Below the pieces are notes generated by a model. The model did not search any database, was not told the DNA's origin, and saw nothing but the letters and a program-made list of their open reading frames with translations. From Winogradskyella sediminis (GTDB lineage: Bacteria; Bacteroidota; Bacteroidia; Flavobacteriales; Flavobacteriaceae): a stretch of DNA of 64,000 bases. The first letter of the stretch is position 1, and every line of letters begins with the position of its first letter. The DNA is taken from positions 661,606 through 725,605 of the forward strand of contig NZ_QUNH01000002.1 in assembly GCF_003387355.1 (NCBI RefSeq), written 5' to 3'. Shown one piece after another: positions 1 through 64,000 of the stretch. A program made the translations under genes and the position numbers.

Positions 1-978
1 TATAAACGCGTTCTCTTAGTTGGTGAAATATCTAATATTGAAGGTTTAGTAAAAGCTTTAAATACCTCAGATCCTAATTATAAAATTGTAGGTTTTATTA
101 ATAGTGAAGCTTCTTCAGTTGAGGCCATAAAATATAAAGGGCTTCCAGAGTTTGAGGCTAACGACTTTTTAGAGACCATTAAAAAGGAAAAAATTTCTGA
201 AATCTTAGTGGCTAGTTTTAATTCGGAAGCGATAATGTCCGAAGTTTATCACGATTTAATTACATTATTAGAGCGTGGTTTTAAAATAAGGGATTATACT
301 CAGGTTTATGAAGAATTACTACATAAAGTGCCCATTCAATTTGTAGGAAAAGATTTCTATAAGTATTTTCCTTTCAGTCGCAGTAATGAGAATAAGTTGT
401 ACATATTTATACAGCGTGCCTTCGATATTATTTTTGCTATTATCGGTTTATTATTCGGAATACTATTATTGCCGTTTATACTCATTGGTAACTCAATTGG
501 AAATAAAGGCCCTTTATTTTATACACAAGAGCGCGTGGGTAAAAATGGAGTGCCTTTTAATATTTTAAAACTAAGAAGCATGGTGGTTAATGCCGAAGCT
601 GAAGGTGTTAAATGGGCGAAAAAAAATGACTCAAGGATTACTGCTTTTGGTATGTTTCTTAGACGTTCTCGCCTCGATGAAATTCCACAATTTTATAATG
701 TTTTAAAAGGTGAAATGAGTGTTATAGGACCGCGTCCTGAACGTCCTTTCTTTGTAAACGAGTTAGCTCGAATTATTCCGTTTTACGAAACTAGACATAT
801 GATAAATCCTGGCTTAACTGGTTGGGCTCAAGTTAAAACACGCTACGGTTCTTCTGTAGATGATAGCTTAACTAAACTTCAGTACGACTTGTTTTATATC
901 AAACACCGCAGTGTGTTTTTAGATTTTAACATTTTTATTAAGACCTTGAGTACAATACTTTATTACAGAGGGCAGTAG
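1..978 (+). CDS. Polyprenyl-phosphate sugar transferase (exopolysaccharide initiation), 5' partial
   Basis: The frame is open from base 1, so the start lies outside the window; 325 residues are visible. The first 75 or so residues look like the Rossmann-like domain found before this family's transferase domain. A hydrophobic hairpin follows (about residues 137-165), then the bacterial sugar transferase domain with KLRSM, RRSRLDEIPQ and the GEMSVIGPRP motif. Known role of the family: transfer of a sugar-1-phosphate to undecaprenyl phosphate at the inner membrane, the first step of exopolysaccharide or O-antigen synthesis. The GTG near position 208 is internal and not a credible start. The sugar specificity cannot be read from the sequence. 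Confidence 0.93.
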   Translation, partial: YKRVLLVGEISNIEGLVKALNTSDPNYKIVGFINSEASSVEAIKYKGLPEFEANDFLETIKKEKISEILVASFNSEAIMSEVYHDLITLLERGFKIRDYTQVYEELLHKVPIQFVGKDFYKYFPFSRSNENKLYIFIQRAFDIIFAIIGLLFGILLLPFILIGNSIGNKGPLFYTQERVGKNGVPFNILKLRSMVVNAEAEGVKWAKKNDSRITAFGMFLRRSRLDEIPQFYNVLKGEMSVIGPRPERPFFVNELARIIPFYETRHMINPGLTGWAQVKTRYGSSVDDSLTKLQYDLFYIKHRSVFLDFNIFIKTLSTILYYRGQ

Positions 979-980
979 GG

Positions 981-1008
981 TTAGGTGTTAGGTATGAGGT
1001 ATTAGGTT
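981..1008. repeat. Four degenerate 7-bp tandem repeats (TTAGGTN)
   Basis: Four consecutive heptads occur directly after the sugar transferase stop: TTAGGTG, TTAGGTA, TGAGGTA and TTAGGTT. They lie in the gap between convergent genes. No function is apparent. Confidence 0.6.
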
Positions 1009-1087
1009 GGGTTTAAAAAGTGTTTTTGTAAATGAGATCCATTAGCGAAAACATGTCTACTTTTCTCTTAATGCTAAAGTCAGAGGT

Positions 1088-2266
1088 TTAATGGCTTGAA
1101 TCTTTATTAAACCATTTTATTAAGAAAAGGTATCTTATGACCAGTGCTATGAGTAACGGTATCAATGCTATTGTGAACACTTGAATACCACCAATCCAGT
1201 GAAATACTAGGAGTGCGAGCATAATAACTAAAAATTTGAGGAAACGTATTATCCTATTTTTAAACATTGGTTTTAATAGCAATATAAATACAATACTATT
1301 TAATGGAAAAGCCCACAATAAGTTGTAATTATGAGCGGTTGCCGAATGGTCTGTTCCAAACCATAAAAACAAGATGAGCACACCGATGAATCCTGTAATA
1401 CCGAATAGAAAAAGGTCTAACCATTTACTTCGTGTGTTGTTTTTATAATCCTTATAAGTTATATACATTATAATAATGCTTAACAGTCCAACGATAATCA
1501 ACGGACTAAATAAAATAAGTGCATCTGAATTATTTTCCTTTTTCTGATATAAAACAGTCGATTTAGTTACTAATTTTTCCGAAGCATTTTTTTGTGCCGT
1601 CTCAAAAAAATCATGAATGTATTTGGGTAAAAACATATATTCAGAAGAAGATGCTTGTTTGTCAATAACAGCACCAAGCGCTATGTCAATACCAAAACTA
1701 CCCCAAGTATTTAGGCCTACATGCTCATGTATAAGATCCCTAAATGTTTTAGGCTCTATGACATCTGGTTGAATAAAAGTTATCTTTTTCGTTGTATTTA
1801 ATTGCGTTACATCTCTAATTCTAGTTGCACAATTATCATAGAAAAAATCGTATAAATAGCGTCGGTTTTCTGGTTTATAGTTATTTTCTAAATAGTTAAA
1901 TAAGTCTTGCTTTTCTTTATTTGAAAGATTTAGAACCTGCTCTTGTATTGTGCGGTTAGCGCTAGTGTAAGCATAATAAAAACGATCGAAATTATGTCTG
2001 CTAATAAGGTAGTTTAGCTTTCCTTGTGCGAATTTTAAATAGAAATTAGGAGCATCAAAATCGTATTCCCCGTAACCATACACTACATCTATACCTCGGT
2101 TTGCGTCTTTTATCCTAAAAGCATTATGTCCAAACGCATCATTTAAATATGCACCAGGTCCTATGGTAAGCACTGATATTTTTGCATTTTCAGAAAGTTG
2201 AAATTGCTGAGCAAATGTCGAAGTAAACGTAATTAGGAAAATAAATGAAAGTAACCTTAATTTCAT
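1088..2266 (-). CDS. DUF4105-type membrane protein with periplasmic N-terminal domain
   Basis: This 392-aa protein has a cleavable-looking signal peptide (about residues 1-19, ending TFAQQ). A periplasmic domain follows with the DUF4105 hallmarks: a GPGAYLNDAFGHNAFRI stretch and a Cys in the FFYDNCATRIRD motif. The C-terminal part (about 250-385) has several hydrophobic segments consistent with five membrane spans. The Cys/His arrangement suggests a papain-like or acyltransferase fold, and the family has been linked to lipoprotein N-acylation, but I cannot assign a substrate. The stop of the upstream PorV/PorQ-like gene lies 8 bp before this start, so the two are probably co-transcribed. Confidence 0.8.
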   Translation of the reverse strand: MKLRLLSFIFLITFTSTFAQQFQLSENAKISVLTIGPGAYLNDAFGHNAFRIKDANRGIDVVYGYGEYDFDAPNFYLKFAQGKLNYLISRHNFDRFYYAYTSANRTIQEQVLNLSNKEKQDLFNYLENNYKPENRRYLYDFFYDNCATRIRDVTQLNTTKKITFIQPDVIEPKTFRDLIHEHVGLNTWGSFGIDIALGAVIDKQASSSEYMFLPKYIHDFFETAQKNASEKLVTKSTVLYQKKENNSDALILFSPLIIVGLLSIIIMYITYKDYKNNTRSKWLDLFLFGITGFIGVLILFLWFGTDHSATAHNYNLLWAFPLNSIVFILLLKPMFKNRIIRFLKFLVIMLALLVFHWIGGIQVFTIALIPLLIALVIRYLFLIKWFNKDSSH

Positions 2267-2274
2267 ATGTTGTA

Positions 2275-3372
2275 CTATCTAAAGACGCTAAAGTCTATTT
2301 TTAATGAAAATACATTGGAGTAGAGGGCAGCACTTTGGTCTCCAATATCCGTAAATGCATAATCAATATAAATGCCTCTATATTTAAAACCGACACCAAA
2401 ATTAGGTTGAAACGTCAATTGTTCTGAGTTGTCAATTTGAGTTTCATTTTGAAAATTACCAACTCCAGCTCTCAGAAACACTAAGTCTGTATACCCAAAC
2501 TCAAAACCTAATGCTGGGTTTATACTCGCAAAAGAGGTAGATATAATATCATTATTTTCGGCAAAACGCATATTGAGATTTGCAGCAGCTAATAATGCAT
2601 AATCATAATTGAAAATCCACTTTTTAGACATTCCAATTTGTAATTTCGGGATTGTAATTTCTGTGGTTTCTGGTAATTCTTGATTTTCACCATCAACGGC
2701 TCCGCTAATGTCTTCAAATTTTTCTTCATCAATTGACCAGGCATTATATGTGGTTGTAATATCTCTGGCCATTATTCCAAACTTCCAATTGTTTTTGCTT
2801 TCAAATTGGATTCCTGCATCGAAACCAAAACCCCAAGAAGAAGCAAAATCACCTATAATTCGTCGTATAATTTTGGCATTCACTCCAAAATTTAAACCAT
2901 CTAAAGGTAACTTTCTAGCGTAAGAGAATGTTAAACCGTAATCTGCTGTAGAGAATGTACTTATTCTATCGTAATTAATATTGCCTTGGTCATCAATTAA
3001 CTGCGTTGTATCTAAAATATCATCTACACCAAATCTTATAAGCGACAAACCAATAGCACTAGTATTGTCTAAAGGCATAGCGTAGGCAATATAATTGTAG
3101 TTTGCAATATTCGCAAAATAACTAGAATGCATTAACGCCAGCTCATTATCTTCTAAGTGCACTAAACCTGCAGGATTCCAATAGCCAGAGTTTACATCAG
3201 CAGTTTGTGATACCACAGCATTGCTCATACCTAATGCCGCAGCATCAACGCCAATATTCATAAATTCATTTGAATACTTACGTGTCGTTTGTGCAGAAAT
3301 GGTAAGTGTAGCAAGTGTTAAAACAATTACAAAGAAACGTTTCAATAGCAAAATTTTTTTACAAAGATGCAT
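2275..3372 (-). CDS. PorV/PorQ family outer-membrane protein
   Basis: This 365-aa protein has an N-terminal signal peptide ending near ISAQ. The mature start reads EFMNIGVDAAALGMSNA, followed by SGYWNPAGL, the pattern of PorV/PorQ-family (UPF0164) beta-barrels, which are FadL-like. The rest alternates short amphipathic strands and ends in FSVFR. PorV and PorQ act at the outer membrane in type IX secretion, PorV as a shuttle for cargo; paralogues with unassigned roles are common in this phylum. T9SS cargo is encoded at 14.1 and 15.8 kb. Which paralogue this is cannot be decided here. Confidence 0.85.
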   Translation of the reverse strand: MHLCKKILLLKRFFVIVLTLATLTISAQTTRKYSNEFMNIGVDAAALGMSNAVVSQTADVNSGYWNPAGLVHLEDNELALMHSSYFANIANYNYIAYAMPLDNTSAIGLSLIRFGVDDILDTTQLIDDQGNINYDRISTFSTADYGLTFSYARKLPLDGLNFGVNAKIIRRIIGDFASSWGFGFDAGIQFESKNNWKFGIMARDITTTYNAWSIDEEKFEDISGAVDGENQELPETTEITIPKLQIGMSKKWIFNYDYALLAAANLNMRFAENNDIISTSFASINPALGFEFGYTDLVFLRAGVGNFQNETQIDNSEQLTFQPNFGVGFKYRGIYIDYAFTDIGDQSAALYSNVFSLKIDFSVFR

Positions 3373-3490
3373 AATATTTTTCTATCTATTTAACTCTATA
3401 AGTCGGTTCTTATTGTTTTCTTTTCGTGTAATTTGAAAATATTATGAGATTAGACCCAAATACTTTTATATTTTTACAAAAAATACATTC

Positions 3491-4246
3491 ATGAGTTTTA
3501 AAAGACACATTCCAAATATTATAACCCTTCTCAATTTATTATCGGGCAGTATTGCTGTGATATTTGCTGTTAATGGTAATTTTATCATAGCGGCTCTTTT
3601 TGTGTTTTTAGGAGTGTTTTTTGATTTTTTTGATGGCCTTTTAGCTCGGAAACTAAATGTTCAAAGTCCTTTGGGAATTCAATTAGATTCTCTTGCAGAT
3701 TTGGTAACGAGTGGAGTTGTGCCAGGTATTGTTATGTTTCAGCTAATTTCTGAAGCGACTAATTCTCCAAAGCTTGGTATGAATTCTGATAGTTGGAATT
3801 CTGTTTTTCATTGGGAAGCATTTAAATTGCCAATTTTACCTTTAATTGGGCTGTTTATCACTTTAGCCTCTGCATATCGTTTAGCTAAATTTAATATAGA
3901 CGAAGATCAGCAAAGTTATTTTAAAGGCTTGCCAGTCCCAGCCAATACTTTAGTAATATTATCATTACCACTGATTATAGAATTTCAGAATAATGACATA
4001 ATAAATGCTATGATTTATAATAAATGGTTTTTAATTGGGTTAACGCTTTTAAGTTGTTATCTGTTAAATTCTAACATTAAATTATTTGCTTTAAAATTTA
4101 AAAATTGGGGATTTAAAGATAATGCCGTGCGTTATATTTTTATCTTACTTAGTATGGTACTTTTAATTGTGCTTCACTTTGCAGCAATTCCATTAGTTAT
4201 AATTTTATATATTCTACTTTCTTTAGTAACACAGTCTAAAATTTAA
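3491..4246 (+). CDS. pssA: CDP-diacylglycerol--serine O-phosphatidyltransferase
   Basis: This 251-aa integral membrane protein carries the complete CDP-alcohol phosphatidyltransferase signature: D48-G49, A52-R53, G62, D66 and D70, with the D-G-x2-A-R-x8-G-x3-D-x3-D spacing. Six or more hydrophobic segments surround it. Family members condense CDP-diacylglycerol with serine to make phosphatidylserine, the precursor of phosphatidylethanolamine. Length and N-terminus (RHIPNIITLLNLLSG) fit the PssA subgroup better than PgsA. The DUF808 gene begins 18 bp after the stop, probably in the same operon. Confidence 0.9.
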   Translation: MSFKRHIPNIITLLNLLSGSIAVIFAVNGNFIIAALFVFLGVFFDFFDGLLARKLNVQSPLGIQLDSLADLVTSGVVPGIVMFQLISEATNSPKLGMNSDSWNSVFHWEAFKLPILPLIGLFITLASAYRLAKFNIDEDQQSYFKGLPVPANTLVILSLPLIIEFQNNDIINAMIYNKWFLIGLTLLSCYLLNSNIKLFALKFKNWGFKDNAVRYIFILLSMVLLIVLHFAAIPLVIILYILLSLVTQSKI

Positions 4247-4264
4247 TACAAACAACAACAATTA

Positions 4265-5146
4265 ATGGCTTCAGGATTTTTTGCATTACTCGATGATATA
4301 GCAACCATAATGGACGATGTTGCTGCTATGACTAAAATTACAACTAAGAAAACAGCTGGTATTTTAGGAGATGATTTAGCCGTTAATGCAGAAAAAGCAT
4401 CTGGATTTGTATCTTCTAGAGAAATCCCTGTGTTGTGGGCTATTACCAAAGGCTCTATGCTAAATAAGCTTATTATACTGCCTTTAGCGTTTTTGTTAAG
4501 TGCCTTTGTACCTTGGGCAGTCATTGTAATATTAGTATTAGGAGGTTTATATTTAGCATACGAGGGCGCTGAGAAGATTTACGAATTTTTTGTGCCTCAT
4601 GAAAAAGAAGCTACTGTTGCCCTTAAAAAAGATTATTCTGATGAAGAATTAGTTGACTTAGAGAAAACAAAGATTAAATCTGCGATTGTTACGGATTTTA
4701 TTTTATCTGTAGAAATTGTTATTATAGCTTTGGGGTCAGTTGTTGAAGAACCATTGATTACTCAAATTATAGTGGTTTCTATTGTGGCTTTAATTGCTAC
4801 AGTCGGTGTTTATGGTATAGTGGCTATGATTGTACGTATGGATGATCTTGGTCTAAAACTCATTGGTAAAAGCAAAGGGAATAAAGGTGTTTTATTTTCA
4901 ATTGGGACGTTTTTAGTTTGGGCATTGCCAAAGCTTATTAAAAGTTTATCGGTAATTGGTACTATCGCTTTGCTGTTGGTAGCAGGCGGAATTTTTGTTC
5001 ATAATATAGAGTTTATGCATCATTTCTTAGAGCAAATTCCTTCTATTTTAAGAGACTTTATAGTAGGATTGGCTGCTGGTGCTGTTTGTTTACTTTTAGT
5101 TAATGGAGTGAAATTTTTATTGCCTCAGAAAAAAAGTAAACACTAA
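4265..5146 (+). CDS. DUF808 family inner-membrane protein (YedI-like)
   Basis: This 293-aa protein begins ASGFFALLDDIATIMDDVA and continues with TKKTAGILGDDLAVNAEKA, both typical of DUF808 proteins such as E. coli YedI. Hydrophobic segments lie at about residues 72-100, 138-190, 215-245 and 262-282, giving a multi-pass inner-membrane protein. The biochemical role of the family is unknown. The start is the ATG 18 bp after the pssA stop. Confidence 0.88.
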   Translation: MASGFFALLDDIATIMDDVAAMTKITTKKTAGILGDDLAVNAEKASGFVSSREIPVLWAITKGSMLNKLIILPLAFLLSAFVPWAVIVILVLGGLYLAYEGAEKIYEFFVPHEKEATVALKKDYSDEELVDLEKTKIKSAIVTDFILSVEIVIIALGSVVEEPLITQIIVVSIVALIATVGVYGIVAMIVRMDDLGLKLIGKSKGNKGVLFSIGTFLVWALPKLIKSLSVIGTIALLLVAGGIFVHNIEFMHHFLEQIPSILRDFIVGLAAGAVCLLLVNGVKFLLPQKKSKH

Positions 5147-5370
5147 ATGAGTTATATGTAAGTTGATTTTTATTTATACAGGAAAGACCACTTAATTCAT
5201 AAAAGAATTATTTGTTTTAAACGGAACTCTTCTCTTCAATGGGTAAAGAAGCATCCAAAGATATATAATGTCTAATGTTTGAAACTCGATAATAGCATAC
5301 CTTACTTAAAATTCACTACTCAATTTATTATGCTATAGAAAGAATAAAGAGAAATAAGAAGATAAACGTT

Positions 5371-6111
5371 TTAAAATTCTAGCTTCTTTTTACGCAACTC
5401 AAAATTCTGACCTAAATAAACCTTACGAACCATTTTATCATCAGCCAACTCTTCAGGTTTACCAGCTTTTAGAATACCACCTTCAAACATTAAATAAGTT
5501 CTGTCCGTAATAGCAAGGGTTTCTTGTACATTATGGTCGGTAATAAGAATTCCAATATTTTTTTTGGTCAATTTAGCGATGATTCGTTGAATGTCTTCTA
5601 CGGCCACAGGGTCAACTCCTGCAAAGGGTTCATCTAGTAATATAAAGTTAGGATCGGTTGCTAATGCTCTAGCAATTTCGGTTCTACGTCGTTCACCACC
5701 AGAAAGTAAATCACCTCTATTGGTTCTAATATGGCCTAAACCAAATTCTTCAATAAGCGATTCCATTTTATGATGTTGTTCTTTCTTACTTAGTTTTGTA
5801 AGTTGTAAAACACTTAAAATATTATCTTCTATACTTAGTTTTCTAAAAACAGAGGCTTCTTGAGCTAAGTAACCAATACCATTTTGAGCGCGTTTATACA
5901 TTGGGTATTTGGTAATGTTGGTGTCATCTAAATAGATATTACCTCCATTAGGTTTTATAATACCAACAATCATGTAAAAAGAGGTTGTTTTACCGGCTCC
6001 ATTAGGACCCAATAATCCAACGATTTCTCCTTGGTTGACTTCCAATGAGATATCTTTTACTACTTTTCGTCCGTTGTAGGACTTCATTAAATGTTCTGCT
6101 CGTAACTTCAT
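5371..6111 (-). CDS. lptB: LPS export ABC transporter ATP-binding protein LptB
   Basis: This 246-aa ABC ATPase has Walker [11 protein letters not shown] (about 35-44), signature [16 protein letters not shown] (about 136-151), Walker [14 protein letters not shown] and the H-loop LITDHNVQE. The EIARALA and [13 protein letters not shown] stretches are characteristic of LptB rather than of branched amino-acid LivG/F proteins. LptB powers extraction of lipopolysaccharide from the inner membrane with LptFG. It is the last gene of a minus-strand series with kdsD, tatC and an AhpD-like gene, which fits LPS biogenesis because KdsD makes the Kdo precursor. Confidence 0.92.
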
Positions 6112-6184
6112 ATATATTTTAAGAACGTTAAATTTAATAAAATCATATAGATTCTATTCGCTTTAGCGATCATTTATTAAAAGT

Positions 6185-6541
6185 TTAACCTTGTGAGTGG
6201 TGTGCTTCTATTTCTTCCCAATACTCGTGTGCACGACGCAAATGCGGAATAACAATAGTACCACCAACTAAGGTAGCTATGCCAAGGGCTTCACTAATTT
6301 CTTCTTTGGTTAAACCTTCATTATAAGAGGCTTCTAAATGGTATTTTACACAATCGTCGCAACGCAAAACGGTAGATGCAACTAATCCTAAAAGTTCTTT
6401 AGTCTTTTTATCTAACGCTCCTTCTTTAAAGGCATTAGTATCAAGATTAAAAATACGTTTTACAACTTTATTATTATCGGCTAAGATTTTAGTATTCATT
6501 TTAGCACGATAGTCATTGAATTCCTTTACAATATCAGACAT
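6185..6541 (-). CDS. Carboxymuconolactone decarboxylase family protein (AhpD-like)
   Basis: This 118-aa protein has the CMD-family core with the CxxC-x3-H motif (CDDCVKYH), followed by the EALGIATLVGGTIVIPHLRRA helix. AhpD-like members use this CxxC as a redox pair, so a thiol-disulfide peroxidase role is plausible but not proven. It lies 10 bp downstream of tatC and upstream of lptB in the same orientation. No signal peptide is present, so it should be cytoplasmic. Confidence 0.87.
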   Translation of the reverse strand: MSDIVKEFNDYRAKMNTKILADNNKVVKRIFNLDTNAFKEGALDKKTKELLGLVASTVLRCDDCVKYHLEASYNEGLTKEEISEALGIATLVGGTIVIPHLRRAHEYWEEIEAHHSQG

Positions 6542-6551
6542 AATTTAGGAC

Positions 6552-7388
6552 TTAACTTATTGATTTTTTATTTGCTTTTGCAGCTCTTCGCTTTTGTCTT
6601 CTAATAACTAAAGCCGAAATATAAATGCTTATTTGGTATAACAATAATATAGGTATGGCTACAATCACCTGGCTTGCAATATCTGGTGGTGTGATTACAG
6701 CAGATAAAATAAGTACTATGACTAAAGCATATTTTCTATATTTTCTTAAAAATTGTGGAGTTACTAACCCGATTTTAGTTAAAAAGTAAATGAGTATTGG
6801 TAACTCAAAAACAAAACCAGCGGCTAGAGATGATGATCTTACAATAGAATTATAAGAACTTAAATCAAAGGCATTGGAGACTTCATCCGCAAAGGTATAG
6901 TTGGTTAAGAAGTTTAAGGATAGTGGAGTAATAACATAATATCCGAAAGCTACACCTAAAAAGAACAGAAACGAAGCAATGATAATAAATCCTCTAGAGC
7001 TTCGACGTTCGTGCGTTTGTAATCCAGGACTAATAAAACTCCATAATTGATATAAAACATAGGGGAATGCGATGACCATACCTGCATAAATAGACGTCCA
7101 GATATGAGCAGAGAACTGACCACCAACCGATCTTACCTCAATTACAAAAGGTAATTCGTTAGCGCAGAATGACATGTCCATGCCAAAAAATTTAGACATT
7201 TCACAGAGCACTACATAAGTTGGAAAATCCATATGCTTTGGCGCCATAATAATTCCAACTATAAAATCTTTAAAGATAAAAGCTAAAACAGCAGCGACAA
7301 AAATGCTTACTACAGCTCTAACTAAATGCCATCTTAATTCTTCGAGATGGTCTAAAAAAGACATCTCATCTACATTCTTTTTCGCCAT
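6552..7388 (-). CDS. tatC: Sec-independent protein translocase TatC
   Basis: This 278-aa polytopic protein starts with the TatC hallmark SFLDHLEELRWHLVRA. It contains SFISPGLQTHERR, FELPILIYFLTKIGLV and a sixth-span region with SAVITPPDIASQ, giving six membrane spans. TatC recognises twin-arginine signal peptides and forms the translocase with TatA, which is not in this window. Its start overlaps the kdsD stop by one base (TAATG), indicating translational coupling. A long, partly Cys-containing first periplasmic loop (about residues 45-100) is present. Confidence 0.95.
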   Translation of the reverse strand: MAKKNVDEMSFLDHLEELRWHLVRAVVSIFVAAVLAFIFKDFIVGIIMAPKHMDFPTYVVLCEMSKFFGMDMSFCANELPFVIEVRSVGGQFSAHIWTSIYAGMVIAFPYVLYQLWSFISPGLQTHERRSSRGFIIIASFLFFLGVAFGYYVITPLSLNFLTNYTFADEVSNAFDLSSYNSIVRSSSLAAGFVFELPILIYFLTKIGLVTPQFLRKYRKYALVIVLILSAVITPPDIASQVIVAIPILLLYQISIYISALVIRRQKRRAAKANKKSIS

Positions 7389-8353
7389 TATATAATGCCT
7401 TCTTTTATTAAATCGTGAAGATGAACAACACCAGAGTATTTACCATCATGTTCTACGAGTAATTGCGATATGCCATATGCTTCCATGACTTCCTTGGCAT
7501 CAACAGCCATGGCCTCTTCAGAAATTCGTCTCGGATTTAGACTCATAATATCTTTAGCTTTAAGGCCTGTAATATCATCACTTTTGCTCAACATACGTCT
7601 TAAGTCTCCATCTGTAATAATACCTACTATTTGTTCATTTTCTAAAACCGCAGTGACACCCAACATTTTTTCAGAAATTTCTACAATAACTTCCTTTAGA
7701 GAAGTCTCTAATCCTACTTGTGGTTTCTGGTTTTGAGAGGACAAGTCGTTAACTCTTAAGTAGAGGCGTTTTCCTAGTGCTCCACCAGGATGGTATTTAG
7801 CAAAATCTTTACTCGAAAATCCTTTCAATTCTAATAAACAAACTGCCAAAGCATCTCCCATCACTAATTGTGCCGTCGTGCTCGTTGTAGGAGCTAAATT
7901 ATTAGGACACGCTTCTTGTGCGACGTAAGCATTTAAAATATAATCGGCTTGTTGCCCTAAAAACGACTCAATATTGCCTGTAATAGCAATCATTTTATTA
8001 TTTGCATTCTTAATAAGTGGGACTAAAACTTTTATTTCAGGCGTATTTCCACTTTTAGAAATACAAATTACAACGTCGTCTTCAAGTATTAAACCAAGGT
8101 CTCCATGGATGGCATCTGCAGCGTGCATAAAAACGGCTGGTGTGCCAGTAGAATTTAAAGTTGCTACGATTTTGTTAGCAATAATGGCACTTTTGCCAAT
8201 TCCGGTGATGATTACACGACCCTTAGAATTGTATATTAATTCTACCGCATCGGCAAAATCATCGGTCAGTAATTCCGACAGATTTTCTATGGCTTTGCTC
8301 TCTAATTTTATAGTGGATATTGCAGTTTTTAAAATGGTTTGCTTAGTGTTCAA
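7388..8353 (-). CDS. kdsD: KpsF/GutQ family arabinose-5-phosphate isomerase
   Basis: This 321-aa protein has an N-terminal SIS domain (about 40-175) with GRVIITGIGKSAIIANKI, HAADAIHGDLG and ISKSGNTPEI, followed by two CBS domains (about 205-321) with VGIITDGDLRRML and YSGVVHLHDLI. That is the domain order of KdsD/KpsF/GutQ, which interconvert ribulose-5-P and arabinose-5-P for Kdo synthesis. It is the first gene of the minus-strand series ending in lptB. It is divergent from recQ across an 88-bp gap. Confidence 0.92.
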   Translation of the reverse strand: MNTKQTILKTAISTIKLESKAIENLSELLTDDFADAVELIYNSKGRVIITGIGKSAIIANKIVATLNSTGTPAVFMHAADAIHGDLGLILEDDVVICISKSGNTPEIKVLVPLIKNANNKMIAITGNIESFLGQQADYILNAYVAQEACPNNLAPTTSTTAQLVMGDALAVCLLELKGFSSKDFAKYHPGGALGKRLYLRVNDLSSQNQKPQVGLETSLKEVIVEISEKMLGVTAVLENEQIVGIITDGDLRRMLSKSDDITGLKAKDIMSLNPRRISEEAMAVDAKEVMEAYGISQLLVEHDGKYSGVVHLHDLIKEGII

Positions 8354-8441
8354 AACTTATTTTTTATTGAGTTTTCTAGATTTAAAGATTTTGTTATCTT
8401 TAAACTTGTTGCAAATGTATATAAAATACCAATAGGGATTA

Positions 8442-10643
8442 ATGAGTATTGCAGAAATTGACTTACACTCCGCATTAAAAAAGTACTTTGGATTTTCAGA
8501 ATTCAAAGGCCTTCAAGAAGAAGTAATAAAGAACGTCGTAGCTGGCAATAACACTTTTGTTATTATGCCAACTGGTGGTGGAAAATCTTTATGTTATCAA
8601 CTACCAGCGCTTATAGCTGAAGGTACTGCTATTGTAGTATCTCCACTTATTGCGTTGATGAAGAACCAAGTAGATGCCATAAGGGCCGTGTCTGAGCATG
8701 AAGGTGTGGCACACGTTCTAAATTCGTCTTTAAATAAAACTGAAGTAAAACGTGTTAAAGATGACATCACTAACGGCATTACAAAATTGCTATATGTCGC
8801 TCCAGAATCATTAACAAAAGAAGAATATGTAGACTTTTTAAGAACTGTCAAAATTTCTTTTATGGCTGTTGATGAAGCCCATTGTATTAGTGAATGGGGA
8901 CACGATTTTAGACCAGAATATAGAAATCTTAAGACCATAATTAAGCGAATTGGCGACGATATTCCAATTATTGGACTTACCGCAACGGCCACTCCAAAGG
9001 TTCAAGAAGATATTTTGAAGAGTTTAGGGATGCCAAATGCGGTAACATTTAAAGCCTCGTTTAATAGACCTAACTTATATTATGAAGTGCGTCCTAAAAC
9101 TAAAAATGTAGATGCAGATATTATTCGTTTTGTAAAGCAAAATGAAGGAAAATCGGGTATTATATATTGTTTAAGTAGAAAGCGTGTGGAAGGTTTGGCA
9201 CAAGTACTTCAGGTTAATGGTATAAAAGCAGTGCCATATCATGCCGGTTTAGATGCTAAAACCAGAGTAAAACATCAGGATATGTTCTTAATGGAAGATA
9301 CCGATGTGGTGGTCGCTACTATTGCTTTCGGGATGGGAATTGATAAACCCGATGTGCGTTTCGTTATTCACCATGATATTCCTAAAAGTATTGAAAGTTA
9401 CTACCAAGAAACGGGGCGTGCTGGTCGAGATGGAGGTGAAGGTCATTGTTTAGCATATTATGCCTACAAGGATATAGAAAAACTTGAAAAATTTATGGCA
9501 GGAAAACCTGTGGCCGAACAAGAAATAGGGCATGCCTTATTACAAGAAGTCGTGGCTTTTTCTGAAACTTCTATATCGAGACGAAAATTTATTCTCCATT
9601 ATTTTGGTGAAGAATTTGACAACGAAACCGGTGAAGGTGGCGATATGGATGATAATGTGAGGTTCCCTAAAAAGCAAGTTGAGGCTCAAGATGATGTGAA
9701 AATCCTTTTAGAAACGGTTAAAAAAACCAATGAAAAATATAAAGCAAAGGATTTAGTACAAGTACTTGTAGGAAACTCTAATGCCTTGATTTCTTCTCAT
9801 AAAACAGATTTACAAGACTTTTTTGGTATTGGTAAGCATAAAGATGCCAGATATTGGATGGCATTGGTACGCCAAGTTTTGGTGGCGCGTTATTTAAAGA
9901 AAGATATCGAAACTTACGGTGTGTTACGATTAAGTAAAGATGGAGAAGATTTTATAGCCAATCCAACCTCGTTTATGATGGCTGAAGACCATGTGTTTGA
10001 TGAGGACTCTAACGATGGTATTGTAACTAATGCCAAAGGAGGAGGAGCTGTTGCCGACGAAAAATTAATGGGAATGCTTAAAGATTTACGTAAACGTAAT
10101 GCCAAGAAATTGGGCGTGCCTCCTTTTGTGATTTTTCAAGACCCATCATTAGAAGATATGTCTTTAAAGTACCCAATTACTATAGAAGAACTCACTAATG
10201 TCCATGGAGTAGGTGAAAGTAAAGCTAAAAAATACGGTAAAGATTTTGTAGGGTTAATAGCCGATTATGTAGCCGATAATGATATTCTGCGGCCTGAAGA
10301 TATGGTTGTAAAATCAACGGGTACTAATTCTGCTATTAAATTATATATTATTCAGAATGTAGACAGGAAATTGCCACTAGATGATATTGCCTCTTCTAAA
10401 GGTATGGATATGCCTAAGTTTATAAAGGAAATGGAGGCTATTGTATTTTCTGGTACCAAATTGAATATTGATTATTGGATTGATGAGATTTTAGACGAAG
10501 ATCAACAGGAAGAAATCCATGAATATTTTATGGAATCTGAAAGTGATAAAATAGATGATGCTATAGAGGAGTTTGATGGAGATTATGATGATGAAGAATT
10601 GCGCTTGTATCGTATAAAATTTATGAGCGAAGTGGCAAATTAA
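8442..10643 (+). CDS. recQ: ATP-dependent DNA helicase RecQ
   Basis: This 733-aa protein has the superfamily 2 helicase motifs: Walker A MPTGGGKS (43-50), the DEAH box plus Cys (144-148), ATATPKVQ (motif III) and [10 protein letters not shown] (motif VI). An RQC region follows, and an HRDC-like domain with [17 protein letters not shown] lies near residues 540-620. RecQ unwinds DNA 3'-5' and acts in recombination and repair. The protein is longer than E. coli RecQ (about 610 aa) because of an acidic C-terminal extension rich in Asp and Glu. The zinc-binding cysteines expected in the RQC region are not evident, as seen in some Bacteroidota RecQ proteins. Confidence 0.95.
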
Positions 10644-10680
10644 GACATCTCTTTAGTATACAGTATCTTAAAACAATGAT

Positions 10681-10753
10681 TTTGTATCGAGAATATCGTT
10701 TTAAATATTCTCGATACAAAATTAAAACCTTCGCTACGTTTCAATTTTAATTC
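10681..10753. repeat. Nested inverted repeats, REP-like intergenic element
   Basis: Bases 10681-10696 pair perfectly with 10705-10720 (16-bp stem, 8-nt loop CGTTTTAA). A second AT-rich inverted repeat follows (AATTAAAAC near 10719 against GTTTCAATTTTAATT ending near 10753). The element lies between the convergent recQ and the hypothetical gene. There is no clear T-run right after the first stem, so it is not a textbook terminator. The CTTCGCTACG-like text resembles dispersed intergenic repeats that I recall from flavobacterial genomes. Confidence 0.6.
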
Positions 10754-10774
10754 CACGCGAACTGATGAACATTT

Positions 10775-11227
10775 TTATTCTTCCTCATTAGTAGTTTCAA
10801 TCACAACATATTTACTAAATAGAATGTCTTGCTTTTTCACGTTTATTAGAATACTTCTCAATGTGGTATTTTCTAACCTTTTTACATCACTTTCTTCAAT
10901 CTGAAAATCAATTTTAGTGATATATCTCCCTTTTATATCCGAATTATCAGATTCAAACTCTAGCATATCGGCTTCTAATTTTAAATTAAAATCATCACCA
11001 ATAAACGTTAATTGTGCTCCGTTTTTTGATTTTACATTCAGTTGTCCTACAATAACAGTTTGGAAAAAGAAATAGCCACCTAATTCATTTAAGCCTGCAA
11101 AAAGAACATTATTTTCAGAAATACCAAAAGGTCTATTTTCTACATCATTAATAATAGCTTCAATAGTATCGCCAGTTTGCGTATCGGTAGATTTAGAACC
11201 AAATAATTTAGATAAAGAAAATGCCAT
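10775..11227 (-). CDS. Conserved hypothetical protein, 150 aa
   Basis: No recognised domain. The protein is soluble with no signal peptide. After a Ser/Thr-rich start (FSLSKLFGSKSTDTQTGD) it alternates short beta-strand-like stretches and ends in an acidic tail (ETTNEEE). The composition is that of a normal cytoplasmic protein. It is convergent with recQ and divergent from the PPIase gene. I cannot assign a function. Confidence 0.75.
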   Translation of the reverse strand: MAFSLSKLFGSKSTDTQTGDTIEAIINDVENRPFGISENNVLFAGLNELGGYFFFQTVIVGQLNVKSKNGAQLTFIGDDFNLKLEADMLEFESDNSDIKGRYITKIDFQIEESDVKRLENTTLRSILINVKKQDILFSKYVVIETTNEEE

Positions 11228-11334
11228 GAGCTATATTTTTTTCAAAACTATAAAAAAGAATTAGAACCCGAAATTGAATTTGAAGCTGATTTATTTCGAT
11301 TTCAATTTCAGATTCGATTTCAAGTTAACTTTCT

Positions 11335-11342
11335 TATCTTTG
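11335..11342 (+). promoter_or_regulatory. Bacteroidota -7 box (TATCTTTG) for the PPIase gene
   Basis: TATCTTTG matches the TAnnTTTG consensus exactly and lies 24 bp upstream of the PPIase ATG. No good -33 TTG is seen at the expected distance, so the call rests on the -7 box and its position. Confidence 0.5.
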
Positions 11343-11366
11343 CAGCTATAAACAAAATATAACATA

Positions 11367-12299
11367 ATGCAAGACGGTATATACGCAAAATTCAATACTT
11401 CAAAAGGTGAAATATTAGTGAATTTAGAGTTTGAAAAAGCTTCAGGAACGGTAGGTAATTTTGTTGCTTTAGCGGAAGGTAATTTAGAAAATTCTGCGAA
11501 GCCACAAGGTACTCCTTATTATGATGGTTTAAAATTTCATAGAGTAATTCCTGATTTTATGATACAAGGTGGTTGTCCTCAAGGCACAGGTACAGGAAAT
11601 CCTGGTTATAAATTTGATGATGAGTTTCATCCAGATTTAAAACATAGTGGTCCTGGTGTTTTAGCTATGGCTAATGCTGGTCCTGGTACAAACGGTAGCC
11701 AGTTTTATATTACACATGTGGCCACAGACTGGTTAGATGGTAAGCACACTGTTTTTGGAAATGTAGTAGAAGGACAAGATGTTGTTAATGCTATTGCACA
11801 GGGTGATACAATTGAAAGTTTAGAAATTGTTAGACAAGGAGAAGCAGCAGAAAACTTTAATGCAATTGAAGCCTTTAGAACTTTTGAAGGTTCTAGAGAA
11901 AAACGTATTGCTGCAGAGCGCGAAGCGGCAAGAGCAGAACTAGACAAATTAGCAGAAGGTTTTGATGAGACCGCATCTGGATTACGTTACCAAATTATTC
12001 AGAAAGGTAACGGTAAGAAAGCAGAAAAAGGAAACATGGTTTCTGTACATTATAAAGGGCAATTGGCAGACGGAACGGTTTTCGATTCCTCTTACAAACG
12101 AAATTCTCCATTAGATTTTCAAGTAGGCGTTGGACAGGTGATTCCAGGATGGGATGAAGGTATTTGTCTATTAAATGTTGGAGATAAAGCGCGCCTGGTC
12201 ATTCCTAGTGATTTGGGTTATGGTGCTGCTGGTGCAGGAGGAGTTATTCCACCTAATGCTACTTTAATATTTGATGTTGAGCTTATGGATATAAAATAA
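11367..12299 (+). CDS. Dual-domain peptidylprolyl isomerase: cyclophilin fused to FKBP
   Basis: This 310-aa protein fuses two unrelated prolyl isomerase folds. Residues 1-155 are cyclophilin-type, with [22 protein letters not shown] and [11 protein letters not shown] charged helical linker (about 165-200) follows. Residues 205-310 are FKBP-type, with [28 protein letters not shown] and [16 protein letters not shown]. It has no signal peptide, so it is probably a cytoplasmic folding catalyst. Cyclophilin-FKBP fusions have been reported from flavobacteria and some protists. The start is the ATG just after the -7 box at 11335. Confidence 0.93.
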
Positions 12300-12339
12300 G
12301 CAGATCCTATATTTTTAGTAACAATATTGATAAAGAATC

Positions 12340-12366
12340 GTCTCACTTATAGTGAGACTTTTTTTT
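12340..12366 (+). terminator. Rho-independent terminator after the PPIase gene
   Basis: GTCTCACT (12340-12347) pairs with AGTGAGAC (12351-12358) across a 3-nt loop, followed by eight Ts. The hairpin overlaps a nominal upstream start of the next open frame at 12352 and rules that start out. Confidence 0.85.
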
Positions 12367-12399
12367 GCTCTTTATTTTATTAAGATTAAACCAACTAAG

Positions 12400-13104
12400 A
12401 TGAAAACTAAACTATTATTAATATGTATTGTAATGCTAGGATGGAGTTGTTCTAATTCCGTTAACTATTCAGAAACTTTTAAAGCGAATACCAGTGGAAA
12501 TTATTTGTACAATTTAGACGATATGATTACCGTGTATTATGAAGATAATACGCTTTTTTTAAATTGGAGAGGTGGTAAAATTAAACCTGTAGCTTTAGAA
12601 GAAAATGTCTTTTTTGTCGCCGAAATGTATAAGAAATTTAAATTTGTGCAACACCCAGAAACAAAAGAAAGGTATATGTCTGTGCTACCAGAAGCGGATT
12701 CTGCAAAACTGACTTACGATTATATTAAGGTGCCAAAAGGGTATAAAACACCGAGTACATATTTAGAAGATGGTGAATATGATAAAGCACTAGAAGGGTA
12801 TTTAAAAATAAAGCAACAAGACTCTACTAGTGTATTCATAGAGGAATGGGATTTTAATAGCTTGGGATATAAACATCTTCGAAAAAAGGAGTATGATAAA
12901 GCGATTGGTATTTTAGAAATGAATTCTAAATTACATCCTAATAGTGCTAATGTTTACGATAGTTTAGCAGAGGCCTATTTACAACGAGGAGATAGTTTAC
13001 AAGCCTATTATAATTATAAAAAGACATTAAGCATTAATAAGGAGAACAGAAACGCTCAAACCTATGTTTCTGAAAATGCTTCTAAGTTTGAAAATTTAGA
13101 ATAA
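12400..13104 (+). CDS. TPR-containing lipoprotein
   Basis: The start is placed at the ATG at 12400 because the frame further upstream runs into the PPIase terminator. From 12400 the protein has a lipoprotein signal (MKTKLLLICIVMLGWSCSN) with Cys at residue 17. The C-terminal half has tetratricopeptide-like helical pairs (LEDGEYDKALEGYLKI and KEYDKAIGILEMNSKLHPNS, then YDSLAEAYLQRGDSLQAYY). The N-terminal half resembles the beta-rich DUF3471-like tail seen next to beta-lactamase-type domains, but no catalytic motif is present. It may be a periplasmic scaffold; the function is unknown. Confidence 0.75.
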   Translation: MKTKLLLICIVMLGWSCSNSVNYSETFKANTSGNYLYNLDDMITVYYEDNTLFLNWRGGKIKPVALEENVFFVAEMYKKFKFVQHPETKERYMSVLPEADSAKLTYDYIKVPKGYKTPSTYLEDGEYDKALEGYLKIKQQDSTSVFIEEWDFNSLGYKHLRKKEYDKAIGILEMNSKLHPNSANVYDSLAEAYLQRGDSLQAYYNYKKTLSINKENRNAQTYVSENASKFENLE

Positions 13105-13109
13105 TTTGT

Positions 13110-13145
13110 AAAAAAAAAGTGGACATTAGTACGTCCACTTTTTTT
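13110..13145. terminator. Bidirectional terminator between convergent genes
   Basis: AAGTGGAC pairs with GTCCACTT (13118-13124 with 13133-13139 as core) across the loop ATTAGTAC. An A-run on the left and a T-run on the right serve both strands. It separates the TPR lipoprotein gene and the PfpI-like gene. Confidence 0.88.
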
Positions 13146-13164
13146 CTGATGCTATAAATCACGA

Positions 13165-13725
13165 CTATGCTGTTTGCATTTCGTGTTTACCTTCATATAC
13201 TTCTTCAACTAATTTAGAGTTGAAGGCTGGTAAATCGTTTGGATTTCGACTAGTGACTAAGCCTTGGTCAACCACGACTTCACTATCTTCCCAATTAGCA
13301 CCAGCATTAATTATATCTTTTTTAATAGATGCATAGGAGGTTACCTTTCTATCTTTTAGTACGTCAGCTTCTGCTAATAGCCATGGAGCATGACAAATGG
13401 CACCAACGGGTTTGTGATTTTTGAAGAATGATTTAATAAAATCTATGGCATCACTATTTTGTCTTAATGTATCCGGATTCATTACTCCACCAGGCAATAC
13501 TAAAGCATTGTAATCAGACTCAGAAACTTCACTTAAAGTCTTATCTACATCATAGTCATTGCTCCAACTCCCATCGTTCCAAGCTTTAATTGTTCCTGAT
13601 TTTTCAGATACAATATGTACATCTGCACCAGCTTCTTTTAAAGCATTCATAGGTTCTTTTAATTCACTTTCTTCAAAACCATTAGTCGCTAAAATTGCAA
13701 CCGTCTTTCTATTTAAATTTTCCAT
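13165..13725 (-). CDS. PfpI/DJ-1 family protein (type 1 glutamine amidotransferase-like)
   Basis: This 186-aa protein has the DJ-1/PfpI fold signatures: NGFEESELKEP near the N-terminus, supplying the conserved Glu, LVLPGGV, and the nucleophile elbow GAICHAPW with Cys111-His112. Members of this subgroup (YhbO/PfpI) are described as proteases, glyoxalases or deglycases linked to oxidative and carbonyl stress; the exact activity is debated. No signal peptide is present. It is monocistronic and shares a bidirectional terminator with the convergent TPR lipoprotein gene. Confidence 0.88.
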   Translation of the reverse strand: MENLNRKTVAILATNGFEESELKEPMNALKEAGADVHIVSEKSGTIKAWNDGSWSNDYDVDKTLSEVSESDYNALVLPGGVMNPDTLRQNSDAIDFIKSFFKNHKPVGAICHAPWLLAEADVLKDRKVTSYASIKKDIINAGANWEDSEVVVDQGLVTSRNPNDLPAFNSKLVEEVYEGKHEMQTA

Positions 13726-14119
13726 TTGTGATATTTTATTTTGTGTTGTTAATAATTTATTTCCCTACTAAATTAAAGAAATAAGCACCTTTTGACGATT
13801 TTTTTAGAGTGCTTAACTTCAATTTAATACCAGATGTTAAAGGATGCACTTTACCTGTTAAAATCAGAACAAATAGTTAAAAAAATTAACGCACTGCTAC
13901 GGTTTTTGAGTTAACATTTATAGAGATGCGTACACTATATTATGGATAAAATTGTAAATAAAATTAGCGGTTTAAATCGAATGAGAAATAAAGAGTGGTA
14001 AAGGGTTTATGATCAGATGTTTTAAATTAATTGCGGTATTATTTAATCATAAATTACCGTTTTAACAGTAAATTCTCACATTATTATTTAATTTTATAGA
14101 AACTCAAAATATATAATTT
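13726..14119. other. Intergenic region, no gene seen
   Basis: About 390 bp of AT-rich DNA lie between two divergent genes. Only very short open frames occur. No clear TAnnTTTG promoter, hairpin or repeat was found. Confidence 0.6.
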
Positions 14120-15595
14120 ATGAAACAACTTTTACTCAATTTTTTTGTAACAATAGGTATGATTGGTATTGTAACTGCACAAGGTTATACCACGCCAGAT
14201 ACCAATAGTACATTTACACTAGATGATTTAGTAGCGGCAAGCCCAACAACCATTTCCGTGAGTGGAACGACCTATACCTTAGTGGAAGATCTCACTATTT
14301 CTGCGAGCGATACGTTTAATATAAGTGAAGATATCACTATAGAAATTGGAGAAGACATACGTATTACGGTGTTTGGTACGTTTAATGTAGATGCAGATAA
14401 TGCTGTTTTCACGGCTATAGATACAGCAGCGCCTTATGATGGTTTTAGATTTGAAGAATTTTCAGATATCTCCATTCAAAATGCAACGATACAATATGGA
14501 GGTGGTTTGCGTGTCCTTACCGAAACATTCACTATTGATAACTGTTTATTAACAAACAACGTTTCTGGTGTCTCTTCTAGTGGTGTTCTTGGTCTATCTA
14601 GAGGGACTCCTCAAATTACAAATAATACGATTACTTTTAATGAAACAACAGCTATAGGTTCTGGAGCTACAAACCAAGTATCACCTTATATATTTAATAA
14701 TTATATTGAAGGAAATAATCAGGCAAACTCTAACCGTCCTCAAATTAATTTAGGACCTTCTTTAACTGATAGTCCAACTGAAATTATACAGAATATTATT
14801 ATAGGAGATAGAACTTTAACCTCTGTGGGTGGTGTATCAGTTTCAGATTTATTAGGTACAGCAGGTGTAAATGCTGTTATCGATAATAATACTGTAACTA
14901 ATAACCGTTATGGAATTACTATACAGAGTAACAATGTTTCTGCGTTTATTAGAAATAATGTAATTGAAGACAACGATACTCAGGGTAATCCAAATCTTGG
15001 TGGTAGTGGTATTTCATTGGTTGCATCTGCAGAAGGCAATGAAATTATTGCAAGTGGAAATGAAATTCGTAGAAATTTATGGGGAATCACACTTCAAGGG
15101 GAATCTATGATTAACCTAGGTGACAATGATGGTAATATTGGTCAGAATGTATTTTCTGAAAATGGTAATGGAGGTCTTACATTTGCACTTTACAACAATA
15201 CAGACAATGCATTAACTGCCATGCACAATTGCTGGGATGAAACCAACGCCACACTTACACTTGCTGATGCGGAAGCTGTAATTTCACACCAAAATGATAT
15301 TCCAAGTTTAGGTTTGGTAACTTTCGATCCTGTGGATTGTGGATTTTTAGGTGTGGATGATATGACCTCTAATGAAGTGCGTTTATATCCTAACCCAACA
15401 ACTGGTAACCTTAACTTGGATCATAATACATTGTTTACCCAAATGAATGTATATAGTATTCAAGGGAAATTAATTATGCAAGAGTCACTACATGTCGGAT
15501 CAAATGCTTTAAATCTTAATTTAAGTGCTGGTATGTATTTGGTAGAGTTGCAAGGTGAAAATGCTAGAGCAACAAAAAAGCTTGTAATTAAATAA
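14120..15595 (+). CDS. T9SS-secreted parallel beta-helix protein
   Basis: This 491-aa protein has a signal peptide ending TAQ (about residue 21). A long region (about 80-370) is rich in N-N-x-I and G-N-x-I turns (ITNNTITFNET, FIRNNVIEDNDT, ASGNEIRRNLWGITLQG), typical of right-handed parallel beta-helix proteins. The C-terminal 75 residues are a type A T9SS sorting domain: VRLYPNPTTGNLNLD, MNVYSIQGK, LSAGMYLVEL and a basic end (KKLVIK). It should be exported by Sec and then secreted or surface-attached by type IX secretion. Catalytic residues are not evident, so adhesin or carbohydrate binding are both possible. Confidence 0.9.
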   Translation: MKQLLLNFFVTIGMIGIVTAQGYTTPDTNSTFTLDDLVAASPTTISVSGTTYTLVEDLTISASDTFNISEDITIEIGEDIRITVFGTFNVDADNAVFTAIDTAAPYDGFRFEEFSDISIQNATIQYGGGLRVLTETFTIDNCLLTNNVSGVSSSGVLGLSRGTPQITNNTITFNETTAIGSGATNQVSPYIFNNYIEGNNQANSNRPQINLGPSLTDSPTEIIQNIIIGDRTLTSVGGVSVSDLLGTAGVNAVIDNNTVTNNRYGITIQSNNVSAFIRNNVIEDNDTQGNPNLGGSGISLVASAEGNEIIASGNEIRRNLWGITLQGESMINLGDNDGNIGQNVFSENGNGGLTFALYNNTDNALTAMHNCWDETNATLTLADAEAVISHQNDIPSLGLVTFDPVDCGFLGVDDMTSNEVRLYPNPTTGNLNLDHNTLFTQMNVYSIQGKLIMQESLHVGSNALNLNLSAGMYLVELQGENARATKKLVIK

Positions 15596-15618
15596 AACGT
15601 TTTACACTTCGATAGTAC

Positions 15619-15659
15619 AAAGGTTATCTGAAATGAAAATTTTAGATAACCTTTATTTA
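15619..15659 (+). terminator. Terminator after the beta-helix protein gene
   Basis: AAAGGTTATCT (15619-15629) pairs with AGATAACCTTT (15644-15654) across a 14-nt loop, followed by a T-rich tail. It lies 24 bp after the stop codon. Confidence 0.75.
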
Positions 15660-15807
15660 TTTTAAGAAGGTTGAGTGTAATTCTAATGTTACAAAACCGT
15701 ATAGACGTCAAGGATAATCTTAATACTTATTCATTTTTGTTAGGTTAAAAACGATATAGAAATTTTAAAGCACTTTAAAATAAGTCATTAATTAACCTTA
15801 CAGCGAT

Positions 15808-17151
15808 CTATTTTATTATGACTTTCTTTGTTAATGAGATATTTGGTTTTAAATCTATTTTAAAGATGTAAGTCTCAGGACTTAACTCTGTATTTAACTC
15901 ATTTATTCCCTGTTTTAAAACGATATGATTGTAAACGACTTGACCTTTTGAGTTGAATATACTCAAAGTGCCTTCCTGTGGACTATCAACAAACACAATT
16001 TTGGAAGTAGGGTTTGGGTAGATGTTTATAAAATTAGAAGGGTTGACATAGTCTGTATGAGATAATGGAAATGTATTTTCTTGAATGGATAAATCAGCGG
16101 ACCATACAATATCCGCTCGTCCATCATTATTAAAGTCCGCAGCTGCAATTGTGCTGATAATTGTTTCGGTATCCTGAACGTGAGTTGGTGCACTAAAATT
16201 ACCAAAACCATCATTCGCATATAAATACAGGTTAAAATCTTTAATGATTATAAAGTCTAAATCATTATCATTATCAAAGTCTTGTAAAGCACCAGATCGT
16301 ATATTCAGGGCTGTGGGATCTATAAGTTGCAAATTAGAAAAGTTACCGTCACCATCATTTTTCATCCATCTCACACCATTAGAGTTGTTGTCTTCGCTAA
16401 ATAGGTCTAAGTCTCCATCATTGTCAATATCTTTTAATCTTACAAATAAATTAAATGTATTTGGTATCTGAGAACTTAGCTCGTCGTCGTAACTAAAGTT
16501 ACCATTATTATTTTTATACACAGAGATATTGCTCCCTCCTGTAATGACATCAGTAAAGCCATCGGCATTAATATCTCCTATAGTAATATCAAAAAAATCT
16601 TCGATTGGGCCAGTTACGGTTTGAGAGGTGAAATCGGCGGAGCCATCGTTAGAATACACTTTAAAAGTAGAACCTCCAATTGCAATAATATCGAGATCAT
16701 TGTCATTATCAATATCAGAGACTGCAATATCACTTTCAAAAAACGAAAACGTATCAATGATTTCTGAGGTAAATGATAAGGCGTTATTCATATGTAGCGT
16801 CACAGCATTACTAGCATCACCGATACTTACAATATCTAGCCAATTATTATGGTCAAAATCACCAACCGCAATATTGGTTACTTGGCTATTTCCTGTAGCA
16901 ATGGTTGTTTCTGGACCAAAATTAAGGTCTCCTAGGTTTAAGTAATAAGATATAAGGCTATTGGTAGAAAACTTTTTTATAATAATGATATCTTCTAGAT
17001 TATCGTTATTGAGGTCTGCTGTTATAATATTAGTGATTAGGCCAGTGTTTGACTCTATGAGTATAGGATCGGCAAATTGCGCAAATATATTTGAGGTATA
17101 TAATAATACAATGGTAACGATGAGGTTAGTAACGGTTTTAAATCGATTCAT
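15808..17151 (-). CDS. T9SS-secreted FG-GAP/VCBS repeat protein
   Basis: The start is moved to the internal ATG at 17151, because the protein then opens directly with a signal peptide (MNRFKTVTNLIVTIVLLY, cleavage near IFAQ). The frame extends to 17184 otherwise. Seven calcium-site-like repeats follow (DLNNDNLEDII, DIDNDNDLDII, DINADGFTDVI, DIDNDGDLDLF, DFNNDGRADIV among them), which predicts a seven-bladed propeller. The last 75 residues are a type A T9SS domain (INIYPNPTSKIVFVD, LSIFNSKGQVV, TYIFKIDL, KKVIIK). It should be a secreted or cell-surface protein. It is convergent with the beta-helix T9SS gene, giving a pair of cargo genes. Confidence 0.88.
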   Translation of the reverse strand: MNRFKTVTNLIVTIVLLYTSNIFAQFADPILIESNTGLITNIITADLNNDNLEDIIIIKKFSTNSLISYYLNLGDLNFGPETTIATGNSQVTNIAVGDFDHNNWLDIVSIGDASNAVTLHMNNALSFTSEIIDTFSFFESDIAVSDIDNDNDLDIIAIGGSTFKVYSNDGSADFTSQTVTGPIEDFFDITIGDINADGFTDVITGGSNISVYKNNNGNFSYDDELSSQIPNTFNLFVRLKDIDNDGDLDLFSEDNNSNGVRWMKNDGDGNFSNLQLIDPTALNIRSGALQDFDNDNDLDFIIIKDFNLYLYANDGFGNFSAPTHVQDTETIISTIAAADFNNDGRADIVWSADLSIQENTFPLSHTDYVNPSNFINIYPNPTSKIVFVDSPQEGTLSIFNSKGQVVYNHIVLKQGINELNTELSPETYIFKIDLKPNISLTKKVIIK

Positions 17152-17339
17152 TCCTTGAGCATTAATATGATAAAAGCTTGGCATAGTTTTTCCTCTAATT
17201 TAGTAAATATAAATGGAAGTTAAAATCTATGTATATGTTTGTGAGTAGGTTAGGTTGTCAGAGTGAATGATGTTGATATTGTAATGGGTTTTATTTATAT
17301 AAATTTATTTTGATGACTATAATGTCATAAACTCCAATT

Positions 17340-17470
17340 TATACATTAAACTGAATCTCATAAGTTTTTTTCAGTTGGTAAGTGAAACCGCGTAGAAAAT
17401 CTTCGAGTACTTTCTCAAGTAGGAAAGACTCTAGCAATTAATTTTATTTATATCTGTGTATAGTACTTTT
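17340..17470 (-). repeat. Degenerate copy C of the cassette-associated element (attC-like)
   Basis: Bases 17393-17448 align to the core of element A at 18915-19047: the TAGAAA...CGAG.ACTTTC hairpin region and the CTAGCAATTAATTTTAT stretch. Its hairpin is damaged and the outer arms are poorly kept. It lies directly 3' of the DUF6891-like gene in the minus-strand reading. Confidence 0.55.
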
Positions 17471-17473
17471 CCT

Positions 17474-18157
17474 CTACCATATTTTCCAAAATGAGTTTTT
17501 ACGCTTTTCTTCAGTATTCTCTGTTTCTGGTTTATGGTATTTTTTGATAATCTCAAATACTCGTCCATAATTGTAATCGATATTATCAACTGTTTTTTTC
17601 CAATCGATATTTAAGATTTCAATTCGTGAGTCGACTGAACCATTCCAATTAGTTTTAAATCCATTATCAGTTAAAACACTAACAATTTTTTCGGCAACTT
17701 CTTTCGCAAGTTCATCATCATGATTATAACTGTCAAAACCTATAAAAAGCATCTTTTCTTCTCCAATTGCTCTTTCTAAATCCTGTGTATGATAATAGCA
17801 ATATCCTTTAACGCTAATTCCGATTTCTTTCAGGTCGGTGATAATTTCATAACAATCTTCTTCTCCGTCGCTTTTCGTATAACCAGCTCTGTGAAGAGAA
17901 ACGATTTTATTTTTATTCAGTTCATCAAAGGATTTTACCAATCTATCAAAATCTGTTGGTTTTTCCCATTGTTGACTTTCAGCTTGATGTTTTTTTAATC
18001 TGATGTCGATTTCTTGCTTTAACCATTTTTCATCAAAATCACTTTCGTCATAAAACATTGCACATATACTATCAAGTAATTCATCTTCATTTTCAAACCC
18101 AAAAAGTATATCCTTTTCAAGTTGTTCAATTGCTTCGTCTTTGATTTCTTGTTTCAT
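17474..18157 (-). CDS. DUF6891-like hypothetical protein
   Basis: This 227-aa soluble acidic protein has no signal peptide. The stretch WEKPTDFDRLVKSFDELN followed by HRAGYTKSDGEED and, later, YYHTQDLERAI and IGFDSYNH resembles DUF6891, a family without known function. The C-terminal RVFEIIKKYHKPE also fits. It is a single-gene unit in the accessory islet, with an attC-like element on each side. Transfer is likely from the context, not from the gene itself. Confidence 0.6.
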   Translation of the reverse strand: MKQEIKDEAIEQLEKDILFGFENEDELLDSICAMFYDESDFDEKWLKQEIDIRLKKHQAESQQWEKPTDFDRLVKSFDELNKNKIVSLHRAGYTKSDGEEDCYEIITDLKEIGISVKGYCYYHTQDLERAIGEEKMLFIGFDSYNHDDELAKEVAEKIVSVLTDNGFKTNWNGSVDSRIEILNIDWKKTVDNIDYNYGRVFEIIKKYHKPETENTEEKRKNSFWKIW

Positions 18158-18191
18158 ATTTTATAGTAGTTCGTTGTTTTTTTGCATTCCG

Positions 18192-18328
18192 CCCAATGGT
18201 CTCGGCAATGAGTAGTTATGTTTTTAAGCACCTGATTTAGCAAATAAAAACCGAATAGAATATGCCGCAGTAGTATTAGTAAGGAGGTAAGAACTAGTAA
18301 TAAATTATATACTTTGTTAGCTACAGTT
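18192..18328 (-). repeat. Copy B of the cassette-associated element (attC-like)
   Basis: Element B aligns to element A over its whole length: AGTAGTTATGTTTTTAAGCAC matches A's ATTAGTTGCGCGTTTTAAGCAC, TTTAGCAAATAAA matches TTAGCAAATAAA, and AATTATATACTTTGTTAGC matches A's right end. On the minus strand it ends in CATTGGGC, one base off the integron R' consensus GTTRRRY. It lies directly 3' of parE. Confidence 0.65.
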
Positions 18329-18346
18329 ATTTTTATTCCATTATAA

Positions 18347-18628
18347 TTATTCCTTCAAATCTTGTCTTCCAACTATTGTCATTATTTCAACAATATTTTC
18401 ATTGACTTTATAGAAAATACTATCAACTTCACAGACATAACGTCTGTATCCTTTTTTTATATAGTCAACAGATTCAAAGGAAAAAGGACGTTCAGCAATA
18501 ATATCAAAATATCCAAAAAAAGACTCAAAATATTTGTCCGCTAGGGTCATTCCAAATTTTTTAACTACGTAATGGTGAAACCGAATCATGTCATTTTTCG
18601 CTTCATTTGTTAGTTTGTATTTAGCCAT
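18347..18628 (-). CDS. parE: RelE/ParE family toxin of a type II toxin-antitoxin pair
   Basis: This 93-aa protein has the RelE/ParE fold pattern: KYKLTNEAKNDM at the start, FHHYVVKKFGMTLADKYFESF, RPFSFESVD, GYRRYVCEVDSIFYKV and a final IVEIMTIVGRQD. ParE-type toxins inhibit gyrase and RelE-type toxins cleave mRNA; the gene order (antitoxin first) and the ParD-like partner favour ParE. The start overlaps the antitoxin stop by 8 bp. Confidence 0.88.
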   Translation of the reverse strand: MAKYKLTNEAKNDMIRFHHYVVKKFGMTLADKYFESFFGYFDIIAERPFSFESVDYIKKGYRRYVCEVDSIFYKVNENIVEIMTIVGRQDLKE

Positions 18629-18860
18629 TTAGCAAAGACTTCGATTGAGCTAAAATACTTTCTTTACTGTCATTCGTAAATCCACTGTTTTCAGCTTTTT
18701 CGATTTTAGCTCGAATCCAGTCAATTTGAACTTGCTGTTTTCTTGCTTGTCTAATTAAATCGTTCACTAATTCGCTTTTGCTAGTATATTCTTTATTGTC
18801 CACTTGGGCTTTTAACCACTCATCGTTTGGTTTTGTAAAAGATATACTTTGTCTTGACAT
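18621..18860 (-). CDS. parD: ParD family antitoxin
   Basis: This 79-aa protein begins SRQSISFTKPNDEWLKAQV and continues with YTSKSELVNDLIRQARKQQ, the ribbon-helix-helix DNA-binding segment of ParD antitoxins. The C-terminal part is a polar tail of the kind that wraps the toxin. It precedes parE with an 8-bp overlap, so the two are translationally coupled. ParD proteins usually autorepress their own operon. Toxin-antitoxin pairs are common cargo in cassette arrays. Confidence 0.88.
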   Translation of the reverse strand: MSRQSISFTKPNDEWLKAQVDNKEYTSKSELVNDLIRQARKQQVQIDWIRAKIEKAENSGFTNDSKESILAQSKSLLNG

Positions 18861-18914
18861 AATTTAATTATTTGATGTAAATATACACCAAAAACGAATC
18901 ATTTAAAAATTGTG

Positions 18915-19047
18915 GCTAACGTGTTTGTATAAGATTAGTTGCGCGTTTTAAGCACTAAAGTTAGCAAATAAATCACAGATAGAAAGTCCGCGAGGACTTT
19001 CGTAAATAGGCTAAAACCAGCAATTAATTTTATACGTTGTTGGCAAC
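18915..19047 (-). repeat. Copy A of the cassette-associated element (attC-like), best preserved
   Basis: The element is about 133 bp. Its outer arms are imperfectly complementary: GCTAACGTG...GTATAAGATTAGTTGC on the left against GCAATTAATTTTATACG...GTTGGC on the right. A perfect internal 8-bp hairpin sits at 18982-18989 with 18994-19001, with a GCGA loop. The right end is GTTGGCAAC (19039-19047). It lies directly 3' of the coiled-coil lipoprotein gene in the minus-strand reading. The architecture (single-strand-foldable, 3' of each gene) is like an integron attC, but the core sites deviate from consensus. Confidence 0.65.
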
Positions 19048-19057
19048 TGGCTTTATT

Positions 19058-19840
19058 CTAAAATGCTCCTAAATACCAAAGTCCATTTCGCTTAATCATT
19101 TTCATTTTCTCAAGTCGATTTGCACTTGGTCCAAATGCGAATTCAACTTCCGCTTTATCTCCATTAATTTTGGCTTTTCCTATTACTCGACCATTTTCAA
19201 ATTCCCTCTTTAAATCCGCTTGTTGCTTTTCCATTAGCATTTCTGCATAACAAATTTGATTAACGTCAGAATCATTTTCTCCATAAGGGTCGCATAAATT
19301 TCTAAAATTTGAAAAATCTCCTTTTTTAGCAGACTCAAAAATGTATTTCATAACACTTGCTGGGGCTTTTTGGAAATCAAATGTTTTATGATATTCCAAT
19401 TGAGCAATTTCATTTTTTATTTTTTCTCCATAGTCACGAATTTCACGAAGTTGAGTTCTCGCTTCTTGAAGTTGTTTCTCTTTAGTTGAAGAAGAACGTC
19501 CAATTTTGAATTGATTTATTTCTCTAATGTTCTGTTCAGCCTTTTCGATTGCTTGAGGTAATTTTTGAAGCATTAAATTCAATTCGGTAATTTTTTTTCT
19601 TTTACCAACGTTAACTTTTTGTTCGTGAATTTTGTTTAATTCCGCTTTTTGTTTTTTAACCTTATTTTCCTCTTCTTTTTTCGTTTTTTCTGCTAATTCA
19701 AGTTTCGTTTTTTCTGCTAATTCAAGTTTGGTTTTTTCTAACTCAATTTTGGCTTTTTCTAATTCTATTTCCTCTTTACTTTTTCCACAAGAGATTAAAA
19801 TCAGAAGTGTAAATAAAACGAAAATGTAATTTTTAATCAT
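19058..19840 (-). CDS. Coiled-coil lipoprotein with DUF4878-like C-terminal domain
   Basis: This 260-aa protein has a lipoprotein signal (MIKNYIFVLFTLLILISCGK, Cys at residue 18). Residues 22-140 are highly charged and predicted coiled coil, with the octapeptide KTKLELAE present twice in tandem. The C-terminal 75 residues (VIGKAKINGDKAEVEFAFG ... RNGLWYLGAF) resemble DUF4878 domains, whose NTF2-like fold has no fixed function. The gene is the first unit of the accessory islet in the minus-strand reading. GTTGCCAAC lies 40 bp upstream and GTTGGCAAC 11 bp downstream. Confidence 0.78.
   Translation of the reverse strand: MIKNYIFVLFTLLILISCGKSKEEIELEKAKIELEKTKLELAEKTKLELAEKTKKEEENKVKKQKAELNKIHEQKVNVGKRKKITELNLMLQKLPQAIEKAEQNIREINQFKIGRSSSTKEKQLQEARTQLREIRDYGEKIKNEIAQLEYHKTFDFQKAPASVMKYIFESAKKGDFSNFRNLCDPYGENDSDVNQICYAEMLMEKQQADLKREFENGRVIGKAKINGDKAEVEFAFGPSANRLEKMKMIKRNGLWYLGAF
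19682..19729. repeat. Two perfect 24-bp direct repeats inside the coiled-coil gene
   Basis: Bases 19682-19705 and 19706-19729 are identical. Two diverged relatives follow at 19730-19750 and 19751-19770. The unit encodes one KTKLELAE step, so changes in copy number stay in frame. Confidence 0.9.
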
Positions 19841-19949
19841 ATTTTTAATTTTTAGTTAAGGTTTTTTTTTTTTCAGCTTGTTGCCAACTAGTTATATCCA
19901 AATAAATATTAATTGAATCCCATTATATTCTAGGGATAAGTGCACTTTT

Positions 19950-20315
19950 TTAAGCTTGTATGCGTGCTTTTAGAGCGATACTTAGCTGCTTTCCAAAAAC
20001 AGCTGCAATTCCTGCTGCTAAACCACCAATAATTCCAGTAACTAACATCAAAACATAAGGATTTCCTCCTATAGGTAAGAGAATAGCTATACGTTTGGCT
20101 AAAATAAAGTCGTTCCCGCTGCTTAAGAAATAACTTAACACAAACCAAAGCAATAGAATGGCTAAAAATGGAACTAAAAATACCGCTACCTTTCTTAAAG
20201 GTATAAATAATGCCGTAGCTAACGAGGCTGTCATTATAGACCACCATGGTAGAAATAAGGATAACACGTAAGCTAATACAATAGTGATTATGAAATTGAT
20301 AATATTTTTACTCAT
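19950..20315 (-). CDS. Small polytopic membrane protein, 121 aa
   Basis: Hydrophobic segments at about residues 5-23, 27-44, 46-66 and 86-110 suggest four membrane spans, with a basic end (KARIQA). I do not recognise a named family. The start overlaps the stop of the penicillin acylase gene by 8 bp on the same strand, so it is co-translated with it and may be functionally tied to that enzyme. Another frame here is open but lacks coherent features. Confidence 0.7.
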   Translation of the reverse strand: MSKNIINFIITIVLAYVLSLFLPWWSIMTASLATALFIPLRKVAVFLVPFLAILLLWFVLSYFLSSGNDFILAKRIAILLPIGGNPYVLMLVTGIIGGLAAGIAAVFGKQLSIALKARIQA

Positions 20316-22725
20316 CAGTTGTTGGTGTTAAAGTTTGTGTGCTAATAATAGCATCAGTTGCTGTAGAAGATTGTAGAAAATTTAAACTGTGATACTTTCC
20401 AGCTGCCCAATCGTCTATAAAATTATCGTAATATTTACTACCAGGATTTCCAGATTGACCTCCAGGATATATGCCCAAGCCTGTTGGAGGTGAGGTCATT
20501 TCCACAATCATTCTCCAAGATGGTCCATGGTCTTCTGAGGTGGCATTGACAATGCTTCGGTCTCCTCCAATGGGAATATCAAAAACAGAAAACGCAGGTA
20601 AACCTTGTAATAAATGATCGGCATGCGTGGCTTTGTAGCGAAGCCAAGTGTAATCTCCTTTTTCGGTTTTAATCTCTTTAAGTCGTATAGCGGCTTCTTT
20701 AAAAGCTATTAAAAACAAATCTTTAGCGGTTTCTTTTTCTGGTGTGTCTACAATATCCATAAAGGCATCATCTCCTTTATTTTTTAATAAATAGATGGTT
20801 TGGTAGGTATATGGTTTTTCTAAAACAGTGTCGTCTACATCAAATTCATCCCAAACTAAATCATACAGTTTTCCAAACCATTGTCTAAAAATACTAGGGC
20901 CAACTTCGTTAATATCATTGTTAAATGACCAATCTTTAATCTCATTATAGATCGCCTTTTCATCAGGAGTAAGGTTAGAGCGATCCATGTGTTCTAACAT
21001 ATATGGTACTATTTCTGCGGCTTTTAGGTTGTAATTATTATTGTGTAAATCCTTAAAATCTTGAACATCAAATGTTTTTTTAGCATTAAAGAATGCATTA
21101 ATGACGCGATTTCTATAGGTTTCATAACCATCATTAAATACGTAATACGGATATTTTTCATCAACTGGATGCTGATTTGCAGAACTTACAAAACCGCGTT
21201 CTGGATTCTTTGTGTGTGCATTAAATTCTTGCGGAATAAAACTTTGCCAATCGTTTTCAGATTTACTACCATCCATAATAAATTTGCCTTGTCCTTCCCA
21301 TTTATTAGGAAGCAACCCTTGTATCCATAATGCAATATCCCCTTCCGTAGAAGCAAACACAAAGTTTTGTGCAGGTGCTACCCAATTTTTTAGAGCCTTT
21401 GAATAATCATTGTAATTTTTGGCTTTATTGAGTTCCGTAAACGTTTTTTGCCCATTGCCAGGAATATGCCCTGTCCAGCGCATAGCATAGCCAGCTAACG
21501 CTTCGTCAGATTTAAAATTCTTATCATAGACAACAGGACCATGGTGTGTGTAGCGTACAGAATCTTTGTATGTTGGTTTTCCTTTTATTTTAATCTCTTC
21601 AACTCTTACGGAAACATCTTTCCATTTATCATCTAGTTTATACTGCGTTCGGTCGTCGTTAAATTCAATTTTATACCAATCTATAACGTCTCTGGTGGCA
21701 TTGGTTTCTCCCCAAGCAATATATTGATTAAAACCCGAAATCACAGCTAGTGCTCCTGGTAACGTGGCACCGAAGGCATTGTGATCTGGTGTGCTTAATT
21801 GCATTACAAACCAAATCGAAGGAAGGTTTAACCCTAAATGCGGATCATTAGCTAAAATTGGATATCCTGTAGCCGATTTGTCAGCAGAAATAGCCCAATT
21901 ATTACTTCCGTTATCAGGATTTGGTTGGTCTATAATTTCGGAAATGGAATCTAAAACAGGGTCGCTGTGAGGTGATGGTGTTTGTGGAACATCAATAAAA
22001 CTCCAATCCGTTTCTTTTGAAATCACAGGATCTGTTATATCAAAAAAATCAGGAAACAGTAAATCGAAGCGTTCTTTTCCAAACAAACGTAAAGCGTTAG
22101 TGTTTGCCATATCTTCGTCTCCACCAGCCAACATTTTGGTCATATACATTAATAATAGTGCTGTTTTTTTAGGAGTCCATGCTTCAGGTTGGTAATCGAG
22201 TAATTTATATTCAACCGGTAAATCTTTAGGGTCTAATTGATCAATGTAACTGTTTACACCATCTGCATAAGCTTGTACCAAAGCCATTGTGGTTTTGTCC
22301 TCAGCCATTTTTTTTAATGTTTGTTCGGCTCCGTAACCCATACCACGTCTGCGTTCTTGTCGGTCGTAATTTAGCGCTGCATCGCCAATAATTTCAGATA
22401 AACGACCAGAAGCAGCAAAGGTTTGAAACTCCATTTGCCATAACCTGTGTTTTGCGGTAATATAACCTTGAGCTCTGTACAAATCGACGTCGTTTTGTGC
22501 AAATACATGCGGAATTAATTGGGCATCATAATGTACCGTAACTTCATCTTGTAACTCAGGTATCGAGATAGATCCAGAGATGGATTCGTCGGTTTCATTC
22601 TGCCAGACTCCAGTATATGGATTTAAGAATTTGCCAATAGGAGGAATGGATCCGAACTTCGAGTTTAGCGCAAAGAAAATGGCTATCGTCAGCACGAAGG
22701 AAAGAATGAGTTTAGAATAGTTCAT
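20308..22725 (-). CDS. Penicillin acylase family protein (Ntn hydrolase, S45)
   Basis: This 805-aa protein has an N-terminal signal or anchor segment (about 5-22). The alpha-chain part contains RLWQMEFQTFAASGRLSE and the beta-chain starts at the expected autocleavage site in DNGSNNWAIS, making Ser274 the likely N-terminal nucleophile. DPHLGLNLPSIW and the GGQSGNPGSKYYDNFIDDW end are also typical of family S45. Members hydrolyse amide bonds, including penicillins and acyl-homoserine lactones; the natural substrate here is unknown. The protein should be periplasmic. A small membrane protein gene is coupled downstream. Confidence 0.92.
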   Translation of the reverse strand: MNYSKLILSFVLTIAIFFALNSKFGSIPPIGKFLNPYTGVWQNETDESISGSISIPELQDEVTVHYDAQLIPHVFAQNDVDLYRAQGYITAKHRLWQMEFQTFAASGRLSEIIGDAALNYDRQERRRGMGYGAEQTLKKMAEDKTTMALVQAYADGVNSYIDQLDPKDLPVEYKLLDYQPEAWTPKKTALLLMYMTKMLAGGDEDMANTNALRLFGKERFDLLFPDFFDITDPVISKETDWSFIDVPQTPSPHSDPVLDSISEIIDQPNPDNGSNNWAISADKSATGYPILANDPHLGLNLPSIWFVMQLSTPDHNAFGATLPGALAVISGFNQYIAWGETNATRDVIDWYKIEFNDDRTQYKLDDKWKDVSVRVEEIKIKGKPTYKDSVRYTHHGPVVYDKNFKSDEALAGYAMRWTGHIPGNGQKTFTELNKAKNYNDYSKALKNWVAPAQNFVFASTEGDIALWIQGLLPNKWEGQGKFIMDGSKSENDWQSFIPQEFNAHTKNPERGFVSSANQHPVDEKYPYYVFNDGYETYRNRVINAFFNAKKTFDVQDFKDLHNNNYNLKAAEIVPYMLEHMDRSNLTPDEKAIYNEIKDWSFNNDINEVGPSIFRQWFGKLYDLVWDEFDVDDTVLEKPYTYQTIYLLKNKGDDAFMDIVDTPEKETAKDLFLIAFKEAAIRLKEIKTEKGDYTWLRYKATHADHLLQGLPAFSVFDIPIGGDRSIVNATSEDHGPSWRMIVEMTSPPTGLGIYPGGQSGNPGSKYYDNFIDDWAAGKYHSLNFLQSSTATDAIISTQTLTPTTDE

Positions 22726-22947
22726 GAAATTAGTTTATAGAGAATTTAAAAATAGGAAAATTATTGTTAAAGTCAATTACTATAGCATGAATTATAACAG
22801 CGAATTTCTAATAAATAGAGTTGAATGTATTTTGGTTTTATGACGCTAAGAGCTCCTCATTACAAAACATATTAAGGTTATGGAACCAAGGACTAAAAGT
22901 GAGTGTTGAGAATGGAATATATAAAAGCTAATAATAAGGCGCTAGTT

Positions 22948-23244
22948 TTAACGCAGTACTAGTTTTTTTACGATTTCCTTCCGCAGAGATTCGTTAAGCA
23001 TCTTAATGATTTTTTCGGTGCCGTAACTCAATTCTTCACGGAGTACACTAGAGCTAAGCTGTACATAAAGTGTATCGTGTTTTAACTCAATGGCGGTTGT
23101 GTAATTATTAACACCATTGCCCATAAGATTTGCCCAAGCTTCACGAACATCGACCTTATCTAAACCCGATTGTAAGTTGTTGGTTTGTACAAATTCTTTT
23201 AAAATATCTTGTATCGGTTGGTTGTCGTTATTTCGTTTTGCCAT
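22948..23244 (-). CDS. DUF721 domain-containing protein
   Basis: This 98-aa protein has the DUF721 pattern (VREAWANLMGNGVNNYTTAIELK, then TLYVQLSSSVLREELSYG and IIKMLNESLRKEIVKKLVLR). DUF721 proteins are small, often lie next to recF or DNA replication genes, and have been proposed to handle DnaA or nucleic acids. Here it is downstream of recF and a lipoprotein gene on the same strand, which agrees with that association. Confidence 0.87.
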   Translation of the reverse strand: MAKRNNDNQPIQDILKEFVQTNNLQSGLDKVDVREAWANLMGNGVNNYTTAIELKHDTLYVQLSSSVLREELSYGTEKIIKMLNESLRKEIVKKLVLR

Positions 23245-23296
23245 GGCTTATTGTCTTTTAAGAATTGTAGTTATTTTGATATTTAGATTGCCAAAA

Positions 23297-23716
23297 TTAC
23301 TCTAAATCTAGTTTTATCGGAGTGTAACGTTTATAAAGATACACATTTTCGCTGTCATTAATAAGTTTTAAATGGGTTGGTGTGGCTTCTAACACACGCT
23401 CAGACCACTTGGCATATGGAGTCGTATAATAGATCATTAGTTGGTTGGCTTCCATTTTTAATTGAATTGCCTCCACATCATCAGAGGTGTAATAGGTGTC
23501 ATTAAGGCCTGGTTTTAGCTTTTTTCTGAACCCTTTTAAGCTATCGTTAATACTGATATAGTCTATGGTTTCATTAAACTTATAAGCTTTGGTGCTACCA
23601 TCAGCCATAGTTACTTCATCAATTTCCCAATAGCCTTCTACATGTGCTATATAGGTTTCTGGATTGGTTGAACAGCTGCAAAGAAACAGGCAGAACAGCC
23701 AAAAATAATTTTTCAT
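23297..23716 (-). CDS. Small lipoprotein, conserved hypothetical
   Basis: This 139-aa protein has a lipobox (LFLCSCST, Cys at about residue 15). The mature part starts with [21 protein letters not shown], reminiscent of lipocalin-like lipoproteins of Bacteroidota, and has a beta-rich pattern. The ATG overlaps the recF stop by 4 bp, so it is coupled to recF although the two proteins act in different compartments. Function unknown. Confidence 0.75.
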
Positions 23717-24792
23717 AATTTAAAAATTTTATACGATTGATGCGTTTGTTTTATGACATCTTCAGTGCGTTCGGCATGCGTATCGCTAATAAAAATTTGT
23801 CCAAAATGCTCATCATCTACTAAATTGATAATTTGTGCCACACGGTTTTCATCTAATTTGTCAAAGATATCATCTAATAAGAGTATAGGCGACACTCCAC
23901 TTTGCTGCTTAATAAAATCGAATTGTGCCAACTTTAAGGCAATTAAAAATGATTTTTGTTGCCCTTGACTTCCAAATTTTTTAATAGGAAAGTCATCAAT
24001 AAGAAACACCAAATCATCTTTGTGGGTTCCAACACTAGTATATTGTAAGGCTTTATCCTTATTAATGGTTTTGTTTAAGAGGTCTAATAATTTATTTTCA
24101 AACAAATCACTTTTATACTTTAAATCTATGGCTTCTTTGCTTTGACTAATGGCTTCATACCGCGCTTTAAAAATAGGTATGAAGGTTTTTAAAAATCGAT
24201 CTCGTTTTGTAAAGATTTCAGTACCGTAGTTATGTAATTGTTCGTTGTATATAGAAAGCGTATCTGCATTAAAGGTATTATTTAGTGCAAAATATTTTAA
24301 TAATGCATTTCGCTGCGATAATACCTTATTATAATTTATGAGTTCTGATAAGTAGTTCTTATCACTCTGCGAAATCACACTATCTATAAATTTTCTTCTG
24401 GTGTCACTACCTTCAATAATGAGATCGCGATCTGCTGGCGAGATAATGACCAATGGAATAAACCCAATATGCTCGCTAAATTTTTCATATGCTTTGCCAT
24501 TTTTTTTGATGACTTTTTTCTGACCACGTTTTAAAGAGACTATAATTTTTTCCGATCGATCATTTTTAGTAAAATGACCATCAACTACAAAAAAACCTGC
24601 ATTATGATTGATGTTTTGAACTGCAATAGGATTAAAGTAACTTTTTCCGAACGCTAAATGATAAATGGCATCTAACGCATTTGTTTTTCCGATACCATTG
24701 GCGCCAACAAAACAATTGATTTTGACGTCGAAATCGAAAACCTGACTTTCAAAATTTTTATAATTAACTAAAGATAGTGTGTTTAGATTCAT
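23713..24792 (-). CDS. recF: DNA replication and repair protein RecF
   Basis: This 359-aa protein has Walker [16 protein letters not shown] (about 31-45), the RecF-specific [19 protein letters not shown], the signature [18 protein letters not shown] and Walker [15 protein letters not shown]. RecF binds DNA at gaps and helps RecOR load RecA. The gene is first in a minus-strand series recF-lipoprotein-DUF721. It is divergent from the TPR gene at 24933. No dnaA or dnaN is nearby, unlike in many other phyla. Confidence 0.95.
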
Positions 24793-24902
24793 GAAAAGAT
24801 AACGTTATGCCTAATTTTACTGATGTAACAACGCATTTTGAGCTTGTAATTAATAATTCAAAAATAACAAATAAATAGGCTTTTAAATCCCAATAAAAAT
24901 TT

Positions 24903-24910
24903 TATTTTTG
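24903..24910 (+). promoter_or_regulatory. Bacteroidota -7 box (TATTTTTG) for the TPR-ribH transcript
   Basis: TATTTTTG fits TAnnTTTG exactly and lies 22 bp upstream of the TPR gene ATG. A -33 TTG is not obvious at the usual distance. Confidence 0.5.
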
Positions 24911-24932
24911 CGGACGCACAAAATGACAATTT

Positions 24933-25697
24933 ATGGCAACGTATAAGAAAAGAGGCTACAAACCGAAGGCAGTTAAAGAGAAGGAAGAGGTTTTTGAAGA
25001 AGAATCAACAACAGCAGAAGTGTTTAACACTTTAGATGAAGGTGCTTCAAGAACAGAAGAATGGGCTGTTAAAAATCAAAAATATATTCTAGGTATCGTC
25101 GGAGCCGTAGCTTTAGTGGTACTCGCAGTTTTAGGTTACAATAATTTAGTAGCCGAGCCACAACAAAAGGAGGCTATGAACGAAATGTATACTGCTAAAA
25201 AGTATTTTGATGATGCTGTAATTGGTGTGTCTTCAGACTCTCTTTATAGAATGTCTTTAGAAGGTGGTGAAGGTAAATACGGTATGCTAGATATTATAAA
25301 TGAATATAGCGGAACACCTGCAGCCAATTTAGCTAACTATTATGCTGGTATGGCTTATTTAAACTTAAAAGATTATCAAAATGCAGTAGAGCATTTAGGG
25401 AATTTTTCTAGTGAAGATAAGATGTTAAACCCAATCGCTAAAGGCGGAATTGGTGATGCATTTGTGCAGTTAAATCAAAAATCGGATGCTTTAGGATATT
25501 ACGAACAAGCATTTAAAGCTAATGTTAATGATTTTACAACTCCATTATACTTAATGAAAGCTGCTCGTGTGGCTATCGATTTGGGTGAAAACACTAAAGC
25601 TTTAGAGTATTTAAAGCGTATAAAAAATGAGTTTTCTGCTTCAACTGAAGCAAAAACGGCAGATGTGTTAATAGGAAAAGTAGAAGCAAGCTTATAG
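24933..25697 (+). CDS. TPR membrane protein (YfgM/PpiD-partner-like)
   Basis: This 254-aa protein has a charged cytoplasmic N-terminus, one membrane span at about residues 49-69 (YILGIVGAVALVVLAVLG) and periplasmic tetratricopeptide repeats (ANLANYYAGMAYLNLKDYQNAVEHL, then IAKGGIGDAFVQLNQKSDALGYYEQAFK, and ALEYLKRIKNEF). The architecture matches E. coli YfgM, a Sec-associated chaperone partner, but homology beyond architecture is not shown. The stop is 3 bp before ribH, so they form an operon. Confidence 0.82.
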   Translation: MATYKKRGYKPKAVKEKEEVFEEESTTAEVFNTLDEGASRTEEWAVKNQKYILGIVGAVALVVLAVLGYNNLVAEPQQKEAMNEMYTAKKYFDDAVIGVSSDSLYRMSLEGGEGKYGMLDIINEYSGTPAANLANYYAGMAYLNLKDYQNAVEHLGNFSSEDKMLNPIAKGGIGDAFVQLNQKSDALGYYEQAFKANVNDFTTPLYLMKAARVAIDLGENTKALEYLKRIKNEFSASTEAKTADVLIGKVEASL

Positions 25698-25700
25698 TGT

Positions 25701-26207
25701 ATGGCTACTGTAAATCATAATTTATCGGCTTACGATAAAACAACAATCCCAAACGCGAAAGATTTTCGGTTTGGGATTGTTGTTTCAGAATGGAATGACA
25801 AAATTACCGAAGGCTTATGGCAAGGAGCATTCGATGCGCTTCTAGATTGTGGAGCTGTAAAAGAAAATATTGTACGCTGGAATGTGCCTGGTGCTTTTGA
25901 ATTGACCTATGGAGCATCAAGAATGAGCAAAAGTATTTATGCAGGCTCTGGGATGTTAGATGCTATTATTGTGATTGGTTGTGTGATTCAAGGAGAAACA
26001 AAACATTTCGATTTTGTTTGCGAAGGTGTTACTCAGGGCATTAAAGATCTTAATGTAAAAGGCGATATTCCTGTTATTTTCTGTGTTCTTACCGATAATA
26101 CCGAGCAACAGTCTATTGACCGCTCTGGAGGAATCCATGGCAATAAAGGTACAGAAGCCGCAATTGCTGCTATAAAAATGGCCGCTTTACGTAAGGAAAC
26201 TTTATAA
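25701..26207 (+). CDS. ribH: 6,7-dimethyl-8-ribityllumazine synthase
   Basis: This 168-aa protein has the lumazine synthase motifs: FGIVVSEWNDKITEGLWQGA, NVPGAFELTYGA, IVIGCVIQGETKHFDFVC and SGGIHGNKGTEAAIAAI. It condenses 5-amino-6-ribitylamino-uracil with 3,4-dihydroxy-2-butanone 4-phosphate in the penultimate step of riboflavin synthesis and assembles into pentamers or 60-mers. No other rib gene is in the window. The ATG is 3 bp after the TPR gene stop. Confidence 0.95.
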   Translation: MATVNHNLSAYDKTTIPNAKDFRFGIVVSEWNDKITEGLWQGAFDALLDCGAVKENIVRWNVPGAFELTYGASRMSKSIYAGSGMLDAIIVIGCVIQGETKHFDFVCEGVTQGIKDLNVKGDIPVIFCVLTDNTEQQSIDRSGGIHGNKGTEAAIAAIKMAALRKETL

Positions 26208-26463
26208 GTTTTTGCCATTTTGTTAACTTTTAAACTATCGCGCTTGTTGTTCATTGGTTTTGTGTAGGCCATGGCAATAACACTTTAAGGTTTTTGTAAA
26301 ACGACGTTAATTTACAGTTTTAGTAATTATCAGAATTACTTCTGCCAACCGTCTGCAGCTAACTATGGCATTCTTTTTGTTAATAATTTTAAGGAATCCT
26401 TAAGCATTAGTTCCTTGTATTTTCAGTACTTTTGAGATTAATCAAGTTTAATTAGAGAGTCAC

Positions 26464-26679
26464 TTGTTTCAGCAAAGAAAAAATAAACGTTTTTCATATA
26501 AGCCACGCTTTCAGGATTCCGAAGAAAAAGAGTCGAAGGACGACTTTGAGACGAAATGGAATGAGATTAAAAGCAATGGTAAAAAACGTGGAAGTATTTT
26601 AACATCGCTTCCTGCTTTAATAATCATGTTAGTTTCGCTTTTTGTTTTAATTTATATCCTCAACGGATATATAAAATAA
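26464..26679 (+). CDS. Small single-span membrane protein with TTG start, 71 aa
   Basis: The frame can only start at the TTG at 26464: the next in-frame codons upstream are CAC, AGT, GAG and TTA, then a stop at 26449. The product begins FQQRKNKRFSYKPRFQD, is charged up to about residue 45, and ends in one membrane span (LPALIIMLVSLFVLIYIL). Its N-terminal basic motif (KNKRFSYKPRF) recurs in the next gene (KKNRKYSYKPRF), so the two are paralogues or share a binding partner. Function unknown. Confidence 0.75.
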   Translation: MFQQRKNKRFSYKPRFQDSEEKESKDDFETKWNEIKSNGKKRGSILTSLPALIIMLVSLFVLIYILNGYIK

Positions 26680-26686
26680 GGAAATT

Positions 26687-26971
26687 ATGGGATTAATGAA
26701 AATGAAGAAGAATCGAAAGTACAGTTATAAACCTCGCTTTTATAAAGGTGAAGGGAGTCCTTTTGAGCTTAAACATAAATTTGATGAACACCGAACAACA
26801 GTGTCTCCTGCCAAAGGAATAAAAGGTAAAATAGATGCCGCAGTTAATGACTATAGGCATAATCCAGATGAAAACGTTAATAAACGGGTAATCATTATAG
26901 TTGCGATTTTATTATTGTTGTTTTTATTTATTATTGGTTTCGACCTATCTATTTTTCTTCCAAAAAGCTAA
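26687..26971 (+). CDS. Small single-span membrane protein upstream of mutL, 94 aa
   Basis: The N-terminus is very basic and carries the SYKPRF motif shared with the preceding gene, followed by YKGEGSPFELKHKFDEHRTT. One C-terminal membrane span (VIIIVAILLLLFLFIIGFDL) is followed by SIFLPKS. The stop overlaps the mutL start by one base (TAATG). The nearby ribH should not be used to name it, since nothing in the sequence links it to riboflavin. Function unknown. Confidence 0.78.
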   Translation: MGLMKMKKNRKYSYKPRFYKGEGSPFELKHKFDEHRTTVSPAKGIKGKIDAAVNDYRHNPDENVNKRVIIIVAILLLLFLFIIGFDLSIFLPKS

Positions 26972-28830
26972 TGTCAGATATTATTCAACTTTTACCAGAC
27001 CATGTTGCCAACCAAATAGCAGCTGGTGAGGTCGTTCAGCGTCCAGCTTCAGTAGTGAAAGAACTATTAGAAAATGCTATTGACGCTAACGCCACAGAAA
27101 TAAAACTTATTATTAAAGATGCCGGTAAAACCTTAGTCCAGGTTATTGATAACGGTAAGGGTATGAGTGTTACAGATGCACGATTAAGTTTTGAGCGTCA
27201 CGCTACCTCAAAAATTAGTGCAGCGGAAGATTTGTTTCAACTCAATACTAAAGGTTTTAGAGGTGAAGCTTTAGCGAGTATTGCGGCTATTGCACATGTT
27301 GAACTAAAAACAAAACAAGCTGAAGACGATTTAGGTACAGCTATAATTATTGAAGGCAGTGAAGTAAAATCGCAAGAGGTTACTGTTACTCCAACTGGGA
27401 GTTCGGTGGCTGTAAAGCACTTATTTTTTAATATTCCTGCAAGACGCAATTTTCTTAAGTCAGATGCTGTAGAATTACGTCATATTACAGACGAGTTTCA
27501 TCGGGTTGCTTTAGCGCATCCTAATATTGCTTTTTCTTTTTACCATAACGGAAATGATTTATTTAATGTGCCACAAGAAAATTACAGGCAACGTGTAGTA
27601 CATATTTTTGGGACTAAAACCAATGAAAAGTTAGTACCTGTGGAAGAGGAAACGGAGGTGTTAAAAATCTCTGGCTTTGTAGGAAAGCCTAATTTTTCTA
27701 AGAAAACAAAATCAGAACAATTCTTTTTTGTAAATCAACGTTTTATTAAAAGTCCGTATTTAAATCATGCAATTAAATCGGCATTTGAAGGCTTACTAAA
27801 AGAAGGTTATCACGCCAGTTATTTTTTAAATCTTACCGTAGATCCAAAATCGATTGATATTAACATTCACCCAACAAAAACTGAAATTAAGTTTGATGAT
27901 GAGCACACGCTTTATGCTATTTTACGTTCTGCGGTGAAACATAGTTTAGGGCAATTTAACATTGCTCCGGTTTTAGATTTTGAACATCAGAGTAATCTAA
28001 ATACTCCATACGAGTATAAAGATAAAAAAGCATCTACTCCTGCAATTGAAGTCGATCGTAGTTTTAATCCTTTTCAGGACGAGTCTGCTGTAAAAGTAAG
28101 ATCTACAAGTCATAATACCGGATTTAAATCAGCACCTACAGCGTCATGGGACAGTTTGTATGTTGGTTTAGAATCAAAGGGCAATAACTCATCTTCCGAG
28201 TTTAGTCAGGTCACTTTTGAAAGTGAAACTAAGAACGAATCTATTTTTAGTGATTCGTCCATTGAAACAACCAAAACAACGTTTCAATTACAACAAAAAT
28301 ATATTGTAAGCACTTTAAAATCTGGGATGCTAGTCATTGATCAGAATAGAGCGCATCAACGTATTTTATATGAGAACTTTTTAAAGCACATAACTATAAA
28401 GGAAGCTACAAGTCAGCAATTATTATTTCCGTTAGAGTTGCATTATACTCCAAATGAAACTAAAATTATTGACAGTCTTAAATCTGATTTAGAACACACA
28501 GGTTTTGTGTTTTCAGAATTAAACGCAAATGGTATTACGATAACAGGAGTTCCTGTTGGTGTGCCAGAGAGTGAGGTTTCTATTATTTTAGAACAATTAA
28601 TTAGTGATGTAGAAAATGATGTCCCAGATACTAATTTTAGTGCTGCAGATTTATTAGCAAAATCAATGGCAAAGAGCTTGGCTATAAAAAATGGGCAATC
28701 GCTAAATAGTACAGAGCAAGAGCATATGGTAAATAGTTTATTTGCCTGTAAGGAACCTAATGTGTCACCAACTAATAGACCAACATTTATTACAATGGCA
28801 GTTGATGATATTGAAAAAAAATTCATGTAG
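26971..28830 (+). CDS. mutL: DNA mismatch repair endonuclease MutL
   Basis: This 619-aa protein has the GHKL ATPase motifs in order: ELLENAIDANATEI (motif I), VIDNGKGM (II), RHATSKI and GFRGEALASIAAIAH (III). The transducer-domain SIDINIHPTKTEIKF follows. The C-terminal dimerisation domain ends with ACKEPNVSPTNRPTFI. The usual endonuclease motif DQHA(x)2E(x)4E reads DQNRAHQRILYE here, so nicking activity is uncertain. It acts with MutS, which is not in the window. It is translationally coupled to the small membrane protein before it and followed after 3 bp by a rhomboid gene. Confidence 0.93.
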   Translation: MSDIIQLLPDHVANQIAAGEVVQRPASVVKELLENAIDANATEIKLIIKDAGKTLVQVIDNGKGMSVTDARLSFERHATSKISAAEDLFQLNTKGFRGEALASIAAIAHVELKTKQAEDDLGTAIIIEGSEVKSQEVTVTPTGSSVAVKHLFFNIPARRNFLKSDAVELRHITDEFHRVALAHPNIAFSFYHNGNDLFNVPQENYRQRVVHIFGTKTNEKLVPVEEETEVLKISGFVGKPNFSKKTKSEQFFFVNQRFIKSPYLNHAIKSAFEGLLKEGYHASYFLNLTVDPKSIDINIHPTKTEIKFDDEHTLYAILRSAVKHSLGQFNIAPVLDFEHQSNLNTPYEYKDKKASTPAIEVDRSFNPFQDESAVKVRSTSHNTGFKSAPTASWDSLYVGLESKGNNSSSEFSQVTFESETKNESIFSDSSIETTKTTFQLQQKYIVSTLKSGMLVIDQNRAHQRILYENFLKHITIKEATSQQLLFPLELHYTPNETKIIDSLKSDLEHTGFVFSELNANGITITGVPVGVPESEVSIILEQLISDVENDVPDTNFSAADLLAKSMAKSLAIKNGQSLNSTEQEHMVNSLFACKEPNVSPTNRPTFITMAVDDIEKKFM

Positions 28831-28833
28831 ACT

Positions 28834-29655
28834 ATGAGATTTAATATAACTGACGGAGTAAAGCACTTAATAATCATTAATGTTGTCGTGTTCATCGGAA
28901 CATTAACATTGGGAGATGGTAAGTTGTTTGATAGTTTATTTACTATGTTCTTTCCTACAAACGATATGTTTCAGCCATGGCAAGTGGTTACACATATGTT
29001 TATGCATGCTGGCCCAGCACACCTCCTATTTAATATGTTTGCGCTTTGGATGTTTGGGACACCTGTAGAGCAGCGTTTAGGGACTAAAAAGTTCCTATTT
29101 GTCTATTTTTCTGCTGGTTTTGGAGCCTTGCTTTTTCAGTTAGGCTACTATTATGTCGATTATTTTTCGGCCATGCAAAGTATAGCGGATTTAAATTTTG
29201 GATCTGAATTGTTACATCAAATAATGAATATCAATGCGTTATCTGGAGATTATATTCAAGGAGAAATACTGCATCAAAAAATGATACCATTATTGAATGA
29301 GGCTAATTTTACAACACCGATTTCTAACGATCAGTTTAAAGCCATATTCGATTTAAATGTTTTAAATAGAAGTGCTATGGTAGGAGCTTCGGGTTGTATA
29401 ATGGGTGTTTTAGCTGCTTTTGGAATGATGAATCCTAATGCTGAACTCATGATGATATTCTTGCCTATACCTATTAAAGCGAAATATTTTATTCCAGGAA
29501 TTATACTCTTAGATGTGATTTCTGCAATTACAGGAACCTCTTTCTTTAGTCCAAGCAATACCGCATATATGGCACACGTTGGTGGAGCGGTTATTGGTTT
29601 TTTAATAATGTGGTATTGGAAAAAAAATGACATGAATAAATTCCGTTGGAACTAA
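28834..29655 (+). CDS. Rhomboid family intramembrane serine protease
   Basis: This 273-aa multi-pass protein has the rhomboid signatures HMFMHAGPAHLLFNMFALWMF, the catalytic serine in VGASGCIMG, and the catalytic His in AHVGGAVIGF. Rhomboids cleave membrane-spanning helices inside the lipid bilayer. A long segment between spans (about 105-180) is unusual in length. It overlaps the next rhomboid frame slightly, and the real start of that gene is 2 bp after this stop. Confidence 0.92.
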   Translation: MRFNITDGVKHLIIINVVVFIGTLTLGDGKLFDSLFTMFFPTNDMFQPWQVVTHMFMHAGPAHLLFNMFALWMFGTPVEQRLGTKKFLFVYFSAGFGALLFQLGYYYVDYFSAMQSIADLNFGSELLHQIMNINALSGDYIQGEILHQKMIPLLNEANFTTPISNDQFKAIFDLNVLNRSAMVGASGCIMGVLAAFGMMNPNAELMMIFLPIPIKAKYFIPGIILLDVISAITGTSFFSPSNTAYMAHVGGAVIGFLIMWYWKKNDMNKFRWN

Positions 29656-29657
29656 TT

Positions 29658-30527
29658 ATGAGTACAATTCAAGATTTAAAATATAAGTTTAATAACCTAG
29701 ATGCCTTTGGTAAAATCATAGCTATCAATGTTATCGTGTTTATCATTGGACTCATCTTTAAATCTTTATTACGATTTAACTTATTTACTTATTTCGAAAT
29801 GCCATCCGATATTATGGATTTCCTGTTTCAACCATGGTCTATAATTACTTACGGATTTTTACATAATGGCTTGTTGCATTTGGCGTTCAATATGTTGTTT
29901 TTGTATTATTTATCACAAATGACAACAAATTTATTTCGTCCAAAAATGGTATTGAATATCTACTTCTTAGGTATTATTTTTGGTGGTTTGGCCTATTTGG
30001 CGTTCTCTAATTTGGTGCCTTCTAGTTTTTATGGTGTCAATGGAGTACTAGTTGGTGCTTCAGCTGGTGTTAGCGCCTTGCTTTTATTTGTGGCGACTTA
30101 CATGCCAAATACAGAGATTAGATTGTTTAATGCGTTTAATGTTAAATGGAAGCATGTAGCGATGGTAATTGTAGGCTTAGATTTTATTAGAATGATATCG
30201 GGTCTTAATCAAGGTGGTTATGTGACGCATTTTGGCGGTTATCTTTTAGGCTATGTATATGCTACAAAATTGCTAAAAGGTTCAGATATAGGAAAAGGTT
30301 TTGAGCGTACTATGGATACCGTTATGAGTTGGTTTAAACCAAAATCTAACTTAAAAACAGTGTATCGTAAGCCTAAAAAAAAGCAGTATGCAGGTAAGAC
30401 TAAAGATGAATTTAATGCGTTTAATAATCAGAAGAAAATAGATTTAATTCTCGATAAAATTAGCAAAAGTGGTTACGAGAGTTTAACTGCTGAAGAAAAG
30501 GAGTTTTTATTTAAAGCAGGTAAATAG
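29658..30527 (+). CDS. Second rhomboid family intramembrane serine protease
   Basis: The start is placed at ATG 29658; a TTG four codons earlier lies inside the previous gene and is less likely. The protein (289 aa from here) has HNGLLHLAFNMLFLYYL, the serine motif LVGASAGVSALLLF and the His motif THFGGYLLGYVYA. A basic, soluble C-terminal tail of about 85 residues (KPKSNLKTVYRKPKKK and on) follows the membrane core. It is adjacent to the first rhomboid and probably arose by duplication, but the two share little beyond the motifs. Confidence 0.9.
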   Translation: MSTIQDLKYKFNNLDAFGKIIAINVIVFIIGLIFKSLLRFNLFTYFEMPSDIMDFLFQPWSIITYGFLHNGLLHLAFNMLFLYYLSQMTTNLFRPKMVLNIYFLGIIFGGLAYLAFSNLVPSSFYGVNGVLVGASAGVSALLLFVATYMPNTEIRLFNAFNVKWKHVAMVIVGLDFIRMISGLNQGGYVTHFGGYLLGYVYATKLLKGSDIGKGFERTMDTVMSWFKPKSNLKTVYRKPKKKQYAGKTKDEFNAFNNQKKIDLILDKISKSGYESLTAEEKEFLFKAGK

Positions 30528-30624
30528 TAATTAGAGTGAAACCAATCGATTTAAAATATAATTTCCACAGTAAAATGTTTACTAGCGAGCAGCATGCGAC
30601 CTTAATGGAACAATAGAAAAGCAC

Positions 30625-31647
30625 ATGAAAGGTTTAAAACTAGGTAGTAAAATTATATTTGTCATCAATTCGTTGGTCGCATTTTTATTGCTTACGTCTT
30701 ATATCTTGCCTTATATTCCGCCAAAAAGTTTTGCGTCATTATCTGTTTTAAGCTTAGGTGTACCTTTGCTTATTATCCTCAACGGTGTATTCTTTATGTA
30801 TTGGTTGCTTCGTGTTAAAAAACAAATGTTATTATCCTTGGTGGTATTATTGTTGGGGTGGAACTATATTAATTCTATGTACAAATTTTCATATTCGTCT
30901 GATGATATAGGAACATCTGATTTTTCTGTTATGTCGTTTAACGTTAGATTATTTAATAAGTTTGGTTGGTTGCCAGAACCTACCGTTAAAGAGGATATTT
31001 TAAATTTTATAAATACTGAACAACCCGATATCTTATGTCTTCAAGAATATAGAACAGGTGATCCTATTGATCTCGATGGTTATTACAATTTTAATGCACG
31101 ACATGTTGAAGGTGTAAAGTCTGGACAAACGATTTTTTCAAAGTTTCCTATTATTAATTCTGGCTCTTTAGAGTTTCCGAATACGAGTAACAATGCCATT
31201 TTTGTTGATATCGTCAAACAAAGAGATACCATTAGAGTTTATACCTTTCATTTACAATCTTCAGGTATTGAAACCGATGTAGAAAAACTTAAGAAAGAAA
31301 CATCGAGTCATCTCTTTAAGCAAGTTGGAGCAACTTTTAAAGCACAGCAAGGACAAGTAGAATTATTTTTAGAGCATAAATCTAAGTCCAATTATAAAAC
31401 GATTGTTACCGGAGATTTCAATAATACGGCTTACTCTTATATTTACAGAAAAGTAAAAGGTGAGGACTTAAAAGATGCTTTTGAAGCCGCTGGGAATGGG
31501 TTTGGTAGAACTTATGATTTTAAGTTTTTTCCTATGCGAATCGATTTTATTTTAGCAGATAAAGCGTTTGCTGTCAATAGCTTTAAAACATTCGATGTTA
31601 AGTTATCTGATCATTATCCTATAAAAACTACACTTAGCTTACCATAA
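30625..31647 (+). CDS. Endonuclease/exonuclease/phosphatase (EEP) family membrane-anchored protein
   Basis: This 340-aa protein has three hydrophobic segments at residues 8-30, 38-60 and 65-80, followed by an EEP domain (about 100-340) with SFNVRLFNKFGW, ILCLQEYR (metal-binding Glu), VTGDFNNTAYSY and the C-terminal SDHYPI (catalytic His). Such proteins may hydrolyse phospholipids or phosphodiesters in the periplasm. It is the last gene of the plus-strand mutL block and is convergent with the DUF6122 gene. Confidence 0.87.
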   Translation: MKGLKLGSKIIFVINSLVAFLLLTSYILPYIPPKSFASLSVLSLGVPLLIILNGVFFMYWLLRVKKQMLLSLVVLLLGWNYINSMYKFSYSSDDIGTSDFSVMSFNVRLFNKFGWLPEPTVKEDILNFINTEQPDILCLQEYRTGDPIDLDGYYNFNARHVEGVKSGQTIFSKFPIINSGSLEFPNTSNNAIFVDIVKQRDTIRVYTFHLQSSGIETDVEKLKKETSSHLFKQVGATFKAQQGQVELFLEHKSKSNYKTIVTGDFNNTAYSYIYRKVKGEDLKDAFEAAGNGFGRTYDFKFFPMRIDFILADKAFAVNSFKTFDVKLSDHYPIKTTLSLP

Positions 31648-31648
31648 A

Positions 31649-31957
31649 TTACATTAGAGCACAATCTGCAAAGTCGGCTATAATATGTATAACCAACCCG
31701 ATGCCAACTATTCGTGTTTTCTTTGGGATTAATAAAAATAAATAGACTGCTATAGCGTAGTAGGAGTGCAGTGGATGAAAGTTAATACTACAACGGTTAG
31801 GATCAAATACAGGATTTGCCAATAAATGATCTAAATCAATTAACATGCCTAGTAGCATTATTGCATACGCTTTTAACCAATACGTTTTATAACATACGAT
31901 GGCTATAACTAACGGCAAGCCAAAATGTATACCGTAATGAATTAAGGATTGAAGCAT
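31649..31957 (-). CDS. DUF6122 family membrane protein
   Basis: This 102-aa protein has three hydrophobic segments and the family-typical MLIDLDHLLANPVFDPNRC and NFHPLHSYYAI, with conserved Asp/His residues that might bind metal. The stretch resembles YdjM-type membrane hydrolases. Function unknown. It is the last gene of the minus-strand parA-to-DUF6122 block and its stop is one base beyond the convergent EEP gene stop. Confidence 0.8.
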   Translation of the reverse strand: MLQSLIHYGIHFGLPLVIAIVCYKTYWLKAYAIMLLGMLIDLDHLLANPVFDPNRCSINFHPLHSYYAIAVYLFLLIPKKTRIVGIGLVIHIIADFADCALM

Positions 31958-32009
31958 AACAGGATGAATTATATAATGAGCTCGTATAACTACTAAACAG
32001 CTCTAAAAA

Positions 32010-32630
32010 TTAATCTATGGATAAATTTAGTTTTTTTAAATACAACGCTGTATTTGGTCCTTCGTTAAACACTAAATCCAAAATGCTAAGATTAGCAATA
32101 AAGCCATGCTTCTCTGTAAAAACCTGAGTGTAGGGTATTATATGTTTTACGTCTGAATTTCGTTTTACTAAACTTCTGTAATCCGTTTTGTATAGAGGTT
32201 CTTTTTCAAAGATTGTAGTTTTAGTTGGTAGAATGTCTAATTGAAGACTGTTTAGCAACACTTCAAAGCATTTTAAGTTGAAGTCTAAAATATACTTAAA
32301 ATGCGCTTCAAATAGTGGCATTAGGTCATCTATATAATATTCAAAAAAAGGAGACATGCTGTAAGCTGATTGCAGCGATTTTAAATGTAACAATTGCCAT
32401 TGTTCATCATTTGCTATTTTAACATCTTTATAAAGCTGCCTGTTTTTTTGAGTATAACTTACTGGTACGGTTAAGGCTAATTTACCATTAGCTCCATAAA
32501 TTTCCGTACGGTTTCTGTAAGATTGTTTTTGATAGTTATCAGAAACTTCTAAAGTTATGGTATCCGCATTTACCACAGTCCAAAAGTGAGCAATATTTGG
32601 AAAATAGGTTGGGTAAATTAGAGCATTCAT
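32010..32630 (-). CDS. WbqC family protein
   Basis: This 206-aa protein starts with ALIYPTYFPNIAHFWTVVNAD and contains NRTEIYGANGKLALTVPVS and DVKIANDEQWQLLHLKSL, all typical of WbqC-like proteins. The family occurs in O-antigen clusters and is of uncertain role. It follows lepB in the same orientation, a gene order common in Bacteroidota. Confidence 0.87.
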   Translation of the reverse strand: MNALIYPTYFPNIAHFWTVVNADTITLEVSDNYQKQSYRNRTEIYGANGKLALTVPVSYTQKNRQLYKDVKIANDEQWQLLHLKSLQSAYSMSPFFEYYIDDLMPLFEAHFKYILDFNLKCFEVLLNSLQLDILPTKTTIFEKEPLYKTDYRSLVKRNSDVKHIIPYTQVFTEKHGFIANLSILDLVFNEGPNTALYLKKLNLSID

Positions 32631-32808
32631 TTGTTGTGAGAATCGAGGATTTAAGATTTAATGATTAATTAATTGGATATACTTGAGTTTGAAAAACGAT
32701 CATAGCAATACATTTTAAAACTGCTTCGCGGTGAAAGCTTTATTTAAGTTTGCTTTTAAATTTTTGTAATTACAAGCATAAATTCAAACGACATCTAATC
32801 ATTATCAA

Positions 32809-34416
32809 TTAATTCTGATTTGCTTTTTTCTTTTTTCTCCATTTGTTAAAGAACGTAATTCCTAAAACAAGTATAATAAACGGAATAAGATACGAGGTAC
32901 GTTCCTTTGAACCTGTAACAGTTGTAAATATACGATCCCAACGGAAACTCCAGTTTTTAAGTCCGTCGTTGATACCATCAATACTCATCCAAATAAACAC
33001 AGGTTTACCAAAAATATGATCGTTTGGTACAAATCCCCAGTATCTGCTATCTACAGAATTGTGTCTGTTATCTCCCATCATCCAGTAATAATCTTGCTTA
33101 AAAGTATAAGAGGTTACTAGCTCATCGTCAATAAAAATTTGATTACCTCTCGTCACCACTTTGTGACCTTCGTACTCTCCAATAGCACGTTTGTATAGTG
33201 CAATGTTATCTGGACTTAAATTTATTGTTGCACCGGCTTTAGGAATCCATATTGGGCCAAAAAAATCGCTGTTCCAAGGGTAGTTTGGATCTCTAGGGAA
33301 AATATTTCCGTTCACTCCTTTTTCTTGCCTCGTTGGTACAATTGATGCCACTTCAGGATGTAATCTTAGTTTCGCAATAGCTTCATCTGTAGCAGCAGGT
33401 ATAGCGTATGTACCATCAGTTCTACCATAACCTAATCCGTCTGTAATGTCATATTTCTTTAAAATCTCAACAATACGTAGTGGTTGTAATTGTCTTTTAA
33501 AGGTTATCTCATATGAAAACTGAAGGTGAGATCTTGGAGGTAATGTATTCTGTTTACCGTTTATAAAGACGTAACCATTTCTTATTTCCAACGTATCACC
33601 AGCAACTCCGACACAACGTTTAACTAAATTGGTTTTTTTATCTATTGGTTTGTAATAATTTCGGTCTGGTTTAAAATCGTTCATATTCAGCAAGGTATCT
33701 GCTGGCTGATTAAAAACGACAATATCATTACGTTCAACGCTTTCAAAACCTGGAAACCTAAAAAATGGTAGTTGAAGTTTATTAATCCAAGAGGTATTAC
33801 GTTCTTCAAAATTATCATTAAACAAATAGGATTTCTTTCCTATTAGAGGTATGGTATCATGAACCATCGGAGCACCAACTGTAGTCATAGGAGCTCGAGC
33901 TCCATAATGAAACTTACTTACGATTAGAAAATCGCCAACTAATAAGGATTTTTCTAAAGAGGATGATGGAATTACAAAAGGTTGAAAAAAATAGGTATGC
34001 ACAATCGTGGCGGCAACAACTGCAAATAGAATAGAGGTAATCCATTCGCCTGTAGCTGTTTTAGGTTTTAGTTCTCTGTTTTCAACATAATTTACATCAG
34101 CAACATAATTAAGATAATAGAGGTAGAATCCTAATGTAACAATGCACAAAAGCGCATCAAGCTTAGTATCTTTTCCAAATGATCGGGCCGTTTCTACCCA
34201 AACCGCAGGAATCATTATAAGATTTACAATTGGTAAAAACATTAAAATCACCCACCACCAAGAACGTGAAATAATTTTCATTAAGACAATAGCATTGTAA
34301 ATTGGCACAAATGCTTCCCAAGCTTTTCTACCAGCTTTTATGTATAATTTCCATGTTCCTAAGCCATGAATAACTTGTAAAATGAGTATAAAAATAAACC
34401 ACTGTGTCCAGCTCAT
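32809..34416 (-). CDS. lepB: Signal peptidase I, long Bacteroidota form
   Basis: At 535 aa it is much longer than typical LepB (about 250-320). It has hydrophobic segments near 5-25, 48-70 and 85-103, another near 125-143, and a C-terminal one near 510-526. Box B reads IPSSSLEKSLL, with the nucleophile Ser but Leu in place of the usual Met. Box D reads VKRCVGVAGDTLEI with the general-base Lys, and box E reads GDNRHNSVDSRYWGFVP. An insertion of about 130 residues separates box D and box E. It removes signal peptides of Sec-exported proteins. Confidence 0.93.
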   Translation of the reverse strand: MSWTQWFIFILILQVIHGLGTWKLYIKAGRKAWEAFVPIYNAIVLMKIISRSWWWVILMFLPIVNLIMIPAVWVETARSFGKDTKLDALLCIVTLGFYLYYLNYVADVNYVENRELKPKTATGEWITSILFAVVAATIVHTYFFQPFVIPSSSLEKSLLVGDFLIVSKFHYGARAPMTTVGAPMVHDTIPLIGKKSYLFNDNFEERNTSWINKLQLPFFRFPGFESVERNDIVVFNQPADTLLNMNDFKPDRNYYKPIDKKTNLVKRCVGVAGDTLEIRNGYVFINGKQNTLPPRSHLQFSYEITFKRQLQPLRIVEILKKYDITDGLGYGRTDGTYAIPAATDEAIAKLRLHPEVASIVPTRQEKGVNGNIFPRDPNYPWNSDFFGPIWIPKAGATINLSPDNIALYKRAIGEYEGHKVVTRGNQIFIDDELVTSYTFKQDYYWMMGDNRHNSVDSRYWGFVPNDHIFGKPVFIWMSIDGINDGLKNWSFRWDRIFTTVTGSKERTSYLIPFIILVLGITFFNKWRKKKKANQN

Positions 34417-34478
34417 AACCTTATATTTTGTCTGTGTAGGTTGAAAATTATTTTAATTCGTTACATAACATTGGCAAA

Positions 34479-35180
34479 TTAACCAATGTTTAACACATCT
34501 TTCATATTAAAGATGCCTTTTTTATCTTTAATCCATTCTGCGGCAATAACAGCACCCATCGCAAACCCTTGTCTGCTATGAGCTTTATGCTTAATACTGA
34601 TGGCATCGATTTCAGAATTATAAGTGATTTCGTGTGTGCCAGGCACTCCTTCTATACGTTTGGCTTCAATAAGGAGTTCAGAGTCTTTAGGCTCATCTAG
34701 CGTCCAATTTTTATAATCGGATTGCTCAATAATCTGTTCTGCAAGCGTAATGGCTGTACCACTTGGAGCATCTAATTTTTGGGTATGATGAATTTCTTCA
34801 ATTTCTGTGGTGTACTCAGAAAAGCCAGACATTAAGGTACTCAATTTTTTATTCAATTCAAAAAAGAGATTAACCCCTAAGCTAAAATTTGAAGCATATA
34901 AAAATGTACCGTCTTTTTTCTTACAATATTCAATAACCTCTGGATACTCGTCTAGCCAACCTGTGGTTCCTGAAACTACAGGTATACCTGCGTCTATGGC
35001 CTTTTTTATATTTGTGACTGCTGCTGATGGTATGCTAAAATCTATAGCTACATCTGCATCTGAAAAGTCGTAATTAGAATTCGCATCAGAAATTTTTAAT
35101 ACTATATTATGATGGCGTTGTATTGCAATAGCTTCAATGCTTTTACCCATTCTGCCATAACCTAGTAAAGCTATTTTCAT
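34479..35180 (-). CDS. dapB: 4-hydroxy-tetrahydrodipicolinate reductase
   Basis: This 233-aa protein has the N-terminal nucleotide-binding motif LLGYGRMGKSIEA, the DapB active-site motif EIHHTQKLDAPSGTA and the C-terminal RQGFAMGAVIAAEW. It reduces the product of DapA in lysine and diaminopimelate (peptidoglycan) synthesis. It lies between a DUF5683 gene and lepB with short gaps, suggesting an operon. Confidence 0.95.
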   Translation of the reverse strand: MKIALLGYGRMGKSIEAIAIQRHHNIVLKISDANSNYDFSDADVAIDFSIPSAAVTNIKKAIDAGIPVVSGTTGWLDEYPEVIEYCKKKDGTFLYASNFSLGVNLFFELNKKLSTLMSGFSEYTTEIEEIHHTQKLDAPSGTAITLAEQIIEQSDYKNWTLDEPKDSELLIEAKRIEGVPGTHEITYNSEIDAISIKHKAHSRQGFAMGAVIAAEWIKDKKGIFNMKDVLNIG

Positions 35181-35181
35181 G

Positions 35182-35769
35182 TTAAAATTTAAAATTAAGT
35201 GTTAATCCTAAGTCTGAAGAATTCTCCAGTTCATTGTATTGATAATGTGGGCTTAGGCTTAGATTTTCGTCAACGTTAAATTGAAGTAAATGGGCATCGA
35301 TATTGGCATCTAATATATTTAGAGCATATAGGCCTATTGTAATTAACATTGACATTTCTTTATTTCTCCTAAACTGTTCTTGGGCTCTAATAAGTCCGTC
35401 GTCTGAAATGAGATTGTAAAATTCATCATCTTTAAAACCTGCTAATCTACGCTTGTAAGCATCTCTGTAGCGGTCAAATTGTTTATCGTTTCTGACATAA
35501 AAATAAATTCCGGTACCAATAGCACCCCAAACAATAGGGATTTTCCAGTATTTTTTATTGTACGCCTGACCTAAGCCAGGAAGTACTGCGGAATAAAATG
35601 CAGCTTTAGACGGTCTTAAAGGATCTATTTCTTTTTTTACTAAAGTTTCATTGGCGATAATTGGACTTTCTTCTATGGCAATACTTGTGCTGTCTTTTTC
35701 TATTTGAGCAAATGAAAAAAATACTGAAAGTAAGCCAATTAAAAAACTGTAGAAACTTCTATTTGTCAC
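35182..35769 (-). CDS. DUF5683 domain-containing protein
   Basis: This 195-aa protein has a signal peptide (ending SFAQ) and the DUF5683 core DPLRPSKAAFYSAVLPGLGQAYNKKYWKIP with hydrophobic stretches. It is probably an outer-membrane or periplasmic protein; the function is unknown. The start overlaps the parB stop by 11 bp, and the stop is one base before the dapB start, so it sits inside a tight operon. Confidence 0.85.
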   Translation of the reverse strand: MTNRSFYSFLIGLLSVFFSFAQIEKDSTSIAIEESPIIANETLVKKEIDPLRPSKAAFYSAVLPGLGQAYNKKYWKIPIVWGAIGTGIYFYVRNDKQFDRYRDAYKRRLAGFKDDEFYNLISDDGLIRAQEQFRRNKEMSMLITIGLYALNILDANIDAHLLQFNVDENLSLSPHYQYNELENSSDLGLTLNFKF

Positions 35770-36661
35770 GTTGAACTAATTTTTTAATACGGTTAAAATC
35801 TTCTTCAGAGTGAAAAGGGATTGTTATTTTACCGCTTCCGCTCTTAGTCATTTTAACGTCTATTTTATGTCCAAAGTATTCAGAAAAATCTTTAACTCCT
35901 TTTTTAATGTGTTTAGGAATTTCAAAGCTAGGTTCCTTAGGTTTGGCTGGTTCTTCAGCGTTTAAGTTTTTTACTAATTGCTCTGTCGCTCTTACAGATA
36001 ATTTATTGGTAATAATTTTTTCGTAAACTTCAAGTTGTTCTACTTGGTCTTCAATATTTACCATAGCACGACCGTGCCCCATACTAATAAATCCATCTCT
36101 AATACCTGTCTGAATAATAGGATCTAATTTTAGTAAACGCAAATAATTGGCAATTGTAGATCGTTTTTTGCCCACACGCTCACTCATTTGCTCTTGGGTT
36201 AATTGAATTTCGTCAATTAAACGTTGGTACGACAATGCAATTTCTATTGGGTCTAAATCTTGACGTTGGATGTTTTCTACCAAAGCCATCTCTAACGACT
36301 CTTGGTCATTTGCAATCCTAATGTAAGCAGGTATCGCTTCTAGACCTACTAATTTTGAAGCTCTAAAACGACGCTCACCAGAGACTAATTGGTATTTGTT
36401 AAATGCTAATTTTCTGACCGTTATAGGTTGAATTACACCAAGCTCTCGGATGGATGAGGCTAATTCTTTTAAGGTATCTTCATTAAAGTTGGTTCTTGGT
36501 TGAAATGGATTGACCTCAATACTTTCTATATCGAGTTCCACAATATTACCAACTACTTTGTCTGCATTTGTGTCTTCTGCTGAATTGATATCATTTTCAG
36601 GATCTTTCAATAAAGCTGAAAGTCCACGTCCTAATGCTTGTTTTTTTGTCGCTTTCGCCAT
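35759..36661 (-). CDS. parB: Chromosome partitioning protein ParB
   Basis: This 300-aa protein has the N-terminal ParB box (SIEVNPFQPRTNFNEDTL, LVSGERRFRASKL and ALVENIQRQDLDPIEIA), a helix-turn-helix region (LTQEQMSERVGKKRSTIAN) and a C-terminal dimerisation segment. ParB binds parS sites and CTP and spreads along DNA for origin segregation. The start overlaps the parA stop by one base. No full parS site was found in the window. Confidence 0.95.
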   Translation of the reverse strand: MAKATKKQALGRGLSALLKDPENDINSAEDTNADKVVGNIVELDIESIEVNPFQPRTNFNEDTLKELASSIRELGVIQPITVRKLAFNKYQLVSGERRFRASKLVGLEAIPAYIRIANDQESLEMALVENIQRQDLDPIEIALSYQRLIDEIQLTQEQMSERVGKKRSTIANYLRLLKLDPIIQTGIRDGFISMGHGRAMVNIEDQVEQLEVYEKIITNKLSVRATEQLVKNLNAEEPAKPKEPSFEIPKHIKKGVKDFSEYFGHKIDVKMTKSGSGKITIPFHSEEDFNRIKKLVQRDK

Positions 36662-37428
36662 TATAATTCATTTTTCTTAATCAGCTCCTTAGCTAAACTC
36701 AAATAATTTACCGCGCCTTTACTACTTACATCATAGTTAATAATGCTTTCTCCGTAACTTGGTGCTTCGCCTAAACGTACGTTTCGTTGAATAATAGTAT
36801 CAAAAACCATATCACTAAAGTGTTTTTGTACTTCTTCTACAACCTGATTAGACAAGCGTAAGCGCGAATCAAACATTGTTAGTAATAAGCCTTCTATATC
36901 TAACGTTTCATTGTGTATTTTCTGTACACTTTTAATAGTATTTAACAGTTTGCCTAAACCTTCGAGTGCAAAATACTCGCACTGAATCGGAATAATAACT
37001 GAATCCGACGTGGTTAAAGCGTTCAATGTAAGTAAGCCTAAAGATGGTGCACAATCTATTAAAATATAATCATATTCTGATTTTAAATCTATAATAGCGT
37101 TTTTTAACATGTACTCGCGCTCTTCTTTATCTACCAGTTCTATTTCAATAGCAACTAAGTCAATGTGTGCAGGCATCACATCAACATTTGGTGCGTTAGA
37201 CGCAATAATAGCGTCTTTTGCTGTTGCAGAGTGTTCTATAACCTGGTACGAGCCCAAAGAAACGGTGTCTACATCAATTCCTAAACCAGAACTTGCATTG
37301 GCTTGTGGATCTGCATCTATTAGCAGTACTTTCTTCTCTAGCGCTCCTAAGGAAGCTGCTAAATTTACTGAGGTGGTCGTTTTTCCAACTCCACCTTTTT
37401 GATTTGCTATTGCAATGATTTTACCCAT
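36661..37428 (-). CDS. parA: Chromosome partitioning ATPase ParA/Soj
   Basis: This 255-aa protein has the deviant Walker A NQKGGVGKTTTSVNLA (about 9-24), VLLIDADPQANASSG and the DYILIDCAPSLG Walker B region. It moves ParB-bound origins. It is the first gene of the minus-strand block through DUF6122 (parA, parB, DUF5683, dapB, lepB, WbqC and DUF6122), a conserved Bacteroidota arrangement. Confidence 0.95.
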   Translation of the reverse strand: MGKIIAIANQKGGVGKTTTSVNLAASLGALEKKVLLIDADPQANASSGLGIDVDTVSLGSYQVIEHSATAKDAIIASNAPNVDVMPAHIDLVAIEIELVDKEEREYMLKNAIIDLKSEYDYILIDCAPSLGLLTLNALTTSDSVIIPIQCEYFALEGLGKLLNTIKSVQKIHNETLDIEGLLLTMFDSRLRLSNQVVEEVQKHFSDMVFDTIIQRNVRLGEAPSYGESIINYDVSSKGAVNYLSLAKELIKKNEL

Positions 37429-37510
37429 TAAATAATTTGGTTAAATATAAGGGCTTAAAATTACGATTATTTACGACTTTAAGAAATTGAAGTTGTTAAC
37501 AGTTCTATAA

Positions 37511-37546
37511 AAAAAAGCAGTCTTCAATAAAAAAATTAAAGACTGC
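37511..37546 (-). terminator. Terminator after the first M16 peptidase gene (minus strand)
   Basis: GCAGTCTT (37517-37524) pairs with AAGACTGC (37539-37546). Read on the minus strand, the stem is followed by a run of Ts (A-run on the plus strand just left of 37517). It ends transcripts of the M16 gene at 37567-40404 and insulates parA. Confidence 0.82.
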
Positions 37547-37566
37547 CCAATATTAAGGTTGTATTT

Positions 37567-40404
37567 CTATTTTTCTGGATTGTGAATACCAGTAATATAG
37601 CCTTGTGTTAAATATTTTTTAGCGGCTTCATGAAGGTCGTCACGCGTTAAGCTATTTACGGCTTCTTCAAATTTTAAGATGTGATGAGGATTTTTATTTA
37701 GGTAGTCTGCATTTTTAAGTTGCCCTAACCAAAATCGATTTGTTTTTAAATCTTCTTTATAATCTAAAATTTGAGCTTTTTTAACTTTTTCTAAATCTTC
37801 TTCAGTAGGTCCTTCTTTTATTAAGAGATCCACTTCTTTCATGGTTGCAGCGATGAGCTTATCAACGTTTTCTGGCCCACAAGGAAAGCTGATATTAAAC
37901 CTAAACCAATCGTAAGGCATATTGCTTATACTTGCATTAGCACCAGCTCCGTATACACCACCTTCTTCTTCTCTAAGTTTTTCAATTAATTTAATGGTTA
38001 AAACTTCGGCTAAGCTTTTTAAGGCATGTGCTTCTTTTTGGTTGTATTCTGTAGGACCATGATATGTAATTCTTACCGAGCTTTTTGGGTCTTCTCCCTT
38101 TTCAATAATTCTTTTGTGAGAACCTGTTAATGGTCTAAAATCACTAACTTTATAGGACTCATTGCTTCCTGTTGAAGGTAAACTTGCTAGATAGGTTTCG
38201 CATAATTCTACAAGTTTATTTTCATCGATATTTCCAACAAAATAAAAATTGAAATCACCGGCATCCGCAAAACGTTCTTTATATTTTTCGTAGGCTAGGC
38301 TATAATCTGCATTGTCCATGTCTTCTGCAGTTGGAAACCCTGTATATCTTGGGTTTTTACCATAAATAAATTGCGAGAGTTGATCTTGAAAATAAAATTG
38401 AGGACTAGATAAGAGGTTGCCTAAAAATGCTTTTTGCTTATCAGCGAAGCTTTTAAATGCTTTTTCATCTTTATTTAGTGCCGTAAAATACAAGTGCGTT
38501 AATTGAAACAATGCTTCTAAGTCCTTTGGTGTTGTATTTCCTGAGAGTCCTTCGCTATAAGACCCTATTGAAAGTCTTACATTGGCAATTTTACCAGACA
38601 TCATTTTACCGAGTTCTACTTTATTAAATCCATTAACTCCGGCTTCTGTTAAACCTCCATTGGCATTTGATGTGGCTTTATATTCTTCATCTGTATAAAG
38701 AGAAGTTCCTCCATAACTAAATGCATCAAACAATATTTCATCATTTTTAAAATCAGTTTTTTTGTAGGTAACGATGGCACCATTGCTTAATGTTAAGGTC
38801 GTTGTACCAAGTGTTTCATCTGTTTCGTATGATTTTATACTGCCTTTAGAGGGCATTTTGGTCATTAAAGACGATGCCACTGCTTTGTCTTCATACGGTT
38901 TTAAATCCATTGACTTTACAAGATCTAAAAGTTCTAAGACTTCCGTTTCTTTAACCTGTTCTAGACCTTCTTTTTCTGGACCCGTTAGGATGACTACGCG
39001 GTTGTCTTCTTTTATATAAGATTGAATTAAGGCATTAACTTCGTCTAATGTTATGGTTGGTAACTGTGATTTTGTAAAATCGAATCTCCACTCCATACTC
39101 GGCATAGGATTTTGCTCCAAGAAATTATTGATATAAAGGCCTACAAGTCTATTTGATTCCATCTTGTCTCTATCTTTATAAGCTTTTTCCATACGAGCCA
39201 TAATATCTTTTTTGGCGCGTTCAAATTCACCTTTAAAAAAACCGTGTTGACGAACACGTTCATTTTCTACCAATAGCGTTTTTAAAGCGTCTAGTTGACC
39301 CTCGGGACTAGTCATAGCAGACGATTGAAAAGCATTTTTGGTTCGCGCATATGTGCCACCATAATACGTAAATCCATATACAAAAGGAGGATTGTCTCCA
39401 TTTCTAATCTCATCTAAGCGATTGTTAATCATTTGAGAAAACACGTTTTCGACCATAGATTTTCGGTAGTCGGCAAGTGTTTCATCTGGCTTCGAATTTA
39501 TTTTGTCCTTAAACATTAATCGCACATTTGAAAATGGAGCTTCTTTGTCGGATGCGATTGCAACAAAGGTTTCTGCATGGTTAGGCAAGTCAAACACAGG
39601 TCTTGGCTTAGGGTTTTTAGGATTTTTTATATGTCCAAAATGAGATTTTATCTTTTCCTCTAATGTTTCTACATCAATATCTCCCACAGCAATAACAGCC
39701 ATTAAGTCTGGTCGGTACCAATCTTTATAATAGCGTTTAAGGCTTTCGTATTTAAATGTTTCTAAATTTTCTTTTGTTCCAATAGGAAGACGTTCTGCAT
39801 ACATAGAGCCATGCATCATCTTAGGTAAATAGGTTTGCATCATGCGTTCGTTAGCGCCTTTTCCTAGACGGTATTCTTCGAGTACAACACCACGTTCATT
39901 GTCTATTTCTTCATCGGTTAATAGTGCGTTATGTGCCCAGTCTTCTATAATTTGAAAGCCTTTTTCAAGTTTTTCAGGATCATCACTGGGAATAGGTAGA
40001 ATGTAGACTGTTTCATCAAAGCTAGTGTAAGCATTAAGATGTGCGCCAAATTTTACTCCAATACTCTGCAGGTAATCCACTAATTCATTTTTTTTAAAGT
40101 TTTTAGTACCGTTAAAACACATATGTTCCATAAAGTGTGCTAGTCCTAACTGGTCTTCGTCTTCTAAAATTGAACCTGCATTAACTACCAATCTTAATTC
40201 TACTTTGTTTTCGGGTTTAGGATTGTTTTGAATGTAGTAAGTAAGACCGTTTTTTAAGATTCCTGTTTTAACATTAGGATCTGAAGGAATAGGATTTGTA
40301 GCCGTATAAGACACCTTTGAAGTCGCTACTGTACTCTGAGCATTTAAAGGCAATACAAGGGTGAAGCACAACAAAATTGCTGCACTGAAAATAAATTTTT
40401 TCAT
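37567..40404 (-). CDS. M16 family (pitrilysin-like) zinc metallopeptidase
   Basis: This 945-aa protein has a signal peptide (about 1-22, LPLNAQ). The inverted zinc motif HxxEH is His90-Phe-Met-Glu93-His94 within GLAHFMEHMCFNGT, and the downstream Glu lies in ERGVVLEEYRLG. Two M16 domain pairs span the protein, the second half without the zinc motif. Such proteins are usually periplasmic peptidases that degrade short peptides. A second, divergent member is encoded at 41756. Confidence 0.93.
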   Translation of the reverse strand: MKKFIFSAAILLCFTLVLPLNAQSTVATSKVSYTATNPIPSDPNVKTGILKNGLTYYIQNNPKPENKVELRLVVNAGSILEDEDQLGLAHFMEHMCFNGTKNFKKNELVDYLQSIGVKFGAHLNAYTSFDETVYILPIPSDDPEKLEKGFQIIEDWAHNALLTDEEIDNERGVVLEEYRLGKGANERMMQTYLPKMMHGSMYAERLPIGTKENLETFKYESLKRYYKDWYRPDLMAVIAVGDIDVETLEEKIKSHFGHIKNPKNPKPRPVFDLPNHAETFVAIASDKEAPFSNVRLMFKDKINSKPDETLADYRKSMVENVFSQMINNRLDEIRNGDNPPFVYGFTYYGGTYARTKNAFQSSAMTSPEGQLDALKTLLVENERVRQHGFFKGEFERAKKDIMARMEKAYKDRDKMESNRLVGLYINNFLEQNPMPSMEWRFDFTKSQLPTITLDEVNALIQSYIKEDNRVVILTGPEKEGLEQVKETEVLELLDLVKSMDLKPYEDKAVASSLMTKMPSKGSIKSYETDETLGTTTLTLSNGAIVTYKKTDFKNDEILFDAFSYGGTSLYTDEEYKATSNANGGLTEAGVNGFNKVELGKMMSGKIANVRLSIGSYSEGLSGNTTPKDLEALFQLTHLYFTALNKDEKAFKSFADKQKAFLGNLLSSPQFYFQDQLSQFIYGKNPRYTGFPTAEDMDNADYSLAYEKYKERFADAGDFNFYFVGNIDENKLVELCETYLASLPSTGSNESYKVSDFRPLTGSHKRIIEKGEDPKSSVRITYHGPTEYNQKEAHALKSLAEVLTIKLIEKLREEEGGVYGAGANASISNMPYDWFRFNISFPCGPENVDKLIAATMKEVDLLIKEGPTEEDLEKVKKAQILDYKEDLKTNRFWLGQLKNADYLNKNPHHILKFEEAVNSLTRDDLHEAAKKYLTQGYITGIHNPEK

Positions 40405-40506
40405 TGATCGATGGGTTTTAATAGATTAATATTTTATCCGAATAGATTTCTAATTTAGGGATAATATATTGATATATAAAAGAATAACATAATTTTAACT
40501 AAATAC

Positions 40507-41445
40507 TTAGTTGTAAGTTATGGCTTGATTATTTAAGAAGCGGAGAATCTTATCCAAAAGAGCTTTGCCACCAACTTCCCAAAGATTTATATGACCAGCC
40601 GATTCAACTTCTATAAATTCCTTGTCCTTACTTTTAATGGTAGAAAATATAGTTTCGCTATTAGAAATGTCTATCGCTTCATCTTGACCACCATGAATAA
40701 TAAGTGTAGGTTGGATGATTTGCTTACTATATTTAATAGGGCTAGCGTCATTGGGATCAAAGTCGCCAATATGCCCAGCTCTGTCTACTAAGAAATTACT
40801 GACAAGAGCAAGATTAAAACCTGTATGACGTTTAAAAAATCCTTGTATATTCGATTTTAAATCCGTGTATGTGCTTTCCGAAATGCCATAGGCAATTCGG
40901 TGGTCAGACCCCATACTTTGCAGTGCGAGCGCACCTCCGACAGATTGACCCCAAACACCAATATTGTTTAAACCTTCTCTATGGATTAAAACATCGACTA
41001 ATTTTTTAACGTCTTTAGATTCTTTAACTCCAAACGTAAAAAACTGACCTTCACTTTCACCAAATCCCCTAATGTCTACAGCCACGGAATTAAACCCGTT
41101 TGTAGCAAGAAATTTACTTAAATCATAAAAATGCACTTTTGTATGACTACTACCATGTAGTAAAATGATGGTGCCCTTAGGTTTTGCTATATGTGTGTAG
41201 GTTAATAGAGCGGATTGTTCAAGGTTGTCATAAGTTAAAAACGTTAGTTTCTTTCTTTTTAACATTGAAGCGTCTTCTTGGTGTATAGTGTCATTATAAA
41301 TATTTTGGGTTTTAAATGACTCTAATATCGGATTTCGTCTTTCTATAATGAAACGTGGGAAAATAAAATAGAAAATCAATAATCCTACCACAAACAGAAT
41401 TAAAAACGTCCGTTTAAAAATTTTAGTAATTCTGTTTTTTAACAT
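40507..41445 (-). CDS. Membrane-anchored alpha/beta hydrolase
   Basis: The start is placed at the ATG at 41445, which directly opens a basic N-terminus and membrane anchor (MLKNRITKIFKRTFLILFVVGL). The frame reaches a GTG at 41550, but the added 35 residues look non-coding. The hydrolase domain has the oxyanion segment IILLHGSSHT, the nucleophile elbow GQSVGG, an Asp in IIHGGQDEAID and the catalytic His in ESAGHINLW. It is probably an esterase or peptidase; the substrate is unknown. It lies between two M16 peptidase genes. Confidence 0.85.
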   Translation of the reverse strand: MLKNRITKIFKRTFLILFVVGLLIFYFIFPRFIIERRNPILESFKTQNIYNDTIHQEDASMLKRKKLTFLTYDNLEQSALLTYTHIAKPKGTIILLHGSSHTKVHFYDLSKFLATNGFNSVAVDIRGFGESEGQFFTFGVKESKDVKKLVDVLIHREGLNNIGVWGQSVGGALALQSMGSDHRIAYGISESTYTDLKSNIQGFFKRHTGFNLALVSNFLVDRAGHIGDFDPNDASPIKYSKQIIQPTLIIHGGQDEAIDISNSETIFSTIKSKDKEFIEVESAGHINLWEVGGKALLDKILRFLNNQAITYN

Positions 41446-41701
41446 GTCCAAGATGCTTAAAATAAGGGTTGGCAGTGCTTTTATAGTAGGTCTATGCAGT
41501 TGCTTTAAACGTGTTAGATTTGTTGCTAAAATAAGAACTTTTAGTGTCACTTCTGTAAAGCATTTACTAAAGTGGTTTAGGTTTTTTTTGTTTGTTCAGA
41601 ATTTATTGAATTTAGAATTAGTTAAATAAGCACACGGAACGTTTTAGTTACTAATAAAAATCATTGGGTTTATATTATGGTAAAAAACATAAAGCACTGA
41701 T

Positions 41702-41731
41702 TTGTGGTTGTTTAAAATATGTTTATCTTTC
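41702..41731 (+). promoter_or_regulatory. Promoter of the second M16 peptidase gene
   Basis: TTG at 41702-41704, a 19-nt spacer and TATCTTTC (41724-41731), one mismatch from TAnnTTTG. The ATG follows 24 bp later. Confidence 0.5.
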
Positions 41732-41755
41732 AAGTAACTAAAAACATCATCAATT

Positions 41756-44521
41756 ATGAAAACAAATTTTCGCTCAGCAGTAGTACTGCTTTTAGTACTG
41801 TGCTTATCTAGTTTTATTGAAGCACAGCCAAAACAAACGGCTTCTGTAGAAGGCATTACGGAATACATGTTAGACAATGGTTTAAAAGTTTTACTGTTTC
41901 CGGATAATTCTTCGCAGACCGTAACGGTAAATATTACGTATAAAGTCGGCTCTAGACATGAAGGTTATGGAGAAAAAGGTATGGCACACCTATTAGAGCA
42001 TTTAGTCTTTAAAGGGACGCCTAATCATCCTGATATTCCCAAAGAATTAACAGCTCGAGGTGCAAGACCAAATGGTACCACATGGTATGATCGTACTAAT
42101 TATTTTGAAACTTTTAATGCCACCGAAGATAATATTGATTGGGCTCTAGATTTAGAGGCTGATCGAATGGTGAATTCGTACATAGCTAAAGAAGATTTGG
42201 ATTCTGAATTCTCTGTAGTGCGAAATGAGTTTGAATCTGGTGAAAATAGCCCTATGAGAGTACTGATGCAAAAAGTGATAAGTGCAGCTTACTTATGGCA
42301 TAATTACGGACAATCAACCATTGGTAATAAGTCGGATATTGAGCGCGTACCGATAGAAAATCTAAAAGCGTTTTACAAAAAATACTACAGGCCAGATAAT
42401 GCTGTATTAATGGTTACGGGTAAATTTAATATAGAAAAAACATTAGATTTAATTGAAGAGAAATTTGGTGGAATTAAAAATCCGGAAACGTCTCTGGTAG
42501 ATGTGCCAACTATTGAGCCAGCTCAAGATGGTGAAAAAAGAGTAGAACTTAGTAGAGTAGGAGATTTGCAACTTGTGTCTGCTTTGTTTCATACACCAGC
42601 AGGATCGCATGAAGATTATGCACCTATGAACATTATAGAAAATGTTTTAACCGATCAGCCTTCAGGGCGCTTATATAAGGCACTGATAGAATCAAAAGAG
42701 GCATCGTCGGTATGGAGTTTTACTCCTTTTACTAAAGAACCTGGCTTTATTTATTTTAATGTTGATGTGCCTTCGGATAAATCGCTTGAAACTGCTGAAA
42801 CAACCATGCTTAATTTGTTTGATGGTTTAAGAGAAAACCCAATCACTGAAGAAGAGCTTAAACGCGCTAAAGCAAATATCTCAAAGCAAATGGATCAGAT
42901 TCTTAGAAACTCTTCATATTTAGGGACATATACAAGTGAATTTATTGGAGCCGGAGATTGGAGGTTGATGTTTATTCATAGAGACCGTATTGAGTCGGCC
43001 ACTTTAGAACAAGTAAATGAAGTTTTAGGACGCTACTTTATAAAAACAAATAGAACTGTCGGGAATTTTATTCCGACTAAAACACCTATGCGAATTGAAA
43101 TTCCACATACAGAAGGATTGCAAGAGTTGGTAACTAACTATAAAGGCAAAGAGGCTTTGAGTGCGGGCGAGGCTTTTGATGTGTCTTATGAAAATATTCA
43201 AAATGCTTTAGATTCAGGTGTACTTTCAAAAAGTAAAATTGAATATGGGTTTATAGAAAAAGATAATCGTGGTGAGACAGTAAACCTCTCTTTTACGTTT
43301 AGAAACGGTGGAGTAGATGATTTAATGAATAAAGGGAAGTTAGCAAGTTATACTGCTAGAATGTTAAATAAAGGAACAACCTCAAAATCTAGACAAGATA
43401 TAGAAGACAAATTAAGTGAATTAAAATCTTCGATTTACTTTAGTGGTTCTAACAGTAAAACAACAGCATATATAAGCTCTACGAAAGATAACCTAAAAGA
43501 GGCATTGGTGCTTATGACAGAGATGTTAAAAAATCCTGCTTTTGATGCTGAAGAATTAGAGAAGCTTAAGACTGAGGAATTAGCAAGCATAGAAAGTAAT
43601 AAAACAGAGCCACAATTTTTAGTTCAAAAGCGTTTAGGCGAGATCAATCAGAAGTATAAAAAAGGGCATCCATTGTATAATATGACCTTAGAAGAAGAAG
43701 TGGAGGCTGTAAATAGTATTACGGTTGAAGCTATAAAAGCTTATTACGATGATTTTTATGGTATTTCAAATAGCGCTAATCTTATTGCTATAGGAAATAT
43801 AGATGAAGAGGAATTAAAAACGTATTTTGATAAAGAGTTTGCTGATTTTACATCTGATTTACCGTATTCTGAAATTAAAGATCCATACGCAACCAATAAG
43901 CCAGCAAACGAAAAAATTATAACTCCAGATAAGAAAAATGCTTTCACACTTGGTTTCTTAAATTTTGAAGGAAGCGAATACGATAAAGATTATGCAGCAT
44001 TACAAGTTGCAGGTTCTGTGTTTGGTGGAGGGTTCTTAAATTCTCGTATTGCCACGCGTCTACGTCAGCAAGACGGTGTAAGCTATGGAGCAGGTGGAGG
44101 CGTTAATGTAGATGGAGATAAAGACGATAAAAACTCTACGATGTATATCTATGCAATTTACGCTCCGGAAAATGAAGCCAAAGTACAAAAGGGTTTTGAG
44201 GAAGAAATAGCACGTTTTATTAAGGATGGTATTACTCAGCAAGAATTAGATGATGCTGTAAAAGGCTGGGTGCAAGCGCAAAGTGTATCTAGAGCTAAAG
44301 ATAATGAGCTTTCTAGCACTATCAATAATAACTTGTATTATGATAGAGATATGATGTTTCAAAAAGGAATTGAAGAACAGGTTAAAAGTCTAACTGTTGA
44401 GGATGTTAATAAAGCGATAAAAACTTATTTTAAAGAATTTAAAAACTGGACTGTAGTAAATGCAGGAGATTACGAAAACTTTGAAATAAAGAAAACAGAT
44501 ACTAAAAAAATAGACGACTAG
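41756..44521 (+). CDS. M16 family zinc metallopeptidase (second copy)
   Basis: This 921-aa protein has a signal peptide (ending IEAQ). The zinc motif is His78-Leu-Leu-Glu81-His82 in GMAHLLEHLVFKGT, with the downstream Glu in FSVVRNEFESGEN. The second half (about 500-921) is an M16C-type domain without the zinc motif. It is divergent from the alpha/beta hydrolase and clearly different in sequence from the M16 protein at 37567, so this is an ancient pair and not a recent duplication. Confidence 0.93.
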   Translation: MKTNFRSAVVLLLVLCLSSFIEAQPKQTASVEGITEYMLDNGLKVLLFPDNSSQTVTVNITYKVGSRHEGYGEKGMAHLLEHLVFKGTPNHPDIPKELTARGARPNGTTWYDRTNYFETFNATEDNIDWALDLEADRMVNSYIAKEDLDSEFSVVRNEFESGENSPMRVLMQKVISAAYLWHNYGQSTIGNKSDIERVPIENLKAFYKKYYRPDNAVLMVTGKFNIEKTLDLIEEKFGGIKNPETSLVDVPTIEPAQDGEKRVELSRVGDLQLVSALFHTPAGSHEDYAPMNIIENVLTDQPSGRLYKALIESKEASSVWSFTPFTKEPGFIYFNVDVPSDKSLETAETTMLNLFDGLRENPITEEELKRAKANISKQMDQILRNSSYLGTYTSEFIGAGDWRLMFIHRDRIESATLEQVNEVLGRYFIKTNRTVGNFIPTKTPMRIEIPHTEGLQELVTNYKGKEALSAGEAFDVSYENIQNALDSGVLSKSKIEYGFIEKDNRGETVNLSFTFRNGGVDDLMNKGKLASYTARMLNKGTTSKSRQDIEDKLSELKSSIYFSGSNSKTTAYISSTKDNLKEALVLMTEMLKNPAFDAEELEKLKTEELASIESNKTEPQFLVQKRLGEINQKYKKGHPLYNMTLEEEVEAVNSITVEAIKAYYDDFYGISNSANLIAIGNIDEEELKTYFDKEFADFTSDLPYSEIKDPYATNKPANEKIITPDKKNAFTLGFLNFEGSEYDKDYAALQVAGSVFGGGFLNSRIATRLRQQDGVSYGAGGGVNVDGDKDDKNSTMYIYAIYAPENEAKVQKGFEEEIARFIKDGITQQELDDAVKGWVQAQSVSRAKDNELSSTINNNLYYDRDMMFQKGIEEQVKSLTVEDVNKAIKTYFKEFKNWTVVNAGDYENFEIKKTDTKKIDD

Positions 44522-44540
44522 GTTGCGGTTTATCTCAAAT

Positions 44541-44575
44541 AAAAAATGCACTGTTATTTACAGTGCATTTTTTTG
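44541..44575. terminator. Bidirectional terminator between convergent M16 and mutB genes
   Basis: ATGCACTGT (44546-44554) pairs with ACAGTGCAT (44560-44568) across a TATTT loop, with an A-run on the left and a T-run on the right. Confidence 0.88.
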
Positions 44576-44577
44576 TT

Positions 44578-46701
44578 TTAATCAATTAATATCTCTAAAA
44601 TCTGGATGGCGGCTTCACTAATTTTTGTACCAGGGCCAAACACAGCAACGGCTCCAGCATCAAATAAAAATTGATAATCTTGCTTAGGAATAACACCACC
44701 AACGATGACCATGATGTCATCTCGTCCGTAATTTTTTAATTCTTGAATCACCTGAGGTACAAGTGTCTTGTGTCCTGCCGCTAAAGATGATATTCCTAAT
44801 ATATGAACATCGTTTTCTACAGCTTGTTTGGCAGCTTCTTTTGGTGTTTGAAAAAGCGGTCCTATATCAACATCAAAGCCTACATCAGCATAACTTGTGG
44901 CAACAACTTTAGCACCTCTATCGTGACCATCTTGTCCCATTTTTGCAATCATAATTCTGGGTCTCCGACCGTCTTGTTCTGCAAATGTATTGGCAAGTGT
45001 TCTGGCTTTTTGAAAACTTGAATCGTCTTTAATTTCTTTACTATACACTCCTGAAAATGATTTAATTTGCGCTTTATATCGTCCAAATTCGGCTTCTAGT
45101 GCATCACTTATTTCTCCTAAAGTAGCACGTTTTCTTGCGGCATCGACTGCTAAAGCTAATAAATTTCCTTCACTTGTTTTTGCGGCCTCTGTTAATTTTG
45201 ATAATGCTTCAGTGACAGCAGTGGTGTCTCGGCTAGCTTTAATACGCTCTAGGCGTTCAATTTGTTGCAGTCTTACGGTTTGGTTATCGACTTCTAAGGT
45301 AGAAATAGGGTCTTCTTGGTCTAAACGGTATTTGTTAACACCAACAATGACATCTTGCGTAGAGTCTATCCGAGCTTGTTTACGGGCAGCAGCTTCTTCT
45401 ATACGTAATTTAGGTATGCCTGCTTCAATAGCTTTAGTCATGCCACCTAAATCTTCAACTTCTTCAATAAGCTTCCAAGCTTTTTTAGCAATGTCGTCAG
45501 TAAGTTTTTCTACATAGTAACTACCAGCCCAAGGGTCAACTGTTTTTGTAATATGGGTTTCTTCTTGAAGATAAATTTGAGTGTTTCTGGCAATCCTAGC
45601 CGAAAAATCTGTAGGTAAAGCAATGGCCTCGTCTAAAGCATTGGTATGAAGACTTTGTGTGCCACCAAAAGCAGCCGCTGCAGCTTCAATACATGTTCTG
45701 GCAACATTATTAAAGGGGTCTTGTTCTGTTAAGCTCCAACCCGATGTTTGGCAGTGGGTTCTTAAAGCTAACGATTTTTGATTTTTAGGATTGAACTGTT
45801 TTACAAGTTTTGCCCATAACATACGTGCAGCACGCATCTTGGCGATTTCCATAAAATGATTCATGCCAATAGCCCAAAAGAAAGATAATCTTGGAGCAAA
45901 GGTGTCAATATCCATGCCTGCCTCAAGCCCTTTTCTTATATATTCTAATCCATCTGCTAAGGTGTATGCTAATTCTATATCGCAAGTGGCTCCGGCTTCT
46001 TGCATGTGATATCCCGAAATACTGATGCTGTTGAATTTCGGCATGTTTTTACTGCTGTATTCAAAAATATCAGAGATAATTTTCATGGATGGAGTAGGTG
46101 GGTAGATATACGTGTTTCTCACCATAAACTCTTTAAGAATGTCATTCTGAATGGTTCCTGCTAATTGTGCTGGTTGTACTCCTTGTTCTTCAGCGGCAAC
46201 AATATAAAATGCCATTATAGGTAATACTGCACCATTCATGGTCATGGATACCGACATTTTATCTAAGGGAATTTGGTCAAATAATACTTTCATATCTTCA
46301 ACAGAGTCTATAGCGACACCTGCTTTTCCAACATCTCCAACGACGCGTTCGTGATCAGAATCATAACCTCGATGTGTCGCTAAATCGAATGCGACGGATA
46401 GGCCTTTTTGTCCTGCTTCTAAATTTCTACGGTAAAAAGCATTGCTTTCTTCTGCTGTAGAAAATCCGGCATACTGTCTAATTGTCCATGGTCTTCGAAC
46501 ATACATCGTTGAATAGGGGCCACGTAAATTTGGAGCTATCCCAGCCACAAAATTTAAATGCTCTAAGTCTTGAATATCATCCTTAGAATAAGAGGATTTT
46601 ATTGGGATATTTTCAGCAGTCAAAAAATCGTGTTTGTCACTATTTGTTAAATGAGGAACTTCCTTTTTTAGAGATATATGTTGAAGATTTTTTCTAGACA
46701 T
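44578..46701 (-). CDS. mutB: Methylmalonyl-CoA mutase large subunit
   Basis: This 707-aa protein has the catalytic barrel ([52 protein letters not shown]) and the C-terminal B12-binding domain with DGHDRGAKV supplying the cobalt-ligating His. It converts methylmalonyl-CoA and succinyl-CoA into each other in propionate metabolism. The first 45 residues before the barrel are poorly conserved. It is downstream of mutA in the same orientation, with a gap of 55 bp. Confidence 0.95.
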
Positions 46702-46756
46702 TGTAAATGTGTTTATTTAAGTGTAAAACTGTAATAGGTTTTTTCTATAGTGTGTT

Positions 46757-48139
46757 TTACTCTTCGCTTAGTCTTTTGATTTCCAGTTTTTCGGATAGTC
46801 TTTTCTCAATAATAGGTTCAATTAGTGTTTTTCGTTTTTCGATTTTTAAAAAAGGATTAACTTCTAAGTTATCGCTCATTTTATCAGCGACATTTGGATG
46901 CTTATTTGTTCCTAATAATACTATTCTTTGTGAGTCGAAATCTAACTGTTCAGTATTGGCGCAATCCTTAATTTTTCGTTGAATAGTGCCTTCTTTTAAC
47001 TGACTTAAAAAGCCGCCATTGGCTTCAATATTTTTAAAAAGATCTAAGGCTTTTTGAGCTAATTGATCGGTTATATTTTCAATATAATATGCTCCGTCTG
47101 CTGGGTTATCTACCTTATTAAAATAGCTCTCATTTTTTAATACGAGAAGTTGATTTCTAGAAATGCGCTCTCCAAATTCGTTTGCGTTATGAAATAAAGC
47201 ATCATATGTTAAGTTGCATATCACATTAGCGCCACCTAAAATAGCACTCATGCATTCAGTGGTAGTTCTTAGCATGTTAACGTTGTAATCGTAAATTGTT
47301 TTATTACGCTTACTCGGAGTAGCAATAATTCTACACGAGGTGTTTACTCCGTATTCCGAAGCTAATGTAGACCATAAGAGACGTAAGGCTCTGATTTTTG
47401 CAATTTCAAAAAAGTAATTTGAACCTGTTGCGATGTTAAAGGTTACCTCTAATGCGTCTGAACAGGTGTTACGACTTTTAAAATGGTTTAAATATTCGTT
47501 AACATGAGCCATGCTATAGGCTAATTGCTGAACTAGTGTAGCTCCTGCATTTTGATATAAATCTACATTTACACTAATCTGATGCGTTGCTTCCACAATT
47601 GCATCCAGTTTGTGATGATCATCACGGAGGTTATTGTACCAATTACCAGTCTTGGCGATGTGGCCTATAATATCCGTTTGAAAATGAATTTGAGGCTGCA
47701 CCTCTCTATATGAATCTTTAACGGTAGATAAGACTGCTTTTACGAATGGTTCTGAAATAAAATCGCACGAAATGTCTATACAAACTTGAGATACATCGAT
47801 ATTATAAAATAAATCTTCAATTACAATAGTTTCAGACTGAACATGTAATAATAAATGTTCAGCACCTCTGTTAATAGCCTCTAACATGCTTGCATTAGCT
47901 GTTTTAGCATCGCTAACTACAATAGATTGACTAATTTTCCATTGAGATGCTTTGCTATTAGAAACTTCCGGTAATACATCAAATTCGTCGGAGTGATAAA
48001 ATGGTTTTACGTTAATCCCCTCATTAGTTTTCCAAATTAGTGTATCGTTATAATCGGCACCTTTGAGGTCTACTTGTATTTTTTGTTTCCATGCTTTTGA
48101 AGACACGGACTCAAAATCTTTAAATAATGATTTACTCAT
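46757..48139 (-). CDS. mutA: Methylmalonyl-CoA mutase small subunit
   Basis: The start is taken as the ATG at 48139 (MSKSLFKDFESVSSKAWK); a nominal start ten codons earlier lies inside the divIC-like gene. The protein resembles the N-terminal barrel of the large subunit (TSCRIIATPSKRNKTIYDYNVNMLRTTTE region, VDNPADGAYYIENITDQLAQ) but is short (460 aa) and lacks the B12-binding domain, as usual for the MutA subunit. It overlaps the upstream gene by 8 bp. Confidence 0.9.
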   Translation of the reverse strand: MSKSLFKDFESVSSKAWKQKIQVDLKGADYNDTLIWKTNEGINVKPFYHSDEFDVLPEVSNSKASQWKISQSIVVSDAKTANASMLEAINRGAEHLLLHVQSETIVIEDLFYNIDVSQVCIDISCDFISEPFVKAVLSTVKDSYREVQPQIHFQTDIIGHIAKTGNWYNNLRDDHHKLDAIVEATHQISVNVDLYQNAGATLVQQLAYSMAHVNEYLNHFKSRNTCSDALEVTFNIATGSNYFFEIAKIRALRLLWSTLASEYGVNTSCRIIATPSKRNKTIYDYNVNMLRTTTECMSAILGGANVICNLTYDALFHNANEFGERISRNQLLVLKNESYFNKVDNPADGAYYIENITDQLAQKALDLFKNIEANGGFLSQLKEGTIQRKIKDCANTEQLDFDSQRIVLLGTNKHPNVADKMSDNLEVNPFLKIEKRKTLIEPIIEKRLSEKLEIKRLSEE

Positions 48140-48458
48140 CTTTTTTTGGTTTCTGAATACTATCTTCATATTCTATAATAAAGATATCTTCGTTAGGCTT
48201 TTTCATGTAGTATGTTTCGCGTGCTGTACGCTCAATACCCTCGTCTGTGCTAAGTTCTTTTATGGCTTTATTGTCTTTAGCCATTTCGTTACGGTAGTGC
48301 TCTTTTTGGTATTCTAATTCTTCAATATCGCCGTTTAGCTCATGGTGAAAGAGCCATGAGTGAGCGTCAAAAAATAACATCCAAACCACAAAAACAATAA
48401 GAACAATGACGTAAATGTTCTTAAAGGGTTTGAGATATTTTATGTTGAATTTAGACAT
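48132..48458 (-). CDS. FtsB/DivIC-like septum formation initiator protein
   Basis: This 108-aa protein has a short cytoplasmic start, one membrane span (YVIVLIVFVVWMLFFD, about 16-31) and a coiled-coil segment (DIEELEYQKEHYRNEMAKD) followed by ARETYYMKKPNEDIFIIE. That pattern is typical of FtsB/DivIC cell-division proteins. The stop of udk touches its start, and it overlaps mutA at its end. Confidence 0.87.
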   Translation of the reverse strand: MSKFNIKYLKPFKNIYVIVLIVFVVWMLFFDAHSWLFHHELNGDIEELEYQKEHYRNEMAKDNKAIKELSTDEGIERTARETYYMKKPNEDIFIIEYEDSIQKPKKDE

Positions 48459-49063
48459 TATAAGCGTTCGTTGATTATGGTTTTAACGATATCGACAGCA
48501 ACGGTATTGTACTTATTGTTTGGTATAATGATATCAGCATACTCTTTCATTGGTTCTATAAATTGCTGATGCATAGGTTTTAATGTGTTTTGGTAGCGTT
48601 GCAATACTTCATTGATGTCTCGTCCTCGTTCTGTAATGTCGCGCTTTAATCGTCTTACTAAACGCTCGTCTGAGTCCGCATGTACAAATATTTTAATATC
48701 AAAAAGCTCTCTAATTTCTGGATGAGAAAGAATTAAAATACCTTCTACAATCATAACCTTTCTTGGTTTTGTGACAATGATATCTCCTGTTCGATTATGT
48801 TTTACAAAAGAATATACAGGTTGGTCAATAGCTTTTCCTTTTTTTAAATCGATAAGGTGCTCTTCTAATAATTCAAAATCAATAGATCTTGGATGGTCAA
48901 AATTAATTTTAACACGCTCTTCAAAACTTAGATGTGAGGTGTCTTTGTAATAAGAATCCTGAGAAATCACACCAACTTGTCCTTCAGGTAGTTCTTTTAA
49001 AATTGTATTTACAACAGTCGTTTTTCCGCAGCCTGTACCACCTGCGATCCCAATAATTAGCAT
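48458..49063 (-). CDS. udk: Uridine kinase
   Basis: This 201-aa P-loop kinase has GIAGGTGCGKTTVV (Walker A), QDSYYKDTSHLSFEE, NFDHPRSIDFELL and a lid with RRLKRDITERGRD. It phosphorylates uridine and cytidine in pyrimidine salvage. It begins a minus-strand series udk, divIC-like, mutA and mutB, all closely spaced or overlapping, which suggests co-transcription of unrelated functions. Confidence 0.94.
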   Translation of the reverse strand: MLIIGIAGGTGCGKTTVVNTILKELPEGQVGVISQDSYYKDTSHLSFEERVKINFDHPRSIDFELLEEHLIDLKKGKAIDQPVYSFVKHNRTGDIIVTKPRKVMIVEGILILSHPEIRELFDIKIFVHADSDERLVRRLKRDITERGRDINEVLQRYQNTLKPMHQQFIEPMKEYADIIIPNNKYNTVAVDIVKTIINERL

Positions 49064-49089
49064 ATAAATTTTGATTTGTTAGATGGTTG

Positions 49090-49097
49090 CAAATTTA
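49090..49097 (-). promoter_or_regulatory. Bacteroidota -7 box (TAAATTTG) for the udk transcript
   Basis: Read on the minus strand, TAAATTTG fits TAnnTTTG and lies 27 bp upstream of the udk ATG. The -33 region has only a partial match. Confidence 0.45.
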
Positions 49098-49120
49098 ATT
49101 ATTTAAGTAGAATTGCGAAT

Positions 49121-49549
49121 TTATAATTCGGAAACTTTCTCGGGAGTTACAAAGTGGTCAATTGTATTTCCCCAACTATTATTAATATAATTTACAACAT
49201 CGGCAACTTCTTCATTTGAAAGTCCTAAAGGAGACATTGTGCTATTATAGGTAATGCCATTTACAGTGATTTCTCCAGACATACCATATTTCACAGCTTT
49301 AATACTTTGCTTTTGATTTTCTCTTAGATAGTCGGAATCTGCTAACGGTGGAAATGCTTTTGGTACACCTTTACCGTTGGGTAAATGGCAGGTTATACAC
49401 ATGTCGTTATAGACCGTTTTGCCACGTTGTATACTCGCTTTAAGCTCAGATGAATCCTGCTTTTGAGCAACATGATTGTCTTTTTTTGCATTAGAGTTGC
49501 ACGAAGCCAAGAGTAATAAGAACCATCCTAAAAAAATAACGTTTTTCAT
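49121..49549 (-). CDS. Lipoprotein cytochrome c
   Basis: This 142-aa protein has a lipobox (LLLASCNS). A single c-type heme site CITCH lies in YNDMCITCHLPNGKGVPKAFPPL, and a C-terminal MSPLGLSNEEVADVVNYI supplies a Met axial ligand. The start overlaps the stop of the sugar dehydrogenase gene by 4 bp, which suggests that it accepts electrons from that enzyme in the periplasm (inference). Confidence 0.9.
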   Translation of the reverse strand: MKNVIFLGWFLLLLASCNSNAKKDNHVAQKQDSSELKASIQRGKTVYNDMCITCHLPNGKGVPKAFPPLADSDYLRENQKQSIKAVKYGMSGEITVNGITYNSTMSPLGLSNEEVADVVNYINNSWGNTIDHFVTPEKVSEL

Positions 49550-50646
49550 TTTCTAATTAATTTTACAATACCTAAATTTTCTATGCCTACATAAATAAAT
49601 CCATCAGGTCCTTGTTCTACAGATCTTACACGTCCTAAGCCATCTAGTAAACGTTCTTCTTTAACGACTTTGTTGTTTTGCAAGGTGCACATATCTAAAT
49701 ATTGAAATTTTAAAGAGCCTATTAATAAGTTACCATCCCAATCACCATATTTGTCGCTATTAATAAAAGCCATACCACTTGGTGCAATTGAAGGATCCCA
49801 ATAGTGTAGAGGCTGTTCCATACCTTCTTTTTTAGTAATATCGGTAAATTTTGTTCCTATGTAATTAATACCATAACTTATTACCGGCCAACCGTAGTTT
49901 TTACCCGCTTCGATAATGTTTATTTCATCTCCACCTTTTGGACCATGTTCGTGCGTCCAGATCTCTCTTGTTTCAGGATGAAGTGTCATCCCTTGAGGAT
50001 TTCTATGACCGTAAGAGTAAATAGCAGTTTTGGCTTCGGAATTATTAATAAAAGGATTATCACTTGGAATAGAACCATCGTCATTTAGACGGTAAATTTT
50101 TCCACCATCTCTTGTAATGTCCTGTGGGTTTTCATCTCTGTTACCGCGTTCTCCAATTGAAAAATACAAGTAGCCAGCATCATCAAAAATTAAGCGTGAT
50201 CCAAAGTGTTGTCCTTTGGTTGTATTTGGTATGGCTTTATACAGAACTTGTAAATTTGTTAAACTATTGTTTTCAAGTTGAGCTCTTGCTATGGTTGTAT
50301 TTCCGCCAGAACCTTCACCTTCTGAAGAGGAGTAAGACAAATAGATCCAACCGTTTTTGTCGTAATCAGGATGTATAATAATATCTAATAATCCACCTTG
50401 ACCACGTGGATAGATGTCTGGCAAGCCCCTTATACTCGTTTTTTTACCGTTTTTAAAATGAATAAGTTCCCCAGATTTTTCGGTAATAAGCATAGACTCA
50501 TCAGGAAGAAATGTAAAACCCCAAGGAATATTAATATCAGAAACTATAACCTCATGCGTATTCTCAATGTTCTTAGGATTTTTATCTTGAGCACAGGCAA
50601 GTGTACTCGTAAGAATTAATCCAATTATGATGTTTTTCATAGTCAT
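49546..50646 (-). CDS. PQQ-dependent sugar dehydrogenase family lipoprotein
   Basis: This 366-aa protein has a lipobox (LTSTLACAQD). It carries the aldose sugar dehydrogenase (glucose/sorbosone dehydrogenase, YliI-like) pattern: SDINIPWGFTFLPD, GGLLDIIIHPDY, YGHRNPQGM, HEHGPKGGDEINI and the last-blade VEQGPDGFIYVGIEN. Members oxidise sugars with PQQ. PQQ synthesis genes are absent here, so the cofactor must come from elsewhere. Two ATGs (50646, 50640) are in frame; the second puts the signal peptide first. Confidence 0.9.
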   Translation of the reverse strand: MTMKNIIIGLILTSTLACAQDKNPKNIENTHEVIVSDINIPWGFTFLPDESMLITEKSGELIHFKNGKKTSIRGLPDIYPRGQGGLLDIIIHPDYDKNGWIYLSYSSSEGEGSGGNTTIARAQLENNSLTNLQVLYKAIPNTTKGQHFGSRLIFDDAGYLYFSIGERGNRDENPQDITRDGGKIYRLNDDGSIPSDNPFINNSEAKTAIYSYGHRNPQGMTLHPETREIWTHEHGPKGGDEINIIEAGKNYGWPVISYGINYIGTKFTDITKKEGMEQPLHYWDPSIAPSGMAFINSDKYGDWDGNLLIGSLKFQYLDMCTLQNNKVVKEERLLDGLGRVRSVEQGPDGFIYVGIENLGIVKLIRK

Positions 50647-50693
50647 GATATTAATGGATAAAAAGATTAAAACACTAAAGTTAATAAATGTTA

Positions 50694-50722
50694 TTGGATA
50701 TTAAAGAAAATATCTATATTTG
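50694..50722 (+). promoter_or_regulatory. Promoter of the tRNA-Pro gene
   Basis: TTG (50694-50696), an 18-nt spacer and TATATTTG (50715-50722) match the Bacteroidota consensus. The predicted start of transcription lies about 45 nt before the tRNA. Confidence 0.7.
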
Positions 50723-50773
50723 CATTCCGAAAATGAAAAGCCAATCATTTGGTTTTAATTTTAAACAAATTTT

Positions 50774-50848
50774 CGGGGTGTAGCGTAGCCCGGTTATCGC
50801 GCCACGTTTGGGACGTGGAGGCCGCAGGTTCGAATCCTGCCACCCCGA
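50774..50848 (+). tRNA. tRNA-Pro (anticodon TGG)
   Basis: The acceptor stem CGGGGTG (50774-50780) pairs with CACCCCG (50841-50847), with discriminator A. The anticodon arm is CCACG-TTTGGGA-CGTGG, giving anticodon TGG, and the T arm has GTTCGAATC. The CCA end is not encoded. No other tRNA is nearby. Confidence 0.95.
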
Positions 50849-51228
50849 CTTTTTAACTAAAACTCTATAAGTCTTTTGATTTATAGAGTTTTTTGTTTTT
50901 TATATCTAGAAAGGTTCTGTATACATTATTGAGATAGTAGGACTTTGTATTAGGTTATGACGACTAAAGGCATCAATTTTTTAAATAAAAAGTGCCGACT
51001 TTATGTTGTTGGCGCATTCTAAAGGTTGTAAATTATAGTATAATCACAACAGCGCAATGCATGGCCTCATCTTTATCGTCTTTAGGTGTGAAGGCATAAA
51101 GTCCAACCATTTTTAAGGAAAAAAAAGAATTAAAAGAAATATGTGAGGCTGTTTTTAATGTAAAACGAGTGACGTCTGCTATTTTTAAATCTGTTTTGAA
51201 GTCTATTAAAAATACTATAAAATGGGTT
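50849..51228. other. Gap after tRNA-Pro: terminator, then possible decayed coding remnants
   Basis: After the terminator at 50861-50895 no intact gene is seen. On the plus strand a frame from about 51076 to 51246 stays open for roughly 50 codons with protein-like composition but no start codon and a preceding stop. On the minus strand a 25-codon frame (MVGLYAFTPKDDKDEAMHC) lies near 51040-51115. These could be remains of a gene lost next to the tRNA; no identity is assigned. Confidence 0.4.
50861..50895 (+). terminator. Terminator of the tRNA-Pro gene
   Basis: AACTCTATAA (50861-50870) pairs perfectly with TTATAGAGTT (50881-50890) across 10 nt and is followed by Ts. Confidence 0.85.
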
Positions 51229-51633
51229 TTAAGATTGTTGTTGTAGCCTTAAGCGTAATAATTTCCAATTCATATAATGTGCTAAAGCCAGTAATACAGC
51301 GCCGATAACAGTATTGATAATTTCCCATAAATGGGTAAAGTGAAGTCGTCCAATAGCTATAAATACAAAGCCTAATCCTGCAATTATTAGAGGTTTAGTC
51401 TTATGATGCTTATTTTTGTAACTTGGCCAAAGTGAGGTTAGCAAAAACACAATACCTAAGCCTATAAATATCCATTCAATGATTGGGTTATTAAAAAAAT
51501 ACAGACTACTCATTGAGGTAAATGAAAGCAGTATTGGAAAAACAGCGCAATGTATTGCACAGATTAACGAGCTTGATAGTGCAATGAGATCTAAGGTGTT
51601 ATTTTTTGATGTATTATTCACTTTGTGAGTCAT
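51229..51633 (-). CDS. MerC domain-containing membrane protein
   Basis: This 134-aa protein has four hydrophobic segments and a MerC-like Cys pair in the first span (SLICAIHCAVFPILL, Cys24 and Cys28). MerC transports mercuric ions in mercury operons, but stand-alone MerC-like proteins beside Fur-type regulators probably handle other thiophilic metals such as zinc or copper. It shares a divergent promoter region with the Fur-family gene and probably belongs to its regulon. Confidence 0.85.
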   Translation of the reverse strand: MTHKVNNTSKNNTLDLIALSSSLICAIHCAVFPILLSFTSMSSLYFFNNPIIEWIFIGLGIVFLLTSLWPSYKNKHHKTKPLIIAGLGFVFIAIGRLHFTHLWEIINTVIGAVLLALAHYMNWKLLRLRLQQQS

Positions 51634-51670
51634 ATTATTTATAAAGGCGACATCGTCGCATTACTTAGTT

Positions 51671-51700
51671 TTGCAAATATATTATTAATTTATAATATTG
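51671..51700 (+). promoter_or_regulatory. Promoter and likely operator of the Fur-family gene
   Basis: TTG (51671-51673), a 19-nt spacer and TAATATTG (51693-51700), one mismatch from consensus. The region is a dyad bounded by TTGCAA at 51671-51676 and 51698-51703, with a third TTGCAA at 51722-51727. A metal-responsive repressor bound to the dyad would close both divergent promoters. The operator role is inferred. Confidence 0.6.
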
Positions 51701-51703
51701 CAA
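51674..51703 (-). promoter_or_regulatory. Promoter of the MerC-like gene
   Basis: On the minus strand TTG (51703-51701), a 19-nt spacer and TATATTTG (51681-51674) match the Bacteroidota consensus perfectly. It occupies almost exactly the same bases as the promoter of the divergent Fur-family gene. Confidence 0.75.
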
Positions 51704-51743
51704 TGTTGTTGGAATAGGTAATTGCAAATAATTCGCATTAAAA

Positions 51744-52118
51744 ATGAAAAGAAGAAATACACCTACTAAAGAGGCTGTTTTAAATATTTTAACCGAATCC
51801 GGTAAAGCTATGAGCCAAGATGCGATAGAACGAAAAATAGCAATTGATATTAATAGGGCTACGATTTATCGGGTTTTAAATCGTTTTTGTGATGATGGCG
51901 TACTTCATAAGGTTGTTGCAGAAGATGGAAAACAGTATTTTGCATTATGTAATGGTTGTGATGAAACCCATCAAAAGCATCAACATTTTCATTTTAAATG
52001 TAAGGTGTGTGAAACGATAGAATGTTTACCAAGTGAAGTCAATTTCTCTATTCCTGAAGGTTATTTGGTCGAAAATGTAAATTGTGTTTTAACCGGAGTT
52101 TGTGACACCTGTTCTTAA
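51744..52118 (+). CDS. Fur family metal-dependent transcriptional regulator
   Basis: This 124-aa protein has a winged-helix N-terminus (TPTKEAVLNILTESG, INRATIYRVLNRFCDDGVL), a His-rich regulatory segment (H76-x2-H79-x-H81-x-H83) and two CxxC pairs (Cys86/Cys89 and Cys120/Cys123) that would hold the structural zinc. It is short for Fur and could be Zur-like or respond to another metal; the sequence does not decide. The gene overlaps the convergent MbnH-like gene by 4 bp and is divergent from the MerC-like gene. Confidence 0.88.
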   Translation: MKRRNTPTKEAVLNILTESGKAMSQDAIERKIAIDINRATIYRVLNRFCDDGVLHKVVAEDGKQYFALCNGCDETHQKHQHFHFKCKVCETIECLPSEVNFSIPEGYLVENVNCVLTGVCDTCS

Positions 52119-53140
52119 TTATCTAAACCTGTAAAATCGGTATCGCTTAAGGTTTTCATAAAAGCAATTAAATCTGTTTTTTCTTGAGCTGTAAGTGGAA
52201 TTCTGTTGTTATTATCTTTTAAAATAGGGTCTAGGTTATCTGCCTCTAATACTCCGTTATCTAAATAATCGAGTAGGTCTTCTAAAGTTTCAAATTGTCC
52301 GAAGCTACCATAAGGAGCAGTATATTCTATATTTCTTAAGCTAGGTACTCTAAAACGCATGTAATCTTCCACAAGTCCTGTGATTCTGGCACGTCCTCCT
52401 TCTTCAGCATCCGGATTTATAGGAAACCCAATATTTCTAAAACTTTGATCTGTAAATAATGCTGTGCTGTGGCAGCCTATACATTTGTTTTGAAAAACAG
52501 TATATCCTTGTGCTTCACTTTCTGTAAATGTTTCTCCTTCGTTTCGTTTAACTCTATCGTATTTACTGTTTGAAGTTATAAGCGTGTATTCATATTGCGC
52601 AATACTATTATAAATACCATCTGCCGTAATACCTTCTCCTTTAAAAGCTTTATTAAAGAGCTCTATATAAGAAGGGTCGCTTTCAAGTTTACCAATAACC
52701 TCTAAAATAGAGGAGTCCATTTCTTCGTGTGTAATGATAGGAACCAATGGTTGGTTTTCTAATTGAAGTTTATTACCATCCCAATTATAAAATTGCATAA
52801 AAGCCATATTTTGTACAGGTGGAGCATTTCTAAGTCCTATTCGTCCCTCAATACCAATAGCTTTTGGATTATGATCTGCAAATGCATTTTCTGGAATATG
52901 ACAACTAGAGCATGAAATGGTATTATCTGTACTCAATTGCGTATCGAAAAATAATTTTTTACCGAGCTCAACTCCGTATTGGGTAGGCATATTGTTATAA
53001 ATTGAATTATTTAATTCAGGAAAGTCTAATGGAATTTCTAATTCTATTTCAGGGTTATCATAAACTATTAAATTAGACTGATCACTAGCACATCCTGTCA
53101 GTAAAAGCATCAATGCGATATGGCTTAATATATTTTTCAT
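52115..53140 (-). CDS. MbnH-like diheme cytochrome c peroxidase family lipoprotein
   Basis: The start is taken at ATG 53140; a GTG directly precedes it. The protein (341 aa) has a lipobox (LLLTGCAS) and two c-heme sites, CSSCH and CIGCH (residues 77-81 and 220-224), with LRNAPPVQNMAFMQFYNWDG and the late FRVPSLRNIEYTAPYG typical of the diheme peroxidase/MauG superfamily. Next to an MbnP-family gene this points to the MbnH branch, which oxidises a Trp of MbnP to kynurenine. A general peroxidase is the alternative. It is separated from the MbnP gene by a strong hairpin. Confidence 0.85.
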   Translation of the reverse strand: MKNILSHIALMLLLTGCASDQSNLIVYDNPEIELEIPLDFPELNNSIYNNMPTQYGVELGKKLFFDTQLSTDNTISCSSCHIPENAFADHNPKAIGIEGRIGLRNAPPVQNMAFMQFYNWDGNKLQLENQPLVPIITHEEMDSSILEVIGKLESDPSYIELFNKAFKGEGITADGIYNSIAQYEYTLITSNSKYDRVKRNEGETFTESEAQGYTVFQNKCIGCHSTALFTDQSFRNIGFPINPDAEEGGRARITGLVEDYMRFRVPSLRNIEYTAPYGSFGQFETLEDLLDYLDNGVLEADNLDPILKDNNNRIPLTAQEKTDLIAFMKTLSDTDFTGLDN

Positions 53141-53162
53141 CACTACAATTTTAAATAGGATT

Positions 53163-53203
53163 AAAGAGTCGGCTTACGTCTTTCTTCTTAAAGCCGACTC
53201 TTT
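53163..53203 (-). terminator. Strong hairpin between the MbnP and MbnH genes
   Basis: AAAGAGTCGGCTT (53163-53175) pairs with AAGCCGACTCTTT (53191-53203), a perfect 13-bp stem with a 15-nt loop. The following T-run is short, so it may be a partial terminator or an mRNA-stabilising hairpin that lowers or separates MbnH expression. Confidence 0.7.
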
Positions 53204-53213
53204 ACATTAAAGT

Positions 53214-54080
53214 TTAATTTTCCACAGAAGTCACAGAAAACATACCGCTAAGGTCTGTTGTACCATTACCACCAATATTATCTACAAACTTTTCCATTTC
53301 GGTAGCTGTATGAGCACTTGGTGTGGCATTGTTACTAATATCCTCAGTAGACACTAAAGTTATTGTATGACTGTATCCACTAAGTAAATAATCAAAATCT
53401 GCTTTGATTGATATAATAGGAGCATTACTGCCAACTGTAGCGGTTGTAGGTAGTTCTAAGGTAATGTCTCTATAAGCATCAACACCTTGGGTATAATTAC
53501 CTTCTTCACCTTCTAATGTACTTCCTGAATGGAAGGATAGTTCCTTATTATCGGTATCGTAGAAACCTTCAATTTTTGTAAAACGGTATCCCGTTCCCCA
53601 TTCCCAATGCATTTGTGTGTCGTTGGCACCTGCATTGTTATAAAATGTTGGGAAGCTTACTTCGTCTAGGTTATTTAAATCCGATCTTACGCCTAAACCA
53701 AATTTTATTTCGGTATAATCTCCAACAGGAATCTCATTTAAGACATAATTCAAGGTTTCTGGTTTAGACTGATCTACAACTGTGGCACCATTGTCTAAAT
53801 CATTAATATTATACGGAATCTCATCACCATTAGCTTTGATAAGTCGAATATTACTTATCACATATTTTAATTCTGAAAAGTGATGAACTTGTCCGGCATC
53901 AGAGGTGTTTATTGTAGCTGTGCTAGAGCTTGCGTCACCGAGCACTAAAGGTGTTTCATTAAATGTATTGCTAAATTCTAGAGTAACGTTATTGGCTACA
54001 CGATTTTCGTCATCGCTGCTACAAGAAAGAAAAGCAAAGATTACTGTGGTTAATAAAATATATTTTTTAAGATGTTTCAT
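53214..54080 (-). CDS. MbnP-family copper-binding lipoprotein
   Basis: This 288-aa protein has a lipobox (FAFLSCSS, Cys20). The MbnP-family centre is present: FSELKYVISNIRLI, then MHWEWGTGYRFTKIEG (Met157, His158, Trp159, Trp161) and a late SGYSHTITL. In characterised MbnP and the related MopE/CorA proteins a Trp in this kind of region is converted to kynurenine, which takes part in copper binding; here Trp159 or Trp161 is the candidate. It overlaps the upstream CNGKCH protein gene by 14 bp. Confidence 0.85.
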   Translation of the reverse strand: MKHLKKYILLTTVIFAFLSCSSDDENRVANNVTLEFSNTFNETPLVLGDASSSTATINTSDAGQVHHFSELKYVISNIRLIKANGDEIPYNINDLDNGATVVDQSKPETLNYVLNEIPVGDYTEIKFGLGVRSDLNNLDEVSFPTFYNNAGANDTQMHWEWGTGYRFTKIEGFYDTDNKELSFHSGSTLEGEEGNYTQGVDAYRDITLELPTTATVGSNAPIISIKADFDYLLSGYSHTITLVSTEDISNNATPSAHTATEMEKFVDNIGGNGTTDLSGMFSVTSVEN

Positions 54081-54504
54081 TTTTATAATTGTTTATTAAT
54101 AATTGAATCGTTTTGTATTCTACTGATGTTAGAGTCTCATTTAATAGCGGAGGTGGTTTAAGAACTTCTAAATAGGGTTCTGAATGCTGAAACTCTATAT
54201 AAATTAATTTTACTTTTATTTGAGTGATATTAAAATTAGAAATCTTAAATTCTGAATCTTGATAGTACACCAAATCAAAATTTTTGGTATTCATTATTTT
54301 TTCAGAATCCGTGTGCTCGGTCTCTTGTAGCTCTTTAGTTAAATGACATTTTCCATTACATTGAAGCTCTGGCTTGGCTTTATTGATACAAAATTGTTCT
54401 GTAATGGCTTTTTGGTTGAGTTTAAAGTTCATAATAACGATTGCTTGTTGCGATACCACAAATAGAAAGATAGACGTTAATATGAGACTAAAAACTTTAT
54501 ACAT
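54067..54504 (-). CDS. Small CNGKCH-motif protein, 145 aa
   Basis: An N-terminal hydrophobic segment (about 5-24) acts as signal or anchor. A Cys motif follows: Cys39-x9-Cys49-x3-Cys53-His54, in FCINKAKPELQCNGKCHL, then TKELQ. A second conserved patch is VYYQDSEF, and the C-terminal region has LKPPPLLNE. A paralogue with identical Cys spacing is encoded at 57728. I know no function. The three Cys and the His suggest metal binding, probably copper given the neighbours. It sits 4 bp after the receptor gene. Confidence 0.8.
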   Translation of the reverse strand: MYKVFSLILTSIFLFVVSQQAIVIMNFKLNQKAITEQFCINKAKPELQCNGKCHLTKELQETEHTDSEKIMNTKNFDLVYYQDSEFKISNFNITQIKVKLIYIEFQHSEPYLEVLKPPPLLNETLTSVEYKTIQLLINNYKNETS

Positions 54505-54508
54505 TTAT

Positions 54509-56497
54509 TTAAAAATTGATTTTTAAAGAGGTAAAAATATTGCGTCCCATTCTCGGAATATTTCCCCAATCGGCATAAGTACTATAGTATTCATTGAGTA
54601 TATTTTCCGCTCCAACCTGAATTACTGTTCTGTAGTCTTTAATTTTAAATGTGTAATCCGCAGATAGATTCCAAATCGTATAGGATGGTGTTAGGTCTTC
54701 TCCATATTCTGGACTGTAATGCACTTGTTCTACATCACCATTGATAGATGTTTGAACATTAAATTGGTTCCACTTGTAATGCATCGAGGTCTGGTAGCTC
54801 AATGGCCTAATAAAAGGTAAGTTATTAGCGTTATTGTCTTTGCCACGTGCATAGGTGAGATGGCCTTTCCAATGCAAATTATCTAAAATGGTATAGCTTC
54901 CATTCAATGAAAAATTTAATAACGTAGAATAATCTAAAGCGGTATAGCCTTTGACACCAACAGATTGGTAATTCATGGGACTACCTAGACTTAAAATTCG
55001 ACCTATAATATAATTTTGAATATAGAAATAATTGACTTTTGCTTGCAGACTAAACGTATGATTTTTAAAACCTGCACTCGCATTAGCCTCGTACGAGATT
55101 TCATTTTTAAGATCAGGATTACCTATATAGTCGTAACGGTCAAAACTGTTGTATATATAATAGCCATAACCTTCAGAAACCGATGGTGCTCTATGTCCAT
55201 AACCTCCTCCTACAGAAAAATCAAAGTTCTTAATATTTAATTGGTAGCTAGTATGTAAGCTTGGTAATACTCTCGTTTTTTCTTGAGGTGTTCCTGGGTG
55301 GAAAATCCAGTTAAATTCTGCATATTTAGAACGGTTGTAATGTATTCCTAAAGATCCTCCAAAATTCAGTTGACTATTATCTGAAATTTCCCATGCGTTA
55401 TTTACGGATAGACCAGCAAATGTAGTTGTGACTTCAGGCCAACTATAAGCAAACATGCTGCGCTCGCTGCGGTCTTGAGGATACATACGCATTTCTGCCG
55501 TTGATAAATTGTTGTAAGCATTGAGTTGTATTTCTGAATTAAAATTATGACGCTTAATATGAGTCTTAGAGAGTAAGCCAAACGTTGTACTCCAGCCAGG
55601 CATATCCATGTGTACTAAGTTTTCTGGACGTGTAGTGTCATCCATATAATGCTCAATAGCATTGAAATAAATTTTGGTATCTAGGGCTCTAAACAAACCT
55701 TCTTCAAACAATTGTTTATAGGTGGCTGAGGTTATGAGCGCTCTAGACAACCACAGATCCATAGGCAGAGCAGGATAACCAACATCTTTGGCTTCATCAT
55801 AGATGGCTTCAACTTTTAAAGAGGATAAGGTACTTGTTTTATAGGCAACACCAAGTGAGGCATTAAATTTAGTGAATTGGGAGTGTGGTACTTCATCTGA
55901 GTTGCCGTCATTGTAGTTTTCTGCTTTTCTATATGCTAAACTTCCATCTACCACAAGCTTTTCACTAGTGTAGGCGGCACTTGCTAAATTGAAAAATTGC
56001 TTATTGTTCGATTCAAATCCGGTTTGGTAGGCGCCATTCCATTGTTTATAAGGATGAAAAGGAGTGTGCTTACGTTTCAAATCTATACTTCCGGCTATTG
56101 TTGCTCCATGCATATTTCCATCTTGGCCAGATTTTATATCAATTTTAGACAAGTTATTGCTTTCAACATACGAGGTAATAGGATCCATTTTATCCGTACA
56201 TGCACCAAAAATATGCATCCCATCGATAGTAATGGTGGAGCGCTCAGAGCTCATATTATTTAATAAAGGTTCCCAAGCGTAAGCTCCGCGCTTTATAAAA
56301 CTAATTTGGTCTGATGACGCTAAGAATTCATCAACTGAAACGGCCATTTTCATATCTGTTTCAATTTTTTTCTTAATCACCGTAATAAGTTCAACTTCGT
56401 CTAAAGCAACGATACTATCTTTCTTTTTCTCAGTTTGTTGAGCAGTAGAATAGCGGAAAGAAATGAGTAATAGGGTAAATAAAAGAAATGTTCTCAT
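54509..56497 (-). CDS. TonB-dependent copper receptor, OprC/NosA-like
   Basis: This 662-aa outer-membrane receptor has a signal peptide (ending STAQ), a plug domain and a beta-barrel ending in Phe (IFTSLKINF). The plug has GMHIFGACTDKMDPITSYVE with Cys100 and Met104, a CxxxM pattern. The barrel has Met246 (YPALPMDLW) and His283-Tyr-Met285 (AIEHYMDDT). OprC of Pseudomonas binds copper through CxxxM and HxM elements (Cys143, Met147, Met286, Met325 as I recall), and the Met-to-Met spacing of 39 is the same. No N-terminal carboxypeptidase-like domain or SusD partner is present, so it is not a glycan receptor. Confidence 0.9.
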   Translation of the reverse strand: MRTFLLFTLLLISFRYSTAQQTEKKKDSIVALDEVELITVIKKKIETDMKMAVSVDEFLASSDQISFIKRGAYAWEPLLNNMSSERSTITIDGMHIFGACTDKMDPITSYVESNNLSKIDIKSGQDGNMHGATIAGSIDLKRKHTPFHPYKQWNGAYQTGFESNNKQFFNLASAAYTSEKLVVDGSLAYRKAENYNDGNSDEVPHSQFTKFNASLGVAYKTSTLSSLKVEAIYDEAKDVGYPALPMDLWLSRALITSATYKQLFEEGLFRALDTKIYFNAIEHYMDDTTRPENLVHMDMPGWSTTFGLLSKTHIKRHNFNSEIQLNAYNNLSTAEMRMYPQDRSERSMFAYSWPEVTTTFAGLSVNNAWEISDNSQLNFGGSLGIHYNRSKYAEFNWIFHPGTPQEKTRVLPSLHTSYQLNIKNFDFSVGGGYGHRAPSVSEGYGYYIYNSFDRYDYIGNPDLKNEISYEANASAGFKNHTFSLQAKVNYFYIQNYIIGRILSLGSPMNYQSVGVKGYTALDYSTLLNFSLNGSYTILDNLHWKGHLTYARGKDNNANNLPFIRPLSYQTSMHYKWNQFNVQTSINGDVEQVHYSPEYGEDLTPSYTIWNLSADYTFKIKDYRTVIQVGAENILNEYYSTYADWGNIPRMGRNIFTSLKINF

Positions 56498-57420
56498 TAG
56501 AATAATATGTCTATATACAGTTCGCTGCGTTCTCCTTCAATTCCTGGTGTAAAATCAGTAGATACTTCAGTGCCTTTAATTATGGCTCCAAATTGATTTT
56601 GTAATCTAAAATTTAATGTCCAATTTCCTGTCATCGTATAGTTGACCACTCCATAATATAGGCCATCTTCTCTTTGAATTAAATCTTGATTGTTTGGTGA
56701 AGAATGATTTCCCATTGAAGGTTCTGGCATTCTTGGGTCTAATAATAAGGTGTAGTCTTCGACTTCTGAATATGAAAACTGAGAAGGGTCGGGAAATGTT
56801 CCGGCATCACTAGTCGGTGAATTATAAGTGTATATGCCTGCAACCAATTCGTTCTCTGCAATTTTAGGTTTTTGCGGAGCCACCAACGCAATAAAGTATT
56901 GTTCACCATCATCGGCTGTAAAGGCTGTCATGTTTAAATTCATATTACCTTGTTCTTCAACTGTAATAGTCTTGTTTACAGTGTAAGTCTGACCGTTGTC
57001 AGTGAATGAGATATAAATTGTCCAAGTTTCTAACTCACTCGATTCATTAGTAAATACGGCATAACCACTATAATAATCATCTTCAGTATTTGCATCTAAA
57101 TTGTAGCGATGAGGACATGAAGAATGATTGCCATTGTAATTTGTAAGTATGGGTAAAAAGGTGACAGCAGCGGAATTGATAGTGTCGTTGGTTTCGGTAT
57201 TTATAATGGTTAATCGAAGATCATTATAACCCTTATAAAATGTGCCGTTAAGAGCTGTTATAATGATTTTGTAAGAACCTTCATTTATTGAAACGGCTTC
57301 TTCGTAATCAAAATGCTCTATGACAATAGTGCTAATTTCAGATTCGTAATCCGTTTTATCTAGGGTACATGATGTGGCCACAATAGCAAATGTAGCCACG
57401 AAGCACATGATTTTTTTCAT
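56497..57420 (-). CDS. Lipoprotein with Met/His motif, possibly YtkA/FixH-like
   Basis: The start is set at ATG 57420; a GTG lies one codon before. The protein has a lipobox (IVATSCTL). Two similar beta-rich halves each look like a YtkA/FixH-type domain. Potential metal ligands occur as NHSSCPHRY in the first half and DPRMPEPSMGNHSSPNN in the second. Such Met/His clusters are known from periplasmic copper-handling proteins. The stop overlaps the receptor start by one base. It may pass copper to or from the receptor (inference). Confidence 0.72.
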   Translation of the reverse strand: MKKIMCFVATFAIVATSCTLDKTDYESEISTIVIEHFDYEEAVSINEGSYKIIITALNGTFYKGYNDLRLTIINTETNDTINSAAVTFLPILTNYNGNHSSCPHRYNLDANTEDDYYSGYAVFTNESSELETWTIYISFTDNGQTYTVNKTITVEEQGNMNLNMTAFTADDGEQYFIALVAPQKPKIAENELVAGIYTYNSPTSDAGTFPDPSQFSYSEVEDYTLLLDPRMPEPSMGNHSSPNNQDLIQREDGLYYGVVNYTMTGNWTLNFRLQNQFGAIIKGTEVSTDFTPGIEGERSELYIDILF

Positions 57421-57423
57421 CAC

Positions 57424-57727
57424 TTTTAGGTGTTATATTTAAAAAAAAATAAACTTATAAAATGTAGCAGTTGTGCATAAGATTATGAAGTGTTTTATTG
57501 CTCATAAAAGACCTTTTACCTTATAACAAACACTTAACAGAAACTTTGATTCTTGTTAAGACTACGAAAAATGTAGACGACTTAAAATGTATGGCATCTC
57601 TAGTGTTATTTCAATTTTATAGGTGTTGAAATACAATACTGAGTATACAGAATGATACATATAACTTCTTTTCCCAAGGATTTTGCTCAGTAAAAAATGC
57701 AATACATTAATAAGTATATATTTAGGC
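57424..57727. other. Intergenic region of the copper locus, no gene
   Basis: About 300 bp separate the two minus-strand genes. The only structure seen is a 7-bp inverted repeat, CTTAACA (57533-57539) with TGTTAAG (57554-57560). A promoter for the lipoprotein-receptor operon is expected here, but no good consensus was found. Confidence 0.5.
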
Positions 57728-58093
57728 TTAAACTAAAGGAGGATGGAAGATGAAATTCATAAAATCGAATTCATAAATGATGTGATATGACGATTCAATT
57801 TTTAGGTTTTTTTCGGTTGGGATAATAACGATTCGGTTTTCAAATATATCTTGAAAGAAAACCACTTGTTGTTCTGAAGATGATGAATGGTTTTTATCGT
57901 TACTTTTATCAGAATCTGAGGCTTTAGCTAGTTCTTTTTTTAAATGACATTTACCATTACAAGCCATTTGAGGCTTATCCTTATTGACACAGAGCTCATT
58001 TTTAATATAATCGTAAAACGCAGCATATTCCACAAAGGGAATTGTCGGTTTCAAAAGCATAAATAATGCTAAAAATAGGGTTGCTGTTTTCAC
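57728..58093 (-). CDS. Small CNGKCH-motif protein, 121 aa (paralogue)
   Basis: The only suitable start is GTG at 58093; the signal-like segment VKTATLFLALFMLLKP follows. The Cys motif is Cys35-x9-Cys45-x3-Cys49-His50 (LCVNKDKPQMACNGKCHL, then KKELA), the same spacing as in the 145-aa protein at 54067. A Ser/Asp/Lys-rich linker, VVFFQDIFE and a FHPPLV end follow. It is the first gene of the minus-strand copper locus, separated from the next by about 300 bp. Function unknown. Confidence 0.78.
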   Translation of the reverse strand: MKTATLFLALFMLLKPTIPFVEYAAFYDYIKNELCVNKDKPQMACNGKCHLKKELAKASDSDKSNDKNHSSSSEQQVVFFQDIFENRIVIIPTEKNLKIESSYHIIYEFDFMNFIFHPPLV

Positions 58094-58335
58094 AATACAA
58101 AGTTCCTGATTTTTTTTATAATCACCTAACGTTTTAAGTTTTTAACGCATTAAACTAGTGCTTTAGCGTACGTTATTAGTTAAAGGATGTAGCTTTTTTA
58201 ATAAAATTACAACTGATATTTAATAACCCACTTTTTTAGTATTAAAATTAAGATTGTGCTATTGTCTTATATGTAATATTTTGATGTTATTTTAGTGCAC
58301 TCAATAATTAACGGACAGAAATAAAGGTGTCGATA

Positions 58336-59301
58336 ATGAAAATAAAGATTGATAAATTCGTCCTTTCTATTATTCTAGTTATAATATTAGCATATTTATT
58401 TCCAGAATGGGGAACTGAGCAAAGTAAGATTCCTATCGATACGATTAGTACCATAGGTATTGCCGTGATCTTCTTTTTTTACGGCTTAAAACTGAATCCT
58501 ACGCAACTCAAAGCAGGACTTAAAAATTGGAAATTGCATTTTCTAGTTCAGGGCTCTACTTTTTTAATGTTTCCATTGTTGATTTTACTATGTCGGCCAT
58601 GGATTCAAAATGAAGCGCAAGACACCATTTGGTTGGCTTTCTTTTTCTTGGCGGCTTTGCCATCAACCGTTTCGTCGTCTGTAGTTATGGTATCAATGGC
58701 TAAGGGAAATGTTCCTGCGACTATATTCAATGCTAGTATTTCGGGAATTATCGGTATTGTAATTACTCCTCTATGGATGGGATTATTTATAGATAGTACG
58801 CAAACCAATTTTGATTTTACGGCAATCTATTCCAAACTCATTCTTCAGATTATTGTTCCTGTTGTTTTAGGTCTCATTCTTCAGCGCTATTGGGGAGATT
58901 TCGCTCGAAGGCACAGTAATAAATTAACCTTGTTTGATAAATCTATTATCTTATTAATCATTTATAAGAGTTTTTCATCTTCTTTTGAGAATGATGTGTT
59001 TAGTGTCGTTTCCATTAGCGACTTATTATTACTCTTTATGGGAGTCATTGTTTTGTTTACTGTAGTTTATGGGTTAACCGGTTTTTTAGCTAAGAAACTA
59101 CACCTTAATATACAAGATCGAATTACAGCACAATTTTGTGGTACTAAAAAGTCTTTAGTTCATGGCACGGTTTTTTCAAAAATATTATTTGGTAATATGG
59201 CTACGTTAGGTATTATATTATTACCGTTAATGTTATTTCATGCGACTCAGCTATTAATTATCAGTGTCTTGGCAACTCAAAAAAGTAGTTCAATGGCTTA
59301 A
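58336..59301 (+). CDS. Bile acid:sodium symporter-like (SBF-like) membrane transporter
   Basis: The start is set at ATG 58336; a GTG three codons earlier is less likely. The protein (321 aa) has about ten hydrophobic segments and the SBF-like features IAVIFFFYGLKLNPTQLKAGL, AALPSTVSSSVVMVSMAKGN and FCGTKKSLVHGTVFSKI. Relatives such as YfeH have unknown substrates. Its 3' end overlaps the 50-aa gene on the opposite strand by 4 bp. Confidence 0.87.
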   Translation: MKIKIDKFVLSIILVIILAYLFPEWGTEQSKIPIDTISTIGIAVIFFFYGLKLNPTQLKAGLKNWKLHFLVQGSTFLMFPLLILLCRPWIQNEAQDTIWLAFFFLAALPSTVSSSVVMVSMAKGNVPATIFNASISGIIGIVITPLWMGLFIDSTQTNFDFTAIYSKLILQIIVPVVLGLILQRYWGDFARRHSNKLTLFDKSIILLIIYKSFSSSFENDVFSVVSISDLLLLFMGVIVLFTVVYGLTGFLAKKLHLNIQDRITAQFCGTKKSLVHGTVFSKILFGNMATLGIILLPLMLFHATQLLIISVLATQKSSSMA

Positions 59302-59450
59302 AACCATGCAAAATGGATTCCTGAAGCCACTACAGCTCCTACTAATATAATGAGCACAAGTATTATAAATTTAGCTCCAAACCTTGTTTTTGTGTCTTTT
59401 TGAAAAACATAATCTCTTCTTTCTTCGTCTTCATCTTTTACAAATTTCAT
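59298..59450 (-). CDS. Small single-span membrane protein, 50 aa
   Basis: The frame begins with ATG at 59450 and encodes a charged N-terminus (KFVKDEDEERRDYVFQKD) and one membrane span (FIILVLIILVGAVVASG), ending HFAWF. The coherent charged-then-hydrophobic pattern supports it as a real gene. It is downstream of the aldehyde dehydrogenase gene region in the same direction, with a 12-bp gap. Function unknown. Confidence 0.65.
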   Translation of the reverse strand: MKFVKDEDEERRDYVFQKDTKTRFGAKFIILVLIILVGAVVASGIHFAWF

Positions 59451-59462
59451 AATTATTATATT

Positions 59463-60827
59463 TTATTGGTTTATATAAACTGTTTTAATATTTACAAAGG
59501 CTAACATCCCTTCTTTAGATAATTCACGTCCAAATCCTGAAATCTTAGTACCACCAAACGGCAACCTTGGATCAGATTTTACCATCTCATTGATAAAAAA
59601 TGCACCATCTGCAATTTCTGAAATGCGTGCTGCTGCAGCTTCATAGTCTGAAGAGAAAACCATGGTACCTAAACCAAATTTGCTTTCTGATGCCATGTTA
59701 TAAGCTTCATCCTCAGTCTTTACTTTAATCACTGCAGCGACAGGTCCAAAAGTTTCGGCTGTGAATACAGGCATTTTGGGTGTAACATCCGTTATTATTG
59801 TGGGTGGATAATAAGCTCCATCGCGTTGATGACCTATTAGCACCTTAGCACCCAAATCGATAGATTGTTGCACCTGCTCTTCTAGTGTTTCTGCTAAGTC
59901 TACACGAGCAAGACAAGATATTGTGGTATCCTCATCTAATGGGTCACCATATTTTAACGCCTGTACTTTAGATGTGAATTTTTCAATAAATGCATCATAA
60001 ATAGATTCTACAACTATAAATCGTTTTGCGGCAATACAACTTTGACCAGAGTTTTGCATTCTAGCTTTAACAATGGTACCGATATGCTCATCTAAATCAG
60101 CATCGCCTAGAATTATACAAGCATTATTTCCACCTAATTCTAAAAGTGAAGGTTTTAAATTTCTACCTGCACGTTCAGCAATTTTTCGTCCTGCGTTTTC
60201 ACTTCCTGTTAAGGATACAGCTTTTACAATATCATGGTCTATCAACGTTTCAATATGCTCATGGTGTGCAATTAAGGTTTGAAAACAACCTTTAGGAAAT
60301 CCTGCATCTTGAAATAATTTTTCAATAGCCAACGCGCAACCTGTAACATTAGACGCATGTTTTAATAAGGCAACGTTACCAGCAGTTAACGTAGGAATAG
60401 CAAATCTAAAAACTTGCCAAAACGGATAATTCCATGGCATAATAGCTAAAATGCAACCTAGAGGATCGTAACTAATAAAGCTTTCATGCGCGTCAGTATC
60501 TATAAGATCGTCTTGTAGAAATTGCTCAGAATTTTTGATGTAGAAATCAATAAGGTAGATACACTTTTCAATTTCAGCTTCACTTTCTAAAATGGGTTTT
60601 CCCATTTCTTCTGTCATTAATTGACTTAGTGAATTCTTCTGTTTATACAATTCGTCAGCTAAGTTTTGAAGCAATGCAACACGTTCGGTGATTTCAACAT
60701 GTTTCCAAGACGTAAATCTTTGGTCTGCTACGTTTAGTTTGTCTTTTAATGTTGCTTCAGAGTCACGTCTGTACGTTTCAAGAAGATTACCGTTGTAAGG
60801 GTTATATGTTTTAAGTTCTGTTTTCAT
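59463..60827 (-). CDS. NAD(P)-dependent aldehyde dehydrogenase (succinate-semialdehyde type)
   Basis: The start is the ATG at 60827 (MKTELKTYNPYNGNLLETY); the frame extends upstream with non-coding-like text. The protein (454 aa) has the ALDH motifs: LELGGNNACIILGD (catalytic Glu), NSGQSCIAAKRFIV (nucleophile Cys) and TFGPVAAVIKV. Residues 140-175 contain MPWNYPFWQVFRFAIPTL. It is closest in style to GabD/YneI-type succinate-semialdehyde dehydrogenases, but the substrate is not proven. Confidence 0.9.
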   Translation of the reverse strand: MKTELKTYNPYNGNLLETYRRDSEATLKDKLNVADQRFTSWKHVEITERVALLQNLADELYKQKNSLSQLMTEEMGKPILESEAEIEKCIYLIDFYIKNSEQFLQDDLIDTDAHESFISYDPLGCILAIMPWNYPFWQVFRFAIPTLTAGNVALLKHASNVTGCALAIEKLFQDAGFPKGCFQTLIAHHEHIETLIDHDIVKAVSLTGSENAGRKIAERAGRNLKPSLLELGGNNACIILGDADLDEHIGTIVKARMQNSGQSCIAAKRFIVVESIYDAFIEKFTSKVQALKYGDPLDEDTTISCLARVDLAETLEEQVQQSIDLGAKVLIGHQRDGAYYPPTIITDVTPKMPVFTAETFGPVAAVIKVKTEDEAYNMASESKFGLGTMVFSSDYEAAAARISEIADGAFFINEMVKSDPRLPFGGTKISGFGRELSKEGMLAFVNIKTVYINQ

Positions 60828-60964
60828 AATATAAGTGCTTTTCAAATTTAAAAGTACTCTATAAAACTGATTAATTCTATTACCAAAATGATTAACGCTA
60901 ACCATTATTAGTTTTTCAGCTAATATCAATATCTATAGAGTCAAGCTACGGTTGGTATTGCTAG

Positions 60965-60972
60965 TATATTTG
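60965..60972 (+). promoter_or_regulatory. Bacteroidota -7 box (TATATTTG) for the YtxH operon
   Basis: TATATTTG fits TAnnTTTG exactly and lies 50 bp upstream of the YtxH gene ATG. No TTG is found at a normal -33 distance; an alternative sigma factor or activator may be used. Confidence 0.5.
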
Positions 60973-61022
60973 TGTCACAGCAACGTGCTGAATATTAAAC
61001 ATTAACACAAAAACAAAACATC

Positions 61023-61355
61023 ATGAGTAATAACGGAAATACAGTTTTAGGAATATTAGCAGGAACCGCAGTAGGAGCTGCTCTCGGAATTCTTTTTGCT
61101 CCAGAAAAAGGTAGTGTCACAAGACAGAGAATTGCTGACGAAGCAGCAACGAAAAGAGATTTAATGGCAGAAAAAGCATCTGAGTTAAGAGATTCTCTTG
61201 GTAGTACAATTGCATCTCAAAAAGAGAATTTGGATGAACAAGTAGATTATATTGTATCTAACGCCAGTTATAAAGCAGAAGATGTCATTACCACGCTAGA
61301 GGCTAAATTAAAAGACCTGAAAGCAAAAAATAAGAACTTACAGAAAAAAGCCTAA
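61023..61355 (+). CDS. YtxH domain-containing protein
   Basis: This 110-aa protein has the YtxH signature GILAGTAVGAALGILFAPEKGSVTRQRI (one membrane-associated glycine-rich segment) and a long charged coiled-coil tail ending in KNKNLQKKA. YtxH proteins are general-stress-type proteins in Firmicutes; their role in Bacteroidota is unknown. It is first in a three-gene operon (gaps of 3 and 1 bp). Confidence 0.88.
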   Translation: MSNNGNTVLGILAGTAVGAALGILFAPEKGSVTRQRIADEAATKRDLMAEKASELRDSLGSTIASQKENLDEQVDYIVSNASYKAEDVITTLEAKLKDLKAKNKNLQKKA

Positions 61356-61358
61356 ACA

Positions 61359-61706
61359 ATGAGTGTTTTTGACGACATAAGCCACACAACAGAAAAAGCA
61401 TCTCAGGTTGGTGAGCGCTACGTTAAAGCGTCTCACCAATACTTTAGATTAAAGATATTTCAGCAACTAACGTTATCATTAAGTTTAGTGACAAAAGTGT
61501 TTGCTGTAGGGAGTTTGCTATTTGCAGGCATCGTGTTCTTGTCTTTTGCAGCTGCTTTAGAAATCGGCAATTCTTTACAGAGCTATGCCCTTGGTTTTCT
61601 AATTGTAGGTGGTATTTATGTGGTTTTGGCACTACTCATTTATAAGTTGAGGACTAAATTCAACGCGTATATCATAAAAAAAGTAGGGCTTAAATTTTTT
61701 AATTAA
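61359..61706 (+). CDS. Holin-X-like (phage holin superfamily III-type) membrane protein
   Basis: This 115-aa protein has a soluble amphipathic start (DDISHTTEKASQVGERYVKAS) and two membrane spans (about 46-66 and 75-95), with a basic C-terminus. The pattern matches the 'phage holin family' label used for chromosomal small membrane proteins; no phage genes are around, so a lysis role is unlikely. It lies 3 bp after the YtxH gene. Confidence 0.8.
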   Translation: MSVFDDISHTTEKASQVGERYVKASHQYFRLKIFQQLTLSLSLVTKVFAVGSLLFAGIVFLSFAAALEIGNSLQSYALGFLIVGGIYVVLALLIYKLRTKFNAYIIKKVGLKFFN

Positions 61707-61707
61707 T

Positions 61708-61914
61708 ATGAAAACATATTCAACATTCGAAGAAATTGATAACGATTTAAAACGGTTTAAATTAGAACGCGATATTGCTTGGGAAGAATTAAGAATGACG
61801 AAGCACGAATTTAAAGAAGATTTACAACCTTTAAATTGGATTAGTACGGCCTTAAAATTAACAGGAAAATACAGTTTTATAGCCATGATTAGAAAATGGT
61901 TATTTAAAAAATAA
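61708..61914 (+). CDS. Small hypothetical protein, 68 aa
   Basis: The protein has a charged helical start (FEEIDNDLKRFKLERDIAWEELRMTKHEFKEDL) and a basic, moderately hydrophobic end (FIAMIRKWLFKK). It is one base from the holin-like gene and completes the operon. I recognise no domain; the fixed association with YtxH and holin-like genes suggests a joint envelope role (inference). Confidence 0.75.
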   Translation: MKTYSTFEEIDNDLKRFKLERDIAWEELRMTKHEFKEDLQPLNWISTALKLTGKYSFIAMIRKWLFKK

Positions 61915-62067
61915 CTATTTGATGTATAGTGATCTAGTATCTCTATTTACTTTGAGGAATTAAAACTCGTAAAACCGTTAACTTTTAAATGATATCAGCC
62001 ATATGGACTGGATTTGTAGCTTTATTTTTGAGGATATCAGTTAAAATTAACCAAAACCAAAAGCCTT

Positions 62068-62502
62068 ATGAATATATATGAAGCTATTAGAAATGATCAC
62101 GACATTCAACGCGACTTACTTGATAAATTAGTAGACACTTCTGGTGATACAAAGACTAGAAGCGATTTATTTAAAGCATTACGTAAAGAACTAACATTAC
62201 ACGCTAACGCTGAAGAGCGTCATTTTTACAAACCACTAATTCCTACAGATATGATGCAAGATTATGCCAGACATGGAATTGCGGAGCACCATGAAATTGA
62301 TGAACTTATAGAAGCATTAGAAAATACAGAAATGGATTCTTCTGCATGGTTAAAGGTGGCTAAAAACCTTAAAGAAAAAGTAGAGCATCATTTAGAAGAT
62401 GAAGAGCACACGTTTTTTCAGTTATCTGGAAAAGTGTTTGATAGCAACCAAAAGAAAGAATTAGCCATAAAATATAATAATTATATGAATTCGCATAGAT
62501 AA
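62068..62502 (+). CDS. Hemerythrin domain-containing protein
   Basis: This 144-aa four-helix protein has the HHE ligand pattern: NDHDIQRDLLDKL, LTLHANAEERHFYKPL, HGIAEHHEIDELIEAL and VEHHLEDEEHTFFQL. Hemerythrin-like proteins bind a diiron centre and sense or store oxygen or iron, or react with NO. It is a single gene, 153 bp after the YtxH operon. Confidence 0.9.
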   Translation: MNIYEAIRNDHDIQRDLLDKLVDTSGDTKTRSDLFKALRKELTLHANAEERHFYKPLIPTDMMQDYARHGIAEHHEIDELIEALENTEMDSSAWLKVAKNLKEKVEHHLEDEEHTFFQLSGKVFDSNQKKELAIKYNNYMNSHR

Positions 62503-62828
62503 ATATGTCTTTCAGTTGGCCTAATGGCAAAACTTAATAACCATCCTTTAAAGTATATGAATTAGAATACTCTTCTTTTCATTTAATTTGAAGGATTTTT
62601 TTATGCTATACATAATAATTTACTGTTATGATAACCTTATCTTTCTTAAAAAATGTTAAGATACATCATCACATTTTATAGCGTTAATTTCTACAGCATT
62701 TGAACTAAGAAACCCCTCCAAAGATGACTAATTTTGATAATGAAAACGTGCTAGATATAGTACTGTAGATGTTAAAAGGTAAGCATCTTGATTTTCAAAT
62801 TACCTTATAATTAAAACACACACTAAAA
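62503..62828. other. Intergenic region, no gene seen
   Basis: About 325 bp of AT-rich sequence. Short open frames only (for example a 14-codon one near 62725). A weak inverted repeat AAGGTAA ... TTACCTT occurs near 62777-62807, close to the next gene. No clear promoter consensus was found. Confidence 0.5.
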
Positions 62829-63278
62829 ATGGCAACATACACAGAACAAGTAGGAAACAAACTCAACGATTTATTAGAGAAAAATTACGATGCAGAAAAA
62901 GGTTATGCTAAAGCTGCTGAGAATACAGAACATTCAGGATTGAGAACTTTCTTTAATCGTAAGTCGCAAGAAAGAAGAACATTTGGTCACGATCTTAAAT
63001 CTGAAATCAGATCCTTTGGACAAGAAGTCGATAAAGGAGGTAGCTTTACAGGATCTGCTCATAGAACATGGATGGACGTTAAAGCACTATTTTCTGCAGA
63101 CAACGAAGAATCAATGTTAGAAGAGGCTATAAGAGGAGAGAAAGCTTCTGTAAATGAGTACGAAGAGGTATTGCAGGAATCGACTTTACCAAGTAGCACT
63201 AAATCGATATTAGAATCACAAAAAAATCAGATTCAATCCGATTTATCTAATGTAAAATCTTTAGAGAATTTAAGATAA
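62829..63278 (+). CDS. PA2169/DUF2383 family four-helix protein
   Basis: This 149-aa protein resembles DUF2383 (PA2169-type): LNDLLEKNYDAEKGYAKAAENTEHSGLRTFF, then RRTFGHDLKSEIRSFG, GSFTGSAHRTWMDVKALFS and EEAIRGEKASVNEYEEVL. The family is ferritin-like in fold, with unknown function, and is induced by stress in several bacteria. It ends in a strong terminator at 63306. Confidence 0.88.
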   Translation: MATYTEQVGNKLNDLLEKNYDAEKGYAKAAENTEHSGLRTFFNRKSQERRTFGHDLKSEIRSFGQEVDKGGSFTGSAHRTWMDVKALFSADNEESMLEEAIRGEKASVNEYEEVLQESTLPSSTKSILESQKNQIQSDLSNVKSLENLR

Positions 63279-63305
63279 AATTTAACTTTTATCTCTCAAC
63301 TACAT

Positions 63306-63343
63306 GGAGCATATTCTACATATAGAATATGCTCCTTTTTTTA
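63306..63343 (+). terminator. Terminator after the DUF2383 gene
   Basis: GGAGCATATTCTA (63306-63318) pairs perfectly with TAGAATATGCTCC (63323-63335) across a CATA loop, followed by seven Ts. Confidence 0.9.
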
Positions 63344-63474
63344 TATTGTGATCTTAGTAAACGTTTGATATGATTAAGATTACTAGCGTATGAGCAAAGC
63401 TGTTGTCTCATTAAACGCCATCTTTGTAATGAAGGTTAGAGGTACTAATCAATTAACTTAAAACCATAAAAAAT

Positions 63475-63636
63475 ATGTTACGTTGGACAATCACATTCGT
63501 TATAATCGCATTAATCGCAGCCGTTCTTGGATTCGGAGGAATTGCAGGAGCTGCAGCAGGAATTGCTAAAGTTATTTTCTTTATTTTCTTAATACTTTTT
63601 GTAATCTCATTGTTAAGAGGTTTCGTTAAGAAATAA
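63475..63636 (+). CDS. DUF1328 (YtjA-like) small membrane protein, 53 aa
   Basis: The frame from ATG 63475 encodes [20 protein letters not shown], followed by [19 protein letters not shown] and a basic end (LRGFVKK). The MLRW start and the GxAGxAAGIAK centre are typical of DUF1328 proteins, which have two membrane spans and unknown function. It is monocistronic and has its own terminator. Confidence 0.88.
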
Positions 63637-63663
63637 AGTTAAATTGTAACTTTTTACATATAA

Positions 63664-63700
63664 ATAGCCATAACACATTATCTGTTATGGCTATTTTTTA
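63664..63700 (+). terminator. Terminator after the DUF1328 gene
   Basis: ATAGCCATAACA (63664-63675) pairs with TGTTATGGCTAT (63683-63694) across the loop CATTATC, followed by Ts. Confidence 0.88.
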
Positions 63701-63764
63701 TAGTATTTTTTTTACATAAACATTAAATCGCCTTAGCTTTAGTGCGCAATAAAAGACAATAATA

Positions 63765-64000
63765 TTATTCTACTCTAATATAGTTTTCAGAATAGATTTT
63801 GTTGCCATCGTCATCAATTTCAATTTGTTCAAAGCGATCTTCAGACAACTCCAGCTTAAAATTAAACTCTTGCTGTTCTTGTATAATATCGTTCATAAAA
63901 GAAGAACCAAACTCTAAAGTTTCGGTTAAACCATCGTCATTATGTTTGTAAGAGCCATAGCCAAAGAATTCAATAGAATCAGATTTTAATAGTTTACACC
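63765..64000 (-). CDS. Hypothetical protein, 5' part outside the window
   Basis: On the minus strand one frame is open from the window end to a stop at 63765-63767, giving about 77 residues. The visible part is acidic and polar (FFGYGSYKHNDDGLTETLEF, FKLELSEDRFEQIEIDDDG, ending YSENYIRVE). No domain is recognised and the start is not seen. Confidence 0.6.
   Translation of the reverse strand, partial: CKLLKSDSIEFFGYGSYKHNDDGLTETLEFGSSFMNDIIQEQQEFNFKLELSEDRFEQIEIDDDGNKIYSENYIRVE

Follow-up and report, generated by a model that had tools for sequence, protein, structure and literature searches.

A conserved gene block around an OprC-like TonB-dependent receptor, a probable copper-scavenging operon of Winogradskyella sediminis and related Bacteroidota

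Gene content and organisation of the locus

The window, i.e. the whole 64,000-nucleotide stretch of Winogradskyella sediminis DNA that was analysed, contains eight adjacent genes at 51229-58093, all of which were confirmed as open reading frames on the expected strands, in agreement with the preliminary description (Table 1). On the minus strand, from 58093 down to 52115, the order is CNGKCH-2, lipoprotein, TonB-dependent receptor, CNGKCH-1, MbnP and MbnH. The eight genes probably represent two units, this conserved six-gene block and a divergent merC/fur neighbour.

Table 1. Genes and sequence features at the studied locus, with coordinates given as positions of the window.
Feature	Position	Strand	Remarks
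CNGKCH-2	57728..58093	-	121-aa, N-terminal hydrophobic stretch, C-terminal PP; first gene of the block
Met/His lipoprotein with YtkA-like C-terminal domain	56497..57423	-	motifs DPRMPEPSMGNHSSPNN, TMTGNWTLN; constant partner of the receptor
OprC-like TonB-dependent receptor	54509..56497	-	putative ligand residues C100, M104, H283, M285
CNGKCH-1	54067..54504	-	145-aa paralogue, between receptor and mbnP
MbnP-family lipoprotein	53214..54080	-	WxW (W159, W161), His184
MbnH-like di-haem protein	52115..53143	-	CSSCH, CIGCH
Fur-family regulator	51744..52118	+	neighbour, probably outside the copper unit; possibly Zur-like
MerC-like membrane protein	51229..51633	-	divergent from fur; neighbour, probably outside the copper unit
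TTGCAA inverted repeat	51671..51703	+	merC-fur promoter region; candidate operator of Fur

According to the coordinates, mbnP overlaps the CNGKCH-1 gene by 14 bp and the receptor gene overlaps the lipoprotein gene by 1 bp, so that a single transcript would fit; the 304-bp gap between the CNGKCH-2 and lipoprotein genes makes a second promoter possible. The fur gene is convergent with mbnH, and the two overlap by 4 bp. In the mbnH frame, an ATG comes directly after the opening GTG and is a possible true start codon. A TTAGG...AAA stretch 5′ of the CNGKCH-2 gene is common to relatives, and was discarded as a conserved operator of the operon because no palindrome was visible by eye.

Conservation and distribution of the block

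Occurrence was followed in two sets. The first was an even draw, from a larger group, of 199 genomes belonging to the same family (receptor threshold E≤1e-60). The second consisted of named relatives, scanned with one genome per species over 84,980 species; of the 560 loci confirmed there, the best 80 were kept, and these represent the receptor clade of the window. The receptor was present in 40 of the 199 family genomes, 10 of them with 61-100% identity (close group, the window's own genome included) and 30 with 35-45% (distant group). Besides the window, 38 loci with lengths of 9-18 kb were read, and in all 39 the receptor, lipoprotein and CNGKCH genes occurred together. In the 40th receptor genome (G041) the three lay side by side on a short contig, which was not among the long loci. 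When the 199 genomes were searched with the lipoprotein profile, exactly the 40 receptor genomes came up, one of them with an additional partial match, and a CNGKCH gene was nearby in 40/40 of the genomes with receptor and lipoprotein.

Ten of the 39 family loci, precisely those of the close group (10/10), had mbnP and mbnH next to the receptor. In a tree of 43 receptors, the 10 close-group members formed one group on a long branch (support 100/100), nested among the others in the midpoint-rooted drawing, with five OprC-like receptors outside. One receptor (L041), split by an in-frame stop, was left out of the alignment, the tree and the residue conservation check described below.

Among the named loci (best 80 of 560), Winogradskyella came first with 82-85% identity, followed by Flavobacterium, Maribacter, Sphingobacterium, Chryseobacterium, Myroides, Polaribacter and others. 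In this set the lipoprotein gene was adjacent to the receptor gene in 80/80, mbnP and mbnH were present in 80/80, and a CNGKCH gene followed in 76, the contig ending after the lipoprotein gene in the remaining 4; in 33 of the best 80 of 560 a CNGKCH gene was located directly between receptor and mbnP. The block is not a chance clustering, since receptor, lipoprotein, MbnP and MbnH were together in all 80 of these best loci out of 560. The gene-neighbourhood survey suggested in the preliminary description, run here on the 199 family genomes and 84,980 species, thus found the six-gene block conserved (core genes together in 80/80, best 80 of 560). The combination itself, which the preliminary description did not recognise as a described system, is not confined to this locus: many Bacteroidota carry the receptor-lipoprotein-CNGKCH module, and the attached genes, either mbnP/mbnH or nos genes, vary. 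A plasmid search for the receptor returned none.

The TonB-dependent receptor

In family searches the receptor scored 88.4 bits against the TonB-copper model TIGR01778, far from the curated cut-off of 472.45, and slightly higher (98.9 bits) against a haem/lactoferrin model. TIGR01778 was matched at E≤1e-10 by 30/30 aligned receptors, taken from 30 of the 39 loci read, and the haem model also by 27 of them. In a profile search of the PDB, OprC chains were the only matches at E≤0.001 (6/6 sequences; best 110.8 bits), and the profile alignment placed gaCpnrMD and HIMD of OprC opposite gaCtDkMD and HIMD of the receptor. The predicted model (pLDDT 83.4) had OprC as its best 28 Foldseek matches, with TM 0.80-0.82 by query length, followed by PhuR and ZnuD with TM 0.78; identity in the structural alignments to OprC was 16-18%.

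The copper ligands of OprC are C143, M147, H323 and M325 (PMC8610252). The residues C100, M104, H283 and M285 of the receptor, which form the CxxxM motif of the plug and the HxM motif of the barrel wall, were kept in 118/118 aligned receptors, as were M297, M299, M336, M338 and M348; 80 of these 118 were found via patterns containing C100, M104, M297 and M299, for which the free evidence is the other 38 receptors (the window's included), and H283 and M285 were part of no search pattern. The five additional methionines could form a methionine path like that of OprC. As judged from the PDB profile match, the predicted fold and the CxxxM/HxM ligands, the receptor is OprC-like.

The lipoprotein partner

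The lipoprotein of the window gave a sub-threshold match to YtkA (PF13115; 21.9 bits, Pfam gathering cut-off 25.9), and YtkA was matched at E≤0.01 by 28/30 aligned lipoproteins, the window's included (alignment likewise from 30 of the 39 loci). Conserved features are the lipobox Cys, an HSCP-like segment, DPRMP..MGNHSSPNN, and a TMTG.W stretch. The all-beta model was largely confident (pLDDT 87.9), and its fold search returned only generic Ig-like and similar matches (TM 0.15-0.28). The protein is probably surface-exposed, because acidic residues follow the lipobox Cys in many members, resembling the known surface-export signal of Bacteroidota.

The C-terminus weakly matches 9ll2, a chain named copper resistance protein (E 0.0012), which would suit a role of the block in copper defence (sequestration or export) instead of uptake, as would the ORFs with metal-ATPase motifs found in the stretch read at 2/39 family loci and 5/80 named loci (best 80 of 560). 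Such ATPase-like ORFs are, however, rare, and metal-ATPase pumps also serve oxidase assembly; moreover, a TonB-dependent receptor with an OprC site and the nos linkage of relatives, described below, fit supply. Defence is therefore very improbable, and the least probable of the explanations considered.

The CNGKCH proteins

Neither CNGKCH protein of the window matched anything convincing in Pfam or NCBIfam; when 43 of the 52 members collected were aligned and searched, no family in these databases fitted more than one member, the matches being near chance, and the CNGKCH profile had no match in the PDB. The pattern C...CxGxC with a late PP was present in 52/52 members, and in CNGKCH-2 the cysteines are Cys35, Cys45 and Cys49 (CNGKC). 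The CNGKCH proteins likely act in the periplasm as a relay for thiols or Cu(I).

Members were found in at least 116 of the 199 family genomes, at most 22 candidates being scored per genome. From these 116 genomes, 20 further CNGKCH loci away from the receptor and MbnP were picked by eye, as a non-random sample. Of the 20, five adjoined another OprC-like receptor (CxxxM and HxM in 5/5), eight a siderophore-type receptor with PepSY, five a Met/His-rich barrel, and two none of these types, one representative of each neighbour type having been family-tested. The eight loci with siderophore-type receptors and PepSY suggest that the family may serve more than copper. In some named loci a SCO1/SenC gene adjoined the CNGKCH gene (one tested).

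MbnP and MbnH

MbnP of the window passed the gathering cut-off of PF20243 (124.9 bits, cut-off 27) and missed the curated cut-off of TIGR04052 (58.7 bits, cut-off 140). The WxW motif was found in 90/90 receptor-linked MbnPs, and in a wider MbnP alignment W159 and H184 were present in 20/20 and W161 in at least 90%. As a single sequence MbnP had no match in the PDB; the MbnP profile weakly matched 7l6g, a metallo-mystery pair protein, at the WxW motif (E 0.012). MbnH of the window matched CCP_MauG (166.2 bits, cut-off 25.6), missed the curated cut-off of TIGR04039 (198.5 bits, cut-off 362.85), and contains the two CxxCH haem sites that were kept in 89/89 MbnHs. In the PDB, a di-heme peroxidase came first (183.6 bits) and 6e1c second (179.5 bits); the latter, an entry named as a di-heme enzyme, is presumably MbnH itself. 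In MopE, a tryptophan-derived kynurenine contributes to the copper site (PMC3621798), and MbnP perhaps has a tryptophan-derived copper site made by MbnH.

MbnP was present in 99 of the 199 family genomes and located beside the OprC-like receptor in 10. In 20 MbnP loci away from the receptor, picked by eye and non-randomly from the 99 MbnP genomes, MbnH was beside MbnP in all 20. Nine of the 20 had the order CNGKCH-MbnP-MbnH-barrel-like protein, and 11 were beside genes that, without a family search, were read as a sulphur-assembly operon, with no CNGKCH gene among the genes shown.

The presence of MbnP and MbnH bears on the form of copper that would be taken up. The receptor might import a copper chelate, such as a foreign methanobactin or another chalkophore, instead of ionic copper, with MbnP and MbnH handling release: the pair are frequent neighbours of the methanobactin receptor MbnT (PMC3621798), and CrtA of Bordetella takes in chelated copper (PMC12914433). 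This is unlikely, however, because the ionic site of OprC is fully kept in the receptor, OprC alone among proteins of known structure is its relative by profile, MbnP is not tied to the receptor, as seen from the counts above, and MbnB had no match in the window's genome. The preliminary description had noted that methanobactin synthesis genes are absent, and this stands for MbnB, the sole synthesis enzyme covered by the search.

Linkage to nitrous oxide reduction and copper enzymes

In the distant receptor group, at least two nos-type genes were located within 8 kb of the receptor in 16 of the 29 loci read, always on the receptor's strand, the module being on either side of them. Pfam matches to NosD, NosL and the NosZ propeller were obtained in the representatives tested, and the NosF and NosY calls rest on ABC-type matches and context. 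Altogether, nosZ was found (E≤1e-100) in 88 of the 199 family genomes, in 31/40 genomes with the receptor vs. 57/159 without it (Fisher p 2e-6, in a test that ignores shared ancestry). The gene was present in 27/30 genomes of the distant group and in only 4/10 of the close group, and none of the 10 close-group loci had a nos gene within 8 kb of the receptor. For the close clade, the copper link thus comes from the ligands and from relatedness. The window's genome had no nosZ match at E≤1e-100 and contains two COX1-type oxidases.

The neighbouring fur and merC genes

The MerC-like protein and the Fur-family regulator of the window scored 83.3 bits (cut-off 27.6) and 41.5 bits (cut-off 23.1) against their families, respectively. 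Both had been counted as parts of the copper system in the preliminary description, an assignment that the survey speaks against, since fur was near the block in just 5/80 and merC in just 4/80 named loci (best 80 of 560), all Winogradskyella. Five of the 7 named Winogradskyella loci shared an arrangement in which fur, accompanied by merC in 4, preceded a small protein, then a 789-aa receptor and two ORFs belonging to one cluster. The five 789-aa receptors beside fur were 82-100% identical among themselves; one was tested, and its best match, both in the PDB and in NCBIfam (151 bits against a cut-off of 950), was ZnuD. The next ORF encodes a DUF4625 protein. The best match of the window's genome to this ZnuD-like receptor was only 29% identical and on another contig.

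A Fur match was found in 72 family genomes, of which the 14 with an orthologue of at least 45% identity were read. A FAD oxidoreductase was within three genes of the Fur orthologue in 12 of these 14, and neither the OprC-like receptor of the block nor MerC was found in the stretch read in any of them. In one of the 14 (L132), the ZnuD-like receptor had a 70% identical counterpart, located three genes from the Fur orthologue. A more distant Fur homologue was located near mbnH at another locus (L036), with two ORFs between them.

Five Winogradskyella relatives have kept the TTGCAA repeats present between merC and fur. A looser search of the window for the TTGCAA pair gave two matches, both at merC-fur, a count equalled in 11/100 shuffles, so that the case for the repeat rests on conservation and not on count. 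A 19-base palindrome from relatives had no match in the window with up to 3 mismatches. Control of the whole locus by the Fur-family regulator was considered and rejected on account of the poor linkage and the absence of the TTGCAA repeat near the operon.

A single zinc or general metal locus of eight genes, under the Fur-family regulator and with a zinc-importing receptor, could be argued from the position of merC and fur beside the block here and in relatives, from the ZnuD-like receptor on the fur side in 5/7 named Winogradskyella loci, and from ZnuD being among the next structural neighbours after OprC, with a related barrel and plug (TM 0.78). However, the window receptor matches OprC better than ZnuD and has OprC-type ligands, which are invariant, the related receptor group is linked to nos genes, the TTGCAA pairs of the window are solely at merC-fur, and fur and merC accompany the block as rarely as stated above. 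We therefore regard a common zinc locus as very improbable. A zinc role of the regulator is likely, and fur and merC probably form a separate, neighbouring zinc-type unit.

Discussion

The six-gene block is best explained as an outer-membrane copper-scavenging operon, a Bacteroidota variant of OprC-type copper import, to which we assign a probability of roughly 0.7. The metal, the direction of flow, the locations of the proteins and every transfer step are those that we infer from the conservation of genes and ligands, the predicted fold, and the linkage. Copper acquisition by an OprC-like receptor together with MbnP/MbnH, CNGKCH proteins and a Met/His lipoprotein, as initially proposed, is a point on which ligands, fold and co-occurrence agree.

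In the proposed mechanism, the probably surface-exposed lipoprotein would collect copper on its Met/His groups and hand it to the receptor, which would take it at the OprC-type C-x3-M and H-x-M site and transport it inward with TonB energy. Periplasmic, membrane-anchored CNGKC proteins would accept Cu(I) on their cysteines and relay it onward, and MbnP, perhaps with its MbnH-made site, would contribute a second binding or redox step. Copper users would probably be the two COX1-type oxidases in the window's genome, and in relatives also nitrous oxide reductase.

Among known systems, OprC of Pseudomonas imports ionic copper, and NosA is its orthologue, for which a link to N2O reduction has been proposed, though the evidence on the loading of NosZ conflicts (PMC8610252). 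The receptors studied here share with them the predicted fold, the CxxxM and HxM ligands, additional conserved methionines, and the N2O-reduction link; in contrast, lipoprotein and CNGKCH partners are not mentioned for OprC in the available part of that source (PMC8610252). The TonB-dependent receptor G2EC70 of Bizionia argentinensis, a flavobacterial, OprC-like protein with CxxxM-HxM (PMC11213822), has locus numbers near those of CcoG, of NosL and of a P-type ATPase, a setting like that of the loci with nos or CcoG linkage in the present survey, but in the available part of that source the receptor is described by itself, with no lipoprotein, CNGKCH or MbnP/MbnH partners. The CrtA family (Bordetella BfrG) contains copper TonB receptors tied to respiratory oxidases, but forms a sequence cluster apart from OprC and imports chelated copper (PMC12914433). 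With the MbnP/MbnH of methanobactin operons (TIGR04052/TIGR04039) the locus shares an adjacent pair with WxW and two CxxCH haem sites beside a TonB receptor; it differs in scores below the NCBIfam cut-offs, no MbnB, and an OprC-like receptor.

More tentatively, and at somewhat less than even odds, Bacteroidota may have a general two-part copper importer, consisting of an OprC-like barrel fed, in a SusCD-like manner, by an obligate lipoprotein at the surface, together with a common periplasmic CNGKC relay for Cu(I) that would serve several outer-membrane copper systems, the supply of NosZ included. In a literature search conducted mostly outside subscription journals, no description of the whole module was found, nor of lipoprotein or CNGKCH partners of an OprC-like receptor; the same search returned nothing for MbnP, TonB-dependent receptor and copper together, and nothing for "metallo-mystery pair".

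The outer-membrane uptake of scarce copper in Gram-negative bacteria is, according to the available parts of two sources, poorly understood (PMC8610252, PMC12914433). The present analysis marks out two partner families that are as yet uncharacterised, one of YtkA-like lipoproteins and one of CNGKC proteins, in what would be a conserved and testable copper system of a major phylum, the relatives of which are genetically tied to N2O reduction, a greenhouse-gas sink. Many clade II NosZ N2O reducers are Bacteroidota, so the copper supply of these bacteria would bear on N2O consumption.

Neighbouring genes in loci of other genomes

Features identified in loci from other genomes (coordinates within each locus)
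Locus	Position	Feature	Remark
L154	14384-19037	Zinc-type locus, Winogradskyella relatives	Beside copper block
L121	156-1169	FAD oxidoreductase with CPYCHGYE	Near Fur orthologue
L140	7428-8444	Met/His-rich outer-membrane barrel	Phenol_MetA_deg match
L100	5835-6830	Barrel-like protein, ~330 aa	CDFCGC motif; no family matches
L056	9027-9644	~205-aa protein	Between nosL and nosZ
L135	7541-11137	Siderophore-type receptor and PepSY membrane protein	CNGKCH gene adjoining

The zinc-type locus contained fur, merC, and genes for a ZnuD-like receptor and a His-rich lipoprotein with DUF4625. It also encoded a protein of 97 aa that, with its CAVC motif and C-terminal PPP, looks similar in architecture to the CNGKCH proteins. 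The FAD oxidoreductase was present near the Fur orthologue (at least 45% identity) in 12 of 14 other genomes of the family, an association that points to no clear metal.

Downstream of MbnP/MbnH, the CDFCGC protein was found in 9 of 20 MbnP loci picked by eye. In nos-linked loci, the protein between nosL and nosZ returned no matches in Pfam or NCBIfam.

Among 20 CNGKCH loci, likewise picked by eye, the CNGKCH gene was adjoined in five by the Met/His-rich barrel, a possible further copper channel, and in eight by the siderophore-type receptor and PepSY protein. Because of the latter neighbours, the CNGKCH small proteins may serve beyond copper.
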